A stretch of 64,000 nt of DNA, from the NCBI GenBank assembly GCA_026984045.1, contig JALSSV010000029.1:1-64000 (forward strand). The letters are read 5' to 3'. Under the pieces are notes generated by a model, which was given only the letters and a program-made list of their open reading frames with translations, ran no database searches and was not told the origin of the DNA. Each line of letters begins with the position of its first letter. The stretch's first letter is position 1. Below, in pieces: positions 1 to 64,000 of this stretch. Made by a program: the position numbers and the translations under genes. This DNA is from Chromatiales bacterium. Lineage in GTDB: Bacteria; Pseudomonadota; Gammaproteobacteria; UBA6429; Thiohalophilaceae.

Positions 1-1
1 G

Positions 2-682
2 GACCGGCGCCTGCGCTCGGGCGTGGAGGTGCGCGAGGACATCGCCGGGATCCTGGTCTCCCACGGCCGTTTCCTGATTGGCCGCAGTGCCCGTGTCTCC
101 CGTTCGCGGGTCGCCGCCGCGCTGGCCCACGAGATCGGCACCCACGTGCTTACCTGGCACAATGGCCGTCATCAGCCCTTCCGTGAGCTGCAGGAGGGCA
201 TGGCCGGCTACGAGCCACTGCAGGAAGGACTCGCGGTGCTGGCCGAATATCTGGTGGGCGGCCTCGAGGCCGCGCGCCTGCGCCAGCTCGCCGGCCGCGT
301 CAAGGCGGTGCAGCTCATCTGCGAGGGCGCCGATTTCGTCACCACCTTCCGCACCCTGCACAGGGAATATGGCTTCGGCGCACGATCCGCCTGGATGATG
401 ACCATGCGCACCTTCCGGGGCGGCGGTTACACCAAGGACGCCGTCTACCTGCGCGGCCTGCAGCGCCTTCTGCAACGCCTGGCCGAAGGCGTGGATCTGG
501 CCGGTCTCTACGTGGGCAAGCTGGCCGACGCCTGGCTGCCCTACGTGGAGGAGCTGCGCTGGCGTACCATCGTCCAGCCGCCGGCGATCCTGCCCCGATT
601 CTTCGAACTGCCCGAAGCGACACCGCGCCTGCGCCGGCTGACTGCGGGGCTGCGTGTTCCACAACTGCTGGAGGACCCCTGA
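2..682 (+). CDS. DUF1704 / QEGLA-motif metallopeptidase-like protein (5' end outside window)
   Basis: The reading frame is open from the first bases of the window, so the N-terminal part is missing. The visible part carries an HExxxH-type motif, HEIGTH, encoded at 128-145, and the family's name-giving QEGLA motif at 221-235. This matches the DUF1704 family, annotated in bacteria as 'flavohemoglobin expression-modulating QEGLA motif protein'. Eukaryotic members (MATCAP) use the HExxxH and the downstream Glu as a zinc carboxypeptidase site that removes the C-terminal tyrosine of tubulin. A peptidase role here is inferred from that motif; the bacterial substrate is unknown. The stop TGA shares its last base with the ATG of the following ATP-grasp gene, so the two are translationally coupled. 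Confidence 0.85.
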   Translation, partial: DRRLRSGVEVREDIAGILVSHGRFLIGRSARVSRSRVAAALAHEIGTHVLTWHNGRHQPFRELQEGMAGYEPLQEGLAVLAEYLVGGLEAARLRQLAGRVKAVQLICEGADFVTTFRTLHREYGFGARSAWMMTMRTFRGGGYTKDAVYLRGLQRLLQRLAEGVDLAGLYVGKLADAWLPYVEELRWRTIVQPPAILPRFFELPEATPRLRRLTAGLRVPQLLEDP

Positions 683-1740
683 TGCGCATCGGCATCGTCG
701 TCAATGACGTCTTTGCAGAACGCTTCGGCTATACCACCACCCAGGTGGCGATGGTGGCGGCCCGCAACGGGCACGAGGTCTGGTACATCGACGTGGGCGA
801 TCTGGTGCTGCGCCCCGACGATCACGTCTATGCCCATGCGGTGAAGGTGCCGCAGCGGGCCCATCGCAAGCGCAGGGCCTTTCTGGAAGAAGTCTGGGAA
901 GTGGCCCGCCGGGAGCGGGACGAAATCGCAGTCAGGGGGCTGGACGTGCTGCTGCCGCGCAACGATCCCAGCCTCGACGTGTTCGCCCGTCCCTGGGCAC
1001 GGTCGGCGGCCATCGACTTCGGCCGGCTGGCGGTGCGCGACGGGGTGCTCGTGCTCAACGATCCCGACGGCCTGGCCCTCGGTCTCAACAAGCTGTACCT
1101 GGAATACTTCCCCGAGTCGGTGCGCCCGCGTACGCTGGTGACCCGTGACAAGAGCGAGATCAAGGATTTCATCGCCGCCCAGGGCGGCCATGCGGTGCTC
1201 AAGCCGCTGGCCGGCTCGGGCGGGCGCAACGTGTTCCTGGTGCGCCCCCATGACACGCCCAACGTCAACCAGATGATCGAGGCGGTGGTGCGCGACGGCT
1301 TCTGCATCGCCCAGCAGTACCTGCCCGACGCCATCCACGGCGATACCCGCCTGTTTCTGCTCAACGGCCGGCTCTTCGAATACAAGGGCCACATTGCCGC
1401 CATCCACCGCCAGCGGCGCACCGGCGACGCCGACATCCGCTCCAACCTCACCGCCGGCGGCATTGCCCGGCCCGCCGAGGTCACGCCGGCCATGCGCGAG
1501 CTGGCCGAGGCCATGCGCCCGCGCCTGCAGGCCGATGGCATCTTCTTCGCCGGCCTCGACATCGTGGGCGACAAGGTGATGGAGGTGAACGTGCAATCGC
1601 CCGGCGGCCTGATCGGAGCCGAGGACTTCGCGGGCGTGAACTTCTCCGCGGCGCTGCTCGAGGCCATCGAACGCAAGCTGGCCTGGCGACAGAAGCATCC
1701 CCAAGTGTCGAACCGGGAGCTGGCCGCCCTGGAAGGCTGA
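682..1740 (+). CDS. GshB-like ATP-grasp ligase paired with QEGLA protein
   Basis: The 352-residue product resembles glutathione synthetase GshB: an N-terminal substrate domain with a PRNDPS motif (about residues 92-97, compare RKDPP in GshB), an ATP-grasp Lys174 followed by a glycine-rich loop (AGSGGRN), and the metal and phosphate site GLDIVGD...MEVNVQSPGG (about 291-309, with Glu301 and Asn303). ATP-grasp ligases join a carboxylate to an amine using ATP. GshB paralogs next to QEGLA genes are common in proteobacteria, so this one is probably not the housekeeping glutathione synthetase, although that cannot be excluded. It overlaps the preceding gene by one base. No recognisable gene follows in the same unit; a REP-like palindrome begins about 20 bases after the stop. 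Confidence 0.8.
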   Translation: MRIGIVVNDVFAERFGYTTTQVAMVAARNGHEVWYIDVGDLVLRPDDHVYAHAVKVPQRAHRKRRAFLEEVWEVARRERDEIAVRGLDVLLPRNDPSLDVFARPWARSAAIDFGRLAVRDGVLVLNDPDGLALGLNKLYLEYFPESVRPRTLVTRDKSEIKDFIAAQGGHAVLKPLAGSGGRNVFLVRPHDTPNVNQMIEAVVRDGFCIAQQYLPDAIHGDTRLFLLNGRLFEYKGHIAAIHRQRRTGDADIRSNLTAGGIARPAEVTPAMRELAEAMRPRLQADGIFFAGLDIVGDKVMEVNVQSPGGLIGAEDFAGVNFSAALLEAIERKLAWRQKHPQVSNRELAALEG

Positions 1741-1761
1741 ACCGCCGGACGAAAAGGAGGC

Positions 1762-1787
1762 TAGGAGCGGCGCCCTCGCCGCGATAG
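1762..1787. repeat. REP-like palindrome, copy 1
   Basis: The sequence TAGGAGCGGCGCCCTCGCC followed by GCGATAG forms an imperfect palindrome. The same GGAGCGGCGC...GCCGCGA pattern recurs near 3711, 29925, 50315, 58312 and, inverted, 58425. All copies lie outside genes, which fits a REP-type intergenic repeat. Confidence 0.6.
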
Positions 1788-1824
1788 GATTACGACACGA
1801 TTCCGCGAAAAGAAAGCACAACGA

Positions 1825-2592
1825 ATGTTCCCCATCCAGGATTCCATCCCCGCCCGCTATCCGCCCGTGATGATGTGGGCCCTCGTGGTACTCAACGGGC
1901 TCGTGTTCCTGTTCGAGCTGAGCCTGCCACCGCAAACGCTGCAGGCCTTCGTGTATCTGTTCGGCGTGGTGCCGGCACGCTACACCCATCCCGGCTGGGC
2001 GGCCACCGTGGGGTTCCCGGTGGGCGATTACTGGCCCTTCGTCACCAGCATGTTCCTGCACGGTGGCTGGATGCACATCATCGGCAACATGTGGTTCCTG
2101 TGGCTGTTCGGCGACAACGTGGAAGATCGCATGGGGCCCGTGCGTTTTCTGCTGTTCTATCTCATCTGTGGTGTGATCGCGGCCATCATCCACGTGCTGG
2201 TCAATCCCGATTCCACCGTGCCCACCATCGGCGCCTCGGGGGCCATCGCCGGCGTGTTGGGGGCCTACTTCCTGATGTTTCCCCATTCGCGGGTGATCGC
2301 CATGGTGCCGATCCTGTTCTATCCACTGTTCTTCACGGTGCCGGCGGCGCTGTTCCTGTTCCTCTGGTTCCTGATGCAGTTCTTCTCGGGCGCCACCTCG
2401 GTGTTCAATGGCCAGCAGGTGGGGGGCGTGGCCTGGTGGGCGCACATCGGCGGATTCCTGGCCGGCATGCTGCTGTACCGGTTTTTCCTCTCTCCGGAAC
2501 GCAACCGCCCCTGGCATCCCGACGAACTGGGGCCCGCCGAGGTTTGGGGCAAGAAGATTCTCGACGATCTCAACCGCCGCACACGGCGCTGA
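1825..2592 (+). CDS. rhomboid family intramembrane serine protease
   Basis: The 255-residue membrane protein has about six to seven hydrophobic segments and the rhomboid catalytic signature. GASG (residues 137-140) places the nucleophile at Ser139, and WAHIGG supplies the base at His207. The HGGWMHIIGNMWFLWLFGDNVED block at about 79-101 matches the conserved second transmembrane segment and loop with its His and Asn residues. Rhomboids cleave single-pass membrane proteins within the bilayer; the substrate is not indicated. It is followed 30 bases later by another membrane-associated proteinase, so the two may form a small protein-quality unit. A REP-like palindrome lies just upstream. Confidence 0.92.
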   Translation: MFPIQDSIPARYPPVMMWALVVLNGLVFLFELSLPPQTLQAFVYLFGVVPARYTHPGWAATVGFPVGDYWPFVTSMFLHGGWMHIIGNMWFLWLFGDNVEDRMGPVRFLLFYLICGVIAAIIHVLVNPDSTVPTIGASGAIAGVLGAYFLMFPHSRVIAMVPILFYPLFFTVPAALFLFLWFLMQFFSGATSVFNGQQVGGVAWWAHIGGFLAGMLLYRFFLSPERNRPWHPDELGPAEVWGKKILDDLNRRTRR

Positions 2593-2622
2593 CACGGACG
2601 CTAACCGACAGGAGAAACGACC

Positions 2623-3459
2623 ATGGATCTCTTTTCCGCTCTCTTCTGGCTGTTCTTCATGCTGGTGGCACTGCAGCCGGTATTGCGCCAGCGGATGCTC
2701 GAGGCCAGCCGCACCCGGCTCATCGCCCGCCTCGAGCAGGAACGCGGCTCGCGGGTGATCCTGCTGGTGCACCGCCAGGAGACCATGAGCCTGCTCGGCT
2801 TTCCGCTGATGCGTTTCATCGACATCCACGACTCGGAGGAAGTGATCCGCGCCATCCATCTCACGGATTCGGAGACGCCCATCGATCTGGTGGTGCACAC
2901 TCCCGGCGGCCTGGTGCTGGCGGCCCTGCAGATCGCCCGGGCCATCGATCGCCACAAGGGCCGGGTGCGGGTGATCGTGCCCCATTACGCCATGTCCGGC
3001 GGCACGCTGATCGCCCTGGCCGCCGACGAGATCGTCATGAGCCCCCATGCGGTGCTCGGCCCCGTCGATCCCCAGCTCGGCCAGCAGGCGGCGGCGTCCA
3101 TCCTCAAGGTGGTGGAGCAGAAGCCGGTGGAGAAGATCGACGACCAGACCCTGATCCTGGCCGACCACGCGCAAAAGGCCCGGCAACAGGTCTGCGAAGC
3201 GGTCACCGAGCTGCTCTCCGGCAAGCTGCCCGACGAGGCAGCCAAACAGCTCGCCGAGAAGCTCAGCACCGGCACCTGGACCCACGACTACCCCATCACC
3301 CCGGAGCAGGCCCGTGAATTCGGCCTCAACGTCAGCACCGAGATGCCCGAGGCATTCCTGCAACTGATGACCCTCTATCCCCAGCCGGTGCAGCGCATCC
3401 CCTCGGTGGAATACCTGCCCGGCCGGCGCGAACCGGCGGGAACGCGGGAGAAGCATTGA
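2623..3459 (+). CDS. SDH-type Clp-fold serine proteinase (ClpP/SppA superfamily), membrane-anchored
   Basis: The 278-residue product starts with one hydrophobic anchor (residues 3-20) and contains a ClpP-like core: VVHTPGG (90-96) forms the oxyanion region and HYAMSGGT (121-128) holds the likely nucleophile Ser125. LGPVDPQLG further on is typical of the SDH_sah/SppA-like branch. Members of this family were named 'serine dehydrogenase proteinase' and are thought to cut peptides at the membrane. An RBS-like GGAG lies 10 bases before the ATG. The gene shares its strand with rhomboid and may be co-transcribed with it. It is the last gene before a 336-base palindrome-rich gap. Confidence 0.82.
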   Translation: MDLFSALFWLFFMLVALQPVLRQRMLEASRTRLIARLEQERGSRVILLVHRQETMSLLGFPLMRFIDIHDSEEVIRAIHLTDSETPIDLVVHTPGGLVLAALQIARAIDRHKGRVRVIVPHYAMSGGTLIALAADEIVMSPHAVLGPVDPQLGQQAAASILKVVEQKPVEKIDDQTLILADHAQKARQQVCEAVTELLSGKLPDEAAKQLAEKLSTGTWTHDYPITPEQAREFGLNVSTEMPEAFLQLMTLYPQPVQRIPSVEYLPGRREPAGTREKH

Positions 3460-3795
3460 GGGTACCCGACGGTTGCAAAAAAATAGGCACGGTTTTCTGC
3501 CGAAACGGCTTCTATGCAGAACGAAACACGATGTGGATCGTTCTTTGCGGATTTCCCCGACAGGGAAATCCATGCAGCGCCCCAATCCCTCGCCCGGAGG
3601 AAGCGAAGCGGAATCCGGGGCGGGGTTTTTCCCGGCTTCCGGCCCGGCGGGCCAGCATCCGGGCTACTCGATGCCCGCCAGACCGGTCCGATTTTTTGCA
3701 ATGCCTGGGTGCAGGCGCGGCGCAAGCCGCGAACAATGCGGGCAGGAACCGGCGTGGCGCCCTTGCCGCGCCTGCCGAAGCGAACGGTTGCAGGG
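3460..3795. other. gene-free interval with several palindromes
   Basis: No convincing gene is present in these 336 bases. The interval holds a perfect 9-bp hairpin (GGATTTCCC 3549-3557, GGGAAATCC 3563-3571), a second stem AGAACGA/TCGTTCT just upstream (about 3518-3546), and imperfect inverted ends (GTTGCAAAAAAAT near 3472; GATTTTTTGCAAT near 3690). A REP-like GCGCGGCGCAAGCCGCGA follows at 3711-3733. It looks like accumulated repeat sequence rather than coding DNA. Confidence 0.5.
3711..3733. repeat. REP-like palindrome, copy 2
   Basis: CAGGCGCGGCGCAAGCCGC followed by GAAC is nearly identical to the copy at 29925 (GGAGCGGCGCAAGCCGCGA). The stem is GCGGC/GCCGC around a short CGCAA loop. It lies in a gene-free interval. 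Confidence 0.5.
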
Positions 3796-4137
3796 CTATC
3801 CGTCTCCGCCTTCGATGTGGCGAATGAACTGTCGGCGCAGGTTGTCGAGTTCGCCCTGCAGGCGCTGGTGCAGTTCCGTCTCCAGTTCCGATTCGAGGAG
3901 GGTGAGGGCGCGGCCGTAGAAGCGGTCGAAGGCCTCGCGAACCCGGGCAGGCGTGAGGGGGTCGGCGGGGGGTGCCGCGGTGGGCGGGTTGTCGGGCACC
4001 GGCGCCACCTCCGTGTAGCGGGGCACCAGTTTCTGCACGTCGCTCTCGTAGCGGGTGGCGACGAGGGGAGAGGTCTTGACCCAGGTTTCTCCGTTCCAGG
4101 AGAAGGTCTGGCCGATGGCGAGAGACTGGAACTTCAT
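3796..4137 (-). CDS. conserved hypothetical protein, 113 residues
   Basis: The start is set at the ATG that begins MKFQSLAIGQTF, because upstream in-frame codons run through a TATAAT box (minus strand, 4144-4149). The N-terminal half (GQTFSWNGETWVKTSP...) looks like a small beta-rich module with a conserved 'GQTF..NG..W.KTSP' feel. A Pro/Ala linker and a C-terminal helix rich in Glu, Leu and Arg follow (about 70-113), probably a short coiled coil. No function is recognised. It stands alone between a palindrome-rich gap and the SRAP gene, which has the same orientation. Confidence 0.6.
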   Translation of the reverse strand: MKFQSLAIGQTFSWNGETWVKTSPLVATRYESDVQKLVPRYTEVAPVPDNPPTAAPPADPLTPARVREAFDRFYGRALTLLESELETELHQRLQGELDNLRRQFIRHIEGGDG

Positions 4138-4143
4138 GGCCGC

Positions 4144-4149
4144 ATTATA
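4144..4149 (-). promoter_or_regulatory. -10 box for the 113-residue hypothetical gene
   Basis: The minus strand reads GGCTATAATGCGGCCATG. The perfect TATAAT lies only 6 bases before the ATG, so the transcript would have a very short leader or none. No good -35 element is visible. Confidence 0.4.
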
Positions 4150-4239
4150 GCCGAAGGTCGTCATGGCCAGGGCCGTGACCGTGCCATTGGCGCCTCGAGT
4201 TTCCCCCGGCAAACAGGCCGTTGAAAAACCTTCCCTGGG

Positions 4240-4908
4240 CTATTGGCCCAGCGGCCGGATCAGTTCCGGGCCATCGTGGCGCGGGTTGTTCACCTGGCGG
4301 CTCACCGGATACAGCTCGAGTGCTTTCGGGGGCAGGGGGCGGAGCAGATCCTGTACGCCGGCGGGATCGGTGATGGCCGGATCCAGCCACCGATCATAGT
4401 CGGCCGGCTCGAGGATGGCTGGCATGCGATCGTGGATGCGGGCCAGCGCCGGGTTGGCGGCAACGGTGATGATGGCGAAGGAGTTGAGCAGGTGATCCCC
4501 TTCCCAGTATTCCCACAACCCCGCGAAGGCGAAGAGAGGATCCCTTGCGGGGCGAATGTACCAGGGCTGTTTGCCGGAAGACGTGGCCTGCCATTCATAG
4601 AAGCCGCTGGCCGGCACCAGGCAGCGGCGATGGCGCAGGGGTCCGCGCCATACCGGCTTGCGGGCCAGGGTTTCGGCCTTGGCGTTGAACAGCCGGTAGC
4701 GGGTGCGGGGTGAATCGGCCCAGTGGGGCACCAGGCCCCAGCGCATCAGGGCGCAGGTGCGGCCATTGGCCGGCGCACGGGTCACCACCGGCACGTCCGA
4801 ATCGGGGGTGACGTTGAAGCTGGGCGTGTAGGCGGGCACCGGTCCGTCGATGGCGAACCATTCGGCGATGAATTCCGGGCCCGCGGCGAGGGTGTAGCGT
4901 CCGCACAT
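4240..4908 (-). CDS. SOS response-associated peptidase, SRAP family (YedK/HMCES type)
   Basis: The start is the ATG of MCGRY: in this family Cys2 becomes the N-terminal residue after Met removal and forms a thiazolidine crosslink with abasic sites in single-stranded DNA. The 222-residue product also has the conserved LFNAKAET block, the ASGFYEW motif with the catalytic Glu, and the HDRMPAIL motif containing the active-site His. These features define SRAP proteins, which shield abasic sites during replication. A longer upstream frame exists but lies antisense to ubiA and is not plausible. It is divergent from ubiA, with 79 bases between the two starts. Confidence 0.93.
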   Translation of the reverse strand: MCGRYTLAAGPEFIAEWFAIDGPVPAYTPSFNVTPDSDVPVVTRAPANGRTCALMRWGLVPHWADSPRTRYRLFNAKAETLARKPVWRGPLRHRRCLVPASGFYEWQATSSGKQPWYIRPARDPLFAFAGLWEYWEGDHLLNSFAIITVAANPALARIHDRMPAILEPADYDRWLDPAITDPAGVQDLLRPLPPKALELYPVSRQVNNPRHDGPELIRPLGQ

Positions 4909-4950
4909 GACTGCCATTTGAACCCATCGGCGCGGCGGTGGCAAAACGGG

Positions 4951-4956
4951 TACAAT
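4951..4956 (+). promoter_or_regulatory. possible -10 box of ubiA
   Basis: TACAAT sits 31 bases before the ubiA ATG inside the divergent interval shared with the SRAP gene. No good -35 match is visible, so this is only a candidate. Confidence 0.3.
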
Positions 4957-4987
4957 TCGCCCAGTTCCGCCACCCCCACTGGAGCCG

Positions 4988-5869
4988 ATGGCCGCTTTTT
5001 CCCTGGATCGCGATTTCCTTCTCGATCGTGCCCGCCAGTATGCCCTGCTGATGCGCCTGAACCGGCCCATCGGCATCCTGCTGCTGTTGTGGCCCACCCT
5101 CTGGGCCCTGTGGGTCGCCGCCGAAGGGATGCCGCCGCTGAAGATCCTGGTGGTGTTCGTGCTCGGGGTGGTGCTGATGCGCTCCGCCGGCTGCGTGATC
5201 AATGATTACGCCGATCGGGAATTCGATCCCAAGGTGCGCCGCACCCGCGACCGGCCCATCGCCGCGGGGCGGGTCTCGCCCCGGGAGGCGCTGGGGCTGT
5301 TCGCGGTGCTGTGCCTGCTGGCCTTCGCCCTGGTGCTGACCCTCGATCCCCTGACCATCCGCCTGGCCCTGGTGGCGGTGGTGCTGGCGGCCGTGTATCC
5401 CTTCATGAAGCGTTACACCTATCTGCCCCAGGTGGTGCTGGGCATGGCCTTCGGCTGGGCCATTCCCATGGCCTTCGCCGCGGTGAGCGGGGCGCTGCCG
5501 AAGGCGGCCTGGCTGCTGTACGTGATCAACGTGATCTGGTCGGTGATTTACGACACCTTCTATGCCATGGCGGATCGGGAAGACGATCTGCAGGCGGGAG
5601 TGAAGTCCACCGCCATCCTGTTCGGCGAGGCGGACCGGCTGATCATCGGCCTCCTGCAGACCATGATGGTGGCGGGGCTGGTCCTGCTGGGGCGGGATCT
5701 GGAATTCGCGCCGGTGTGGTGGCTGGCGGTGCTGATCGTCGTCGCCCTGTTCGCCTGGGAGCAGTACCGGGTGCGGGAGCGGCGGCCCGAGGCCTGTTTC
5801 TATGCCTTTTTACATAACAATTGGGTAGGCATGACGATCTTTGCCGGCATTTTTCTCAATTATTGGTAA
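4988..5869 (+). CDS. ubiA: 4-hydroxybenzoate octaprenyltransferase
   Basis: This 293-residue multi-pass membrane enzyme attaches the polyprenyl tail to 4-hydroxybenzoate in ubiquinone synthesis. Both Asp-rich motifs that bind Mg-prenyl diphosphate are present: NDYADREFD at residues 72-80 and [13 protein letters not shown] at 188-200. About eight or nine hydrophobic helices surround them. Length and motifs match UbiA rather than the heme farnesyltransferase CtaB found later in the window. It supplies the quinone used by the respiratory chains encoded downstream. No other ubi gene is adjacent. Confidence 0.95.
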
Positions 5870-5883
5870 AAAAATGTGATGAA

Positions 5884-5914
5884 TTGCCGATAAACGGGCA
5901 AGCTGCTCTATAAT
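5884..5914 (+). promoter_or_regulatory. sigma70-type promoter for the msh operon
   Basis: TTGCCG (5884-5889) and a perfect TATAAT (5909-5914) are separated by 19 bases, in the 159-base gap before mshI. The -35 sequence lies within a small inverted repeat (TTGCC...GGGCAA). The spacer is slightly long, so strength is uncertain. Confidence 0.5.
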
Positions 5915-6028
5915 CCCTGCAACAACATGTATTTATGCCGATCTGTTGCAGTAGATCATGAGCGATCGGCGATAACCCGATATCCGGAAAGGGAGGCGGA
6001 TATCCCAGCCTGAATTTCGTGGGGCCCG

Positions 6029-7012
6029 ATGCTGCCGAATCTCTTTCAACGCAAGCCACGCAATCCGGGAGTGCTGGGGATCAGCATTTCCGATGAAGGC
6101 GTTGCCCTTGCCCACGTGCGCCGCGAGGTCGGTGGGCCGCCGCGATTGCTGCGCGCCGAGTTTCAGCCCCTGGGGCCGGGTGAGCACGCGAGCGAGGTGC
6201 TGCGCACCCGGTTGCGGCAGCTCGACCTGGAACACGTGCCGGTGGCCACGGCCCTTTCCCCCGGCGAGTTCACCCTGCAGATGGTGCCGGCCCCGGAAGT
6301 CCCCCCGGAGGAGCGGTGCCAGGCGGTGCGCTGGCGCCTCCGCGACACGCTGCCCTACGACGTGGAAGAGGCGGTGGTGGACGTGTTCGATATCCCCCCT
6401 GAGGCCCTGCGCAGCGCCACGCCCATGCTGTATGCGGTGGTCGCCCCCCGCTGGGCCGTGCAGGCGCGCATCGAGTTGCTCGAAGACGCCGGGGCCAACC
6501 TGCAGTACATCGACATTCCCGAGATGGCCCAGCGCAACATCACCGCCCTGTTGCCCGAGGATGCCCAGGGCCTGGCCGGCCTGTCCTTCAGCCGCGAGAC
6601 CGGACTGCTGACCCTGACCCGCCAGGGCACGCTCTATCTGGCGCGGGAGCTGGAACAGGGCGAGCAGATCCTGATCCCGGTGCCCGAACGGCTCGAGGCG
6701 ACCCATGGCCTGACCCTGGAGGGGCCCGCCCCCGAGCTGCAGCGGGCCCTCGACAGCATCGTGCTCGAGGTGCAGCGTTCCCTCGACTACTACGAGAGTC
6801 ACTTCACCCTGCCACCCATCCAGCGGCTGGCGGCCGGGGGCCGCTTCCGCGAGATGCCGGGGCTGGCCGAGGCCCTGGAGAACCAGCTCGGGCTCACCAT
6901 CCACGAAATCGATTTCAATTCGCTGCTGGCAAGCGACTCGCCGCTGGACGCCTCGCTGCAGGCGCGCTGCCATCAGGCCATCGGCCTGGCGTTGCGAGAC
7001 GAGGCCGCCTGA
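6029..7012 (+). CDS. mshI: MSHA biogenesis protein MshI (PilM-like)
   Basis: The 327-residue product has the PilM/MshI actin-like fold signature (VLGISISDEGVALAHV at the N-terminus, then LPYDVEEAVVD and YYESHF). PilM-type proteins sit on the cytoplasmic face of the inner membrane and link the pilus motor to the PilN/PilO alignment complex. It is the first gene of a seven-gene run mshI-I2-J-K-L-M-N; the stop overlaps the next start by one base (TGATG). The MSHA assignment, rather than type IVa PilM, comes from gene order: a secretin followed by an ExeA-like ATPase and a TPR protein. Confidence 0.82.
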   Translation: MLPNLFQRKPRNPGVLGISISDEGVALAHVRREVGGPPRLLRAEFQPLGPGEHASEVLRTRLRQLDLEHVPVATALSPGEFTLQMVPAPEVPPEERCQAVRWRLRDTLPYDVEEAVVDVFDIPPEALRSATPMLYAVVAPRWAVQARIELLEDAGANLQYIDIPEMAQRNITALLPEDAQGLAGLSFSRETGLLTLTRQGTLYLARELEQGEQILIPVPERLEATHGLTLEGPAPELQRALDSIVLEVQRSLDYYESHFTLPPIQRLAAGGRFREMPGLAEALENQLGLTIHEIDFNSLLASDSPLDASLQARCHQAIGLALRDEAA

Positions 7013-7620
7013 TGCAACAGATCAACCTCTATCAGGACGAATTCCGGCCCCGGCGCGAGGTGCTCTCGCTGCGCCAGGCCCTGGCCGCGCTGGGCGCCCT
7101 GTTGCTGGTACTGCTGGCCGTCAGTGCCTGGCAGGGCTGGCGGAACGGCCAGCTCGCCGAACGGCTCGAGGCCACGCGCCAGACCCTGAGCCGGAACGAG
7201 ACCCGCCTGGCGAGCCTGCGCGAAGCCCAGGCCGCACGCAAGCCCGATCCGGCCCTGGCCGAGACGGTGCAGCGGCTGGCCCGGCGGGTGGACACCAAGC
7301 GCCGCGTGCTGGAGGTGCTCGCCGGCAAGCGTTTCGGCAACACCGAGGGCTTCGTGCCCCAGCTCACCGGCCTGGCCCGCGAGCGCATCGAGGGTCTGTG
7401 GCTTACCGAAGTGCGCCTGCATGGCGGCGGCACCTCCCTGGACATGGCCGGCAATGCCCTCAAGCCCGAACTGGTGCCCCGTTACCTGCAGCGGCTGGGC
7501 AACGAGAAGATCTTCAGCGGCACGGCCTTCGAGACCTTGCGCCTGGCGCGGCCGGAGAAGCACCCCGCGTGGGTCAGCTTCGTGCTGCACAGCCAGGCGG
7601 GCAAGGAGGACGGATCGTGA
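7012..7620 (+). CDS. PilN-like MSHA biogenesis protein (MshI2 position)
   Basis: A 202-residue PilN-type protein: a short cytoplasmic start (MQQINLYQDEFRP, the typical INLY motif), one transmembrane helix at about residues 25-42, a coiled-coil segment, and a PilN-like C-terminal domain with GLARERIEGLWLTEVRL. PilN binds PilM through the INLYP-like N-terminal peptide and pairs with PilO in the periplasm. It overlaps mshI by one base and the next gene by four, so translation is coupled throughout. Confidence 0.8.
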   Translation: MQQINLYQDEFRPRREVLSLRQALAALGALLLVLLAVSAWQGWRNGQLAERLEATRQTLSRNETRLASLREAQAARKPDPALAETVQRLARRVDTKRRVLEVLAGKRFGNTEGFVPQLTGLARERIEGLWLTEVRLHGGGTSLDMAGNALKPELVPRYLQRLGNEKIFSGTAFETLRLARPEKHPAWVSFVLHSQAGKEDGS

Positions 7621-8282
7621 CCGCCTGGCAGAAGCTGAACGAAAGCTGGGCGGCCCGCACCCTGCGGGAACGGGCCGTGCTGTTGCTGCTGGCCGCGGTG
7701 CTGGTGGGGCTGCTGTGGGACGGGATGCTGTGGAGCGCCCAGCGGGCCCGTGCCAACCGGCTGGCCGCCGAGCTGGAATCCGGCCAGACCCGGATCGCGG
7801 CGCTCGAGACCCGGATCCGCACCCTCGAGCGGGAAGCGCGCACCGATCCCGATGCGGCCCTCAAGCGTCAGCGGCAACAGCTCGAGGCCCACATGGCCGA
7901 ACTGGATCGGCGGCTGAAGGCGCAGATGGGCGAACTCATCGATCCGGCGGGCATGGCCCGGGTGCTCGAAGCCATTCTCACCCGCCATACCGATCTGCGC
8001 CTGCGGCGGCTCGAGAACCTGCCCACCCGGCCGTTGCTGGTCGACGAAAAAGGCGATGGCAAGGCCGACGAGGCCCCCGGCGGCGGGGTCTACCGCCATG
8101 GCCTGGAGATGGAGTTCTCCGGCAGCTATCTGTCGCTGCTGGCCTACCTCCGGGAACTGGACGCGCTGCCCTGGAACTTCTACTGGGATGCCCTGGAACT
8201 GAAGGTGGAAGACTATCCCCGCGCCGTCATCGTCATCCGGGTGCACACGCTGAGTCTCGACGAGGGGTGGATCGGTGTCTGA
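7617..8282 (+). CDS. mshJ: PilO-like MSHA biogenesis protein MshJ
   Basis: The start is GTG at 7617, which overlaps the previous stop and is preceded by the strong RBS AAGGAGG. The 221-residue product has a short cytoplasmic N-terminus, one transmembrane helix (about residues 18-38), a long coiled coil (about 40-115), and a C-terminal ferredoxin-like domain (GLEMEFSGSYLSLLAYLRELDALPW). This is the PilO/MshJ architecture. It should form the inner-membrane alignment subcomplex with the preceding PilN-like protein. Confidence 0.8.
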   Translation: MTAWQKLNESWAARTLRERAVLLLLAAVLVGLLWDGMLWSAQRARANRLAAELESGQTRIAALETRIRTLEREARTDPDAALKRQRQQLEAHMAELDRRLKAQMGELIDPAGMARVLEAILTRHTDLRLRRLENLPTRPLLVDEKGDGKADEAPGGGVYRHGLEMEFSGSYLSLLAYLRELDALPWNFYWDALELKVEDYPRAVIVIRVHTLSLDEGWIGV

Positions 8283-8622
8283 CGGCAGGTGGCGATGGGG
8301 GTTGGCCTGGCTGCTGCTGGCGCTGGCGGCGCAGGCCCCGGCCGAGGTACTGGACGACCCGACCCGCCCGCCCGGCCACCCTCTGCCCTCCAGCGGCAAG
8401 GCCAGGGTCCGCGGCTGGCATCTGACCGGGATCTGGATCCGCGACGGCCAGCGCCTGGCCCTGATCAACGGGCGCCTGGTCCGTCCCGGCCAGCACATCG
8501 ACGGCGCGCAACTGCTGACGGTGGGCCCCACCGCGGTGCGTCTGCGCAAGGGAGAACGAATCATCACGGTGCGGCTGCTGTCGCGCCGGGTCAAACAGGC
8601 CACTCCGGTGGCACGAAACTGA
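8275..8622 (+). CDS. mshK: MSHA biogenesis protein MshK (PilP-like)
   Basis: A small 115-residue protein with a signal peptide (hydrophobic stretch about 8-22, cut near AEVL) and the motif DPTRPPGHP, typical of MshK/PilP-type periplasmic proteins that connect the inner-membrane complex to the secretin. The start is GTG at 8275, overlapping mshJ by 8 bases. The rest, including LTGIWIRDGQRLALINGRLV, forms a small beta domain. Secretin mshL begins 7 bases after the stop. Confidence 0.75.
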   Translation: MSDGRWRWGLAWLLLALAAQAPAEVLDDPTRPPGHPLPSSGKARVRGWHLTGIWIRDGQRLALINGRLVRPGQHIDGAQLLTVGPTAVRLRKGERIITVRLLSRRVKQATPVARN

Positions 8623-8629
8623 GTCGCCA

Positions 8630-10441
8630 ATGAACAAGAATCATCCGTCTCGACTGTCTGCCGCCGCCATCGCCCTCCTTGTCGGGCTGGGGCTCGGCGG
8701 TTGTGCCACCCAACCGGAGCCGGGCACGGCACCCGATGCCGGGGCCCTGCCCGGGAGTCTGCTGCCGGAAATCGACGCCACCCTGGCCGATGCCGAGGCC
8801 AGCCGGCCCACGGCCCCGGCCACCACCGGTGACGTGGAACGGGCCCTGGTGCCGGCCCTGCCGCTGAACCTGCCCGAGCGGACCGGCATCGACACCGAGC
8901 CCCGTTTCGACATCAAGGTCAATCGCGCCCGCGCCCGTGACTTCTTCATGGGCCTGGTGGAAGGCACGCCCTACAACATGGTGGTCGATCCCAAGGTGCG
9001 CGGCCGGATCACGCTGGATCTGAAGAACGTCACCGTGCGCCAGGTGCTGGAGACGGTGCGCCGGGTGTTCGGCTACGACTACGAAGAGCACGATGGCAAC
9101 TTCATGGTGTATCCCAACACCATGACCACCCGCATCTTCAAGGTCGACTACCTGGACATCAAGCGCCGCGGCATCTCCCAGGTGCGGGTCAACTCGGGGC
9201 AGCTTACCGACGTGCGCCAGGGCAATCGCCTGAGTGGTGGCGGCCAGAGCACGAGTGCCGGCGGCTACACCCCCCTGGGGCAGAGCGGCCGGCGCGGCGT
9301 GCAGGCCAGCAGCCAGATCGATACGATCACCGAAAAGGCATTCTGGAAATCCTTCGCCAAGTCCATCCGGGCCCTGATCGGCACCGAGAAGGGGCGTTCG
9401 GTGGTGGTCTCGCCCGAATCGGGGCTGGTGGTGGTGCGGGCCATGCCTTCCGAGTTGCGCATGGTGGAGAAGTTCATCCACCAGACCCAGCGCAACGTGC
9501 AGCGCCAGGTGATCCTGGAGGCCAAGATCATCGAAGTGGAGCTCTCGGAACGTTTCCAGGCCGGCATCAACTGGTCGGCGCTGGCCCAGAGCGGCAGCAA
9601 CCAGGGCCTGATCAGCCACGTGGGCGGGGGATCGGTGTTCGACGTGAACCAGAATGGCCTGGGCTATTCCAACCTCAAGGGCAACAGTGGTGATCTCAAT
9701 CCGGCCAGCCCCACGCCGGTGAACGGCTCGCTCACCTCGGCCTTCGGCGGCGTATTCACCTTCGCCCTGTCACTGGGCACCAGTTTCAGCGCCTTCCTCG
9801 AGTTGCTCAAGGGGCAGGGCAACGTGCAGGTGCTCTCCAGTCCCAAGGTCTCCACCCTCAACAACACCAAGGCGGTGATCAAGGTGGGCCAGGAGGAGTT
9901 CTTCGTCACCAACGTCTACAGCAATACCGCGCTCACCTCCGGTGCCACCACCACCGGCAACAACGTGGAGCTGACGCCCTTCTTCTCCGGCGTGGTGCTC
10001 GACGTGGTGCCGCAGATCAGCGACACGGGGCGCGTGACCCTGTTCATCCATCCCACCATCAGCCGGGTGGATGAACAGGAGAAGAACGTGGCCGTCAGCG
10101 CCACCGATCAGCTCACCCTGCCACTGGCCTTCAGCACCGTGCGCGAATCGGACACCATCATCAACGCCCAGAGCGGCCAGGTGGTGGTGATCGGCGGGTT
10201 GATGCAGGACAAGATCCTCGACTTCGAGACCTCGGTGCCCTTCTTCGGCGAGTTGCCGCTGGTGGGTGAGCTGTTCCGGCACAAGGCCCAGCGCAAGGTC
10301 AAGAGCGAGCTGGTGATCCTGCTCAAACCGGTGGTGGTGGAAGGGGACGGCTCCGTGTGGCGGGAACAGATCCGCGCCCACCGGGCGCGTTTCGACAGCC
10401 TGCGCGATGCCGGTGGGGTGTCGCCGGCCCCGCAACCCTGA
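8630..10441 (+). CDS. mshL: MSHA pilus secretin MshL (outer-membrane channel lipoprotein)
   Basis: The 603-residue product is a secretin. It has a lipoprotein signal ending in LGGC (lipid-modified Cys at about residue 25), a secretin/TonB short N-domain (FFMGLVEGTPYNMVVDPKVRG), repeated N domains, and the C-terminal secretin core with SGQVVVIGGLMQD and VPFFGELPLVGELFR. A Ser/Gly-rich spacer (about 195-225) sits between N domains, as in other secretins. It forms the outer-membrane ring through which the pilus passes. Confidence 0.92.
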   Translation: MNKNHPSRLSAAAIALLVGLGLGGCATQPEPGTAPDAGALPGSLLPEIDATLADAEASRPTAPATTGDVERALVPALPLNLPERTGIDTEPRFDIKVNRARARDFFMGLVEGTPYNMVVDPKVRGRITLDLKNVTVRQVLETVRRVFGYDYEEHDGNFMVYPNTMTTRIFKVDYLDIKRRGISQVRVNSGQLTDVRQGNRLSGGGQSTSAGGYTPLGQSGRRGVQASSQIDTITEKAFWKSFAKSIRALIGTEKGRSVVVSPESGLVVVRAMPSELRMVEKFIHQTQRNVQRQVILEAKIIEVELSERFQAGINWSALAQSGSNQGLISHVGGGSVFDVNQNGLGYSNLKGNSGDLNPASPTPVNGSLTSAFGGVFTFALSLGTSFSAFLELLKGQGNVQVLSSPKVSTLNNTKAVIKVGQEEFFVTNVYSNTALTSGATTTGNNVELTPFFSGVVLDVVPQISDTGRVTLFIHPTISRVDEQEKNVAVSATDQLTLPLAFSTVRESDTIINAQSGQVVVIGGLMQDKILDFETSVPFFGELPLVGELFRHKAQRKVKSELVILLKPVVVEGDGSVWREQIRAHRARFDSLRDAGGVSPAPQP

Positions 10442-10460
10442 ATCGGAATCCGCGGCGCTC

Positions 10461-11387
10461 ATGTATCAGGAACATTTCGGACTGCGTGAACTGCCGTTCT
10501 CCATCACGCCGGACACCGGCTTCTTCTTCTCCTACGGCCACTACGCCGATGCCCTCAACACCCTGCTGGTGGCCCTGCGCACCGGCGAGGGTTTCATCAA
10601 GGTCACCGGCGAGGTGGGCACCGGCAAGACCCTGCTCTGCCGCAAGCTGCTGGCCACCCTGGATCGGCAGTTCGTGGCCGCCTACCTGCCCAACCCCCTG
10701 CTCACGCCCTACGGCCTGCAGAGCGCGGTGGCCGAGGAGCTGGGCGTGCCGGTGCAGGGCCAGCCCAATGCCCACCGGTTGCAGAAGCGGATCAGCGAAC
10801 GCATCCTGCACTTGAACGCCGAAGGCAAGCGGGTGGTGCTGTGCCTCGACGAGGCCCAGGCCATGCCCATCGAAACCCTGGAGACCCTGCGCCTGCTCAC
10901 CAACCTGGAAACCGAGAAGCGCAAGCTGCTGCAGGTGGTGCTGTTCGGCCAGCCGGAACTGGAAGAGAAGCTCAACCGGCCCGAGATCCGCCAGCTGCGC
11001 CAGCGCATCACCTTCGCCTATCGCCTGGAACCCATCGATCGGGAGGGCATGAACGCCTACGTGCAGCACCGGCTGATGGTGGCCGGCCACCAGGGCGGCG
11101 GCAGCCTGTTCCGGCCGCCGGCCCTGCAGCAGCTCTACCGGGCCAGCGGCGGCATCCCGCGGCTGGTCAACATCCTGGCCCACAAGTCGCTGATGGCCGC
11201 CTACGGGCGGGGCGACCCGGTGGTGGATCGCGAGCACGTGCGCATGGCCATCGCCGACACCGAAGACGTGGCAAGCCGCGATGGCCGGCGGAGCCTGTGG
11301 TGGCTGGCCGGCGGGTTGCTGGCGGCGTTGCTGGCGGCAGCGGGCTGGCTGCTCTGGCAGCGCCTGCAGCAGGGAGGCAGCCCATGA
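10461..11387 (+). CDS. mshM: MSHA biogenesis ATPase MshM (ExeA-like AAA)
   Basis: The start is the ATG at 10461 that gives MYQEHFGLRELPF, the usual beginning of ExeA/MshM proteins; upstream codons overlap mshL. The 308-residue product has Walker A GEVGTGKT (about 52-59), Walker B VVLCLDEAQ, and a C-terminal membrane helix (LWWLAGGLLAALLAAAGWLLW). ExeA-type ATPases help insert or assemble secretins through peptidoglycan. It lies 19 bases after mshL and overlaps mshN. Confidence 0.88.
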   Translation: MYQEHFGLRELPFSITPDTGFFFSYGHYADALNTLLVALRTGEGFIKVTGEVGTGKTLLCRKLLATLDRQFVAAYLPNPLLTPYGLQSAVAEELGVPVQGQPNAHRLQKRISERILHLNAEGKRVVLCLDEAQAMPIETLETLRLLTNLETEKRKLLQVVLFGQPELEEKLNRPEIRQLRQRITFAYRLEPIDREGMNAYVQHRLMVAGHQGGGSLFRPPALQQLYRASGGIPRLVNILAHKSLMAAYGRGDPVVDREHVRMAIADTEDVASRDGRRSLWWLAGGLLAALLAAAGWLLWQRLQQGGSP

Positions 11388-12502
11388 GCCTGATCAACCA
11401 GATGCTGCGGGATCTCGATCGCCGCCAGGATCGCACGGACGGTCCGGGCGCGGTGCCCCCCGCCTACCGCAAGGGGCCGCCGCGCCGTTCGCCCTGGCTG
11501 ATTCTGGCCTTCGCCGCCAGCGTGCCGCTGGCTGGCTTGGTCGGCTGGCTGGCCTGGGAGCAGTTCTCGGGGGCTTCCGCGGCCGGTTCGGTGCCCGCTT
11601 CTGCCAGCGGGGCCCATGCACCCGCCGGTTCCGCGCAGGCGGCCGGCGTCGCCCACCCCGCAAGGCCCCGGCCAAAGGCAGCGTCGCGCCCCGGCGCATC
11701 GCGGTCCGCACCGCAATCCGCGCATCGCCCCGCTCAGGCGGCAAAGCCGGCGCCGGCTTTGCGGCAGCCGGCGGCCGAAAGGCGGGAACCGGCGCCGCGA
11801 TCGGCGGCCGCGAGGAAGGTGCCCGCCCCGCCAGCGGTGGGCGTGGCCGAAGCCTCGCCCACCTCCTCCGATGACGGGATGGAGTCGGGTACGGTGCGCA
11901 AGTCGCCCCGCCCCGTCACGCCCTTGCAACGTGCCGAGGAACACTACCGCCGTGCCTACACCCTGCTCAGCCAGGGCCGTCAGACCCGGGGCGAGGCGGC
12001 CCTGCGCCAGGCGCTGGCGGCCGCGCCCGGGCACGAGAAGGCCCGCGAGCTGCTGGCCCTGGTGCTGATCCGCGGCGGCCGCCTGGTGGAGGCCGGCGAG
12101 GTGTTGCGTAAAGGGCTGCAGCGCAACCCGGGCAACCTCAAGCTGGTCCGGATCTACGCCGAGGTCCTCGATCGGCAGCAGCACACGCCGGTGGCCGTGC
12201 GCCTGCTGGAGCGGTACCGGCCGGCGCGAATCGAGCAGGATCCGGCCTATTTCGCCCTGCTGGCCGCCTACGACCGCAAGCTGGAACGGCACCGGCAGGC
12301 GGCGGACCTCTATCGCGAACTCACCCGCTTGCAGCCCGACAACGGTCTGTGGTGGATCGGTCTTGGCCTCTCTCTCGAGGCACTCGATCAGCCGGTGGCG
12401 GCCGCCGAGGCCTACCGCAAGGCCCGCGACACCGGCTCCCTGAACGCCACCCTGCGCCGTTTCGTGGCCGGCAAGCTCCAGGCGGGGGAAGACGCCCCGT
12501 AG
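11384..12502 (+). CDS. mshN: MSHA biogenesis TPR protein MshN
   Basis: The start at 11384 gives MSLINQMLRDLDRRQ, the characteristic MshN/GspB-like N-terminus, with GGGAGG-type RBS upstream and a four-base overlap with mshM. The 372-residue product has one transmembrane helix (about residues 38-60), a long Ala/Pro/Arg linker (about 65-170) and C-terminal TPR repeats (about 180-360). It is the last gene of the msh run. The pilin, prepilin and motor genes usually found after it (mshE, G, F, B, A, C, D, O, P, Q) are absent. Confidence 0.83.
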   Translation: MSLINQMLRDLDRRQDRTDGPGAVPPAYRKGPPRRSPWLILAFAASVPLAGLVGWLAWEQFSGASAAGSVPASASGAHAPAGSAQAAGVAHPARPRPKAASRPGASRSAPQSAHRPAQAAKPAPALRQPAAERREPAPRSAAARKVPAPPAVGVAEASPTSSDDGMESGTVRKSPRPVTPLQRAEEHYRRAYTLLSQGRQTRGEAALRQALAAAPGHEKARELLALVLIRGGRLVEAGEVLRKGLQRNPGNLKLVRIYAEVLDRQQHTPVAVRLLERYRPARIEQDPAYFALLAAYDRKLERHRQAADLYRELTRLQPDNGLWWIGLGLSLEALDQPVAAAEAYRKARDTGSLNATLRRFVAGKLQAGEDAP

Positions 12503-12752
12503 ACTTCCCCACCCCCTGTCTCTCTGCCCGAGACGAGTGCCTGGGAGGCATCGCCGTTTTCAATGAAGCCGATGCGGTGAAACCGTGAGGGAAGGGGAAA
12601 TCGCGGAAGGGCTTTTTCAACAGCCCGATCAGGGCCAAGCCACGGGCGGGACGCTCGGCTTGTCCAAACTGTGAACTCCATCCATGGCGGCCGGTCCAAT
12701 CCGTACCTATACTGCAATCAGGATCGGCAATTTCGGCCGGAACGGCTCTCTC

Positions 12753-13337
12753 ATGCGCATCTTCCCCGTTATCATTGTCCTGTTTTGCGCCACCGCCCTC
12801 CCCGGGCCGGTGCGGGCCAGCGAAGCCGGCCTGCGCTGGCAGGTGGACTACAAACAGGTGCGCCTGGACGAACTCGGCCGTCGGATCATCACTCCCGAGT
12901 TCATGAGCCTCAGCCCCGAGGTGGGCACCCAGTTCGATCAATACGATGCGCGGATCCTCTATCCGGTGCGCGAGCAGGGTCTGCGGCTGGATTTCGGCCT
13001 GCACCTGCGCCATATCGAAGGCTATGCCAACAGTCCGGCCGCGGGCGCCGATGCGGCGCTGGCGCGCACCACCCTCAACACCACCATTCCCTCGTTCTAT
13101 GCCTCGGCCCTGTTCGATCTCCCCTTCCAGGGCCTCTCGGCCGGCATCGAGGGCAGCCGTTCCGGTTTCTCCGACCGCCTGTTCGACTACCGGGCCAAGC
13201 TCCAGTACCGGTGGCGCAACGGTCTTGGCCTGCAGGGCGGCTGGCAACACCAGCAGATGACCCTCGATCCCGAGCTCGACAGCGGCCCCGTGTTCACCCA
13301 TTTCGGCCCCTATCTGGATCTGCGCTGGCGGTTTTGA
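12753..13337 (+). CDS. predicted outer-membrane beta-barrel protein
   Basis: The start is placed at the ATG that directly precedes a signal peptide (MRIFPVIIVLFCATALPGPVRA, cut before SEA). The mature part (about 172 residues) has alternating hydrophobic/polar strands and ends in LDLRWRF, a terminal Phe typical of outer-membrane barrels. It resembles small TIGR04219-type barrel proteins, but I cannot assign a named family. A TATACT box lies at 12708-12713, about 40 bases upstream. It is separate from the msh operon by 250 bases. Confidence 0.6.
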   Translation: MRIFPVIIVLFCATALPGPVRASEAGLRWQVDYKQVRLDELGRRIITPEFMSLSPEVGTQFDQYDARILYPVREQGLRLDFGLHLRHIEGYANSPAAGADAALARTTLNTTIPSFYASALFDLPFQGLSAGIEGSRSGFSDRLFDYRAKLQYRWRNGLGLQGGWQHQQMTLDPELDSGPVFTHFGPYLDLRWRF

Positions 13338-13447
13338 GTCGCGGGTAGGGGGTAGCGGGTTACTGGTCGCCGGGAACGGCGTTGGTGAAACGGCTTCGAG
13401 CGGGTTGCCTGCGAGACGGGGTTTAGAACAATCCTGCCAGCCACCCG

Positions 13448-13918
13448 CTACTCGCCCCCAAAATGCCCCCAGTGTGCATCCGGCAGCAGCCGGGGGAAGT
13501 CCTCGCCCTCCACCCGCACCAGTTCCAGGTGATCGCCGGCCTCGAAGAACACGCTGGCCAGGGCGCGCAGACTTTCGTCGGCATAGGTCTCCAGGCCCCA
13601 GGCCGGGCCCACCGGCGGGATCGCGCCCGGCGCGCAGTCGGGGAACAGCCGATCCACGTCGTCCTCGGCGGCCAGTACCATCTCCCGTCCGGCGGCTTCG
13701 GACAGGGCGTGCAGGTGCAGCCAGCCGTCGGCGGGAATCACCGCCATGGCAAAGCGACCCGACTCGTCGCGCACCAGGACCGCCTTGGCGATGTGATCCG
13801 GCGGCACGTGTGCCGCGTTCGCGGTTTCCCGGCTCGACAGCGTGCGCGGGTGGGGCAGGAGATCGTAGTCCACGCCACGTTGCCGCAGCCAGGTTTCAAG
13901 GGTCTTGGACATGGTCAT
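13448..13918 (-). CDS. YbaK/aminoacyl-tRNA deacylase domain protein
   Basis: The product (156 residues from the ATG at 13918; a second ATG lies two codons later) matches the YbaK/ProX editing-domain family: VDYDLLPHPRTLSSRETANAAHVPPDHIAKAVLVRD, with the conserved Lys in IAKAV that is catalytic in ProXp proteins. These free-standing domains deacylate mischarged tRNAs such as Ala- or Cys-tRNAPro. The exact specificity is not clear. Upstream, toward 14202, lies a large hairpin repeat. Confidence 0.85.
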   Translation of the reverse strand: MTMSKTLETWLRQRGVDYDLLPHPRTLSSRETANAAHVPPDHIAKAVLVRDESGRFAMAVIPADGWLHLHALSEAAGREMVLAAEDDVDRLFPDCAPGAIPPVGPAWGLETYADESLRALASVFFEAGDHLELVRVEGEDFPRLLPDAHWGHFGGE

Positions 13919-13984
13919 GGCCGGGTTCTCGCGTGTGTTCGTGGCAAATTCAACTATCAGGTCAAAGATGATTACAGGAACAGA

Positions 13985-14096
13985 GCCCTTCGGAGCCGGG
14001 AGCCGGTTCGTGACCGTCGGCGGCAGGGAGGCGACCGTCGAGCCTACAGGGAGGTATTTACGGCGTGTCGCGAACCGGCTCCCGGCTCCGAAGGGC
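13985..14096. repeat. long hairpin repeat, family copy A
   Basis: Perfect 26-bp inverted arms (13985-14010 and 14071-14096) enclose a 60-base loop. The loop holds TGACCGTCGGCGGCAGGGA and GTATTTACGGCGTGTC. Both also occur, with minor changes, in the loop of the hairpin at 28492-28580 (minus strand), although the arms of the two are unrelated. It lies in the divergent gap between the YbaK-type gene and the 82-residue protein gene. Confidence 0.8.
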
Positions 14097-14201
14097 GGTG
14101 CCTGGGATGGCCAGTGTTGCCGAAGTGTCTCGTATCCGGGATTTCCATTTATTATTGCAAGCGTAGGCCCGATGGTCGGAAGTTGCCAGTAAGCTCGAGT
14201 C

Positions 14202-14450
14202 ATGCCCAACACCCCGCTCGAACTTCAGGTCGAGATCCGGCAGGACGAACGCGGCGAACCCCTGCCCTGGCGCTTCCACTTCGGCCGCCGGCCGGTGGAA
14301 GTGGTGGCGGTACAGGATCGCTGGATCGGGCCCGACTACCGCTACTTCAAGCTGCTGGGCGACGACGGAGGCACCTACATCCTGCGCCAGGATCTCGATC
14401 ACCCTCGCTGGGAACTGATCCTGTTCGATGCCCGCGGCCTGCGCGAATGA
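14202..14450 (+). CDS. small conserved hypothetical protein, 82 residues
   Basis: A short acidic protein with [18 protein letters not shown]...[17 protein letters not shown]. The order (basic patch, D-R-W, then Y-x-L...Y-x-L) recalls the small DUF6504-like proteins, but I cannot confirm this. It has a credible length and codon usage, and lies 19 bases before the dodecin gene on the same strand, so co-expression is likely. Confidence 0.6.
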
Positions 14451-14469
14451 CCCCACCGGGAGAACCCCC

Positions 14470-14676
14470 ATGCAAGACCATGTCTACAAACTGATCGAAA
14501 TCGTCGGCTCCTCCACCGAAAGCTCCGACAAGGCCATCGAGAACGCCATCGCCAAGGCCGGCGAAAGCCTGCACCACCTCGACTGGTTCGAGGTGGTGGA
14601 AACCCGTGGCCATCTGCGGGAAGGGCGCATCGCCCACTGGCAGGTCAAGGTGAAGATCGGTTTCCGCCTGGACTGA
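14470..14676 (+). CDS. dodecin (flavin-binding dodecamer)
   Basis: The 68-residue product matches dodecin over its full length: [23 protein letters not shown], then [11 protein letters not shown] and [11 protein letters not shown]. Dodecins form hollow twelve-subunit shells that store and shield flavins; the Trp in LDWFEV stacks on the isoalloxazine ring. RBS-like GGGAG lies 10 bases upstream. It is probably expressed with its small neighbours on both sides. Confidence 0.93.
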
Positions 14677-14682
14677 ATCGCC

Positions 14683-14799
14683 GTGAAATGGGTGTGGCTC
14701 ATCCTCGGCCTGATCCTGATCGTGCTGATCGGCAATCTCCTGATGCTCGGTCGCGGGCCGGGGGCGCGGCGCAAGCCGCCGGAAAGGAGTAACGAGTGA
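14683..14799 (+). CDS. small single-pass membrane protein (DUF2897-like), 38 residues
   Basis: A GTG start at 14683, 6 bases after the dodecin stop, opens a 38-codon frame: MKWVWLILGLILIVLIGNLL then a basic tail (GRGPGARRKPPERSNE). One membrane helix followed by positively charged residues and the GNLLML junction resemble the DUF2897 family. The gene is too short for ordinary length cut-offs. Its tail is encoded partly by a REP-like GCGGCGCAAGCCGC sequence. Confidence 0.5.
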   Translation: MKWVWLILGLILIVLIGNLLMLGRGPGARRKPPERSNE

Positions 14800-14859
14800 C
14801 AAGGGGCGAGGGGCGAGGAAATACGCTGCACGGATGTTTGTACGGACCATGTTCCTGGC

Positions 14860-15567
14860 TCAACCCAGCCGTTTCGTGGCCCTGGCCGCGGCCCAGACCA
14901 CGACCCGTTCGGCGCCGGTGCGCCGGAGCAGGCGGGCGATTTCGCCCACCGTGCTTCCGGTGGTGACCACGTCGTCCACGATGGCCACGTGCGAGCCGGG
15001 AAGGGGGGCGGCCAGTTCGAAGGCGCCGCGCAGGTTGCGGCGGCGCGCCTTGGCGTCCAGTCCCTGCTGGGGCGGGGTGGGCCGGATGCGGCGCAGGGCG
15101 GCGGGCAGCAGGGGCAGGTCGAGGCGGCGGGCCGCGAAGCGGGCGATCTCCACGGCCTGGTTGAAGCCCCGCTGGCGCAGGCGGGCCGCGTGCAGGGGCA
15201 CGGGCAGCAGGCAATCGGGGCGGGTCCGGTCGCTGACCGCTTCGGCCAGCAGGTGCCCCAGCAGGCGCGCGGCCGGCAGCCGTTCGCGGAACTTCAGGGC
15301 GCCGACGAAGCCGGGCACCGGCGTCTCCCAGGCCAGGGCCGCCACCAGCGTGTCGAAGGGCGGGGGGCGCCGCAGGCAGCGGCCGCAGGGCAGGTCGGTG
15401 GGGGCGGGGAGGGCTTCGCCGCAGCGTGGGCAGGGATGGGCGGTGCGCGGCAGATCGGCCTGGCAGGGTGGGCAGAGGCCGGATGGCGACCGGGTGTCCG
15501 CACCGCACAGCAGGCAGGGGAAGCCTGGGCGGAAAATCTGGTCGATCCGTAACCAGTTGTAAACCAT
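14860..15567 (-). CDS. comF: ComF/GntX family phosphoribosyltransferase-like protein
   Basis: The 235-residue product has the ComF layout: an N-terminal Cys-rich zinc region (CLLCGAD, CPPC, CPRCGE, CGRC), the LLPVPLH...RQRGFNQA block, and a PRPP-binding loop VAIVDDVVTTGSTV. ComF proteins assist DNA uptake in competent bacteria; the E. coli relative GntX is linked to phosphorus-source use. It is divergent from the biotin operon. Its first codons overlap the BirA-like left half-site, so it could share the biotin control region. Confidence 0.9.
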   Translation of the reverse strand: MVYNWLRIDQIFRPGFPCLLCGADTRSPSGLCPPCQADLPRTAHPCPRCGEALPAPTDLPCGRCLRRPPPFDTLVAALAWETPVPGFVGALKFRERLPAARLLGHLLAEAVSDRTRPDCLLPVPLHAARLRQRGFNQAVEIARFAARRLDLPLLPAALRRIRPTPPQQGLDAKARRRNLRGAFELAAPLPGSHVAIVDDVVTTGSTVGEIARLLRRTGAERVVVWAAARATKRLG

Positions 15568-15589
15568 GTGCGTCCCTGCGAGTTGACAG
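15557..15589. promoter_or_regulatory. BirA-like biotin operator
   Basis: TTGTAAACC (15557-15565) is a perfect left half of the known BirA operator consensus (TTGTAAACC-N14-16-GGTTTACAA). It is followed after 15 bases by AGTTGACAG, a weaker match (6 of 9) to the right half. The right half overlaps the -35 box of the promoter at 15583, so bound BirA would block RNA polymerase. Confidence 0.6.
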
Positions 15590-15610
15590 GTGGCGTCCTG
15601 CCCCTAGAAT
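15583..15610 (+). promoter_or_regulatory. sigma70 promoter of the biotin operon
   Basis: A perfect -35 TTGACA (15583-15588), a 16-base spacer and -10 TAGAAT (15605-15610) lie 38 bases before the first gene of the operon. It is one of the best consensus promoters in the window. Confidence 0.75.
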
Positions 15611-15648
15611 GGCGGTCCCGTTTCCTCCAAGTCTAGACTCAGGTTCCC

Positions 15649-16122
15649 ATGGAATCCAATCCCCCCGGTGTCTCCGGCGGCACCCGCGAGATCTCCGCCG
15701 CCAATGCGCGCCTGATGGCCCGCCTCTTCTACCTGGGCAATCTGCTGGCCTTCCTGCCCGGCCTGGTGGTGGCGCCCTTCCTGTTCATCACCGAGCCGGC
15801 GAAGACCATGATGATCTTCATGTTCCTGCTGATGGTGGTGCCGCCGATCCTGTGGTTCGGCATCTCCATCATGGTCTACATCGTCGCCCGCCACCATCCC
15901 AATCCCCGCGTCGGCCATCACACCCAGCAGGCGGCCTACCTATTCTACGGCGCCCTGGGGGTCATCATCCCGGTGGGCACCTTCTTCGGCACCGACTGGA
16001 AGCTGTGGATCGTCACCGGCGGCCTGGTGGCGCTGGTGGTGGTGCCCTGGTCGGCCCTGGCCCTGTGGCGCATCCGCCGGGAGGACTGGCAGGACACCAC
16101 CTATGAGGCCGAACACCTATGA
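15649..16122 (+). CDS. unknown four-helix membrane protein heading the biotin operon
   Basis: The 157-residue protein has four hydrophobic segments (about 27-48, 56-80, 95-115 and 122-143) and ends in a charged tail ([17 protein letters not shown]). I recognise no domain or catalytic motif. It is the first gene after the biotin promoter and its last four bases overlap bioB (ATGA), so it is transcribed and translated with biotin genes. A role in biotin or precursor movement, or in the membrane supply of pimeloyl intermediates, is conceivable but purely contextual. It does not look like BioY. Confidence 0.75.
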
Positions 16123-17063
16123 GCGAGATCCGTCATGACTGGCGCGACGCCGAAATCGCCGCGCTCTACGAACTGCCCTTCAACGATCTGCTGTTTCGCG
16201 CCCAGCAGGTGCACCGCGCCCACTTCGATCCCAACCAGGTGCAGGTGAGCACCCTGCTGTCCATCAAGACCGGGCGCTGTCCCGAGGACTGCGGCTACTG
16301 CCCCCAGTCGGTGCGCTACGACACGGGCCTGGAGGACGAGCCCCTGCTGCCGGTGGACGAGGTGCTGGCACAGGCCCGCGCCGCTCGCGAGCGGGGCGCC
16401 AGCCGCTTCTGCATGGGCGCCGCCTGGCGCGCGCCGAAGGATCGGGATCTCGACCGGGTGGTGGAGATGGTGCGCGAGGTCAAGGCCATGGGCCTGGAGA
16501 CCTGTCTGACCCTGGGCATGCTCACCGAGGCCCAGACCGCGCGCCTGCGCGAGGCCGGCCTCGACTACTACAACCACAACCTCGATACCTCGCCCGACTT
16601 CTACGGCGAGATCATCACCACCCGCACCTACCAGGACCGGCTCGATACCCTGGCCCGGGTGCGCGAGGCGGGGATCAAGGTCTGCTGCGGCGGGATCGTC
16701 GGCATGGGCGAGGATCGGGCCGATCGCATCGGCCTGCTGCGCGAGCTGGCCAACCAGCCGCAGCATCCCGAGAGCGTGCCCATCAACCTGCTGGTGAAGG
16801 TGGAGGGCACGCCCCTGGCCGAGGCCGAGGATCTGGATCCCATTGAGTTCGTGCGCACCATCGCCGTGGCGCGGATCCTCATGCCGAAGTCCTGGGTGCG
16901 CCTGTCCGCCGGGCGCGAGGCCATGGACGACGCCCAGCAGGCCCTGTGCTTCCTGGCCGGCGCCAACTCCGTCTTCTACGGCGAGAAGCTCCTCACCACC
17001 CCCAACCCGGCGGCGGATCGGGACCGGGCCCTGTTCGACCGGCTCGGCCTGCAGGCCGTGTGA
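16119..17063 (+). CDS. bioB: biotin synthase
   Basis: The 314-residue radical-SAM enzyme converts dethiobiotin to biotin by inserting sulfur. The [4Fe-4S] cluster motif is CPEDCGYC (Cys54, Cys58, Cys61). The [2Fe-2S] cluster region is also visible: YYNHNLDTS, and [10 protein letters not shown] later, with the final RLSAGREAM block that supplies the Arg ligand. The start overlaps the preceding membrane-protein gene. It is the second gene of the bio operon. Confidence 0.96.
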
Positions 17064-17086
17064 GGCCGCCCCGCGGCGCCCCCGCC

Positions 17087-18253
17087 ATGCGCCTGGACGA
17101 CTTCCTGGCCCGGGAACTGGCCGCCCGCCGCGCGGCCGGCCTGTATCGCACGCGGCAGGTGCTCGAATCGCCCGCCGGGGCCACGGTCACGGTGGCCGGG
17201 CGGCGCCTGCGCAACTTCTCCGGCAACGACTACCTCGGGCTGGCCGGCCATCCCGAGGTGCGCGCCGCCTTCGCCCGCGCCGCCGAACGTTGGGGGGCGG
17301 GCAGCGGCGCCGCCCACCTGGTGACCGGCCACCAGCGTCCCCATCACGCCCTCGAGGAAGCGCTGGCCGACTTCACCGGCCGCCCGCGGGCCCTGCTGTT
17401 CTCCACCGGCTACATGGCCAACCTCGGCGTGGTGAGCGCCCTGCTGGGCCGGGGCGACACGGTGTTCGAGGACCGGCTCAACCACGCCTCGCTGATCGAC
17501 GCCGGGATCCTCAGCCGGGCCCGCCTGCGCCGCTATGCCCATGCCGATCCGGCGGATCTGGAGGCGCGCCTGGCGGGCGGGGAGAACGGCGCGAAGCTGG
17601 TGGTCACCGACGGCGTGTTCAGCATGGACGGCGACGTGGCGCCGCTGAGCGAACTGGCCGCCGCCTGCGCGCGGCACGCTGCCTGGCTGATGGTGGACGA
17701 CGCCCACGGCTTCGGCGTGCTGGGCCCGGGAGGCGGCGGCAGCCTGGCCGCCGCCGGCCTGGGGATGGACGAGGTGCCGATCCTCGTCGGTACCCTGGGC
17801 AAGGCCTTCGGCACCTTCGGCGCCTTCGTCGCCGGCAGCGCGGATCTGATCGAGATGTTGATCCAGGCTGCCCGCAGTTACGTCTACACCACGGCCCTGC
17901 CGGCGGCGGTGGCCGAGGCCACCCGCGCCAGCCTGGCCCTGGCCCGGCGCGAGGAGTGGCGGCGGGAGAAGCTGGCCGCCCTGGTGGCCCGCTTCCGTGC
18001 CGGGGCCGCCGAGCTGGGTCTGCCGCTGATGGCCTCGCAAACCCCCATCCAGCCCCTCGTGCTCGGTGAAGCGGGGCGTGCCATGGAAGTGAGCGCACAC
18101 CTTCGGGATGCCGGTTTCCTGGTGAGTGCCATCCGCCCGCCTACCGTGCCCAAGGGCACGGCGCGCCTGCGGATCACCTTCAGCGCCGCCCACGAAGAGG
18201 CCGACGTGGACGACCTGCTGGCGGCCCTGGAAGGGGCGGGAGCGGCGGCGTGA
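17087..18253 (+). CDS. bioF: 8-amino-7-oxononanoate synthase
   Basis: A 388-residue PLP enzyme of the alpha-oxoamine synthase family that joins pimeloyl-ACP/CoA and alanine. The Schiff-base Lys is in [23 protein letters not shown], the [11 protein letters not shown] segment and [11 protein letters not shown] are all canonical. The start at 17087 ([15 protein letters not shown]) follows bioB by 23 bases; longer frames run into bioB. The stop overlaps bioH (GTGA). Confidence 0.96.
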
Positions 18254-19035
18254 GCGGCGCGCTTCACGTGACGGTACGCGGGCAGGGGCCGGATCTGGTC
18301 CTGCTGCACGGCTGGGCCATGCATGGCAGGGTGTTCGCGCCCCTGCTGACGCAGCTGGAGGCGGATTTCCGCCTGCACTGCGTGGATCTGCCGGGCCACG
18401 GCCACAGCGCGGAAATCGCCGGCGGTTCGCCCGCCGCCCAGGCCGAGGCCATCCTGGCGGCCGTCACGCCCGGCCTCGCGGGGCCGGCCCTGTGGCTCGG
18501 CTGGTCGCTCGGCGGCCTGCTGGCCCTGGCCGTGGCCCGGGCGCGGCCCGAGGCGGTGGCCGGGCTGCTGTTGCTGGCCAGCGCGCCGCGCTTCGCCCGC
18601 GCTCCCGACTGGCCGGCGGGCATGGACACCACGGTGCTGGCCGGTTTTGCCAAAAACCTGGCCACCGATCATGCCGGTACCCTGCAACGCTTCCTCGGCC
18701 TGCAGGTGATGGGCGAGCCGGCGGCCCGTGCCAGCCTGCGCTCCCTGCGCGAAGCCCTCGACGGTGCGCCGGCGCCCGGCCCCGCGGCGCTGGCCGCCGG
18801 GCTGGCCATCCTGCGCGAGGCGGATCTGCGGCCCGTCTGGAAGTCGCTGGCCGCGCCCGTGGCCCTGCTCGGCGGCCAGCGGGATCGCCTGGTGCGCCCC
18901 GCGGCCCTCGAGGCGGCCCGCGCGCAGCGCCCCGATGCCCGCCTGCGCCTGCTGGACGGAGCCGGCCACGCGCCCTTTCTCGGCGCGCCCCAGGCGGTGG
19001 CCGGCTTCGTGCGGGAGTTCGCCCATGGGGCCTGA
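18250..19035 (+). CDS. bioH: pimeloyl-ACP methyl ester carboxylesterase
   Basis: An alpha/beta-hydrolase of 261 residues that removes the methyl group protecting pimeloyl-ACP. The nucleophile elbow is GWSLGG, the N-terminal LLHGWAMHG supplies the oxyanion region, and GGQRDRLV (Asp) and GAGHAPF (His) complete the triad. It starts with GTG and overlaps bioF by four bases. Presence with bioC in one operon supports the BioC-BioH route to pimelate. Confidence 0.93.
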
Positions 19036-19897
19036 TCTGCGCCCCGACAAGGCCCAGATGCGTCGCGCCTTCGCCCGCGCCGCCGCCGGCTATGATGCGG
19101 CGGCGGTGCTGCAGCAGGAAGTGGGCCGGCGCCTGCTGGAGCGGCTGGATCTGATCCGCTTCACTCCCCACCGGGTGCTCGACGCCGGCTGCGGCACCGG
19201 CGCCTGCCTGCCCGGCCTGCGCGAGCGCTATCCCCGCGCCGAGCTGCTGGCCCTGGACCTCGCCGAGCCCATGCTCGCCCTGGCCCGCCGCCGGGGGGGG
19301 TGGTGGCAGCGCCGCCGCCAACCTGTGCGCTGCCTGTGCGGCGACGTGGAACGCCTGCCGCTTGGGGACGCAAGCGTCGATCTGGTGTTCTCCAACCTTA
19401 CCCTGCAGTGGTGCGCCGATCTGCCGGCGGTGTTCGCCGAACTGCAGCGGGTGTTGCGCCCCGGCGGCCTGCTGCTGTTCACCAGCTTCGGCCCCGACAC
19501 CCTGCACGAGCTGCGCGCGAGCTGGGCGCAGGTGGATGCCGCGCCGCATGTCAACGTCTTTCCCGACATGCACCACGTGGGCGACTGGCTGCTGCAGACG
19601 CCCTTCGCCGATCCGGTCACCGACGTGGAACGGATCACCCTCACCTACGAGGACGTGTTCGGGATCATGCGCGATCTGAAGGCCATCGGTGCCCACAACG
19701 TGCTCGCCGGCCGCCCCCGCGGCCTCACCGGCAAGGCCCGCCTGAGCGCCCTGCGCGAGGCCTACGAAACCCATCGCCGCGACGGCCGCCTGCCGGTGAC
19801 CTACGAAGTGGTCTACGGCCATGCCTGGAAACCCGAAGCGGGAAGCGGCCGGCAAACGGTCTGCTTCACGCCGAACGCGCCGCAGGAGGGAAGATGA
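19025..19897 (+). CDS. bioC: malonyl-ACP O-methyltransferase
   Basis: A 290-residue SAM methyltransferase with motif I VLDAGCGTGACL, then LALDLAEPMLALAR, and the BioC-like NLTLQWCADLP block. BioC methylates malonyl-ACP so that fatty acid synthesis can elongate it to pimeloyl-ACP methyl ester. The start ATG at 19025 lies 11 bases inside bioH. The stop overlaps bioD by four bases. A tract of eight G's at about 19291-19299 encodes the GGW in the middle without breaking the frame. Confidence 0.94.
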   Translation: MGPDLRPDKAQMRRAFARAAAGYDAAAVLQQEVGRRLLERLDLIRFTPHRVLDAGCGTGACLPGLRERYPRAELLALDLAEPMLALARRRGGWWQRRRQPVRCLCGDVERLPLGDASVDLVFSNLTLQWCADLPAVFAELQRVLRPGGLLLFTSFGPDTLHELRASWAQVDAAPHVNVFPDMHHVGDWLLQTPFADPVTDVERITLTYEDVFGIMRDLKAIGAHNVLAGRPRGLTGKARLSALREAYETHRRDGRLPVTYEVVYGHAWKPEAGSGRQTVCFTPNAPQEGR

Positions 19898-20571
19898 ACG
19901 AAGGCGTCTTCGTCACCGGCACCGACACCGAAATCGGCAAGACCTTCTTCAGCGTGCAACTGGTCAAGGCCCTGCGCGCCCGGGGCCGGCGCGTGGCGGT
20001 GATGAAACCGGTGGCCAGCGGTGCCCGCGTAATCGATGGCCGCCTGCGCAACGAAGACGCCCTGGCCCTGCTGGCCGCCGCCGGCACCGATCAGCCCTAC
20101 CCGACCTGCAATCCCTTCTGTTACGCCCCGCCCATCGCGCCCCACGTGGCGGCGGCGCAGGCCGGGGAGTGGATCGACACGCAGCGGATCGTGACCCTGG
20201 CACGCGAGTTGGCAAGCCGCGCCGATATGCTGGTGGTGGAAGGCGTGGGCGGCTGGCGCGTGCCCCTGAACGAAACCGAAGACGTGGCCGCCCTGGCCGC
20301 GCATCTGCGACTGCCCGTGATCCTGGTGGTGGGCCTGCGCCTGGGTTGTCTCAACCACGCCCTGCTCAGCGCCGAGGCGATCCGCCATGACGGCGTGCCG
20401 TTCCTCGGCTGGGTGGCCAACCGGATCGATCCCGCCGCGCGCAACGTCGAGGCGATGATCGATACCCTTCGCCAGCGCATCGCTGCGCCGCTGCTCGCCG
20501 AGTTGCCGCCGGATGACGGAGAAGCCGATCTCTCGAAACTCGTGACCCGGTTCGCGGCAGGCGCACCATAA
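19894..20571 (+). CDS. bioD: dethiobiotin synthetase
   Basis: The 225-residue ATP-dependent carboxylase closes the ureido ring of dethiobiotin. The P-loop is GTDTEIGKTFFS, followed by MKPVASG and VEGVGGWRVPLNE, all diagnostic of BioD. The start ATG overlaps the bioC stop (ATGA), with RBS GCAGGAGG upstream. It is the last gene of the operon; bioA, which makes its substrate, is not in the window. Confidence 0.95.
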   Translation: MNEGVFVTGTDTEIGKTFFSVQLVKALRARGRRVAVMKPVASGARVIDGRLRNEDALALLAAAGTDQPYPTCNPFCYAPPIAPHVAAAQAGEWIDTQRIVTLARELASRADMLVVEGVGGWRVPLNETEDVAALAAHLRLPVILVVGLRLGCLNHALLSAEAIRHDGVPFLGWVANRIDPAARNVEAMIDTLRQRIAAPLLAELPPDDGEADLSKLVTRFAAGAP

Positions 20572-20972
20572 TCCGGCTCGAGCGCAGCGAGGCCGAAATC
20601 CTCGCTTTTGTACCGCCTGTTAGTGTTTTCGCATAGTCGCATATAGCGGTATTTTGATATGTGGCCCTGGCGGCATTTTCCCTTGCAGCCGTTTCCAGAG
20701 TGTGTATATCATCACTGGCAATCCAGACACCGAACACGATATGCCAGTTTGCCTTTCGGTTCCCGTGTCGGAATGAAGCGTCTGCCACGACGGACGCCAA
20801 CCATAACTTGCACAACCAACAATAAAACATTCTTCCGTGCGGTCGTTTTCCATGCCGTAACACAACGCGTTTCACGCACGGTGTTGTCTCGTCCGGCTTG
20901 CCGGGCAGCCACATCGCCCGACGATGTAGTGCTGGATTCCTGAATCTGTTTTGTAAATGGAGGAGGAGAGTC
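20572..20972. other. gene-free interval of lower GC content
   Basis: These 401 bases between bioD and the cytochrome c gene are visibly less GC-rich than the rest of the window and contain no credible coding frame. Several stems can be drawn, such as ACTGGCA/TGCCAGT (about 20714-20748), CCGTGCG/CGCACGG (about 20835-20882) and CACATCG/CGATGTA (about 20911-20928). It could be a structured leader, a decayed insertion or foreign DNA; I see nothing I can name. Confidence 0.5.
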
Positions 20973-21290
20973 TTGAAGCATCTACCCGTCTGTACCGTTG
21001 TCGTTTCGTCTTTTCTGTTGTTCGCATCCCCCGGGCTCCTGGCCGCCGATCTCGCGGCGGGCAAGGAGAAGGCGGCCACCTGCGCCGGTTGTCATGGCGC
21101 CAACGGTCGCGCCGCCAACCCCCAGTGGCCCAATCTGGCCGGCCAGAACAAGGACTACCTGATCAAGCAGTTGAAGGATTTCAAGGCCGGCAATCGCAAG
21201 AACGATCTCATGTCGCCCATGGCCCAGTCCCTCAGTGACGAGGACGTGGAAAACGTGGCGGCCTGGTTCAGCAGTCTGCCCTGCAAGTAA
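20973..21290 (+). CDS. small c-type cytochrome (c553/c5-like)
   Basis: Start chosen: TTG at 20973, placed 6 bases after a very strong RBS (GGAGGAGGAG) and immediately followed by a signal peptide (KHLPVCTVVVSSFLLFASPGLLAA). The 105-residue precursor has one heme motif CAGCH with GANGRAANPQWPNLAGQ, and SPMAQ offers the Met axial ligand. It is the typical layout of class I periplasmic cytochromes that donate electrons to oxidases. It lies 83 bases before the oxidase subunit III gene, so it is a likely electron donor for that oxidase. Confidence 0.85.
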   Translation: MKHLPVCTVVVSSFLLFASPGLLAADLAAGKEKAATCAGCHGANGRAANPQWPNLAGQNKDYLIKQLKDFKAGNRKNDLMSPMAQSLSDEDVENVAAWFSSLPCK

Positions 21291-21373
21291 GGGCCGGATT
21301 CGCGGCGCGCCAAAGGCGCCCGGGATCCGTTGACAACGTTCTTCGTTCATTTGCGCATTTGGGGGAGTCCGAG

Positions 21374-22135
21374 ATGAGTGATCATGCTGCTGTACACGAA
21401 CATGCCGAAGAGGTCAGCATCTGGCCGGCGGTGATTTCCATCGGCATTCTGTTCGCGGTGCCCTTCGCCTTTTCCTTCCATTTCGTCTATCACAATGGCC
21501 TGTACGCGGCCCTCTCGCTGGGACTGGGGGTGCCGATGATCGTCATGGGCATCGTCGGCTGGGTGTACGAGGCCCTGCATTCCGAGCCGGTGGCCGAGGG
21601 GCTGGCGCCACCGGCCATGGGCTGGTTCATCCTCGCCGAGGCCCTGATCTTTCTTTCCTTCTTCGCCACCTACTGGGTGGTACGGCTGGGGGCGCCGGTC
21701 TGGCCGCCCGAAGGCACGGTGGAGCTGCCGAAACTGATGCCGCTGGTGATGACCACCGTGCTGGTGACTTCCAGCTTCACCATCCACTTCGCCGAAGGCC
21801 GCCTGGCGCAGGGCGACCGTCGCGGTTTCATCAACTGGCTGATCCTGAGCATGCTGCTTGGCCTCGCCTTCATCAGCATGTCGGCCTATGAGTGGAACCA
21901 CCTGCTGCACGAGGGCTTCACCCCGGCCACCAATATCTTCGGTACCGCTTTCTACACCATCACCGGCTTTCACGGCGCGCACGTGATCGTGGGTCTGGGC
22001 ATCTTCACCGCCATGCTGCTGCCGGCCCTGCGCGGGCAGGTCAACGAAGGGCTGGTGAAATCGGGGTCTCTGTACTGGCACTTCGTGGACATCATCTGGT
22101 TCTTCGTGGTCTCCCAGGTCTATTTCTGGGTGTGA
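21374..22135 (+). CDS. cytochrome c oxidase subunit III
   Basis: The start is the ATG of MSDHAAVHEHAEEV, with GGGGGAG upstream. The 253-residue protein has about seven membrane helices and the subunit III markers: AEALIFLSFFATYW (conserved Glu) and a C-terminal YWHFVDIIWFFVVSQVYF. Subunit III stabilises proton uptake by subunit I. Unusually, it comes before the subunit II and I genes, with a SCO gene in between. Confidence 0.92.
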   Translation: MSDHAAVHEHAEEVSIWPAVISIGILFAVPFAFSFHFVYHNGLYAALSLGLGVPMIVMGIVGWVYEALHSEPVAEGLAPPAMGWFILAEALIFLSFFATYWVVRLGAPVWPPEGTVELPKLMPLVMTTVLVTSSFTIHFAEGRLAQGDRRGFINWLILSMLLGLAFISMSAYEWNHLLHEGFTPATNIFGTAFYTITGFHGAHVIVGLGIFTAMLLPALRGQVNEGLVKSGSLYWHFVDIIWFFVVSQVYFWV

Positions 22136-22136
22136 G

Positions 22137-22991
22137 GTGAAATGGATCGTTCACAAGCGTGGCAGACGGGCCGGCCTCCTGCTGCCGGTTGTCCTGGCCT
22201 GGCTGTTGCCAGCGGGAGGCCTGTGGGCGTTGAGCGACGGCAACACCGAGTCCACCATCGACCCCCAGGTGGTGGCCATCGACGAGCGGGCCTATCTCGG
22301 CGTCCGGCTCGATGGCCATTACCGCCTGCGCGATGCAAAGGGTCAGACCTTCACGCTGGATCGTTATCGTGGCAAGCCGCTGATCCTGCTGTTTTCCTAT
22401 TACACCTGCGATGGCCTCTGCGGCACCATCAACCGGCACCTGCAGACGCTCATCGATGGGGTGCAGCGTTTTCGCCCCGGACGCGATTTTCGGGTGCTCA
22501 CGATCTCTTTCGACAAGCACGACACGCTGGAGCGGATCGCCGGCTTTCGTCAGCGCAATCACCTGGCCAAGCGGCCAGGCTGGACCCTGGCCATTCTCGA
22601 CAATCCCGCCGACATCGTGCCGCTGACGTCCAGCCTGGGCGTGCGCTTCTTCTGGTCGTACCGGGATCGGGTGTTCGTGCATCCCAATGCCTTCATCTTC
22701 ATTTCGCCCCAGGGCCGGGTGGTGCGCTACCTGTACGGCACCCTGGTCAGCCCCCGGGACGTGGAGCTGGCCCTGATCGATGCCAACTGGGAAAAGATTT
22801 CCACTTCCGGCAAGTTGCTCAACATTCTCGCCGGGGTCTGTTTCAGCTACAACTTCAAGGAAGGACGTTACACCGTCAATATCCCGCTGTTCGCGGGGCT
22901 CGGTGCCCTGTTGCTGGGTCTCGTGCTGGTGACGGCGTCCTTCGTGGTGGCGAAAAAGAATCTGCACAGGAGGGAGGCAACAAATGGCTGA
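22137..22991 (+). CDS. SCO1/SenC family copper chaperone with C-terminal membrane anchor
   Basis: The GTG start follows the subunit III stop after one base. The 284-residue product has a signal/anchor helix, a thioredoxin-fold SCO domain with the copper-binding Cys pair in YYTCDGLCG and His in VFVHPNAF, then a segment CFSYNFKEGRYTVN and a C-terminal transmembrane helix. This longer form occurs in oxidase operons of several proteobacteria. It should load the CuA site of subunit II, encoded next, whose start overlaps this gene by 8 bases. Confidence 0.88.
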   Translation: MKWIVHKRGRRAGLLLPVVLAWLLPAGGLWALSDGNTESTIDPQVVAIDERAYLGVRLDGHYRLRDAKGQTFTLDRYRGKPLILLFSYYTCDGLCGTINRHLQTLIDGVQRFRPGRDFRVLTISFDKHDTLERIAGFRQRNHLAKRPGWTLAILDNPADIVPLTSSLGVRFFWSYRDRVFVHPNAFIFISPQGRVVRYLYGTLVSPRDVELALIDANWEKISTSGKLLNILAGVCFSYNFKEGRYTVNIPLFAGLGALLLGLVLVTASFVVAKKNLHRREATNG

Positions 22992-23777
22992 ACCGATGAA
23001 GCGGTGGCTGCGGTGGGCCGGGATGGTGCTGATGCTGACGGCACTCTCCGGCGGAATGGCCCTGGCTCAGAGCCGGGTCGAAACCCAGCGGGTACTGCCG
23101 GGTGAATGGCAGGTGGAGGAACGGGTGATTCCCGACAACGTGTCCGGCTGGGATCACCTGTGGGAGGAGATCCTGATCGACATCACGGTGATCGGCGTGA
23201 TCTTCGCCCTGGTGACCTTCTGGTTCCTGTTCCGCTATCGCCGCCGCGATCCCGACCAGGAGGGGGCCATGCCGAAGCTCAGCGTGGGGCAGGCCGTGGG
23301 CTGGGCGGTCATCCCCGTGTTCGTGTTCATGGCCGACGATTTCTACCTCGCCGCCCAGGGCTGGCAACTCTGGAACGACTATCGCAGTGTCCCCGAGGAC
23401 CGCCTGGAGATTCGCCTCGAATCGGCCATGTGGACCTGGGACTACACCTATCCCAACGGCGTCAAGACCTTCAACGAGCTGCGGGTGCCGGCGGGCAAGC
23501 CGGTGCTGCTGCGCATGACTTCGCGCGACACCATCCACAGCCACTGGATCCCCGACTACCGGGTCAAGGAAGACTCCATGCCCGGGCGCATCACCTACAT
23601 CTGGTTCATGCCGAAGGTGCCGGGTGAACACGTGGTGACCTGCGCCGAATACTGCGGGCACCTGCACTCGCGCATGAAGGGCAAGCTGATCGTGATGGCG
23701 CCGGAAGCGTTCGAGGCCTGGTACGAGGCCGAAGGCGCGAAACTGCAGCAGGCGAAGCTGGAAACCACAGGAGGAGC

Positions 23778-23781
<4 letters not shown>
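22984..23781 (+). CDS. cytochrome c oxidase subunit II (CuA)
   Basis: A 265-residue protein with an N-terminal signal, two transmembrane helices (about 62-82 and 98-120) and a CuA cupredoxin domain. All CuA ligands are visible: His in TIHSHWIPDY, and Cys, Glu, Cys, His and Met in CAEYCGHLHSRM. WTWDYTYPNG is the aromatic patch through which electrons enter from cytochrome c. No fused heme domain is present, so this is an aa3-type rather than caa3-type subunit. Overlaps subunit I by four bases. Confidence 0.94.
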
Positions 23782-25364
<1,583 letters not shown>

Positions 25365-25424
25365 TCCGCAACGGCGGGTCGTGAGACCCGCCATCTGCCT
25401 GTCGATTGTCGAGAGGAGTTCGTC

Positions 25425-26339
25425 ATGCCGCAAGCCGCCATTGCCACCGCCCTGCCGTTGCCCCTGTGGAAGCGTTACCTGGAACTGTGCAAACCCAAGG
25501 TGGTGGCACTCATCGTGTTCACCGCCCTGGTGGGCATGTTCCTCTCCACCCCCGGCATGGTGCCCTGGTCGGCACTGGTCTTCGGCACCCTGGGGATCGG
25601 CCTGGCGGCCGCCTCGGGCGCGGCGCTCAACCACTGGCTGGATCAGCGCATCGACGGCCTGATGGATCGTACCCGGCACCGGCCCCTGCCCCAGGGGGAA
25701 CTGACCTCGGGCAGCGCCCTGGCCTTCGCCCTGGGGCTGGGCGTCCTGGCCATGGCCCTGCTGCTGGCCTTCGTCAACACCCTGACGGCCGTGCTCACCT
25801 TCATCGCCCTGATCGGCTATGCGGTGATCTACACCGTGTTCCTCAAGCGCATGACCGCCCAGAACATCGTGCTCGGCGGTGCCGCCGGGGCCGCGCCTCC
25901 GGTGCTGGGCTGGGCCGCGGCGACCGGTCAGGTGCATCCCGAGGCGATCCTGCTGTTCCTGATCATCTTCGTCTGGACGCCGCCCCATTTCTGGGCCCTG
26001 GCCATCCGCCGTCGCAAGGACTACGCCCGGGCCGGGATCCCCATGCTGCCGGTGACCCGCGGGGTGGCCGTCACCAAGCGCTACATCCTGCTCTATACGC
26101 TGGTCCTGGTGGCGGTGAGCGTGGTGCCCTTTCTGATCCACATGAGCGGCCTTTTGTACCTGGCCGGCGCCCTGGCGCTGGGCACCGGCTTCCTGCACAA
26201 CGCCATCGCCCTGTACCGCGCCCGCGACGACGGCCCGGCGATGAAGACCTTCGGCTATTCGATCTTCTATCTGAGTGCCCTGTTCGCCTTCTTCCTCGGC
26301 GATCACTATCTGCGCCTGTTTCTGCGGCACTGGCTGTGA
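25425..26339 (+). CDS. ctaB: protoheme IX farnesyltransferase (heme O synthase)
   Basis: A 304-residue UbiA-superfamily membrane enzyme. Asp-rich motifs NHWLDQRIDGLMDRTRHRPLP and YTVFLKRMTAQNIVLGG define CtaB/CyoE; WTPPHFWALA is also diagnostic. It converts heme B to heme O, the precursor of the heme A used by the upstream oxidase. It lies 60 bases after subunit I in the same operon, with RBS GAGAGGAG. The next SCO gene begins 10 bases downstream. Confidence 0.95.
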   Translation: MPQAAIATALPLPLWKRYLELCKPKVVALIVFTALVGMFLSTPGMVPWSALVFGTLGIGLAAASGAALNHWLDQRIDGLMDRTRHRPLPQGELTSGSALAFALGLGVLAMALLLAFVNTLTAVLTFIALIGYAVIYTVFLKRMTAQNIVLGGAAGAAPPVLGWAAATGQVHPEAILLFLIIFVWTPPHFWALAIRRRKDYARAGIPMLPVTRGVAVTKRYILLYTLVLVAVSVVPFLIHMSGLLYLAGALALGTGFLHNAIALYRARDDGPAMKTFGYSIFYLSALFAFFLGDHYLRLFLRHWL

Positions 26340-26349
26340 GGGGGAGGCG

Positions 26350-26991
26350 ATGACCAAGACCGGATTGGGCAAACGCCTGCTGCTGTTCTTGGGCCTGGTG
26401 GCGATCGGCATGGCGGGGCTGGCCGTCAAGCGCCAGTGGCGGGCCGAGGCGCTGCCCACCCCGGTCGATGAGGGCCTCACCCGTCTGGCGCCGCCGCTGG
26501 CCCTGCACGCTTTCCGGCTGCACGCCACCACGGGCAAGCCGTTCACGCCGGCAGCCCTGCGCGGTCACTGGTCGCTGCTGTTCTTCGGCTATACCCACTG
26601 CCCCGATGTCTGTCCTGCCACCCTCAAGGTGCTGCAGGCGGTCAAGGCGCAACTGCGTGCCCGCGGACTCCCTGCGCAGGGGATCTTCGTCACCGTGGAT
26701 CCGGCGCGAGACGATCCGGATACCCTGGCGCGTTACCTGGCCTGGTTCGATGACGACTTCCTCGGTGTCACGGGGGAGACGGCGGAACTGGCGGCCCTGC
26801 GGCGCCAGCTCGGGGTGTATGTGGAGGAAACCGACTCCCGCACCGCGGCAGGCTATGTGCTCGCCCATACCGATCGCCTCTACCTGATCGATCCGCAGGG
26901 GCGGGTGGTGGCCCTGTTCAGCGAACGTGCCGACAGTCGCCGCCTCGCCCGGCAGATCGCCGCGGTGATGGAGAGCGAGGGAGAAGGATAG
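26350..26991 (+). CDS. SCO1/SenC family copper chaperone (second copy)
   Basis: The 213-residue product has an N-terminal membrane anchor (about 10-24) and a SCO domain: GYTHCPDVCP supplies the CxxxC pair and VLAHTDRLYLID the His ligand. VTVDPARDDPDTLARYL is the conserved SCO block. RBS GGGGAGG precedes the ATG. It differs clearly from the first SCO protein, lacking the C-terminal anchor. No ctaG/cox11 gene for CuB insertion is seen, so this second SCO may serve part of that task; that is inference. Confidence 0.92.
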   Translation: MTKTGLGKRLLLFLGLVAIGMAGLAVKRQWRAEALPTPVDEGLTRLAPPLALHAFRLHATTGKPFTPAALRGHWSLLFFGYTHCPDVCPATLKVLQAVKAQLRARGLPAQGIFVTVDPARDDPDTLARYLAWFDDDFLGVTGETAELAALRRQLGVYVEETDSRTAAGYVLAHTDRLYLIDPQGRVVALFSERADSRRLARQIAAVMESEGEG

Positions 26992-27065
26992 GCGCGGCAT
27001 GCCCGCCACGCGAGACGTGAACTTTGCGTCCCTTGCGTTGGAAGGTGCCTGACCGGGCTGACGCC

Positions 27066-28421
27066 TCAGACCCGCCGCCCCGTCAGGGCCCGCAGCATCA
27101 CCACCACGAACAGCAGGCCGCCGAGGATGGCGATGAGGCCGCCGAGGCCCATCATGGCCATGCCGGCGATCTGCGGCAGGTCGTGCAGATGCTGTGCGGC
27201 GCCGGCGGTCTTGCGCTGCACGCCGTAGCCCCCGGACCACGCCAGGCCCAGGATGTGCAGCAACTGGCCGCCGCCGTAGATCCCGGGTTGCCAGCGGGCC
27301 AGCCGGGAGACGGGCGCGGTGAAGCCGAGTTGTGGCAGCAGATAATAGGCCGTGCCCATGAAGGCCAGGGTCACCCCCACGATGGAACCATGGTAGTGGG
27401 CGGGGATCACCACGTTGATGCCGTGGATCAGCCAGGCGATCACGCCGCCGGCGGCGAACAGCAGGAGAGAGCTGTAGAGGGCCGCGCGCAGCGGGCGTTG
27501 GTGCGGCTCCGGTCGGGGTCTGTTTCGCAGATTGTGCCCGATCAGATACAGGCCCAGGGGGATGGTGGCCAGGCCGCCGCCGTACTGCATCAGGCGGGTG
27601 TAACCGAGCCGGGTTTCTCCGCTGAGCACCGGATGCTGCAGGGCCAGGATTGGCACGTAGACGAGGGGCAGAATCCCCAGCGTGAAGAGGACGATGACCC
27701 AGGCCGGGCGCAGCGGTGCGCTGAGGCCGGCCGCGCAGGCCAGGACCAGCCAGCACAGGGCCAGCAACTGGGTATGAGTGAACTGCAGCACATGGCCGGC
27801 GCCCCAGAACAGGAATTCGAAATAACCGTGGGCATCCAGATGGGTGGGCAGTTCCCGGAAGGTCCAGAGGAACACCAGCAGGGCGAGGGCGGCGGCCAGG
27901 GCCGCGGTGAGGCTGCCGAAGCGCAAGGCCTCCGCTGGCGACAACGGCGTGCGCCAGGGCAGGCCGCCCCCCAGGGTGCTGATCACCAGCAAGCCGAGCC
28001 CGGCGCCGATCAGGGCCAGAGCCGCATAAAAGGCAGGATGCTGCAGTACCGGCAGATAGTTGTTCATGAGGGGATCGCCGATCCCCGCGAAGGGCAGGGC
28101 GGCCATCAGGAGCGTGCCCGCAGCGCACAGGAACAGGGCCGGGCGATCGAGGCGTGGCTGCCGGGGCACGGTGACGTTCCAGAGCACGCCGGCGAAGGCC
28201 GCGAACCAGATGAATACCGACATGTCCACGTGCACCACCAGGGCCGTATGGAAGAAGTCGATCCAGGGAATCGCGTCCTGCACGCCGGGCGTGCGTGAGA
28301 GCACCAGCAGGATGGCGAACACCCCGGCGACGACCAGCGCCGCCACACCGAGCCACAGCCAGCGCAGGGTGGTGCGGCGAACAGCGGCATTAGCCAGCGG
28401 CAGCAGATAGGGGCAGGACAT
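27066..28421 (-). CDS. orphan heme-copper-oxidase subunit I-like membrane protein
   Basis: A 451-residue protein with about 12 membrane helices, related to CcoN/NorB-like subunit I. FFHTALVVH (His58/His64) resembles the helix II heme ligand region (compare VHTTLVI of CcoN), and PAHYHGSIVG (His342, His344) matches the helix X His-x-His. In helix VI GHVLQFTHT offers His210, but the His-His pair of helix VII that completes the CuB site is missing: only LQHP (His263) is found nearby. It has a strong RBS (AAGGAG) and no adjacent partner subunit. It may be an unusual oxidase/NO reductase-like protein or a non-catalytic heme protein. Confidence 0.75.
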   Translation of the reverse strand: MSCPYLLPLANAAVRRTTLRWLWLGVAALVVAGVFAILLVLSRTPGVQDAIPWIDFFHTALVVHVDMSVFIWFAAFAGVLWNVTVPRQPRLDRPALFLCAAGTLLMAALPFAGIGDPLMNNYLPVLQHPAFYAALALIGAGLGLLVISTLGGGLPWRTPLSPAEALRFGSLTAALAAALALLVFLWTFRELPTHLDAHGYFEFLFWGAGHVLQFTHTQLLALCWLVLACAAGLSAPLRPAWVIVLFTLGILPLVYVPILALQHPVLSGETRLGYTRLMQYGGGLATIPLGLYLIGHNLRNRPRPEPHQRPLRAALYSSLLLFAAGGVIAWLIHGINVVIPAHYHGSIVGVTLAFMGTAYYLLPQLGFTAPVSRLARWQPGIYGGGQLLHILGLAWSGGYGVQRKTAGAAQHLHDLPQIAGMAMMGLGGLIAILGGLLFVVVMLRALTGRRV

Positions 28422-28491
28422 GGCGTCTCCTTGCGATATGAAGTTCCTGAAACCTGTTCACTCAGGGGCGAGGGTATCTGAATTCAATACC

Positions 28492-28580
28492 GCCCTCCGA
28501 GACAGAGAGGCATTTCGTGACGCGCCGTGAATACATCCCTGCGGCCGACGGTCACGAAATGCCTCTCTGTCTCGGAGGGC
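28492..28580. repeat. long hairpin repeat, family copy B
   Basis: Perfect 30-bp inverted arms (28492-28521 and 28551-28580) enclose a 29-base loop. Read on the minus strand, the arm end and loop give TTCGTGACCGTCGGC, GCAGGGATGTATTCACGGCG, which closely match the loop of the hairpin at 13985-14096. The arms themselves are unrelated between the two copies. It lies between the divergent starts of the orphan oxidase-like gene and ctaA. Confidence 0.8.
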
Positions 28581-28656
28581 TCTGTGCACACGATGAATTG
28601 TGGTCAGGAATTTGGAACATCTTGATTGTTGGTGGCGACAAAACGAGGGTGGCGTA

Positions 28657-29772
28657 ATGGCAGGCAATGATGTTGTTGTTGATGTTTCCGGAAGTATAGC
28701 CACAAACCGGGCGGATGTGATCGGGGCGCGCGATGCGGCCGGCGGCGCGGGGTTCCACCGGCTGGCGCGATTTGCCGCCGTGCTGGCGTTTGCCGTGATC
28801 CTGCTCGGCGCCTGGGTGCGGCTGTCCGATGCCGGCCTGGGCTGTCCCGACTGGCCGGGGTGTTACGGCCATCTGGACGTGCCGGCCGAACCCCACGAGG
28901 TGGCTCGCGCCAACGCCATCTATCCGGAACGGCCGGTCGAGACGCACAAGGCCTGGAAGGAGATGATTCACCGCTACTTCGCCGGCACCCTCGGGCTGGT
29001 CGTGTTCGTACTGGCGGGATGGGCGTTGGCACGGCGCCAGCAGCCGGGGCAACCGGTCGCCGTTCCCGTGCTGCTGGCCGGCGTGGTGATCCTGCAGGCC
29101 CTGCTGGGCATGTGGACGGTGACCATCCGCCTCAATCCCACCATCGTGATGCTGCACCTGATCGGCGGTTTCACCACCCTCTCGCTGTTGTGGTGGCTGG
29201 TGCTGCGCAGCCCCGGCAGTCCGCTACCGGCCACCGCCGGGTCCGGCAGGCGCCTGGCCTGGCTGGCCGGGGTGGGGCTGGTGCTGGTGATCGGCCAGAT
29301 CATGCTCGGCGGCTGGACCAGCGCCAACTATGCGGCTCTCCACTGTCCCGATTTCCCCACCTGTCAGGGCGACTGGCTGCCACCACTGGATTACGGCGAA
29401 GCCTTCGTCCCCTGGCGCGGCAGTGAACTCGATTTCGAGGGGGGCGTGCTCGACAACACGGCGCGGGTCACCATTCATTTCACCCACCGCCTCGGCGCAT
29501 TGCTGGTGTTGCTGTACGTGGGCGGCCTGGCCCTGTGGCTGCGCCGGCCCGGCCAGCCGTCCCGCCTGCGCCGGTTTGCCCCGGTCCTGCTGGCGGCCCT
29601 GGCGCTGCAGATCGGGCTGGGGATTTCCAACGTCGTCTTCTCCCTGCCGCTGCCGGTGGCCGTGGCCCACAATGGTGGCGGCGCGTTGTTGCTGCTTAGC
29701 CTGGTGACGCTCAACCATCTGGTGCATGGCGGGGAAGGCAAGGGTCGAGGAATGAGCGGCGAGGAGGCGTGA
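28657..29772 (+). CDS. ctaA: heme A synthase (COX15/CtaA)
   Basis: A 371-residue membrane protein of eight helices in two related halves. Conserved marks include LGAWVRLSDAGLGCPDWPGCYG, the Glu/His-bearing KEMIHRYFAGTLG, LGGWTSANYAALHCPDFPTCQG and ITHFTHRLGALL-like VTIHFTHRLGALL. It oxidises the methyl group of heme O to a formyl, making heme A. The start at 28657 (MAGNDVVV) has GAGGGTGG upstream; longer frames extend into the hairpin region. A long first loop between the two Cys motifs is normal. Confidence 0.93.
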   Translation: MAGNDVVVDVSGSIATNRADVIGARDAAGGAGFHRLARFAAVLAFAVILLGAWVRLSDAGLGCPDWPGCYGHLDVPAEPHEVARANAIYPERPVETHKAWKEMIHRYFAGTLGLVVFVLAGWALARRQQPGQPVAVPVLLAGVVILQALLGMWTVTIRLNPTIVMLHLIGGFTTLSLLWWLVLRSPGSPLPATAGSGRRLAWLAGVGLVLVIGQIMLGGWTSANYAALHCPDFPTCQGDWLPPLDYGEAFVPWRGSELDFEGGVLDNTARVTIHFTHRLGALLVLLYVGGLALWLRRPGQPSRLRRFAPVLLAALALQIGLGISNVVFSLPLPVAVAHNGGGALLLLSLVTLNHLVHGGEGKGRGMSGEEA

Positions 29773-30081
29773 GAAAACGCCCTTGTCCTTGATCCTCACA
29801 GGGAGAGGTGCAGCGTTCTCGCTGCGTTCAAACGGCTTTCCCCGCTGACGGGATTCCGATCCTTCGTCAAGGGCTCTGTGCTCTCAGCAAACCACGAAAC
29901 GACACAATAGCGGTCATACCGCTGCAGGAGCGGCGCAAGCCGCGATGACGATTTCCCGAAATCGAGTGCGCTTGCACTTCCCTTTCCATGCCACGTGCGT
30001 TTGCGCCTGCCATGACAGGCGCAAACGCCTTTCCCGACGACGAAAGATTCGATTCCCGGATGCGGGAACGGCCTTTTTCGG
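29773..30081. other. gene-free interval with hairpins between ctaA and ccoN promoter
   Basis: No gene is supported here. The interval holds GCAGCG/CGCTGC (about 29811-29826), a REP-like copy at 29925-29947, a perfect 13-bp stem (GCGTTTGCGCCTG 29997-30009; complement 30016-30028) and TTCCCG/CGGGAA (about 30053-30068) followed by CGGCCTTTTT. The last could act as a terminator for ctaA transcription. Confidence 0.5.
29925..29947. repeat. REP-like palindrome, copy 3
   Basis: CAGGAGCGGCGCAAGCCGC followed by GATG forms a GCGGC/GCCGC stem. It is the cleanest copy of the intergenic family seen also at 1762, 3711, 50315, 58312 and 58425. Confidence 0.65.
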
Positions 30082-30111
30082 TTGCCGCTGACAAGCCGGG
30101 TCATTTAGAAT
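30082..30111 (+). promoter_or_regulatory. candidate promoter of the cco operon
   Basis: TTGCCG (30082-30087) and TAGAAT (30106-30111) are spaced 18 bases apart, about 90 bases before ccoN. The same TTGCCG -35 precedes mshI. No FNR/ANR box (TTGATnnnnATCAA) is visible near it, though oxygen control of cbb3 operons by FNR-type regulators is common. Confidence 0.45.
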
Positions 30112-30202
30112 AGGTCTCCTTGCCGGTAGTACCCGAGTGTTTTTCTCAAGTATTTTCGGCATGGAGATTTCTGGCATCACCACGAGAATCAAGAGGCAAA
30201 CA

Positions 30203-31636
<1,434 letters not shown>

Positions 31637-31673
31637 GCGTCGTACCACCACACCGTATTCAGGAATCTGCAAC

Positions 31674-32420
31674 ATGAAACACGAAACGATTGAAACGAAT
31701 GCCGGCTGGCTCATCGTCCTGGTCATGATCGTGATCAGCATCGGTGGCCTGGTCGAGATCATTCCGCTGTATTTCATCAACAACACGGTGGAAACCGTGA
31801 AGGTGGACGGCAAGGACACCATCCGTCCCTATACGCCGCTGGAACTGCGTGGCCGCGACATCTATATGCGCGAAGGCTGCTATCTGTGTCATTCGCAGAT
31901 GATTCGCCCCTTCCGGGACGAGGACATGCGCTATGGTCACTATTCGCTGGCCGCCGAGAGCCAGTACGATCACCCCTTCCAGTGGGGCTCCAAGCGCACC
32001 GGTCCGGACCTGGCCCGGGTGGGGGGCAAGTACTCCAACGCCTGGCACTTCCAGCACCTGATGAATCCCCGTTCCGTGGTACCGGAATCCATCATGCCCA
32101 ACTTCCCCTGGCTGAAGGAACCGCTGGCCTACGCCGACATCAAGGAGCGGATGCGGGCCCTCAAGGCCGTGGGCGTCCCCTATTCGGAGACCCAGGCCGA
32201 GTATGACGCCAACGTGAAACGCTTCGGCAAGGACGTGGCCGACAAGCTCAACATCCTCAAAGCCGACGACAACCTGATCGCCCAGGCTACCCAGGGCAAT
32301 TACGACGGCAAGCCGGACGACGTTTCCGAGGCCGATGCCCTGATCGCCTACCTGCAGGTGCTCGGCACCATGGTCGACTTCAGCAAGTTCGAAGAAGGCT
32401 ATTTCGCCGAGTTCCGCTAA
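31674..32420 (+). CDS. ccoO: cbb3-type cytochrome c oxidase subunit II (monoheme cytochrome c)
   Basis: A 248-residue membrane-anchored monoheme cytochrome. One N-terminal helix (about 10-34) precedes the heme motif CYLCH (69-73); the distal Met is likely in [40 protein letters not shown] is the well-conserved CcoO block. It relays electrons from CcoP to CcoN. It lies 37 bases after ccoN and 12 before ccoQ. Confidence 0.96.
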
Positions 32421-32432
32421 GCGGAGATCACG

Positions 32433-32627
32433 ATGTCAGAATGGCTGGAATGGTTCACCCACATGGAGAACACCAAGCCCTTTGCGCTGGTGCTGTTCTT
32501 CATCACCTTCGTGGGCATCATTCTGTACCTGTTCACTGGCAAGAAGCGCGCCAAGCGTCTCGAGTCGTACAAGAACATACCGTTTGAGGACGACGACGAT
32601 CGTCGTCACGAGGATTCGCAATCATGA
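32433..32627 (+). CDS. ccoQ: cbb3 oxidase small subunit CcoQ
   Basis: A 64-residue protein with one transmembrane helix (PFALVLFFITFVGIILYLF) followed by a basic then acidic tail (KKRAKRLESYKNIPFEDDDD). That pattern and position identify CcoQ/FixQ, which stabilises the association of CcoP with the complex. The start is ATG at 32433 and the end overlaps ccoP by four bases. Confidence 0.9.
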   Translation: MSEWLEWFTHMENTKPFALVLFFITFVGIILYLFTGKKRAKRLESYKNIPFEDDDDRRHEDSQS

Positions 32628-33532
32628 GCAAAGACAAGACCCAAAAATCCGTGCAGACCACCGGGCATTCCTGGGACGGGGATCTCCAGGAATACAACAA
32701 TCCCCTGCCGCGCTGGTGGCTGTGGGCTTTCTACGCCACCATCGTTTTCGCGGTGGTCTACTGGTTCCTGTATCCCACCCTGCCCATCGGGCGGGACTAC
32801 ACCAAGGGGATCGGCAACGAAATCACCTACACCACGGCCGACGGCAAGACCGTTACCACCCACTGGAACACCCGTGCCCTGTTCCTGAAGGAGCAGGAAG
32901 AGGCCCGCAAGCGGCAGGCGGTCTACCTCGAGAAGCTGGCCAAGGCCAGTTACGAGGACATCGCCAAGGATCCGGAACTGTCCGCCTTCGTCTTTTCCCG
33001 CGCCAAGGTGCTGTTCGCCGACAACTGCGCCGCCTGTCACCAGCGTGGCGGCAATGGCGTGCTGGGTGAATACCCCAACCTGCTGGACGATTCCTGGCTG
33101 TGGGGGGGGACCTTCGCCGACATCCAGCAGACCATCACCAATGGCCGGCACGGCAACATGCCGGCCTGGAAGGGGCAGCTCTCGGATCAGCAAATCGGCG
33201 ACGTGGTCGAATACGTGCTGAGCCTCTCCGGCGAGCCGGTGGATGCCGACAGGGCGGCCCGGGGCAAGACCGTGTTCATGAACAACTGCGCCGTCTGCCA
33301 CGGTCAGGATGCCAGGGGCCAGAAATTCCTGGGTTCGGCCAACCTGACCGACAAGATCTGGACCATCGCCAAGGTGCCGCAGGCCAACAGTCTCGACGGC
33401 AAGCGCAACGCCGTGCGCCAGGTGGTCGAGAACGGCAAGCGCCGGACCATGCCGGCCTGGAAGGGTCGCCTGTCCGATACGGAAATCAAGATCCTGACCT
33501 ATTACGTGCACGAACTGGGCGGCGGGCAGTAG
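32624..33532 (+). CDS. ccoP: cbb3-type cytochrome c oxidase subunit III (diheme cytochrome c)
   Basis: The 302-residue protein has one membrane helix (about 32-52) and two heme c domains with CAACH (135-139) and CAVCH (222-226). Met ligands lie in GNMPAWKGQL and RTMPAWKGRL, an obvious internal repeat. It is the electron entry point of the cbb3 oxidase, accepting electrons from soluble cytochromes. The N-terminal extension before the helix (GHSWDGDLQEYNNPLPRWW) is the typical CcoP signature. Confidence 0.96.
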   Translation: MSKDKTQKSVQTTGHSWDGDLQEYNNPLPRWWLWAFYATIVFAVVYWFLYPTLPIGRDYTKGIGNEITYTTADGKTVTTHWNTRALFLKEQEEARKRQAVYLEKLAKASYEDIAKDPELSAFVFSRAKVLFADNCAACHQRGGNGVLGEYPNLLDDSWLWGGTFADIQQTITNGRHGNMPAWKGQLSDQQIGDVVEYVLSLSGEPVDADRAARGKTVFMNNCAVCHGQDARGQKFLGSANLTDKIWTIAKVPQANSLDGKRNAVRQVVENGKRRTMPAWKGRLSDTEIKILTYYVHELGGGQ

Positions 33533-33567
33533 GCCCTGCCGCCGGTTTCCGGCACGTCCATCGCGGC

Positions 33568-33608
33568 ACGGGAGGGCCTTCTCCGCTTTCGGCGGGGAGT
33601 CCTCCCGT
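33568..33608 (+). terminator. stem-loop between ccoP and ccoG
   Basis: ACGGGAGG (33568-33575) pairs with CCTCCCGT (33601-33608), with a further CTCCGC/GGCGGG-type inner stem. There is no U tract, so it may reduce rather than stop readthrough from ccoNOQP into ccoGHIS, or protect the upstream message. Confidence 0.35.
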
Positions 33609-33653
33609 TGTCGTCTGTTGCGGCCACTGCCGCGCCTGGTAGTAACGAGTGAC

Positions 33654-35090
33654 ATGACCCAGCCTCAGTATCAAGCCCGTATCCCGGTCTATCCCCGCAG
33701 TGTCAAGGGCCGGTTCCGCACCCTCAAGACCGCCATCCTGATCCTGGCTTACGCCGTCTATTTCCTGCTGCCCTGGCTGCGCTGGTCGCGGGAGAACGCG
33801 CCGGACCAGGCGGTGCTGTTCGACCTGGTCGGGCGCAAGTTCTATGTCTTCGACCTGGTGGTCTATGCCCAGGACATCTTCTGGCTGGCCGGATTGCTGG
33901 TGATCTTCGCCCTGCTGCTGTTCTTCGTCACGGGCCTGGCGGGGCGGGTGTGGTGTGGCTACTTCTGCTTCCAGACCCTGTGGACCGATCTCTACATGTT
34001 CGTGGAGCGCTGGATCCAGGGGGATCGCAATGCCCGCATGAAGCTGCACAAGGCCCCCTGGGGGCCGAACAAGATCCTGCGCCTGGGCGCCACCTGGCTG
34101 GCCTGGCTGTTGATCGCCCTGGCCACCGGGGTGAGCTTCGTGCTCTACTGGGGCGACGCGCCGGTGCTGCTGCGCCAGATGCTCGCCGGCGAGGCCCCCT
34201 TCGCCGCCTATGCCACGGCCGGCTTTCTCACCCTCACCACCTACGTGATGGCGGGTCTGGCACGGGAGCAGGTATGCACCTACATGTGCCCCTACGCCCG
34301 CTTCCAGGGAGTGATGTTCGACGAGAACACCCTGATCGTCGCCTACGACGAGAAGCGCGGAGAGCGTGAGAAAGGCCGGCAGAAACCCCGCAAGGGACTG
34401 ATGAAGCGCGAGGAGCGCATCGCCCAGGGTGTGGGTGACTGCATCGACTGCGGCTACTGTTTCCAGGTCTGCCCGGTGGGCATCGACATTCGTGACGGCC
34501 TGCAATACCAGTGCATCTCCTGCGCCCTGTGCATCGACGCCTGCGACACCATCATGGATTCCATCGGCTATCCGCGCGGGCTGGTGCGCTATACTTCGGA
34601 AAACGCCCTGGAGGGCAAGCCCACCCGGCTGCTGAACCTGAAGAACCTCGGATACGGCGTGGCCCTGGCCATCACCATCGGGGCGCTGGTCTGGAGCGTG
34701 ACGCATCGCGCCGACGTGGAACTGGCCGTGTATCAGATCCGCCAGCCGCTGGCGGTGATCCTCTCCGACGGCCGGGTCCAGAACCGCTACCGGATCAAGG
34801 TCAACAACAAGACCGAACAGCGACTGACCTACCGCCTGGGCCTGGAGGGGCTCGAGCCCTCGGCGGAACTGGATGCCGGCCGTTTCCGGCAGTTCACCCT
34901 GGAGCCGGAACAGATGCTGCCCCTGCAGGTGAAGGTGCGCCGGGATCCGCGTTTTGTCCATCAGGTGCGCGAATCCTTTGCCTTCGTGCTCGAACCGGTG
35001 GGCCGGGAGGACGCGCCGGAGGTGCGCCATGCCAGCCAGTTCTATACGCCGCCGGCGCAGGTTCGGGGAGGTCAGCCCGATGCAGAATGA
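33654..35090 (+). CDS. ccoG: cytochrome c oxidase accessory protein CcoG (FixG/RdxA)
   Basis: A 478-residue membrane iron-sulfur protein. About five helices surround CGYFCFQTLWTDLY, and the cytoplasmic domain has two ferredoxin-type clusters (CIDCGYCFQVCP and CISCALCIDACD). A C-terminal immunoglobulin-like domain (about 360-470) ends the protein. CcoG is a cupric reductase that helps supply Cu(I) for cbb3 assembly. The start is the ATG of MTQPQYQARIPVYPRSVKG. It overlaps the next gene by 11 bases. Confidence 0.93.
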   Translation: MTQPQYQARIPVYPRSVKGRFRTLKTAILILAYAVYFLLPWLRWSRENAPDQAVLFDLVGRKFYVFDLVVYAQDIFWLAGLLVIFALLLFFVTGLAGRVWCGYFCFQTLWTDLYMFVERWIQGDRNARMKLHKAPWGPNKILRLGATWLAWLLIALATGVSFVLYWGDAPVLLRQMLAGEAPFAAYATAGFLTLTTYVMAGLAREQVCTYMCPYARFQGVMFDENTLIVAYDEKRGEREKGRQKPRKGLMKREERIAQGVGDCIDCGYCFQVCPVGIDIRDGLQYQCISCALCIDACDTIMDSIGYPRGLVRYTSENALEGKPTRLLNLKNLGYGVALAITIGALVWSVTHRADVELAVYQIRQPLAVILSDGRVQNRYRIKVNNKTEQRLTYRLGLEGLEPSAELDAGRFRQFTLEPEQMLPLQVKVRRDPRFVHQVRESFAFVLEPVGREDAPEVRHASQFYTPPAQVRGGQPDAE

Positions 35091-35895
35091 TCTCGTCGTG
35101 ACCCTGCTGGGTGGCGCGCTGGCGGTGGCCCTGGTGTTCCTGGCCCTGCACCGTTTCACCCGTTTCGACGCCAAGGGGGCGGGCCTGCTGGTGGCGCTCG
35201 GTGTGCTGGCCATCTACGTGCCCATCGCCATCCTCTGGTGGCCGGGCGCCGACGTGTTCGCCATTCATATCGCCATCTACCTCATTACCGCCTATGCCCT
35301 GGGCATCATCTTCAGCGTGCGCGAACAACGGGCAGGCGAGGCGCGCGGTTTTCACTGGGCGCCGGCCCTGATCGTGCTGTTCTTCGTGGTGGTGGTGGCG
35401 CTCGACTCGGTGTTCGTGATGCTGGCCCAGCAGGGGGTGGATGGTCGCCTGGCCGCCTGGTTGTTGCCGGCGCCGCAGGCCGGCGGCCGGGTCAGTTCCC
35501 ATTTCCCCGGCACCGTGGCCCGCAACTTCCATGAGCGCGAACAGGCCTTCAACGAATGGTTGGAGCGCATGGAGGCCCAGCGCCTGCGCAACTGGCGGGT
35601 GCGCGAGGGCTGGGTGGGTGGCGCCCGCGCCGGACAGCCGGCGATCTTTCGCCTGGAACTGGCCGACAGCAGGGAACGGCCGATCACCGGCGCCCGCATC
35701 GAAGGGCGCTTCATGCGTCCCGGCAACATGAAACTGGACCAGGCCTTTCGAATGACCGAAGTGCGACCGGGCCGGTACGAAGTGCGGCTCGTCCTGCCGG
35801 AGCACGGGCGCTGGAACGTGCACGTGCAAATCGGCAAGGGGGATATCCTGCACGAATACAACGCCCGCACGACGGTGGCCGAACCGCCTGCCTGA
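35080..35895 (+). CDS. ccoH: FixH family protein with N-terminal membrane extension
   Basis: A 271-residue protein, about 100 residues longer than usual CcoH/FixH. Residues 1-75 hold two or three helices ([18 protein letters not shown], then [19 protein letters not shown], then [17 protein letters not shown]) that ordinary FixH lacks. The second part is the standard FixH: one helix ([20 protein letters not shown]) and a periplasmic beta domain ([24 protein letters not shown]). CcoH is needed for stable cbb3 assembly. It stands between ccoG and ccoI as expected. Confidence 0.85.
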
Positions 35896-35897
35896 AC

Positions 35898-38369
35898 ATG
35901 CCCGACGACGCCCCCCGCTGTTTCCATTGTGGCCTGCCGATACCCGAGGGCAGCGACTATCGGGTGGAAATCGATGGGCAGGAACGGCGCATGTGTTGTC
36001 CCGGCTGTGAAGCGGTGGCCCGGGCCATCGTCGATGGCGGGCTGGAGAGCTACTACCGCCACCGCACCGCCACGGCCCCCACGGCCCGCGAGCTGGTGCC
36101 CGAGGCGCTCAAGGATCTCGAGCTCTACGACCAGCCCCAGGTGCAGCGCAGCTTCGTGCAGGCGGCCGAGTCGGCCCACGTCAAGCAGGCCTCGCTGATC
36201 CTCGAGGGCATCGTCTGTGCCGCCTGCGTGTGGCTCAACGAGCGGCACGTGGGCGCGCTGCCCGGCGTCATCGAATTCCGCATCAACTACAGTACCCACC
36301 GGGCCACCGTGAAGTGGGACGACAGCCGCATCCACCTTTCCGACATCCTGCGCGCCATTTCCGAAATCGGCTATCTGGCCCATCCCTTCGACCCCGGGCG
36401 GCAGGAAGCCCTGCAGAAGAAGGAAAAGGCCCAGGCCCTCAAGCGCCTGGCGGTGGCGGGGCTGGGTGCCATGCAGGTGATGATGGTGGCCGTGGCCCTG
36501 TATGCGGGCGCCTTCAGCGGCATGGAAGCCCGCATGCAGACCTTCTTTCGCTGGGTGTCGCTGGTGATCGCCACGCCGGTGGTGCTCTATTCGGCCCGGC
36601 CGTTCTTCGTCTCGGCACTGCGGGATCTGCGCCGCTTGCGCCTGGGCATGGACGTGCCGGTGGCCCTGGCCATCGGCGGCGCCTACCTGGCCAGCACCTG
36701 GGCGACCCTCTCCGGGCGCGGGGAGATCTATTTCGACTCGGTGACCATGTTCACCTTCTTCCTGCTGGCCGGCCGCTATCTGGAGATGGCCGCCCGACAC
36801 AAGGCCGGCCAGGCCGCCGAGGAGCTGGTCAAGCTCTTGCCGGCCATGGCCACCCGCCTCACCGACCGCGGCGAGGAAACCGTGGCGGTGGCGGATCTGG
36901 CGCCGGGCGATCGGGTGCGGGTCAAGCCGGGGGAGACGATTCCGGCCGACGGCCGGGTGCGGGAAGGCCGCTCCAGCGTGGACGAATCCCTGCTCACCGG
37001 CGAGAGCCTGCCCGTGCCCCGGGGACCGGGTGAACGGGTGGTGGGCGGTTCGGTCAACGTGGAAAGCCCGCTGGTCATCACCATCGAGAAGGTTGGCGAG
37101 GAGACGGTGCTGGCGGCCATCCAGCGCCTGCTGGATCGGGCCCAGTCGGAGAAGCCGCGTCTGGCCGGCCTGGCGGATCGCATCGCCGGCGTGTTCGTGG
37201 GAGTGATCCTGCTGCTGGCGGCGGGGGTATGGTGGTTCTGGTGGCAACACGATTCGGCCGAGGCCGGCTGGATCGTCCTCTCCATGCTGGTGGTCACCTG
37301 TCCCTGCGCCCTGTCGCTGGCCACCCCGGCGGCCCTCACCGCGGCCACCGGCAGCCTGACCCGACTCGGTGTGCTGACCACCCGCGGCCATGCCCTCGAG
37401 ACCCTGGCCCGCACCACCCACATGGTGCTGGACAAGACCGGCACCCTCACCGAGGGGCGGCTGCGCCTGGAGACGGTGGTGCCCCTGGGCGGGCAGGACG
37501 AGACCGAATGCCTGCGCCTCGCAGCGGCCCTGGAACGGGCCTCGGAACATCCGCTGGGTGCGGCGCTGGTGAAGGCGGCCCCGGCGGAACTGCCGCCGGT
37601 GGAGGCGGCCGTGGCCGAAGCCGGGCAGGGGATCGAGGGCACGGTGGGAGGGCGGCGCATCCGGATCGGTCAGCCGGGCTGGGTGGCCGCCTTCTCAGAC
37701 AGCCGCGTGCCCGACATGCAAGCGGGCGATGTCACCGAGATCCTGCTCGGCGACGAAACCGGCCTGCTGGCGGTGTTCCGCCTGCGTGACCGCTTGCGCC
37801 CCGGGGCCCGCGAGGCCATCGCGGCCCTGCGCCGGCAGGGCATCGTGCCGCTGCTCTACAGCGGCGACAGCGAGGCGGCGGTGGCCGCCGTGGCCCGGGA
37901 GCTGGGCATTGCGGACTTCTGTGCCCGCATGCGCCCCGACGACAAGCTGGCGGGCCTGCGGGCCCTGCAGGCGCGGGGCGCGGTGGTGGCCATGGTCGGC
38001 GACGGAGTCAACGACGCCCCGGTGCTGGCCGGGGCCGATGTCTCCCTGGCCATGGGCACCGGCACCCAATTGGCCCAGGCCAGCGCCGACATGATCCTGC
38101 TCAGCGAGCGCCTGGGCAACCTGCCCCGGGCGGTGCGCATGGCGCGGGACTGCCTGCGGATCATCCGCCAGAATCTCGCTTGGGCGGTACTCTACAACGC
38201 CGTGGCCCTGCCCCTGGCCGCCATGGGCTACGTGGCCCCGTGGATGGCGGCCATTGGCATGTCCGGCAGCTCGCTGATCGTGGTGGTCAATGCATTGCGT
38301 CTCAACCGGCGGTATACTGGGCCGGCCACGAATCCGGCTCCATCGGCCGCAGGAGAGCCCGTCTCATGA
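35898..38369 (+). CDS. ccoI: copper-translocating P-type ATPase CcoI (FixI)
   Basis: An 823-residue P1B-ATPase. In order: an N-terminal Cys-rich module (CFHCGLP and CCPGCEAV), a heavy-metal-binding domain with VCAACV, the transmembrane CPC motif in [12 protein letters not shown], the phosphorylation site DKTGTLTEG, the nucleotide-binding HP motif (SEHPLG), and [10 protein letters not shown]. This matches FixI/CcoI, which exports copper to the periplasm for insertion into cbb3 oxidase. The start ATG lies 2 bases after the FixH stop; ccoS overlaps the end. Confidence 0.95.
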
Positions 38370-38557
38370 GCAGCCTGTTTCTACTCGTTCCCCTTGGCCT
38401 GCTGTTTCTCGGCGTGGCCATCGGCGCTTTCGTGTGGGCCGTGCGCAGCGGTCAGTTCGACGATCTCGAAGGCCCGGCCCACCGTATCCTGATGGACGAC
38501 GACGATCCCCGCATTCCGGGTCGCAAGCCCGATCCCCGGGAGGAACGCCGGCCTTGA
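38366..38557 (+). CDS. ccoS: cbb3-type cytochrome oxidase assembly protein CcoS
   Basis: A 63-residue protein with one membrane helix ([25 protein letters not shown]) followed by [20 protein letters not shown], the unmistakable CcoS signature. It overlaps the ccoI stop by four bases (ATGA) with GGAGAG upstream. CcoS is needed for heme and copper incorporation into CcoN. It ends the cco cluster. Confidence 0.93.
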
Positions 38558-38573
38558 TGCGGCCCGGCGAGTC

Positions 38574-38909
38574 CTAGCCCGGATATTGCACCATGGGCGC
38601 CGGATGATTGCGGACTTTGCAGCCGTGCTCGCGCCGCGCTGGAGCGAAAGACGTAGCCAACGCTACGGCTTTCGTGAAGCGCAAGCGAGAGCGAGCGACC
38701 GTTTCGTCTGGAACGAAACGGGTCGCGCAAAGCGCGCCCGCAGGGGGCAGACCATGGAAGGTCTGCCACCAAAGCCGCAAGGGCCGGCGCAGAGGGCGGG
38801 CAGGAACGAAATGTGTCTGCCAAATCATGCCGATAATTCGCAATATGCCTTTTCTCTTCAATGGGTTGAGCAGCTGCCCGCCCTCGACATGGTGCAATAT
38901 TCGGGCTAG
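38574..38909. mobile_element. MITE-like element with 22-bp terminal inverted repeats
   Basis: Terminal sequences at 38574-38595 and 38888-38909 are inverted copies of one another with a single mismatch; the outer part reads CTAGCCCGGATATTGCACC. The 336-base interior has no gene but contains more stems, for example GTAGC/GCTAC near 38652-38672, CCGTTTCGT/ACGAAACGG near 38699-38720 and CAGACCATG/CATGG-type pairs near 38749. No transposase is encoded, so it would depend on one elsewhere. The outermost CTAG is palindromic and could hide a target duplication. Confidence 0.65.
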
Positions 38910-38949
38910 AATTCGTCCACCCAACCGAATTGCCACAGGACACCGACCC

Positions 38950-39051
38950 ATGAAAGACATGTTCACCTTCGAGAACTTCCCGCTGACCTTCATCATTGGC
39001 CTGGTCATCGTGGCCTGGCTGAGTTTCTTCTCGGTGATCCTCTCCGGCTGA
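38950..39051 (+). CDS. 33-residue single-pass membrane peptide
   Basis: MKDMFTFENFPLTFIIGL followed by VIVAWLSFFSVILSG is a nearly pure membrane helix after a short polar start. An ACAGGA sequence lies 9 bases before the ATG. A strong intrinsic terminator begins 22 bases after the stop, so the peptide appears to be a transcription unit of its own. Size and location after ccoS recall small oxidase subunits such as CcoM, but the sequence does not match any I know. Could also be a small regulator of another membrane complex. Confidence 0.6.
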   Translation: MKDMFTFENFPLTFIIGLVIVAWLSFFSVILSG

Positions 39052-39072
39052 GGCGGAAAAACCGGTTTCGCG

Positions 39073-39101
39073 AAAAAAAGCAGCCTGCGGGCTGCTTTTT
39101 T
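39073..39101. terminator. intrinsic terminator after the 33-residue peptide gene
   Basis: A run of A's, GCAGCC (39080-39085), loop TGCG, GGCTGC (39090-39095) and six T's form a classic stem with U tract. It is symmetric and could work in both directions. Confidence 0.85.
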
Positions 39102-39203
39102 CGTGGCAAAAGCGCCGATCGTCCAGCTCACCTCCGGATATGTTGGCCCGATATCCAAGGGGCACACCGACCCGACCTGCCGCCGTTGTTCCTGTTCCCA
39201 AAA

Positions 39204-39246
39204 CCCTCTGCGCCCTCCGCGCCTCGGCGACCTCTGCGTTACCTTC
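39204..39246. repeat. GCAGAG-type intergenic repeat, copy 1
   Basis: On the minus strand it reads GGAAGGTAACGCAGAGGTCG then CCGAGGCGCGGAGG, closely matching 53322-53353. Such 'cgcagaggtcgcagag' sequences recur in many proteobacterial genomes between genes. It lies just upstream of the VWA-domain gene. Confidence 0.6.
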
Positions 39247-39306
39247 CACCCCCGGCCGAATTTGCCCCGGCCTTCAGTTTCCCCGCCACCGGCCGCAAAG
39301 GATGGC

Positions 39307-41079
39307 ATGAGAGTGTCATTCCTGCTCATTTTGCTGCTCCCGGGCGCGGCCGTCGCGGCGGCGCCGGTGCCCGACGTGCGGGTGGCGATCGACGTCTCCG
39401 GCAGTATGAAGCAGACCGATCCGCGGAACCTGCGGCGGCCGGCCCTGCGCCTGCTCACGGGGCTGTTGCCCGAGGGCAGCCGGGCCGGGGTGTGGACCTT
39501 CGGCCAGTACGTGAACATGGCGGTGCCCTGGGGACGGGTGACCCCGGCGTGGAAGGCGAAGGCCCGGGCCGAGGCGGGGCGGATCCATTCCCGCGGCCGC
39601 TATACCAACATCGAAGAAGTGATTCAGAAGGCGGCCTTCAACTGGCAGCGCCCCGATCCCCGTTACGCCCGGCATCTGATCCTGCTCACCGACGGCAAGG
39701 TGGACATCGCCCGGGATGCCGAGGTGGACGCCCTTTCGCGCCGGCGCATTCTCGAGACGTTGCTGCCGCAACTGGTCCGGGCCGGGGTGCGGGTGCACAC
39801 GGTGGCCCTGTCCGGCGATTCGGATCGGGCCCTGCTCGAGACCCTGGCGGCCGAGACGGGGGGCCGCTTCGCCGAGGCCACCTCGGCCGCGGATCTGCAG
39901 CGGATCTTCCTGCAACTGTTCGAGCAGGCGGCACCGCGGCCGGCCCTGCCCATCGAGGGCAACCGCTTCACGGTGGATGCCGGGGTGCGGGAGATGACCC
40001 TGGTGGTGTTCCGTGGCAAGGCGGATCCGCCCCTGCGCATCCAGCCGCCGCAGGGCAGGGCCTTCGACGAGGCCGGCGCGCCGGATCCGGTGAGCTGGTA
40101 TCACGAGGACGACTACGATCTGGTCACCGTGCGGGCCCCGTCCGAGGGGGAATGGCGACTGCTGACCCGCGCCGATCCCGACAACCGGGTGCTGGTGCTC
40201 ACCGATCTGCGCCTGGAGGTGCGCGAACTGCCCACGGCGCTGCTCGCCGGGGATCCCCTGCCCGTGCAGGCCTGGCTGAGCGAGCGCGAACGACGGATCA
40301 CCCGCCGGGACTTTCTCGAACTGGTGCGCTTCACCTTGCTCGATCGCCAGGGTGAAGATCAGCCGCCGCAGGAATGGAAACTGGCGGACGACGGCCAAGC
40401 CAATGACGGAAAGGCGCACGACGGGATTTTCGGTCGGCGGGTGGACGGCGTGGCGGGCGAAGGCGAGCACGTCCTGCTGGTGCGCGCCGACGGCGCCACT
40501 TTTCAGCGGGAATTTCGCCACGTGTACCGGGTGTTGCCGGCGCTGCTGCGACTGCAGGTGGAGAAGGCCGGGGAAGGCTTTCATCTCGGCGTGGTGCCGG
40601 AACGGCTGCTGATCGATCCGGCCGAGGTGAAGGTGATCCGGGAAGACACGGGCGAGCCGCTGCCTGCGGCCGGCGAGCAGGGCTGGGAACTGGCGCTGCC
40701 GGCGGCGTTTGCCGGCAAGACCCTGGCCGTGCGGATCGCGGGTCGGCGACGCACCGGCCAGCCCGTGGAGGCCCGTTACACGGTCCGGATACCGGGTGCA
40801 CCGGCCGCGGCGGCGGAACACGCGGCCGCGCCCGGCCATGCAACGCCACCCGAAGCGCAAGCGGCCCCGGCGGCGCACGGGGAGGCCCCCGCCGCGCATG
40901 AGGAAGCGGCTGCGGAACACGGGAACCCGGCCGAGGCGGGGCCCGACTGGACCCGGATCCTCATCCTGACCCTGCTGATCAACTTGCTGCTGGCGGCCGT
41001 GGGGATCGCGGCCTGGCTGGTGCTGCGCCGCCTGCGCCTTCGCAGGCAGGCCGAGGACGAGGCGGCCCTGCAGCTATGA
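39307..41079 (+). CDS. secreted/membrane VWA-domain protein (TIGR03503-like)
   Basis: The start at 39307 directly precedes a signal peptide (MRVSFLLILLLPGAAVAA). The 590-residue product has a von Willebrand A domain with a complete metal site (DVSGSM at about 28-33, and LLTDGKVD), a middle beta-rich part, an Ala/His/Glu-rich linker (about 495-545) and a C-terminal membrane helix (ILILTLLINLLLAAVGIAAWLVL). It matches the TIGR03503 family of unknown function. The protein would be periplasmic and anchored at its C-terminus. The end overlaps the next gene (ATGA), pointing to a functional pair. Confidence 0.82.
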   Translation: MRVSFLLILLLPGAAVAAAPVPDVRVAIDVSGSMKQTDPRNLRRPALRLLTGLLPEGSRAGVWTFGQYVNMAVPWGRVTPAWKAKARAEAGRIHSRGRYTNIEEVIQKAAFNWQRPDPRYARHLILLTDGKVDIARDAEVDALSRRRILETLLPQLVRAGVRVHTVALSGDSDRALLETLAAETGGRFAEATSAADLQRIFLQLFEQAAPRPALPIEGNRFTVDAGVREMTLVVFRGKADPPLRIQPPQGRAFDEAGAPDPVSWYHEDDYDLVTVRAPSEGEWRLLTRADPDNRVLVLTDLRLEVRELPTALLAGDPLPVQAWLSERERRITRRDFLELVRFTLLDRQGEDQPPQEWKLADDGQANDGKAHDGIFGRRVDGVAGEGEHVLLVRADGATFQREFRHVYRVLPALLRLQVEKAGEGFHLGVVPERLLIDPAEVKVIREDTGEPLPAAGEQGWELALPAAFAGKTLAVRIAGRRRTGQPVEARYTVRIPGAPAAAAEHAAAPGHATPPEAQAAPAAHGEAPAAHEEAAAEHGNPAEAGPDWTRILILTLLINLLLAAVGIAAWLVLRRLRLRRQAEDEAALQL

Positions 41080-41744
41080 GCGAGTGGCTGACAGGGCTGT
41101 TGCTGGCGGCGGCGGAGTTCGGGCTGCTGGTGAGCGTGGCCTTCGGCGTGTTTCTGTATGTGCGGGCCCGCTGCCGGCGCCACGATCACGCTCGCGCCCT
41201 GGAGCTGGTGGCGCGCCTGAAGCAGGGCGCGGCGGCCCATGAAGCGGATTTGATCACGGTGCTGAAGGACGCCTACGGGCTGGGTGAAACCGAGGCCAGC
41301 GACAAGGCCCGGGTGTTGATCGACCAGGAAAAATCCCTGTATCGCAAGGTCATGCGCATGTTTCTCGGCCGGGATCGCACCGGCATCAGCCGCTTCGACG
41401 AGGATCTGCGCCAGCTGCTGCAGGCCTGGCGCGAACTCGGTGAAACCCCGGCGGAGGCGGGTGCAGAAGCCGGAACGGGGGCCAGCGCCGCCATCCTGCG
41501 CAAGGAGAACCAGCGCCTGCGGGCGCAGAACGCCAAGCTCGAATCCGACCTGGCCCAGGCCATGGCCACCATGGAGAACATGCTCGCCGAGTATGCCTCC
41601 ATGTACGAGGGCGGGCGCAAGGAGGGCGAGCAGCGCATGAAGAACGAGATGTTCCGCCTGCGCCAGGCGCTTGAGAGCGGTGAATCGCCCCCGAACGACG
41701 ACATTCCCGAATTGACGGACATCGCCGATCCGCATCCCCGTTAG
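41076..41744 (+). CDS. unknown membrane-anchored coiled-coil protein
   Basis: A 222-residue protein with one N-terminal helix (LLLAAAEFGLLVSVAFGVFLYV) and a cytoplasmic part. Its middle (KQGAAAHEADLITVLKDAYGLGETEASDKA...LIDQEKSLYRKVMRMFLGRD) is well structured, and residues about 140-205 form a coiled coil (LRKENQRLRAQNAKLESDLAQAM). I recognise no enzyme motif. Four-base overlap with the VWA gene suggests that the two proteins form a complex spanning the inner membrane. Its stop faces the stop of the histidine kinase 6 bases away. Confidence 0.75.
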   Translation: MSEWLTGLLLAAAEFGLLVSVAFGVFLYVRARCRRHDHARALELVARLKQGAAAHEADLITVLKDAYGLGETEASDKARVLIDQEKSLYRKVMRMFLGRDRTGISRFDEDLRQLLQAWRELGETPAEAGAEAGTGASAAILRKENQRLRAQNAKLESDLAQAMATMENMLAEYASMYEGGRKEGEQRMKNEMFRLRQALESGESPPNDDIPELTDIADPHPR

Positions 41745-41750
41745 GCCGGC

Positions 41751-43679
41751 CTACGTTTTTTCTCTTTCCGCCTTCCTCTGCCTCAAAGGCAAGCGGAACC
41801 AGAAGGTGCAGCCCTGGCCCGGGTTGTTGCTCACGCCGATTTCGCCGCCGTGCAGTTCGATGATGCGCCGGCAGATGGCCAGGCCCAGGCCGGTGCTGGG
41901 TTCGCCGCCGGTGGGCCGGTTGCTGAGACGGCTGTGGGGGGTGAAGACCTTCCCGAGATCCGCTTCGGTGAGGCCCGGGCCTTCGTCGCGGATCTCGCAG
42001 CGGATCCCCTGGCCTTCCTGGCGGGTGTGGATCTGCACGCCGGTGCCGGGCGGCGAAAACTTGATGGCGTTGTCGATCAGGTTGCTGAGCACTTGGGTGA
42101 TCCGGGTGTCGTCGGCCCGGATCTCCGGCAGGTGGGGATCGAGATCCGTCTCCAGGGTGATCTGCTTGCGCCCGGCGTAGGCCTGGTTGCTGGTCACGAT
42201 GAAGCGGATCAGCAGGTTCAGATCGAGCGGCTCGGGGTGGCAGGTGAGGCTGTCCTCGTGCAGCACGATCTCGCCCAGGAAGTCGTTGACGATGTTCTGC
42301 ATGTAGTCGTCGGAGCGGCGGATCAGTTCCAGCAGTTCGGGGAGATCGGCCGGCGGCTTGCCGGTGATCTGCAGGGTGTCGTACAGGGTGTCGACGATGT
42401 CGCGGATCACCACCAGGGGCTTGCGCAGATCGTGGCGGGCGAAGCCGATGAACTCGTCGGCCCGGCGCAGGGCGGCCTCGAGCTGTTCGTTGGTCTCGCG
42501 CAGCCGGGCGGTGGCCTCGTCCACCTTGTCCTGCAGCTCGGCATTGAGCTGTTCGAGCCGGTGGCGGGAGATGAGCAGGCCGCTGATCAGGTTGTGCAGG
42601 GCGTCGTCGAGCTGGCCGATCTCGCGGGGCACGTTGCGGCCGGGGGAGGGCAGTTGCCCCCGGAAACGGTTGCGGGTCATCTCCTCGGCGGCGCCCGCCA
42701 GGCGCACCAGGGGCCGGCTGATCCAGCGGGCCAGGAACACGGCCACGGCGATCGCCAGCAGCAGGGCGACGCCGACCCAGGCCAAGTGGCTGGTCAGCAG
42801 GGCGTGGACCTGACGGGCCACTTCCGCCTTGGGCTGGGGCACCATCACGCCCCAGCCGATGCCGGGGACGGCGGTGAAGCCGGCCACCATGTCCTGCTTG
42901 ACGAAGGGCGAGTAGAACTCGGTGACGCCCGTTTCGCCGGCCATCATTTTCTGCACCACGGAGAGGTGGGAGAGATCGTGGATCTCCCGCCGCCATTCGG
43001 GATTGGGATGGGCAATCACGTGACCGGTCTGATCCACGATGGCCGAATGGCCGCGTTCGCCGAAATGGATGTTGCGGCGCAGCTGCTCGATGTAGTCGAC
43101 ATTCAGTTCCGCAAGCAGCACCGCCTGCACCTGCCCGTCCGGGGCGCGCACCGGCTGGGACATGAGCAGCGTGGGTTGATCGTCCAGGGGGCTGTATTTC
43201 ATGGCCGAGAGCTTCGGCCGGCCCCGTTCCAGGCTGTAGCGGAAGCAGGCCTCGTCGGCGAACAGCCGCCGCTGGCCGGGGGCGATGGCGGCCAGGGCCG
43301 TGGAATAGATCAGATCCCCGCTGGCGGAGACCAGCGAGAGGTTGCGAAAGTCGGGGAGGATGGTGTTCGAATCCGACAGGAGATCCACCACCTCGTGGCC
43401 GCGGCCATGGCCCGCGAGGCGGTTGGCGAGCATGGCCAGCATGGTCTGGTGATCCTTCACGTAGAGCTGCAGCGGCGAGGCCAGGTTCATGGCCAGCAGA
43501 CGGTGCTTCTCGTAGACCTCGCGCCAGGCGTCGTCCCAGGCAGCGTGATAGAGGCGCAGGCCGAGCACCGCCAGCGGCAGCAGGGCCACCAGCACGAAGG
43601 CACCGATGAGGATCTGGTCGAGTGGCCGCCGCAGCAGGCGGCCGAGGAGGCCGGGGAGTTTCATCATGGGAGCAGTCAC
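41751..43679 (-). CDS. membrane sensor histidine kinase with periplasmic Cache domain
   Basis: The 642-residue kinase has two transmembrane helices (about 23-44 and 290-312) around a dCache-type sensor (LQLYVKDHQTMLAMLANRL... AIVDQTGHVIAHPNPEW), a HAMP domain, a coiled coil, and a HisKA/HATPase core. The phospho-His lies in GFARHDLRKPLVVI, and DEGPGL and STGLGLAICRRI are the G boxes. The atypical 'HDLRKPL' resembles kinases that act with phosphorelays. No receiver gene is adjacent. The start overlaps the GGDEF-EAL stop (ATGA), so they are co-expressed. Confidence 0.88.
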   Translation of the reverse strand: MTAPMMKLPGLLGRLLRRPLDQILIGAFVLVALLPLAVLGLRLYHAAWDDAWREVYEKHRLLAMNLASPLQLYVKDHQTMLAMLANRLAGHGRGHEVVDLLSDSNTILPDFRNLSLVSASGDLIYSTALAAIAPGQRRLFADEACFRYSLERGRPKLSAMKYSPLDDQPTLLMSQPVRAPDGQVQAVLLAELNVDYIEQLRRNIHFGERGHSAIVDQTGHVIAHPNPEWRREIHDLSHLSVVQKMMAGETGVTEFYSPFVKQDMVAGFTAVPGIGWGVMVPQPKAEVARQVHALLTSHLAWVGVALLLAIAVAVFLARWISRPLVRLAGAAEEMTRNRFRGQLPSPGRNVPREIGQLDDALHNLISGLLISRHRLEQLNAELQDKVDEATARLRETNEQLEAALRRADEFIGFARHDLRKPLVVIRDIVDTLYDTLQITGKPPADLPELLELIRRSDDYMQNIVNDFLGEIVLHEDSLTCHPEPLDLNLLIRFIVTSNQAYAGRKQITLETDLDPHLPEIRADDTRITQVLSNLIDNAIKFSPPGTGVQIHTRQEGQGIRCEIRDEGPGLTEADLGKVFTPHSRLSNRPTGGEPSTGLGLAICRRIIELHGGEIGVSNNPGQGCTFWFRLPLRQRKAEREKT

Positions 43680-46600
43680 TTCGATTCGGGAGCGTCACCA
43701 GGCGGTCCGTGCATCGCCAGGCCGCTGTCGTTCGTCGCCGGCAGGATGCGGCGGGTGATGTCGGAGGCCGACAGGGGCCGGCAGTAGAGGAAGCCCTGAT
43801 AGCGGTGGCAGCCATTGTCGCGCAGGAACTCGGCCTGGGCGAGGGTCTCCACGCCCTCGGCCACCACTGCCAGGCCCAGATGCCGGGCCATGGAGAGGAT
43901 GGTCTGGACGATGGCCGCGTCGTTGGGGTCCTCGGTGATGTCCTGCACGTAGGCCCGGTCGATCTTCAGTTCGTCCAAGGGCAGGTGCTTGAGATAGTAC
44001 AGGGAGCTGTAGCCGGTGCCGAAGTCGTCCACCGAGATGCGCAGCCCAGTTCCTTGAGGGCCTTGAGCTTGGCGATGGTGTCGTCCAGATCTTCGATCAG
44101 GGTGCCTTCGGTGATCTCGAGGGTCAGCAACTGGGGATCCACGCCGGTGCGGCGCAGGATCTGGTTCACCTGTTCCACGAAACCGCTGTGGCGAAACTGG
44201 ATGGGGCTGACGTTCACCGAGAGGCCGGGCGGATGGCCGTCGTCGGCCTGGTCCATCCAGGCGCGCAACTGCTGGCAGGCGGTGAGCAACACCCATTCCC
44301 CCAGGTGCAGGATCAGGCCGGTTTCCTCCGCCACCGGGATGAAGGTGTCGGGCATCACCCGCCCGCGGGCCGGATGTTGCCAGCGCAGCAGGGCTTCCAC
44401 GGCCACCGGCTGCTGGCGATCGTCCACCTGGGCCTGGTATTCGAGAAACAGCTGTTCCGCGCCCAGGGCGTCGCGCAGATCCTCTTCCAGGGCCAGGCGG
44501 GCGTCGGCCTCGGCCTGCAGGCTGGGGTGGTAGTAGGCGATGGTGTCGCGGCCGTTGCCCTTGGCCTGGTACATGGCGGCATCGGCGTGGTTGAGCAGCA
44601 CCTCGGCGCGCCGGCCGTCCTGGGGAAAGAGGGCGATACCGAGACTGGCGGTGATGTGGAAGCGGTGACCGTCGAGATCGTAGCCGCCGCTGATCCGGCC
44701 GCGGATCTTCTCGGCCACCTGCCAGGCGCGCTTGGCGGCCACGCCGGGATCGGCATCCAGCACCGGCAGCATGATCACGAATTCGTCGCCGCCCAGGCGC
44801 GCCACCGTGTCCTCCTCGCGCAGGGCGTCGGTGAGGCGGCGGGTGACCTGCTGCAGGAGCATGTCGCCGGCACGGTGGCCGAGGCTGTCGTTGAGCAGCT
44901 TGAAGCGATCCAGATCGATGAAGATCAGCCCTCCGTGCACTTTCTCCCGCTGGGCATGGGCGATGGCCTGCTGCAGCCGGTCCAGCATCAGGCGCCGGTT
45001 GGCCAGGCCGGTGAGGGGATCGTAGAAAGCCAGCCGTTCGATTTCCTGGCGGGCCTGGTGACGCTCGGTGATGTCCTGCACCGCGCCGCGCAGGAAGGTG
45101 GGCTCGCCCCCGGCGTCGCGCTCGAGGCTGCCCGACAGTTCCACCCAGCGCACGGCGCCGTCGGCGCGGACGATCCGGTATTCCACCAGCAGCGGCGCGT
45201 CCTCTTCCAGGCTACGGGCGAGGGCGTCGTCGAGGCGCGCGGTGTCCTCCGGGTGCACCAGGGTCATGCTGGTGTCGAGGGTGTGGCCCAGCTCGCCCGG
45301 GCCCAGCCCGTAGATCGCTTCGGCGCCTTCCGACCAGGTGACGTGGCCGCTGGCGATGTTCCATTCCCACAGGCCCACCCCGGCGGCCCGGGTGGCCAGG
45401 CGGATCTGGGCCTCCTTGCGTTCCAGTTCCACCAGCAGTTGCTGGTACTGGCGTTCGGCGGCCCGCCGTTCGGTGACGTTGCGCATGACGCCGATGAGCG
45501 TCGGCTGCTCATCGACGAAGACCCGGGTCAGGCTCACTTCCACGTCGATGCAGTCGCCGTTGGGCAGCTCTTTCAGCCAATCGAAGATCTGGGGTTTGCC
45601 GGCGAGCGCCTCGCGCATGATGGCCTCGGCCTTCTCGGCCGACGGCTGGCCGTCGGATTGCACGGGTGGCGACAGGTCCACCAGCGAGCGGCCGATGACC
45701 TCCTCGCGGGGCCGCTGCAGGATCTCGAACAGCTTGTCGTTGCCGTCGATGAGGATGCCGTCGCGGATCATCAACACGCCGTCGTTGAGGGCGTCGAGCA
45801 GGCTCTGGTAGCGGGACTGGCTCTCCAGCAGGGCCCGGGAGGCCTGGTCCAGCTCGGTGAGATCGCTGAGGCTGGAGACGAAATGGGTGATCGCGCCGGC
45901 CTCGTCGCGCACCGCGTTGATGGTCTCCCACACCTGGAGCAGGCGCCCGTCCCGGTGGCGCAGCCGGCGGCGGCCGCTCCAGGCACCGCTGCGGGCCACG
46001 GCCAGCCGCTGGGCGGCGGGGATGGCGTCTTCCTCGTCAGCCACGTCGAGTTCCGCCAGGGCATGCCCGGCGATGTCGGCGGCGGCGAAGCCGGTGAGGG
46101 CCGTGAAGGCCGGATTGACCCGCAGCACCTGCCCCTCGGGGTCGGTGATGGCGATGGCGTTGTGGGTGTCGAAGGCGATGGCGGCGATGCGGCTCTCCTC
46201 GCGCAATCGGTAGTCTTCGGTCACGTCGCGGAAGACCAGGATCAGGCCCTCCAGGGAGCCGTCCTCGCGCAGGATCGGCGCCGCGCTGTCGGCGATGCGC
46301 CGGGGCCGGCCGTCGCGCCGGCGCAGGATGCTGTCGTCGCCCAGGTTCAGGGCCTGGCCGCTCTCGGTCAGGTGCCGTGCCAGGTGGCGTACCACTTCTC
46401 CCTGTTCGCCCTCGAGCACGAAGACCTCTTCCAGGGGTCGGCCGTGGGCGTCCTCGGCAGACCAGCCGGTGAGGGTTTCGGCCACCGGGTTCAGGCGGGT
46501 GATGCGGCCCTGGTCGTCGGTGGTGATCACCGCGTCGCCGATGGCCTCGAGGGTGCGCGAGAGCTGCTGTTCGCGCTGTTGCAGGAAGGCCAGGGCCTGA

Positions 46601-46941
46601 TGGAGCTGGCGGCCCATGAGGTTGAAGGCCGCGGCCAGCTCGGCGATCTCGCCGCGGCCGGTCACGGGCAGGGGTTCGAAGCGGTTCTGTCCCATCTGCC
46701 GTGCCTGCTGGCTCAGCAGGCGCAGGGGCCGGCGGATCAGCCAGTAGTGGAGCCCCATCACCAGCAGCAGCGCCGGGACCAGCAGCCACAGCAGGATTTC
46801 GCGATCACCCGGCAGCACCCACAGCAACACCCCGAACAGCAGGAGCACCAGCAGCGGCAGGCCGAGACGCAGATCGATGGCGAACAGGCGTCTCATGCGT
46901 TCGGCGGTGGTTGGCGGGCGGGTCTGGGGCACGTGGTCCAT
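43676..46941 (-). CDS. PAS-GGDEF-EAL cyclic-di-GMP enzyme gene with internal frameshift
   Basis: Read through the shift, the product has two N-terminal membrane helices, HAMP, four PAS-like domains, an intact GGDEF motif (RLGGDEFVIML) and an EAL domain starting with VEALLRWQHP. At 44041-44049 one base is missing: ...LKALKELG is followed in frame by CASRW..., whereas the +1-shifted frame continues with LRISVDDFGTGYSSLYYLKHLP through VVAEGVET to 43676. In frame, the protein stops at 43966 and loses the DDFGTG and VEGVET catalytic parts of EAL. The break may be a real mutation or a sequencing error in a GGG run. The downstream frame is otherwise intact and still coupled to the kinase gene. The start ATG at 46941 is the best of several. 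Confidence 0.8.
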
Positions 46942-47160
46942 CCCTGGCGGATTCCCGGTATGACGGCTGTCGGCTTCATCTGGCTTGCTCGCGAAGAAGG
47001 GTGGGGGAGCCCTTCCCCGACCGATTCCCGATCTATCGGCCGCCGGCGAAATTTGTTTACCGCCCACCCACGTGGCTTGTGTCTTTCCCCCTCTCCCCCC
47101 GGGAGAGGGGCCGGGGGTGAGGGCATGAGGGCGTGCGGAGCATGTCCGTTATACCGCAAT
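46942..47160. other. intergenic interval with CCCTCTCCC-type hairpin
   Basis: Between the divergent GGDEF-EAL and uppP genes. The stem CCCCTCTCCC (47089-47098) and GGGAGAGGGG (47102-47111), followed by CCGGGGGTGAGGGC, is a repeat pattern seen widely in proteobacteria. No gene is supported. Confidence 0.5.
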
Positions 47161-47188
47161 TCGCCGGCCAGGGCATTGGGTTACAATG
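47161..47188 (+). promoter_or_regulatory. candidate promoter of uppP
   Basis: TTCGCC (47161-47166) and TACAAT (47183-47188), spaced 16 bases apart, lie 36 bases before the uppP ATG. Confidence 0.35.
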
Positions 47189-47224
47189 CCGGCCCTCGAC
47201 CGCTTCCCGGGATACCGTCTCGTC

Positions 47225-48022
47225 ATGTCATTGCTGCACATCCTGCTCCTGGCCGTTCTCCAGGGGCTGACCGAGTTTCTGCCCATCTCCAGCTCCGCCC
47301 ATCTGATCCTGGTGCCGGCTCTCACCCACACGGCGGATCAGTCCCTGGCCTTCGACGTCTCGGTGCACGTGGGCACGCTGGTGGCGGTGCTCGTCTACTT
47401 CCGCCACGAGGTCGGGCGGCTTTTGGCCGACTGGGCCCGCTCCTGCCGGCAGCGGGCCCCGGTGGGCGAGAGCCGGCTGGCCTGGGTGCTGCTGCTGGCC
47501 TCGGTGCCGGTGGGGGTGGCCGGTCTGCTGCTGCACGATCTGGTGGAAACGGTGCTGCGCTCGCCCAGGGTGATCGCGGCGACCACCATCGGCTTCGGCC
47601 TGGTGCTATGGTGGGCGGACGTGGCCGGCCGGCGGCGGCGCGACGAGCACAGCATCGGCTGGCGGGACGGGCTGCTGATCGGTCTGGCCCAGGCCCTGGC
47701 CCTGGTGCCCGGCACTTCGCGCTCGGGCATCACCATGACCGCCGGCCTCTTTCTGGGGCTGACCCGTCAGGCCGCCGCGCGCTTCTCCTTCCTGCTGTCG
47801 ATTCCGGCCATCGTCATGGCCGGCGGCTATCAGACCCTGAAGCTGCTGCAGGCCGGCCACGGCGTGAACTGGCCGGCACTGGGCCTCGGCGCCCTGTTCT
47901 CGGCCATCACTGCCTGGCTGTGCATCACCCTGTTCCTGAAATGGCTGGATCGGATCGGCATGCTGCCGTTCGCGATCTACCGCCTGCTGCTGGGGGCGGG
48001 GCTGCTATACTTGTATGTCTGA
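47225..48022 (+). CDS. uppP: undecaprenyl-diphosphatase (BacA/UppP)
   Basis: A 265-residue membrane enzyme that recycles the lipid carrier of cell-wall synthesis and gives bacitracin resistance. QGLTEFLPISSSAHL (about 12-26) and PGTSRSGITM (about 171-180) are the two catalytic motifs; the first normally reads EGLTEFLP, so a Gln replaces the first Glu here (the conserved Glu in TEF is kept). About eight hydrophobic helices fit the family. Start is the ATG of MSLLHILLLAVLQG. Confidence 0.94.
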   Translation: MSLLHILLLAVLQGLTEFLPISSSAHLILVPALTHTADQSLAFDVSVHVGTLVAVLVYFRHEVGRLLADWARSCRQRAPVGESRLAWVLLLASVPVGVAGLLLHDLVETVLRSPRVIAATTIGFGLVLWWADVAGRRRRDEHSIGWRDGLLIGLAQALALVPGTSRSGITMTAGLFLGLTRQAAARFSFLLSIPAIVMAGGYQTLKLLQAGHGVNWPALGLGALFSAITAWLCITLFLKWLDRIGMLPFAIYRLLLGAGLLYLYV

Positions 48023-48124
48023 CAGGCCCTTCGGCAACGACACCGTCGCCGTGAGAGGGGGCTGCCGAATCGCTGCCGGGTTACCCAATCCGCGCTGGCG
48101 AGCAATGCCACCAGGAGCCGCGCC

Positions 48125-48520
48125 ATGCCCGTGACCACCCGGGTCTGTTCCGCCGAAAACCTCGTCGTGCACACGGCGACGGGGCAGCTCGAAGTGGCCG
48201 ACATCCAGGCCGCCTTCGACCGAATGCTCGAGGATCCCGATTTCCGGCCCGACATGAATTCCCTGTGGGATCTGCGCGAGGCCGCGGTCGTCTCCACGCC
48301 CGACAAGCTCCAGGAACTGGTCACCCATGTGGCCCTGTCCCGCGAGAAGCGGGGCAGCCGCTACCGCCTGGCCATCGTGGCCAGGGATTCGGTGCTGCTG
48401 ATGCTGGCCGACATCTTCAAGGCCCTGGCCAGTCCGCTGCCCTTCCAGGTGAAGATTTGCCGGGGGTTCGACGAAGCCTGGGACTGGCTGCAGGCCGACC
48501 GTCCCGGCAACGTCGCCTGA
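48125..48520 (+). CDS. STAS/SpoIIAA-like small protein
   Basis: The 131-residue product (MPVTTRVCSAENLVVHTATGQLEVADIQAAFDRML...NSLWDLREAAVV...) has the alternating strand-helix pattern and the 'LWDLRxA' core typical of small STAS-like proteins that replace or resemble DUF/SpoIIAA-like domains. Such proteins often bind ligands or partner kinases, but no partner is evident. It lies alone between uppP and cmoA on the same strand. Confidence 0.65.
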   Translation: MPVTTRVCSAENLVVHTATGQLEVADIQAAFDRMLEDPDFRPDMNSLWDLREAAVVSTPDKLQELVTHVALSREKRGSRYRLAIVARDSVLLMLADIFKALASPLPFQVKICRGFDEAWDWLQADRPGNVA

Positions 48521-48556
48521 GCAACTGCAGGCCGGCCGTCTCCGGCCGGTGTGGTT

Positions 48557-48562
48557 TACAAT
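48557..48562 (+). promoter_or_regulatory. possible -10 box of cmoA
   Basis: TACAAT lies 6 bases before the cmoA ATG within GTGGTTTACAATTTCCCC. If used, the transcript would be nearly leaderless. No -35 match is apparent. Confidence 0.25.
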
Positions 48563-48568
48563 TTCCCC

Positions 48569-49297
48569 ATGCCCTCTTCCGTGGACAAGCTGTTCGCCGC
48601 CCCCCGGCCCCTGGTGGATTTCGCCTTCGACGAGGCGGTGGCCCGGGTGTTTCCCGACATGATCCGCCGTTCGGTGCCCGGCTACGAGACCCTGATCGGC
48701 CTCACCGGCCTGCTGGCGGCGCGCCATGCGCAGGCCGGCAGCCGGATCTACGATCTGGGCGCCTCGCTCGGCGCCAGCAGCCTGGCGGTGGCCCGCTGCC
48801 TCGAGACGCCCGAGGTGACCCTGGTGGCGGTGGACAATGCCCCGGCCATGGCGGCGCGCTGCGCCGCCAACCTGCGTGAGGCCCTGCCGGCGCGGGCGGT
48901 ACAGGTGATTTGTGCCGACATCCGTGACGTGCGGATCCGCAATGCCTCGGTGGTGATCCTCAACTTCACCCTGCAGTTCGTGGCCCCCGAAGATCGCGCC
49001 GCGCTGCTGGCGCGGATCCATGCCGGCCTGCGCCCCGGCGGGGCCCTGCTGCTGGCCGAGAAGATCGCCTTCGCCGATCCGGCCGAACAGCGGCGCATGG
49101 AGGCCCTGCACGCCGACTTCAAGCGTGCCAACGGCTACAGCGAGCTGGAGATCCACCAGAAACGGGCGGCCCTGGAGAAGGTGTTGATCCCCGATACCCT
49201 CGAGACCCACCACCGGCGCCTGCAGGCGGCGGGTTTTACGGCGGTGGACGAGTGGTTCCGTTGCCTCAACTTCGCCGGCCTGCTGGCCCTGCGCTGA
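48569..49297 (+). CDS. cmoA: carboxy-S-adenosyl-L-methionine synthase
   Basis: A 242-residue SAM-fold enzyme that makes carboxy-SAM from SAM and prephenate. [34 protein letters not shown] is the conserved start, [16 protein letters not shown] is motif I, and the conserved Arg in [16 protein letters not shown] helps bind the carboxyl. Start at the ATG of MPSSVDK. It overlaps cmoB by one base (TGATG). The pair modifies uridine 34 of tRNA to 5-oxyacetyl-uridine. Confidence 0.95.
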
Positions 49298-50271
49298 TGG
49301 ATCTCGACACATTGTTGCCGGCGCTGGCCGACGGGCCGCTGGCCCGCTGGGCCGAACGCCTGCCCGCCCAGGTGGCCGCCGGGCTGGACCCGGCCCGGCA
49401 CGGCGATCTGCCCCGCTGGGAGGCGGCCCTGGCGGCGCTGCCCGAAGCGCGGCCGGGCAGCGTGGATCTGGCCGCCGACACGCTGCGCATCGGCCGCCGC
49501 GCCGACCTGGCGGAAGGCGATGCGGACCGTCTGGAGGCGGCCCTGCGGCAACTGCATCCCTGGCGCAAGGGCCCCTTCGAACTGTTCGGCCTGCACATCG
49601 ATACCGAATGGCGTTCCGACCGGAAGTGGCAGCGCCTGGCGCCACACATTCAGCCGCTGGCCGGGCGGCTGGTGCTCGACGTGGGCTGCGGCAACGGCTA
49701 TCACGCCTGGCGCATGCGCGGGGCGGGGGCGGCGCGGGTCATCGGGATCGATCCGTCGCCCCTGTTCGTGATGCAGTTTCGGGCGGTGAAGCGCTACCTG
49801 CCCCCCGAGCCGGTGGACGTGCTGCCGCTGGGCATCGACGATCTGCCGCCGGCACTGGACGCCTTCGACACCGTGTTCTCCATGGGGGTGCTCTATCATC
49901 GGCGCTCGCCGCTGGATCACCTGCTGCAACTGAAGGGCGCCCTGCGCCCCGGCGGCGAACTGGTGCTGGAAACCCTGGTGGTGGAAGGCGACGCGCAGAG
50001 CGTGCTGGTGCCGGCGGGGCGCTACGCGAAGATGGGCAACGTCTGGTTCATCCCCTCGCCGGCCCTGCTCGAACGCTGGCTGGAGCGCTGCGGCTTCCGC
50101 CACGTGCGGGTGGTGGACGTGACCCCCACCACGGTGGAGGAACAGCGCCGCACCGGCTGGATGACCTTCCAGTCCCTGGCCGACTTTCTCGATCCCAACG
50201 ATGCCTCGCGCACGGTGGAAGGCCATCCGGCCCCCGTGCGCGCCATCGCCATCGCCCGCAAGCCGGGTTAG
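49297..50271 (+). CDS. cmoB: tRNA U34 carboxymethyltransferase
   Basis: A 324-residue SAM-fold enzyme transferring the carboxymethyl group from carboxy-SAM to 5-hydroxyuridine 34 in tRNA. Characteristic blocks are [10 protein letters not shown]-like WRKGPF (here [24 protein letters not shown]), [15 protein letters not shown] and [20 protein letters not shown]. It follows cmoA with one-base overlap. The final segment ([17 protein letters not shown]) is canonical. Confidence 0.95.
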
Positions 50272-50314
50272 CAGGCTGTTGTCTCAAAATTGTCTTGACG
50301 CGAATCGTTTGATA

Positions 50315-50338
50315 TAGGAGCGGCGCACCTGAATTCGG
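50315..50338. repeat. REP-like repeat remnant, copy 4
   Basis: TAGGAGCGGCGC matches the left half of the family, but the right half is replaced by ACCTGAATTCGG. A separate AATT-containing stem (CTGAATT/AATTCAG, about 50330-50360) follows. Confidence 0.35.
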
Positions 50339-50355
50339 AACAGCATGCTGCCAAT

Positions 50356-51924
50356 TCAGAACAGCTCCACCTCGCTGGGCGCGTCGGTGAACGATTCGAT
50401 GCGCTGTTTCTCCTCTACCAGCATCCCCAGCCGCTCGACGAGCTGCCGGCTCTGCTCTTCGGTGGTTTCCATGGCCTGGAGGATGGTGTCCTGCAGCGCA
50501 GCATCCGTGCGCCAGTCCTGCTCCAGGGCGTCGAGCAGGGTCTGCACCGTGGCGTGGAGCCGGTTGTGCAGATCGATGATCACCGGGTAACTGGGCAGGT
50601 TGCTGTAACAGGCGCCGCCGTCGGGATCGGTGAACCAGTGGCCGAAGCGGCAGTGATCCGCATCCACTCGCAGATCGTCGATGTAGGGGTGGTGGCCGTC
50701 CAGGCCGATGACCCGGTGGGCCTTTTGCACATAGACCGTGTGATCCATCTTGGCCAGGGAGATGTGGCCGATCATGCGGGCCTTGCTGACCGTTTCGTAG
50801 GTCTTTTCGGCCACTTCGGCGAAGCGCGCGAAGGAGCGCTCGAAGTCGGTCACCAGCTGGTTCGAGGTGCTGGTCTTTTCCTCCATCTCGGCCGAGCTTT
50901 CGGCGATCCGCTGGCTGGCCTGGAGCAGGCCGGTGATGATCCCCTCGATCTTGTCGGTGGCCTGTTTGGTGTTCTCGGCCAGGGCCCGCACCTCGTCGGC
51001 CACCACGGCGAAGCCGCGGCCGTGTTCGCCGGCCCGCGCCGCCTCGATGGCGGCATTGAGGGCCAGCAGGTTGGTCTGATCGGCGATGCTGGCGATGAGG
51101 CCGATGATCTGGTTGATCTCGGCGCTGCTCTCATCGAGCTGGCGGGAGGCCTCACGCAGGGCGCCGATGCGTTCCACCACCAGGCCGATGTTCTCCTTCA
51201 CGTTGTTCACGTCGTTGCGGCTGCCCTGGGCGTTGAGCGCCGCTTCGCTGGAGATGGTTTCCACTTCGGTCATCTCCTGGGCGATGGTGTGCAGATCGGT
51301 CTGGGTCAGTTGCAGGCTGGAGACCAGGTTTTCGGCCTGCAGGGCCGACACGCGGCTGAACAGCTCTTCCCGCTGCCGCTGCCAGTGGGCCGCTTCGAGG
51401 GAGTCGAGGGCCTGGCGGATACTCGCCAGCCCGTCGCGGAACTCGCCGGCGAAGTCGGCGCTGGCGGGCGGCGTGTCGAAGCGTTGTTCGCCGGCGGCCT
51501 GCAGCAGGCTCACCGTGTCGTGGACGAAGGCTTCGGTCTGTGCCACGGCCCGGTTCAGGGCCTGGGCCAGCGCGCCCAGTTCGCAGTTTTCGGGGATTCC
51601 GGTCAGGCGGGCGGCCAGCCGGCCGCTGGCCAGATCCTGGCAGACGCTCTCGAGTTGCCGGGCCATGGCCAGGTGGCGCTTGCGGAAATGGCCGATCAGC
51701 GGCCAGAGGACGATCCCGAGAGCCAGAAAGCCGAACAGTACCGGGTCGGGGCCCTGCCGCAACAGGGCGTAGCCGGTGGCCGCCAACAGCAGGAACGGCG
51801 CGAGATAGGGGAGCAGTCGGGGGACGAAGCGGGCGGCAAGGGCGGTCATGCGGTGCATCCAGGCGGTGAGGGCGGGGCGCAGGCCGGAGCCGCGGCCCCC
51901 GCGCAGGGTTCGGGTCTCCCTCAC
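50356..51924 (-). CDS. methyl-accepting chemotaxis protein with C-terminal CZB zinc domain
   Basis: A 522-residue receptor. Two hydrophobic helices (about 35-70) are joined by only a few residues, so there is no periplasmic sensor. Then come a linker, an MCP signalling domain whose tip includes [40 protein letters not shown], and a C-terminal CZB domain ([27 protein letters not shown]) with the expected 3His/1Cys zinc site. CZB receptors respond to zinc-linked oxidants such as HOCl. The start is uncertain (GTG at 51924; ATG at 51858 or 51849 are alternatives). It follows rimO by 25 bases on the same strand. Confidence 0.9.
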
Positions 51925-51949
51925 TCTAGCGGCCGGTAACGGACGGGCT

Positions 51950-53299
51950 TTAGCTTGAACCCGGGAAAACCCGGAATCGGCCCGCGAGCGGCCGGGCGAT
52001 CAGATCGTGCTCGGTGGCGGCGACGATCTCCACGTCCAGCAGATCCCCGGTCCGGGCGTCGGGCGCGTCGTCGAGGATCACCGCGCCGTCGATCTCCGGC
52101 GCCTCGCCGGCCGAGCGGGCCAGCAGCAGGCCCTCCTCGTCGACGCCGTCCACCAGCACGGTGGCGCGCCGGCCGACCCGCGCCTGCAGCTTCGCCGCGC
52201 TGATTTCGGCCTGGCGGGCCATGAAGCGGGCCAGGCGGTCCTGCTTCACTTCCTCCGGCACGGCGCCGGGCAGGGCGTTGGCCGGGGCGCCCGCCACCGG
52301 CGAGTAGGCGAAGGCACCCACCCGATCCAGTTGGGCGGCGTCGAGAAACTCGAGCAACAGGTCGAAGTCGGCCTCCGTCTCGCCGGGGAAGCCGACGATG
52401 AAGGTGCTGCGCAGGGTCAGATCGGGGCAGATCGTCCGCCAGTTTTCGATCCGCTCCAGCACCCGATCGATGTCGCCGGGGCGTTTCATGGCCCGCAGCA
52501 CGGCCGGACTGGCGTGTTGCAGGGGCACGTCCAGATAGGGCAGGACGCGGCCCTCGGCCATCAGGGGCAGCACCTCGTCCACGTGCGGATAGGGATAGAC
52601 GTAGTGCAGCCGCACCCAGGCGCCGAGCGTGCCCAGGGCCGCCGCCAGTTCGGTGAAGCGGGTCTTCACCGGGCGCCCGCCCCAGAAGCCGGTGCGGTAT
52701 TTCACGTCCACGCCGTAGGCCGAGGTGTCCTGGGAGACCACCAGCAGCTCCTTCACCCCGGCGGCCACCAGGTTTTCGGCCTCCTGCAATACCTCGCCCA
52801 CCGACCGGCTGACCAGATCCCCGCGCAGTTGCGGGATGATGCAGAAGCGGCAGCGGTGATTGCAGCCTTCCGAGATTTTCAGATACGCATAGTGGCGCGG
52901 CGTCAGCCGCAGCCCCTCGGGCGGCACCAGATCGGTGAAGGGATCGGGGGGCTTCGGCAGATGCGCGTGCACCGCTTCCATCACCGCCTCGTAGGCGTGG
53001 GGGCCGGTGACCGCCAGCACCCCGGGCACGGCCGTCTCCACCAGGCCCTCGCGCGCGCCGAGGCAGCCGGTCACGATCACCTTGCCGTTTTCGTCCAGCG
53101 CCTCGCGGATGGCCTCCAGCGACTCCTCCACCGCCGCGTCGATGAAGCCGCAGGTGTTGACGATCACCAGGGCCGCGTCATCGTAGCGATCCGTGATGGC
53201 GTAGCCCTCGGCCCGCAGGCGGGTGAGGATCCGCTCCGAATCCACCGTGGCCTTGGGGCAGCCGAGGCTGAGGAAACCGATCTTCGGCGGGGTCTTCAT
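51950..53299 (-). CDS. rimO: ribosomal protein uS12 methylthiotransferase
   Basis: A 449-residue radical-SAM methylthiotransferase that modifies Asp88 of ribosomal protein S12. The UPF0004 domain has Cys14, Cys50 and Cys79 for the auxiliary [4Fe-4S] cluster, and the radical-SAM cluster is CNHRCRFC (Cys146, Cys150, Cys153). [18 protein letters not shown] is the RimO rather than MiaB start. A C-terminal TRAM domain follows. A GCAGAG-type repeat pair separates it from cca. Confidence 0.95.
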
Positions 53300-53321
53300 G
53301 GGGGTTCCTGTCAGGCTTGAG

Positions 53322-53429
53322 TGGAAGTAACGCAGAGGTCGCAGAGACGCGGAGTGCGCCGAGACAGAAAAAAAGACGGCACTGGATGTTCTCCGCGTCC
53401 TCTGCGTCTTTGCGACCTCTGCGTCATTT
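53322..53429. repeat. inverted pair of GCAGAG-type repeats
   Basis: A left copy at 53322-53353 (AACGCAGAGGTCGCAGAGAC, GCGGAG) and an inverted right copy at 53391-53429 (CTCCGCGTCCTCTGCGTC...GCGACCTCTGCGT) can fold into a long imperfect hairpin with a loop containing seven A's. The single copy at 39204-39246 is closely related. It fills the gap between cca and rimO. Confidence 0.65.
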
Positions 53430-53443
53430 GCAGTGCTGCCCTG

Positions 53444-54667
53444 TCAGTGCCGTGGAAGTGCGGACCGGATCGCGGCGAGGCGGCGCTGGCGCAGTTCGCG
53501 GGCCAGATCGGCGCCTCGGTAGCCTTGGCGGGCCAGGTCGCCGCCGCGGATGGCGTCGGCGGCGGCGAAGGCGGCGCGCAGGAGGTCGGGCTGTTCGAAT
53601 TCGGCGTCCTCGTAGCCGGGCCGGCCGCGGGAGTCGGCTTCGCAGGCCAGCAGGTACTGCTCGAAACGGGCGGGGCGGCGGAAGGCGTCCAGGGCCTCGA
53701 GCAGCGCGAGCAGGGCCGGCGCGTCCAGTTCGGCGGCGCGGTGGTAGTGCAGGTGATAGCGGGTCACCAGCACGGCCAGGTCGTGAAAGGCCTTCGGCGT
53801 CCGGTACCGTTCGCACAGGGCCTCCACCAGGGGTACGCCGCGGGCTTCGTGATCGGGATGTTTCGGCCACAGATCCCGGGGCGTGGTGCCCTTGCCCAGA
53901 TCGTGCACCAGGGCGGCGAAGCGTACCACCGGCTCGGGCGAGAGGCGTGCGGCCTGTGCCAGCACCAGCAGGGTGTGCACGCCGGTATCGATCTCGGGAT
54001 GGTGCGCGGGATCCTGGGGCACGCCGAACAGCCGTTCGATCTCCGGAAACAGCCTGGCCAGGGCGCCGCATTCGCGCAGCACCTCGAAGAACACCTGGGG
54101 TGCATCCTCGTCCAGGGCGCGCACCGTCTCCTGCCAGACCCGTTCTGGCACCAGGGCATCCACCTCGCCTGCGTCCACCATGCGGCGCATCAGTGCCAGG
54201 GTTTCGTCGGCGATGCGAAAGCCCAGGGGCCGGAAGCGGGCGGCGAAGCGCGCCACCCGCAGGATGCGCACCGGATCCTCGACGAAGGCGGGGGAGACGT
54301 GGCGCAGCAGGCGGCGTTCCAGGTCCCGCCGGCCGCCGTAAGGATCGATGAGGTGTCCGTCCTCGTCCTCGGCCATGGCATTGATGGTGAGATCGCGCCG
54401 GGCCAGGTCTTCCTCCAGGGTGACCTCGGGGCTGGCGTGGAAGGTGAAGCCGGTGTAGCCGGGGCCGGTCTTGCGTTCGGTGCGGGCCAGGGCGTATTCC
54501 TCTTTCGTTTCGGGATGCAGGAACACGGGGAAGTCCTTGCCCACCGGCCTGAAGCCCAGGGCGCGCATCTGCTCGGGCGTGGCGCCCACCACCACCCAGT
54601 CGGTGTCGGTGACCGGCAGGCCCAGCAGCCGGTCCCGCACGGCGCCGCCGACCTTGTAGATCTTCAC
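53444..54667 (-). CDS. cca: multifunctional CCA tRNA nucleotidyltransferase
   Basis: A 407-residue enzyme adding and repairing the 3' CCA of tRNA. The nucleotidyltransferase signature is [12 protein letters not shown] plus the DTDWVV metal Asp pair. [43 protein letters not shown] and a C-terminal HD domain ([12 protein letters not shown]) match the bacterial Cca that also has phosphatase/phosphodiesterase activities. It starts four bases inside the upstream epimerase gene, so they are coupled. Confidence 0.95.
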
Positions 54668-55629
54668 GGCCGGCGGGCAGTGCGTCGCCAGCGGGTATAG
54701 TGGGCCCGCAGGGTGTCCGGTTGCAGATAGAGGGGCACGGCCGCTTCCAGGGGCGTGGGCACGATGCCGAAGACCTCGCGCAGCACCCGGTCGCCCTCGG
54801 CGCAGACGCTGTCGGTCTGCAGGGAGCGGAAGTTGTCCAGGGTGAAGGGCTTGCCCGGCACGTGCTGCAGAATCCTCGCCTGCAGTTTCGACAGGCGCGG
54901 GCCGAGGGGGAGGATGCGCCGGTGCAGATCCAGTTCCCGGTTGAGGTATTCGACGATCTCGAGCAGGGTGTATTCCTTCGGCCCGCAGAGATCGTAACGC
55001 TGGCCGATGGCCGCCGGCCTGTCGAGGCTGCGCACGAAGGCCTGCACCACGTCTTCCACGTGCACCGGGGCGAAGCGGCTGCGGGCGCAGGCCAGGGGCA
55101 GGATCGGCGCCTTGCGCAGCAGGGCGGCGAAGCGGTTGGTGAAGCTGTCGTCACGGCCGAAGATCACCGAGGGCCGGAAGGAGGTGGCCTCGATGCCGCT
55201 GGCGGCATGCACGCGGTTTTCGCCCTCGCCCTTGCTGCGCAGATAGTAGCTGCTGCCGCTGGCCGCATCGGCGTGCAGGGCGCTCATGTGCAGGAAGCGG
55301 CTCACCTTCTTCTCGCGGCAGGCGTTGAGCAGGCGCTCCACCAGGGCCACGTGGATGGCATGGAATTCCTTGCCGTTGTCGCGCTTCTCGTTGAGGATGC
55401 CGATCAGGTTGATGGCGATGTCGCAGCCATCCATGGCCTTGCGCATCACGAAGCCGTCGTGCACCACGTCGCCTTCGAGCAGGGTCACGCCGGGAAACAC
55501 CCGCAGATCGCGGTGCCGTTCCGGATGTCGCGTGGGGATCCGGACCTGGTGGCCCGCGGCGGTCAGGGCCCGCGCCAGATGCCGGCCGACGAAGCCGGTG
55601 CCGCCGAAGATGCAAAGGGTGTGTTGCAT
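54664..55629 (-). CDS. NDUFA9-like NAD(P)-binding epimerase-family protein
   Basis: A 321-residue Rossmann-fold protein of the atypical short-chain dehydrogenase type. The nucleotide site is [58 protein letters not shown] and the [12 protein letters not shown] block match the 'complex I NDUFA9 subunit family' annotation. The YxxxK pair is present in [10 protein letters not shown]. In bacteria the substrate is not known. The start is at the ATG that begins [10 protein letters not shown]; longer frames enter the divergent promoter region. Confidence 0.85.
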
Positions 55630-55756
55630 GGCTGATTCGTTTGCCGGGATGGAAAGCCGCAAGGCGAGTCGAATTGAAACATAGGCGGGGCAAGGGCGTC
55701 TATACTGGGAGGGCACGGACCCAAACCGCCTGCCAACGCACACATAAGGAGCAAAC

Positions 55757-57121
55757 ATGAGCTTTCAGGTCACCAGTCCCGTCGACGGCACGCTTCTGCG
55801 CGAGATCCCGGCGTGGGATGCGGCCACGCTGGATCACGCCCTGGAGGCCGTGGCCGCGGCCACGCCCGGCTGGGCCGACACCCCGGTTTCGGAGCGGGCG
55901 CGGCTGATGGCGCGGGCCGCCGAGGTGTTGCGCGCCAACGCGGAGAAATACGCCCGCATCATGACCACCGAGATGGGCAAGCTCTTCCGCGATGCCCGTG
56001 CCGAGGTCGAGAAATGCGCCTGGGTCTGCGAATACTATGCCGAGCACGGGCCGGCCTTTCTCGCCGACGAGATCATCGCGTCGGACGCCGGCAAGAGTTA
56101 CGTGGCCTATCTGCCGCTGGGCACCGTGCTGGCGGTGATGCCCTGGAACTTCCCCTTCTGGCAGGTATTCCGTTTCGCCGCGCCCGCGCTGGTGGCCGGC
56201 AATACCGGCGTGCTCAAGCACGCTTCCAACGTGCCGGAAAGCGCCCTGGCCATCGAGGAGGTCTTCCGCGAGGCCGGTTTCCCCGAGAACGTGTTCCGCA
56301 CCCTGATGATCCGCGCCTCGCAGGTGCGCGGGGTGATCGAGGATCCCCGCGTGCACGCCGTCACCCTCACCGGCAGCGAGCCGGCCGGCCGGCAGGTGGC
56401 CGCCGCCGCCGGCGAGAACCTCAAGAAGTCGGTGCTGGAGCTGGGCGGCTCCGATGCCTTCGTGGTGCTGGAAGACGCGGATCTGGATCTGGCCGTGCAG
56501 ACCGCCGTCACCTCGCGTTTTCTCAACAACGGCCAGAGCTGCATCGCCGCCAAGCGGTTCATCGTGGTGGATGCCATCGACGAGGACTTTCTCACCCGCT
56601 TCCAGGCCGCGGTGGAAGCCCTGCGCATGGGCGATCCCTTCGACGAGGCGACCCAGCTCGGCCCCATGGCGCGCACCGATCTGCGCGACGAGCTGCACCG
56701 GCAGGTGACCGACAGCATCGCCGCCGGCGCGGTGCCGGTGACCGGCTGCGAAATCCCCGACCGGCCCGGGGCCTGGTATCCCCCCTCGATCCTCGACCGG
56801 GTGGAGCCGGGCATGCGCGCCTGGCACGAGGAGCTGTTCGGCCCGGTGGCCATCGTCATCCACGCCCGCGACGAGGAGGATGCCCTGCGCATCGCCAACG
56901 ATTCGCCCTTCGGCCTTGGCGGCAGCATCTGGACCGCCGACAGCCAGCGCGGCGAGCGCCTCGCCCGGCGCATGCAGTCGGGCGCCACCTTCGTCAACGG
57001 CCTGGTCAAGAGCGATCCGCGTCTGCCCTTCGGCGGCATCAAGCATTCGGGTTACGGCCGGGAGCTTTCGCACCATGGCATCCGCGAGTTCGTCAACGTC
57101 AAGACCATCTGGATCCGCTGA
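55757..57121 (+). CDS. NAD(P)-dependent succinate-semialdehyde dehydrogenase
   Basis: A 454-residue aldehyde dehydrogenase. PWNFPFWQVFRF, the Glu of LELGGSD and the catalytic Cys of NNGQSCIAAKRFIV are all present, and FGGIKHSGYGRELS ends the protein. Overall pattern (SPVDGTLLREIPAWD start, short length) matches Sad/YneI-like succinate-semialdehyde dehydrogenases, although a broader aldehyde range is possible. RBS AAGGAG is 6 bases before the ATG. The small YbjQ gene follows by 9 bases. Confidence 0.9.
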   Translation: MSFQVTSPVDGTLLREIPAWDAATLDHALEAVAAATPGWADTPVSERARLMARAAEVLRANAEKYARIMTTEMGKLFRDARAEVEKCAWVCEYYAEHGPAFLADEIIASDAGKSYVAYLPLGTVLAVMPWNFPFWQVFRFAAPALVAGNTGVLKHASNVPESALAIEEVFREAGFPENVFRTLMIRASQVRGVIEDPRVHAVTLTGSEPAGRQVAAAAGENLKKSVLELGGSDAFVVLEDADLDLAVQTAVTSRFLNNGQSCIAAKRFIVVDAIDEDFLTRFQAAVEALRMGDPFDEATQLGPMARTDLRDELHRQVTDSIAAGAVPVTGCEIPDRPGAWYPPSILDRVEPGMRAWHEELFGPVAIVIHARDEEDALRIANDSPFGLGGSIWTADSQRGERLARRMQSGATFVNGLVKSDPRLPFGGIKHSGYGRELSHHGIREFVNVKTIWIR

Positions 57122-57130
57122 GGCCAAGAC

Positions 57131-57451
57131 ATGATTCTTTCCACCACACCCACCCTCGAAGGACGGCCCATCCGGACCTATCACGGCGTGGTTACCGGCG
57201 AGGCCATCCTGGGCGCCAACGTCTTCAAGGACTTCTTCGCCTCCATCCGCGACATCGTCGGCGGCCGCTCCGGCGCCTACGAAAAGGAACTGGAGAAGGC
57301 CCGCACCCTCGCCTTCGAGGAGATGCAGGAACAGGCCCGCACCCTGGGCGCCAACGCGGTGGTCGGCATCGACATCGATTACGAGACGGTCGGCGGACAG
57401 GGCAGCATGCTGATGGTGAGCGTCAGCGGCACGGCCGTGACCGTGGAGTGA
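57131..57451 (+). CDS. YbjQ/UPF0145 family protein
   Basis: A 106-residue protein matching YbjQ over its length: [51 protein letters not shown], then [17 protein letters not shown]. The family forms pentamers and is annotated 'heavy-metal-binding domain', without proven function. It lies 9 bases after the dehydrogenase and 23 before the TauE-type gene, so all three are probably co-transcribed. Confidence 0.93.
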
Positions 57452-57474
57452 TGGCGACTCGCCCCGGTTGAACC

Positions 57475-58266
57475 ATGGGGGTGCCGCCGGAACTGTTGCT
57501 GTGGGCCGCCCTGCTGGGCGTGTTCGCCGGTCTGGCGGCGGGGCTGCTGGGCGTGGGTGGCGGCCTGGTCATCGTGCCGGTGCTGGCCATGCTCTTCACC
57601 GCCGCCGGCTACGACCACGTGATGCACCTGGCCGTGGGCACCTCGCTGGCGACCATCGTCTTCACCTCCCTGTCTTCGGTGCGGGCCCATCACCGCCACG
57701 GCGCGGTGCGGTGGCCGGTGTTCCGGCGCCTCACTCCGGGGATCGTGATCGGCGCCCTGGCCGGCGCCGCGATCGCCGATCGCCTGCCCGGCGATCGGTT
57801 GCGCCTCGTCTTCGGCCTGTTCGAGCTGTGGGTGGCGGTGCAGATGAGTCTGGACATCCGGCCGGCGCCCCACCGCGGGCTGCCGGGCCCGGTCGGCATG
57901 AGCCTGGCCGGTTTCGTCATCGGCGGCGTCTCGGCCATCGTGGGGATCGGCGGCGGCACCCTCACCGTGCCGTTCTTGGTCTGGTGCAACGTGGCCATGC
58001 GCCAGGCCGTGGCCACTTCCGCCGCCTGCGGCCTGCCCATCGCCCTCGCCGGCAGCCTGGGCTTCCTCGTCACCGGCTGGGACGCTCCCGGCCGTCCGCC
58101 CGGCAGCCTCGGCTATCTGCACCTGCCGGCCCTCGGCGCCATCGTCGTCACCAGCATGCTCGCCGCCCCCTGGGGCGCCCGCCTCGCCCACCGCCTGCCG
58201 GCCCGCACCCTCAAGCGGATCTTCGCCCTGCTGCTGTTCGCGCTGGCGGCGAAGATGCTGGCTTGA
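57475..58266 (+). CDS. TauE/SafE family sulfite exporter-like permease
   Basis: A 263-residue membrane protein with about eight hydrophobic segments and two family repeats: FAGLAAGLLGVGGGLVIVPVL and FVIGGVSAIVGIGGGTLTVPFLVW. These GIGGG motifs define the TauE/SafE family, which exports small sulfur- or carboxyl-containing anions. Substrate cannot be read from the sequence. The C-terminus ends at KMLA, and the gap after it holds a REP pair. Confidence 0.9.
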   Translation: MGVPPELLLWAALLGVFAGLAAGLLGVGGGLVIVPVLAMLFTAAGYDHVMHLAVGTSLATIVFTSLSSVRAHHRHGAVRWPVFRRLTPGIVIGALAGAAIADRLPGDRLRLVFGLFELWVAVQMSLDIRPAPHRGLPGPVGMSLAGFVIGGVSAIVGIGGGTLTVPFLVWCNVAMRQAVATSAACGLPIALAGSLGFLVTGWDAPGRPPGSLGYLHLPALGAIVVTSMLAAPWGARLAHRLPARTLKRIFALLLFALAAKMLA

Positions 58267-58311
58267 AAGCAGAGGAAAGCGGCAGGAGACAAGAGGAAAG
58301 GACGCAATCTG

Positions 58312-58448
58312 CAGGAGCGGCGCCTCGGCGCGATTGGCGGGTAGCTGGTAGCTGGTGGCTGGGTGCGGGTAAAACCAAAAGGCCTTTCCCCGCTACCCGT
58401 CCCCCGCTACCAGCAACCGCATTGTCGCGGCGAGGGCGCCGTTCCTAC
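58312..58448. repeat. inverted pair of REP-like elements (BIME-type)
   Basis: One copy at about 58312-58337 (CAGGAGCGGCGCCTCGGCGC) faces an inverted copy at 58425-58448 (TCGCGGCGAGGGCGCCGTTC). Between them lie tandem GGTAGCTGGTAGCTGG and its inverted CGCTACC counterparts (near 58340-58415), so the whole block can fold. It lies between the convergent TauE-type and kinase gene ends. Confidence 0.65.
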
Positions 58449-59797
58449 CTGTGCGGGGGCAGTTTCACGGTCAGTTCCGCGCCGCCGAGGGGGCTGTCGC
58501 CGATGTGCAGTTCGCCGCCGTAGAGCAGCACGATCTCCTGCACCATGGCCAGGCCGAGGCCGTGGCCTTCCACCCGGGTGTCGGCGCGGCGGCCGCGTTC
58601 GCGCACGGCGGCCTTCTGTGGGTCGGGGATGCCGGGGCCGTCGTCTTCCACGCGGACCACGATGGCGTCGCCTTCCCGGGCGGCGCGGATCCGGATGCGC
58701 CGCTCGGCCCACTTGAAGGCGTTGTCCAGCAGGTTGCCGAACAGCTCCAGCAGATCGCCGGTTTCCATGGCGATGGCCAGTTCGGCGGGGATCTGCAGTT
58801 CCACCTCGCGCCGGGCCTCGCCGTGGACCTTGCCCAGGGTCTGCAGGAGCCGTTCGAGTTGCGGTCGCAGGGGAACGGGAGCCGGGTTGGCCCGGGCGGC
58901 GGTGGCCGCCCGTTGCAGCTGGTAGTCGATGATCTCGCGGATCCGCTGCACGGCCTCGCGGGCTTCGGCCGGGTCGCGGCGGGCCGGCTCGTCGATGGCG
59001 TTGGCGAGGATGGCCAGGGGCGTCTTGAGGCTGTGGGCGAGGTTGCCCAGGGCGTCGCGGTAGCGTTCGACCTGCCGCCGGTTGTGTTTGAGCAGGGCGT
59101 CGATGCGATCGGTGAGCTGTTGCAGTTCGGGCGGATAGGGGCCGGGCAGGGCATCGATTTGCCCCTGTTCGATGCGGTGCAGATCGGCGCTCACCCGGCG
59201 CAGCGGACGCAGTCCCCAGCGCAGCACCCCGGCCTGCACCAGCAACAGCAGCACGGCGGCGCCGCCCAGCCAGCCCCACAGGGTGCGGCGAAAGTCGTCC
59301 CGGCGCGCCAGCCAGGGGGTGCGATCCTCGAGCAGGCGGATCCGCAGATCGGTGGTGCGCCCGCCGTCGCCTTCCCAGCGCACCGTATAGTGCAGGGCCA
59401 GATGGGGACGCCCTTCCAGCTTGCGCGTGACGAAGCGCGGTTCGCCGGGCGGGGAGGGGGACGCGGCGGGCAGCCTGAGGCCGAGCAGGGAGGGCGTGCG
59501 CAGCCGCACCTTGCCGTGCGCATCCTCCACCTGCGCATACAGGCCCGAGGCGGGCCGGCCGTAGCGCGGATCGGGCAGCGGGCGGACGAAACGGGGCTGG
59601 CCGTTCGCATCCACGTCGAGGATGGCCAGCAGGGCGTAGAGGCGATCCTGCAGCCGTTCCCGCTGGGCCGTTTCGAGGCTCTGGCGGAAGGCCCGGTCGA
59701 GCGCCAGGCCGGTCAGGGCCACGAACACCAGCAGCACCGCGAGGGCGGCCAGCAACAGGCGGGCCTGCAGGGAGAGGCGCCGGGCGGCCGGTTTCAC
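58445..59797 (-). CDS. PhoQ-like sensor histidine kinase
   Basis: A 450-residue kinase: two transmembrane helices (about 11-32 and 175-196), a periplasmic PhoQ-like sensor of about 140 residues, HAMP, HisKA with NLAHSLKTPLAILANA, and HATPase with NLLDNAFKWA, EDDGPGI and HGLGLAMVQEI. It lacks the acidic patch of E. coli PhoQ. The start overlaps the response regulator stop by four bases, so it is the partner kinase. Confidence 0.9.
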   Translation of the reverse strand: MKPAARRLSLQARLLLAALAVLLVFVALTGLALDRAFRQSLETAQRERLQDRLYALLAILDVDANGQPRFVRPLPDPRYGRPASGLYAQVEDAHGKVRLRTPSLLGLRLPAASPSPPGEPRFVTRKLEGRPHLALHYTVRWEGDGGRTTDLRIRLLEDRTPWLARRDDFRRTLWGWLGGAAVLLLLVQAGVLRWGLRPLRRVSADLHRIEQGQIDALPGPYPPELQQLTDRIDALLKHNRRQVERYRDALGNLAHSLKTPLAILANAIDEPARRDPAEAREAVQRIREIIDYQLQRAATAARANPAPVPLRPQLERLLQTLGKVHGEARREVELQIPAELAIAMETGDLLELFGNLLDNAFKWAERRIRIRAAREGDAIVVRVEDDGPGIPDPQKAAVRERGRRADTRVEGHGLGLAMVQEIVLLYGGELHIGDSPLGGAELTVKLPPHR

Positions 59798-60486
59798 CTG
59801 GCGGGGTGTCCTTGCGTGGCGCAGGCCCAGCGGTAGCCGCGGCCGCGCAGCGTTTCGATGGGTTGCCAGGCGCCGTCGGGGTCGAGTTTGCGGCGCAGGC
59901 GGCGGACGAAGACCTCGATCACGTTGCTGTCGCGGTCGTAGTCCTGGGCGTAGAGGTGTTCGGTCAGCTCGGTCTTGGAGATCACCTCGCCGGCGTGCAG
60001 CACCAGGTATTCGAGCAGGCGGTATTCGTAGGCGGTGAGTTCCACTTCCCGGCCTTCCAGGGTCACGCGCTGCCGGCGGGGGTCGAGGGCCAGCGGCCCG
60101 CTGTGGATCACGGGGCGGGCCTGGCCGGCGGCGCGGCGCAGGAGGGCGCGGATCCGGGCCAGCAGTTCCTCGGGATGGAAGGGCTTGACCAGGTAGTCGT
60201 CGGCCCCGGCCTCGAGGCCCTCCACCTTTTCTTCCCAGCGACCCCGGGCGGTGAGGATGAGCACGGGAAAGTCCCGGCCGGCCGAGCGCCAGGCGCGGAT
60301 CACTTCGATGCCGTCCTTCTCCGGCAGACCCAGATCCACCACCGCCAGATCGAAGGGGATCTCCTCCCCCAGGTACTGGCCCTCGCGGCCGTCGGCGGCG
60401 CTGTCCACGGCGAAGCCGGCCTCGGCGAGCATGGCGCGCAACGGTTCGCGCAGGGCGTCTTCGTCCTCCAGGATCAGCAGGCGCAT
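59794..60486 (-). CDS. OmpR/PhoP-family response regulator
   Basis: A 230-residue two-domain regulator. The receiver has the acidic pair (LEDED), the phospho-Asp in AVVDLGLPEKDG, Thr in LTARGRW and Lys in VKPFHPEE. The DNA-binding winged helix is ELTAYEYRLLEYLVLHAGEVISKTELTEHLYAQDYDRDSNVIEVFVRRLRRKL. It most resembles PhoP/QseB-type regulators and should bind direct repeats with 11-bp spacing. Such a repeat (61352-61370) lies before the first gene of this operon. One base separates it from the PepSY gene. Confidence 0.92.
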   Translation of the reverse strand: MRLLILEDEDALREPLRAMLAEAGFAVDSAADGREGQYLGEEIPFDLAVVDLGLPEKDGIEVIRAWRSAGRDFPVLILTARGRWEEKVEGLEAGADDYLVKPFHPEELLARIRALLRRAAGQARPVIHSGPLALDPRRQRVTLEGREVELTAYEYRLLEYLVLHAGEVISKTELTEHLYAQDYDRDSNVIEVFVRRLRRKLDPDGAWQPIETLRGRGYRWACATQGHPAR

Positions 60487-60487
60487 G

Positions 60488-60754
60488 TCACTTCGCCGGG
60501 ACGCGGAAGATCTTCACGTGGCCGTTGGGCAGCAAGACCTTGATGCGGTGGACCCGCTTGCCATGGCGGGTGACGGTCTCGGCGCTGAGGATCCGGCCGC
60601 CGGTCTGCTTGCGGATCCGGGCCACCGCCGCATCCAGGCTTTCGCCCTGCTGGCGGGCCACTCGCAGCAGTCCACCGGCCCCGACCGGGGCGGCTGCGGC
60701 CGGCAAGGCCGGAAGCAGGACGAACAGGGCGGCGAGCAGCAGGGTACGGGGCAT
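60488..60754 (-). CDS. small secreted PepSY-domain protein
   Basis: An 88-residue protein with a signal peptide (MPRTLLLAALFVLLPALPAAA) and a PepSY-like module (LDAAVARIRKQTGGRILSAETVTRHGKRVHRIKVLLPNGHVKIFRV). PepSY proteins are often paired with PhoPQ-like systems and are thought to influence sensing or proteolysis in the periplasm. The start was chosen at the ATG immediately before the signal peptide. Confidence 0.82.
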   Translation of the reverse strand: MPRTLLLAALFVLLPALPAAAAPVGAGGLLRVARQQGESLDAAVARIRKQTGGRILSAETVTRHGKRVHRIKVLLPNGHVKIFRVPAK

Positions 60755-60811
60755 GGTCAGGACTGGCGAAGCGCGATTTGCGCACAAGCATACCGGCCCA
60801 CCGGCGGTTTG

Positions 60812-61303
60812 TCAGTGTCGGCTCAGCTCGTAACCGACCACCGAGCCGATGAACAGCCCGGCCGTGGCGGCGGTGGCATCGCCGTCGCCCAGTTGGTTGC
60901 CCAGCAGGCCGCCGATCACGCCGCCCCCGATGATGGGGAGGGGATCCACGCCGGTCCGGACGCCCTGCATTGTGCAGCGAGGATACGGCCGATGCCCGTG
61001 GGGATGGGGGACGTGGCCATGCGGGCGGTATGCCGGCAGAGAATGGAGGTGACGAGCCTGAGGCCAGGCGGCCCGGCGATGGGCCCACCGCCACTCGCGG
61101 ATGGCCCGGCGTTTGCCCCGCCGCTCGGCCCGTTCCAGCCGGCGCCAGGTCTTGCGCCAGGCATGATGCGCCACGCGCCGTTCCTGCCCGAGGTACCGAC
61201 CGCCGTCGTGCCAGTGGCGCTCCGAGTGATGGTCGTCGGCCAGCGCCGGCGTGGTGATGGTCAGCAGGCCCGAAAGCACGGTGGTGACGAAAAGGCGTGA
61301 CAT
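60812..61303 (-). CDS. periplasmic protein with glycine-zipper 2TM domain
   Basis: A 163-residue protein. It starts with a signal peptide (MSRLFVTTVLSGLLTITTPALA), followed by a His/Arg/Trp-rich middle (HHSERHWHDGGRYLGQERR... about 22-105) and a C-terminal glycine zipper (IIGGGVIGGLLGNQLGDGDATAATAGLFIGSVVGYEL), the Rick_17kDa_Anti-type segment. Such proteins sit at the outer membrane or periplasm. RBS GGAGG precedes the ATG. The His-rich part might bind metals. It is the first gene of the operon with PepSY and the two-component system. Confidence 0.8.
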   Translation of the reverse strand: MSRLFVTTVLSGLLTITTPALADDHHSERHWHDGGRYLGQERRVAHHAWRKTWRRLERAERRGKRRAIREWRWAHRRAAWPQARHLHSLPAYRPHGHVPHPHGHRPYPRCTMQGVRTGVDPLPIIGGGVIGGLLGNQLGDGDATAATAGLFIGSVVGYELSRH

Positions 61304-61351
61304 GGTGGCCTCCGATGGCTTGTGGATTCGGGAGGCAGCATGGCATCTCGG

Positions 61352-61370
61352 GGCTGAACGAGGGCTGAAC
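61352..61370 (-). promoter_or_regulatory. 11-bp-period direct repeat, candidate response-regulator box
   Basis: On the minus strand GTTCAGCC-CTC-GTTCAGCC repeats with an 11-bp period, the spacing used by PhoP/OmpR-family regulators. CATGCT lies 11 bases after the second GTTCAG and could be the -10. It is located about 50-65 bases before the glycine-zipper gene, first gene of the operon that encodes the regulator itself. Confidence 0.5.
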
Positions 61371-61523
61371 CACTTTGGGACGGTGTTGCTCTTTTCCCCA
61401 CGGAGGAAATACGGCCTGCGAGATGGATGGGGCGTCGGCATGTCGCCCCGCCGGAGGGGGCTTCAATCTCCGGGGCAGGGCGGCCGACCGTGGAGTGAGG
61501 CGGCAATGCCCATGGGGCGTCGT

Positions 61524-62501
61524 TCACCCCCCCGTCATGGACATGAAGCGCACCACCTGCCCCGGTTTCTCCCGGAACTCGTGGCGCTCGGGCTTGCGGG
61601 CGATGGCGGCGCGGAGGTGATCCTCCAGTTCCGTGTCGCTGATCCCGGCACGCAGCAGGGGGCGCAGCGGGTACTGATCGTCCTGGCCCAGGCACAGATA
61701 GAGGGTGCCATCGGCGGACAGGCGTACCCGGTTACAGGTTTCGCAGAAGTGCTGGGAGAGGGGGGTGATGAAACCGATGCGCAGATCGGTGCCGGCCACC
61801 TGCACGTAGCGGGCCGGCCCGCCGCCGGGCATGGTGCCAGGCAGCAGCTCGTAACGTTCGGCGAGGCGGCGCTTGATGGTCTGCAGGCTGATATAGCGAC
61901 GGCTAGCGCTCTGGCCGGTCTCGCCCATGGGCATGGTCTCGATGAAGCGCAGGGTGAAGCCGTGTTCGAGGCAGAATCCGACCATGTCTTCCACCTCGTC
62001 GTCGTTGACGCCGGCCATGACCACCATGTTGATCTTGATGGGGGCGAAGCCCTCGGCCTTCGCGGCCATCAGGCCGTCGAGCACCTTGTCGAGCTTGCCG
62101 CGGGTGATTTCCCGGAAGCGCTCGGGGCGCAGGGTGTCGAGGCTCACGTTGAGCCGCCGCACGCCGGCGGCACGCAGGGCGGCCGCTTCGCGGGCCAGAC
62201 GGGTGGCGTTGGTACTCAGAGACAGATCTTCGATGCCGGGCAGGGCCGCGAGGCGCGCGGCCAGTGCCGGCAGATCCCGGCGCACCAGCGGCTCGCCACC
62301 GGTGAGACGGATGCGGCGGGTGCCCAGCCGGCCGAAGGCGCCGATGACCCGCTCCAGCTCGTCGAAGGTCAGCCAGTCTTCCGGGGTATCGAAATCACGA
62401 AAGCCTTCCGGCATGCAGTACCGGCAACGGAGATCGCAACGGTCGGTGACCGACAGTCGGACGTATTCGATGTGGCGGCCATGGGGATCGATGAGCGACA
62501 T
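61524..62501 (-). CDS. moaA: GTP 3',8-cyclase (molybdenum cofactor synthesis)
   Basis: A 325-residue radical-SAM enzyme starting molybdopterin synthesis. The SAM cluster motif is CDLRCRYC (Cys22, Cys26, Cys29); the second cluster uses FCETCNRVRLSADGTLYLC. The C-terminal GG dipeptide (MSMTGG), essential in MoaA, is intact. Molybdopterin would serve enzymes such as nitrate reductase, fitting the denitrification genes that follow. No other moa gene is adjacent. Confidence 0.96.
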   Translation of the reverse strand: MSLIDPHGRHIEYVRLSVTDRCDLRCRYCMPEGFRDFDTPEDWLTFDELERVIGAFGRLGTRRIRLTGGEPLVRRDLPALAARLAALPGIEDLSLSTNATRLAREAAALRAAGVRRLNVSLDTLRPERFREITRGKLDKVLDGLMAAKAEGFAPIKINMVVMAGVNDDEVEDMVGFCLEHGFTLRFIETMPMGETGQSASRRYISLQTIKRRLAERYELLPGTMPGGGPARYVQVAGTDLRIGFITPLSQHFCETCNRVRLSADGTLYLCLGQDDQYPLRPLLRAGISDTELEDHLRAAIARKPERHEFREKPGQVVRFMSMTGG

Positions 62502-62529
62502 GGGTTATACCTGTGTAGAATGCTCAGGC

Positions 62530-62558
62530 ATTATAGCCCGGATCCGGCCGCGGTTCAG
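62530..62558 (-). promoter_or_regulatory. sigma70-type promoter of moaA
   Basis: On the minus strand CTGAAC (62553-62558), a 17-base spacer and a perfect TATAAT (62530-62535) precede the moaA ATG by about 29 bases. No larger leader exists that could hold a Moco riboswitch. Confidence 0.55.
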
Positions 62559-62644
62559 CGCCGCTGCAGCGTCATGCCTGCCTGCCCGGTTGTGGCGGGG
62601 AGGGACTGCAGCACGCAGAAATCCCGTGCCGGGCGTCAAGCCGG

Positions 62645-62908
62645 TCATGCGGACGGCTCCCCTGACAGGCGCTCCACGATGTCGCGGGCCGTCTTGGCAT
62701 CCGGCGTGCCCACGGCGATGATCCGGTTGGCCTGAAGCAGGGCCGGATAGGTGTTGAGCCCCAGTTCCCGGGCCAGTTGCCGGGCAATGGCATCGCTTGC
62801 GACAAGAACCTGGAGATCGACGCCGGCAGCGGCACAAGCGGCTTCCCACACCCTTTTCGCCTGCGTCGTGTCGTCCGTGTCAGGAAGAATCAGGCGTAGG
62901 GTGTTCAT
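62645..62908 (-). CDS. small thioredoxin-fold-like protein lacking CxxC
   Basis: The 87-residue product (MNTLRLILPDTDDTTQAKRVWEAACAAAGVDLQVLVASDAIARQLARELGLNTYPALLQANRIIAVGTPDA...) has a beta-alpha-beta pattern with 'NTYPALLQANRIIAVG', like the cis-Pro and following strand of glutaredoxin/thioredoxin folds. No redox Cys pair is present. It could be a thiol-independent adaptor. Divergent from dnr; the function is unknown. Confidence 0.6.
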   Translation of the reverse strand: MNTLRLILPDTDDTTQAKRVWEAACAAAGVDLQVLVASDAIARQLARELGLNTYPALLQANRIIAVGTPDAKTARDIVERLSGEPSA

Positions 62909-62945
62909 GTCGCTCCAGAGCCATCATCAGCATTCCATCATTCGG

Positions 62946-62983
62946 CAGACCGGGTGAAAAACCCCCGTTTTTCACCCGGTCTG
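62946..62983. repeat. perfect 17-bp hairpin in the dnr upstream region
   Basis: CAGACCGGGTGAAAAAC (62946-62962) and its exact complement (62967-62983) enclose a four-base loop, followed by TTTG. It lies in the divergent interval, 60 bases before the Dnr box. It might be a terminator for leftward noise or a REP-type element. Confidence 0.6.
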
Positions 62984-63042
62984 TTTGAAGGGGTCATATC
63001 CCTGCGTAAAGTCATATATACTCGCTGCCGGGACAGCCGGCT

Positions 63043-63056
63043 TTGACCCAGGTCAA
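63043..63056. promoter_or_regulatory. Dnr/FNR-type operator upstream of dnr
   Basis: TTGACCCAGGTCAA is a palindromic TTGAC-N4-GTCAA site 64 bases before the dnr start. It nearly equals the site before norC. Its half-sites are of the NNR/DNR variety (compare TTGATnnnnATCAA for FNR). Confidence 0.7.
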
Positions 63057-63120
63057 CTCGGCGTGATCTTGCAGATAACAACAACAAACAAGGGAAGGTT
63101 CCCCGTACCGGAGCGATGGA

Positions 63121-63804
63121 ATGAAACACGCAACCCTGACTCCCGAGGAGCTGCACGCCGTCTATCTGTTTTCCGGCCTCAATGAGAATCAGCTGCAGGC
63201 CATGCTGGAGACGGCCTACAGCATCGAGCTGGCCCCGCGCGAGATTCTGTTCGAGGCCGGTCAGTCGGCCGGGCACTTCTATCTGTTGCGCAGCGGCCAG
63301 ATCAAGCTGTTCTCCCTGTCCGACAGCGGCGACGAGAAGGTGGTGGAGATCATCTATCCCGGCGAGACCTTTGCCGAGGCCATCACCTTCATGACCCAGC
63401 ACAACTATCCGGTAAGTGCCGAGGCCATCTCCGCCAGCGAGGTCATCAGTTTCGACATGAACGTGTTCCGCCGGTTGCTGGAGGAGTCCCGTGAGACCTG
63501 CATGCGCCTGATGGCCGACATGAGCCGCCGCCTGCGCAAGCGCATCGCCGAAATCAACAACCTGACCCTGCACAACGCCACCTACCGGCTGGTGGTCTAT
63601 CTGCTGGAGCAGATCCCGCCGGGAGTGGTGGAACTGCCGGAGATCCACCTGGGCACCCCCAAGAGCGTGATTGCCTCACGCCTGTCCATCCAGCCCGAGA
63701 CCTTCTCCCGCATTCTCGGCAAACTGGCCCGCCAGAAACTGATCCGGGTTCACCAGAACACCATCACCCTGCTGGACGTGGACGGGCTGCGCGCCCTGCT
63801 TTGA
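63121..63804 (+). CDS. dnr: Crp/Fnr-family regulator of denitrification (Dnr-type)
   Basis: A 227-residue Crp-family protein. The N-terminal cyclic-nucleotide-like barrel (ILFEAGQSAGHFYLLRSGQIKLFSLSDSGDEKVVEIIYPGETFAEAITF) is followed by the dimerisation helix and a HTH, PKSVIASRLSIQPETFSRIL, which closely matches the DNR recognition helix (RLSIQPETFSR). There is no N-terminal Cys cluster, so it is not an Fe-S FNR; Dnr proteins sense NO through heme. It should activate norC next to it and probably itself, through the two TTGAC-N4-GTCAA boxes. Confidence 0.88.
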   Translation: MKHATLTPEELHAVYLFSGLNENQLQAMLETAYSIELAPREILFEAGQSAGHFYLLRSGQIKLFSLSDSGDEKVVEIIYPGETFAEAITFMTQHNYPVSAEAISASEVISFDMNVFRRLLEESRETCMRLMADMSRRLRKRIAEINNLTLHNATYRLVVYLLEQIPPGVVELPEIHLGTPKSVIASRLSIQPETFSRILGKLARQKLIRVHQNTITLLDVDGLRALL

Positions 63805-63834
63805 TCCCCTTCTGGACCGAATCCAGCGTCCGGC

Positions 63835-63848
63835 TTGACCTGGGTCAA
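63835..63848. promoter_or_regulatory. Dnr/FNR-type operator upstream of norC
   Basis: TTGACCTGGGTCAA lies 64 bases before the norC ATG. Centre spacing fits class II activation: GAACAT at 63871-63876, 22 bases downstream, could serve as the -10. Confidence 0.75.
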
Positions 63849-63911
63849 TGAGACCGGGCGCCGGGCTGGGGAACATGGGCCTGCATCAATCATGCACCCG
63901 GGGGGATCACC

Positions 63912-64000
63912 ATGAGCGAGAAATTCACCAAAGCGATGGCCCGCAACATCTTTTACGGTGGGGCCGTCTTCTTCTTTCTGCTGTTCCTGGCCCTGACCTT
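63912..64000 (+). CDS. norC: nitric oxide reductase subunit C, 5' end
   Basis: Only the first 29 codons are in the window: MSEKFTKAMARNIFYGGAVF followed by FFLLFLALT. This matches the NorC N-terminus (MSExFTKGMARNIYxGGxxFF) and its single membrane helix. The heme c domain lies beyond the edge. GGGGGATCACC precedes the ATG. The dnr gene and its box directly upstream support the assignment. Confidence 0.88.
   Translation, partial: MSEKFTKAMARNIFYGGAVFFFLLFLALT

Follow-up and report, generated by a model that had tools for sequence, protein, structure and literature searches.

A conserved family of heme-copper-oxidase-like proteins without the CuB histidine pair, related to eNOR and linked to aa3 oxidase and heme A biogenesis genes

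Introduction

Subunits I of the heme-copper oxidase (HCO) superfamily share a twelve-helix COX1 fold and carry three heme-ligand histidines (one in helix II and two in helix X) together with three CuB or FeB histidines (one in helix VI and a pair in helix VII). Oxygen reductases of types A and B have a His-Tyr pair in helix VI, and the NO reductases cNOR and qNOR have the helix-VII pair and the helix-VI Glu of NorB. The closest described relative of the proteins considered here is eNOR, a source of the greenhouse gas N2O that has received little study. It has a complete helix-VII pair and an adjoining cupredoxin subunit II, and its diagnostic feature is a Gln that replaces the cross-linked Tyr (PMC8756737).

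Here we describe P0001, encoded in a 64,000-nt stretch of a Chromatiales bacterium genome (contig JALSSV010000029.1, positions 1 to 64,000; hereinafter, the window). It belongs to a conserved, unnamed family of membrane proteins whose architecture is that of a respiratory oxidase core. This widespread family has the HCO fold, with the catalytic copper site dismantled and both heme sites apparently kept. A literature search for HCO proteins lacking CuB yielded no relevant description, the main eNOR survey (PNAS 2024) being outside that comparison. A published HCO classifier discards sequences without all six histidines (PMC3084760), which may explain why the family has gone unnamed. For understanding the role of CuB, a naturally CuB-less oxidase would offer a helpful point of comparison.

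Results

P0001 Gene and Protein Fold

P0001 is encoded on the minus strand at 27066–28421, in a frame of 451 aa running from an ATG at 28421 to a stop at 27066. The gene has the strong ribosome-binding site of its own that had been claimed for it, a Shine-Dalgarno AAGGAG at 28427–28432 (minus strand), 5 nt ahead of the ATG. The COX1 (PF00115) match of the protein scores 53 bits, compared to the Pfam cut-off of 34.8, an NCBIfam search assigns it to no family, and a plasmid search found no relatives on plasmids. Comparison with the sister genome gives dN 0.15, dS 0.67 and dN/dS about 0.23, that is, purifying selection.

The AF2 model, built with 35 homologues as a protein chain without cofactors, is confident (pLDDT 86.5, pTM 0.90) and has the twelve transmembrane helices of the original prediction. 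The assignment to the heme-copper superfamily also stands, with PF00115 above the cut-off and all PDB structure matches listed for P0001 being HCO subunits I, the best Foldseek one a ba3 oxidase (E 6e-8). Searches of PDB by sequence (phmmer and profile) yield one weak true relative, a ba3-type oxidase. Structural alignment with VIA-align gives Z of 27–30 to A-, B- and C-type oxidases and to NorB, and as several HCO types are tied, the fold alone picks no subfamily.

Conserved Residues of the Heme and CuB Sites

About 60 full-length relatives were initially gathered from public genomes, and others fetched later brought the family set to 71 homologues, mostly from Gammaproteobacteria, with a few from Nitrospirota, Alphaproteobacteria and other taxa. 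Residues were counted in an alignment of these 71 with 17 eNOR, 10 B-type and 5 paralogue sequences; all codon coordinates below are on the minus strand.

The three heme-ligand histidines are retained in 71/71 homologues. They are H64 in helix II (28230–28232), the predicted low-spin heme ligand, and the two histidines of H342-Y343-H344 in helix X (27390–27398), the predicted high-spin and low-spin ligands. The helix-X motif on which the original prediction relied, PAHYHGSIVG, comprises residues 340–349, and H342 and H344 align to the helix-X ligands of eNOR and B-type oxidases. Also present in 71/71 is R403-K404 (27210–27215), aligned to the Arg-Arg pair that serves the heme propionates in HCOs.

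Of the three CuB/FeB histidines, only that of helix VI is kept, H210 (27792–27794; 71/71). The helix-VII pair is His-His in every eNOR and B-type row of the alignment and in none of the 71 homologues; as first noted for P0001, where the position is I258-L259 (27645–27650), it is lost, and hydrophobic residues stand there throughout the family. The loss of the pair is hence a family trait and not a local decay. The original prediction had left room for a complete three-histidine CuB site made of residues it had not recognized, yet the 71 homologues contain no other conserved histidine set. H263 (in LQHP) lies three to four residues from the pair position and is His in 16/71, position 270 is His in 51/71, and neither makes a ligand pattern of the family.

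Helix VI is altered as well. E202 (27816–27818), eight residues ahead of H210, is Glu in 70/71 homologues and Arg or Lys in eNOR and B-type sequences. Q213 (27783–27785), at H+3, is invariant in the family, common to the paralogues and found in 17/17 eNOR, compared to Val in 10/10 B-type rows. At H+4, the active-site position, which is Tyr in the B-type rows and Gln in 17/17 eNOR rows, the family has Phe, Leu or Met in 71/71 and Phe in 68/71. In P0001, F214 replaces the Tyr, and hence the His-Tyr pair of A- and B-type oxygen reductases is absent, as are both the helix-VII His-His and the helix-VI Glu of cNOR and qNOR: the helix reads GHVLQF, as opposed to HLWVE in NorB of the same genome. M278 in helix VIII (27588–27590), invariant in the family and the paralogues, may be a part of an unusual distal site.

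The lost catalytic ligands and the long branch of the family could suggest that P0001 is a decaying eNOR relic. However, the ligands were lost long ago and in all members alike, other sites do not vary even between distant taxa, and the gene has an open frame, a good ribosome-binding site and the low dN/dS given above. We reject this explanation on conservation and dN/dS and consider it extremely improbable.

A distal metal site of a non-canonical kind, composed of H210, Q213 and M278, would make P0001 an active NO or O2 reductase. None of the three residues varies within the family or in those paralogues for which the positions were covered, Q213 is common to eNOR, and the nearest relatives are NO reductases. 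Still, two of the three CuB ligands are hydrophobic in 71/71 homologues, Phe occupies the Tyr/Gln position in 68/71, and about half of the contexts contain no dedicated subunit II, making such activity improbable. The same low probability is given to a broader version, in which the family is a separate HCO branch with H210, Q213 and M278 forming a new distal metal or heme-ligand site, whose novel NO or O2 chemistry would be used alongside eNOR and the aa3 oxidase.

Relationship to eNOR and Other HCO Families

In profile comparison, the P0001 family matches eNOR subunit I end to end over 434 columns (probability 99.8%, E 7.5e-29), compared to only 82% and E 1e-5 for B-type oxidases. The family and the paralogues join eNOR in both trees, with support of 98/92 in the first. 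The second tree also includes named sequences carried on plasmids, from Thermus, Thermomicrobium, haloarchaea and others; here, the family is a separate clade beside eNOR (support 91/84, branch 2.63). The branch leading to it is 2.6–3.2 changes per site in the two trees. The nearest relative of the family is thus eNOR. A sister relationship of the two has support but is provisional, as the branch is long and the set contains no confirmed sNOR, gNOR, nNOR or CuANOR sequences, the collected B-type rows all carrying Tyr.

Judged by its sequence, P0001 itself is not an eNOR, because two eNOR-defining residues fail. The family shares with eNOR subunit I the fold, all heme ligands, the helix-VI His and Gln at H+3, as well as operons in many gammaproteobacteria; P0001 differs in the lack of the helix-VII pair, the replacement of Gln by Phe at H+4 and of Arg/Lys by Glu at H–8, and a smaller size (451 aa vs. 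about 578 aa). The family does not branch inside the eNOR clade but sits on a very long branch of its own, and no dedicated cupredoxin subunit adjoins the P0001 gene in the window. We call the gammaproteobacterial proteins eNOR by their diagnostic Gln and adjoining cupredoxin subunit rather than by activity.

Other HCO types share with P0001 the fold and the heme ligands. B-type (ba3) subunit I (1ehk, Z 27.7, rmsd 3.5) also has the helix-VI His, but P0001 lacks both its His-Tyr pair and its helix-VII His-His. NorB of cNOR (4xyd, Z 28.9) is of similar length, but P0001 is far from it in the tree, lacks the helix-VII His-His and the helix-VI HxxxE of NorB, and has no NorC partner. CcoN of cbb3 oxidase (3mk7, Z 27.6) is also far in the tree, and P0001 has neither the CuB pair nor CcoO and CcoP partners of its own; the genome encodes two CcoN, one of them inside the window. 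The NO-reductase-like branch of the original prediction therefore agrees with the phylogeny, with eNOR as the nearest group and a long separate branch, but not with catalysis, as two of the three CuB/FeB histidines and the active-site Tyr, Gln or Glu are gone in all relatives.

Genomic Neighborhood of P0001

The gene is located between two sets of oxidase genes on the plus strand. On one side is an aa3-type oxidase operon (21359–26339) consisting of coxC (21359–22135), a SCO-like gene (22137–22991), coxB (22984–23781), coxA (23778–25364) and ctaB (25425–26339), followed by a gene of a SCO1/SenC copper chaperone (26311–26991; Pfam SCO1-SenC, 7.5e-42). On the other side are ctaA, encoding heme A synthase (28600–29772; Pfam COX15-CtaA, 3.4e-84), and, downstream of it, cbb3 oxidase genes ccoNOP (30137–33532; Pfam COX1, FixO, FixP_N). 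The original description of the gene as transcribed away from the oxidase operon applies to ctaA and ccoNOP (28600 onwards), which diverge from it, but not to the coxC–SCO–coxB–coxA–ctaB–SCO1 stretch (21359–26991), which converges with it tail to tail. Likewise, the gene is an orphan within the window but not across genomes, as many orthologues lie in eNOR operons.

Between the P0001 gene and ctaA, a perfect 30-bp inverted repeat with a 29-nt loop is present at 28492–28580. Similar sequence has 65 matches genome-wide, suggesting a dispersed repeat of the MITE or REP kind, and we rejected it as a regulator of P0001. Two perfect FNR/Dnr-type boxes occur in the window at 63043–63056 and 63835–63848 (TTGACCCAGGTCAA, TTGACCTGGGTCAA), shortly ahead of cNOR genes lying at and beyond the window end (norB at contig position 64362). 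No FNR/Dnr box is found upstream of P0001, and control of the gene by an NO regulator was also rejected.

This bears on the proposal of a heme sensor, or more generally of a heme-based gas sensor or sink in which a copper-free high-spin heme on H342, with H210 and Q213 on the distal side, reversibly binds NO, O2 or CO. Without CuB in the distal pocket, the heme would be open or His-gated, and some NO reductase is encoded in 26 of the 29 family carriers (p 3e-10). On the other hand, P0001 has no signalling domain, no linked regulator is conserved with the family, boxes are missing where the nearby norCB has two perfect ones, and the link with ctaA and SCO is left unexplained. We thus regard both the sensor and the sink as unlikely.

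Distribution and Gene Settings

Within 8 kb, 30 out of 68 family loci contain eNOR or cytochrome b–FeS genes, and 28 contain ctaA, ctaB, SCO or cox genes. The remaining ten, some with short flanks, have neither setting; in eight loci of this kind, the flank extends for 5 kb or more on one side. Models of the neighbors were built from the same loci, with Pfam matches at two of them, the window and L041, fixing the identities. At least seven switches between settings are needed on the family tree.

In the first setting, the family gene closes an operon that also encodes a cupredoxin subunit, subunit I of eNOR, frequently CtaB, a SCO-like protein, a fusion of cytochrome b with two 4Fe-4S motifs and an FlpD-like part, and a 181-aa protein that has no match in Pfam. 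The cupredoxin subunit precedes a true eNOR gene in other genomes. In the second setting, as in the window, the family gene is adjacent to ctaA, ctaB, SCO1, SURF1 or cox genes. In Halieaceae-type loci it adjoins a TlpA-like gene.

The class was represented by 276 genomes, of which 29 encode a family member, 25 eNOR and 20 both, that is, the family is present in 20/25 eNOR genomes vs. 9/251 others. The co-occurrence is significant (20/5/9/242, p 3e-19), also with families collapsed (15/4/6/134, p 4e-13); neither test wholly corrects for shared ancestry. ctaA is found in 28/29 carriers vs. 146/247 non-carriers (p 2e-5), including 9/9 carriers without eNOR; out of these nine, six have cNOR, among them the P0001 genome. 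Operons with eNOR but without the family gene are seen in G174, G227, Defluviimonas, Thermus and Thermomicrobium, and the last three show that eNOR does not need it everywhere.

A paralogue of P0001 with about 41% identity and the same ligand pattern is encoded in the same genome (contig C66, L080 7332–8669). Its operon comprises genes for a multiheme cytochrome c, ResB, CcsA, the paralogue and a TlpA-like (thioredoxin-like) protein, and this order, with overlapping gene ends, is seen in two more genomes (L083, L111). As ResB and CcsA are cytochrome c maturation proteins, both branches of the fold are found in heme- and copper-handling neighborhoods.

Possible Functional Role

The factors common to these settings, CuA, synthesis of hemes o and a, SCO or TlpA proteins and, for the paralogue, heme attachment, favor a heme/redox helper. 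We tentatively propose, at somewhat less than an even chance, that P0001 is a two-heme, CuB-less membrane helper for making or maintaining CuA and heme-a/o enzymes. The family would have arisen beside the eNOR lineage, dismantled the CuB site and kept both heme sites. P0001 would hold a bis-His low-spin heme on H64 and H344 and a second heme on H342, facing H210 and Q213, with no copper. Such a protein would not reduce O2 or NO by the known mechanism, nor would it be expected to pump protons. Less certainly, its clients may be the aa3 oxidase in the P0001 genome and eNOR elsewhere, and it may act together with the thioredoxin-fold proteins encoded nearby (SCO or TlpA), either as a heme holder or as an electron carrier in the assembly process.

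Among the functions offered by the original prediction, an assembly factor fits best, given the location of the gene among ctaA, ctaB, SCO and SURF1 or in eNOR operons and that of the paralogue with ResB, CcsA and a thioredoxin-like gene, which suggests such a function. However, as some eNOR operons and most ctaA genomes lack the gene, it is not a general assembly factor. With ties to eNOR as well as to aa3/heme-A biogenesis, the protein could represent a helper so far missing from both systems.

Biogenesis genes often lie beside oxidase structural genes, and hence proximity alone cannot separate assembly from electron transfer. In eNOR operons, moreover, the family gene lies among structural genes and could encode a structural subunit, namely a second two-heme cytochrome docked on eNOR or the aa3 oxidase and passing electrons to it, for instance from the cytochrome b/4Fe-4S fusion of the eNOR operon. 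The frequent last position of the gene, right after the cytochrome b–FeS and 181-aa genes, the strong co-occurrence with eNOR and the two retained heme sites are consistent with this. But eNOR operons without the family gene keep the cytochrome b–FeS and 181-aa genes intact, the P0001 genome has no eNOR and only a weak partial cytochrome b–FeS match, and the P0001 gene is separate and convergent in the window. Moreover, in the HCO fold both hemes are on the same membrane side, so that electrons would not be carried across the membrane. We consider a structural electron-transfer subunit rather unlikely.

Additional Observations on eNOR Operons and Divergent HCO-Like Proteins

The proteobacterial eNOR operon with the cytochrome b–2x4Fe-4S–FlpD-like fusion and the 181-aa protein is represented by L041 (402–6473) and L123 (8385–14924). 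In many loci the eNOR operon also carries hemerythrin: a hemerythrin-domain gene adjoins the family gene in L075 (9555–9959) and similar loci, and in L118 and L119 it is located inside an eNOR operon where the family gene is absent. In a plasmid record of an eNOR operon, subunit I is annotated as “cbb3-type cytochrome c oxidase subunit I.”

Several other HCO-like proteins depart from the usual ligand pattern. An eNOR-like subunit I from Thermus thermophilus plasmid pTF24b (L125 6983–8668) has GHFKG in helix X, with the second His, the low-spin ligand, being Lys. A very divergent protein with FVPGYFHF, encoded on an Azospirillum brasilense plasmid (L138, around 2001–2756), lacks one helix-VII His and the first helix-X His. 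Finally, a COX1-like protein of about 175 aa (L006, G000:C21:32231–32632) aligns to PF00115 over the N-terminal third alone, with a score below the cut-off.
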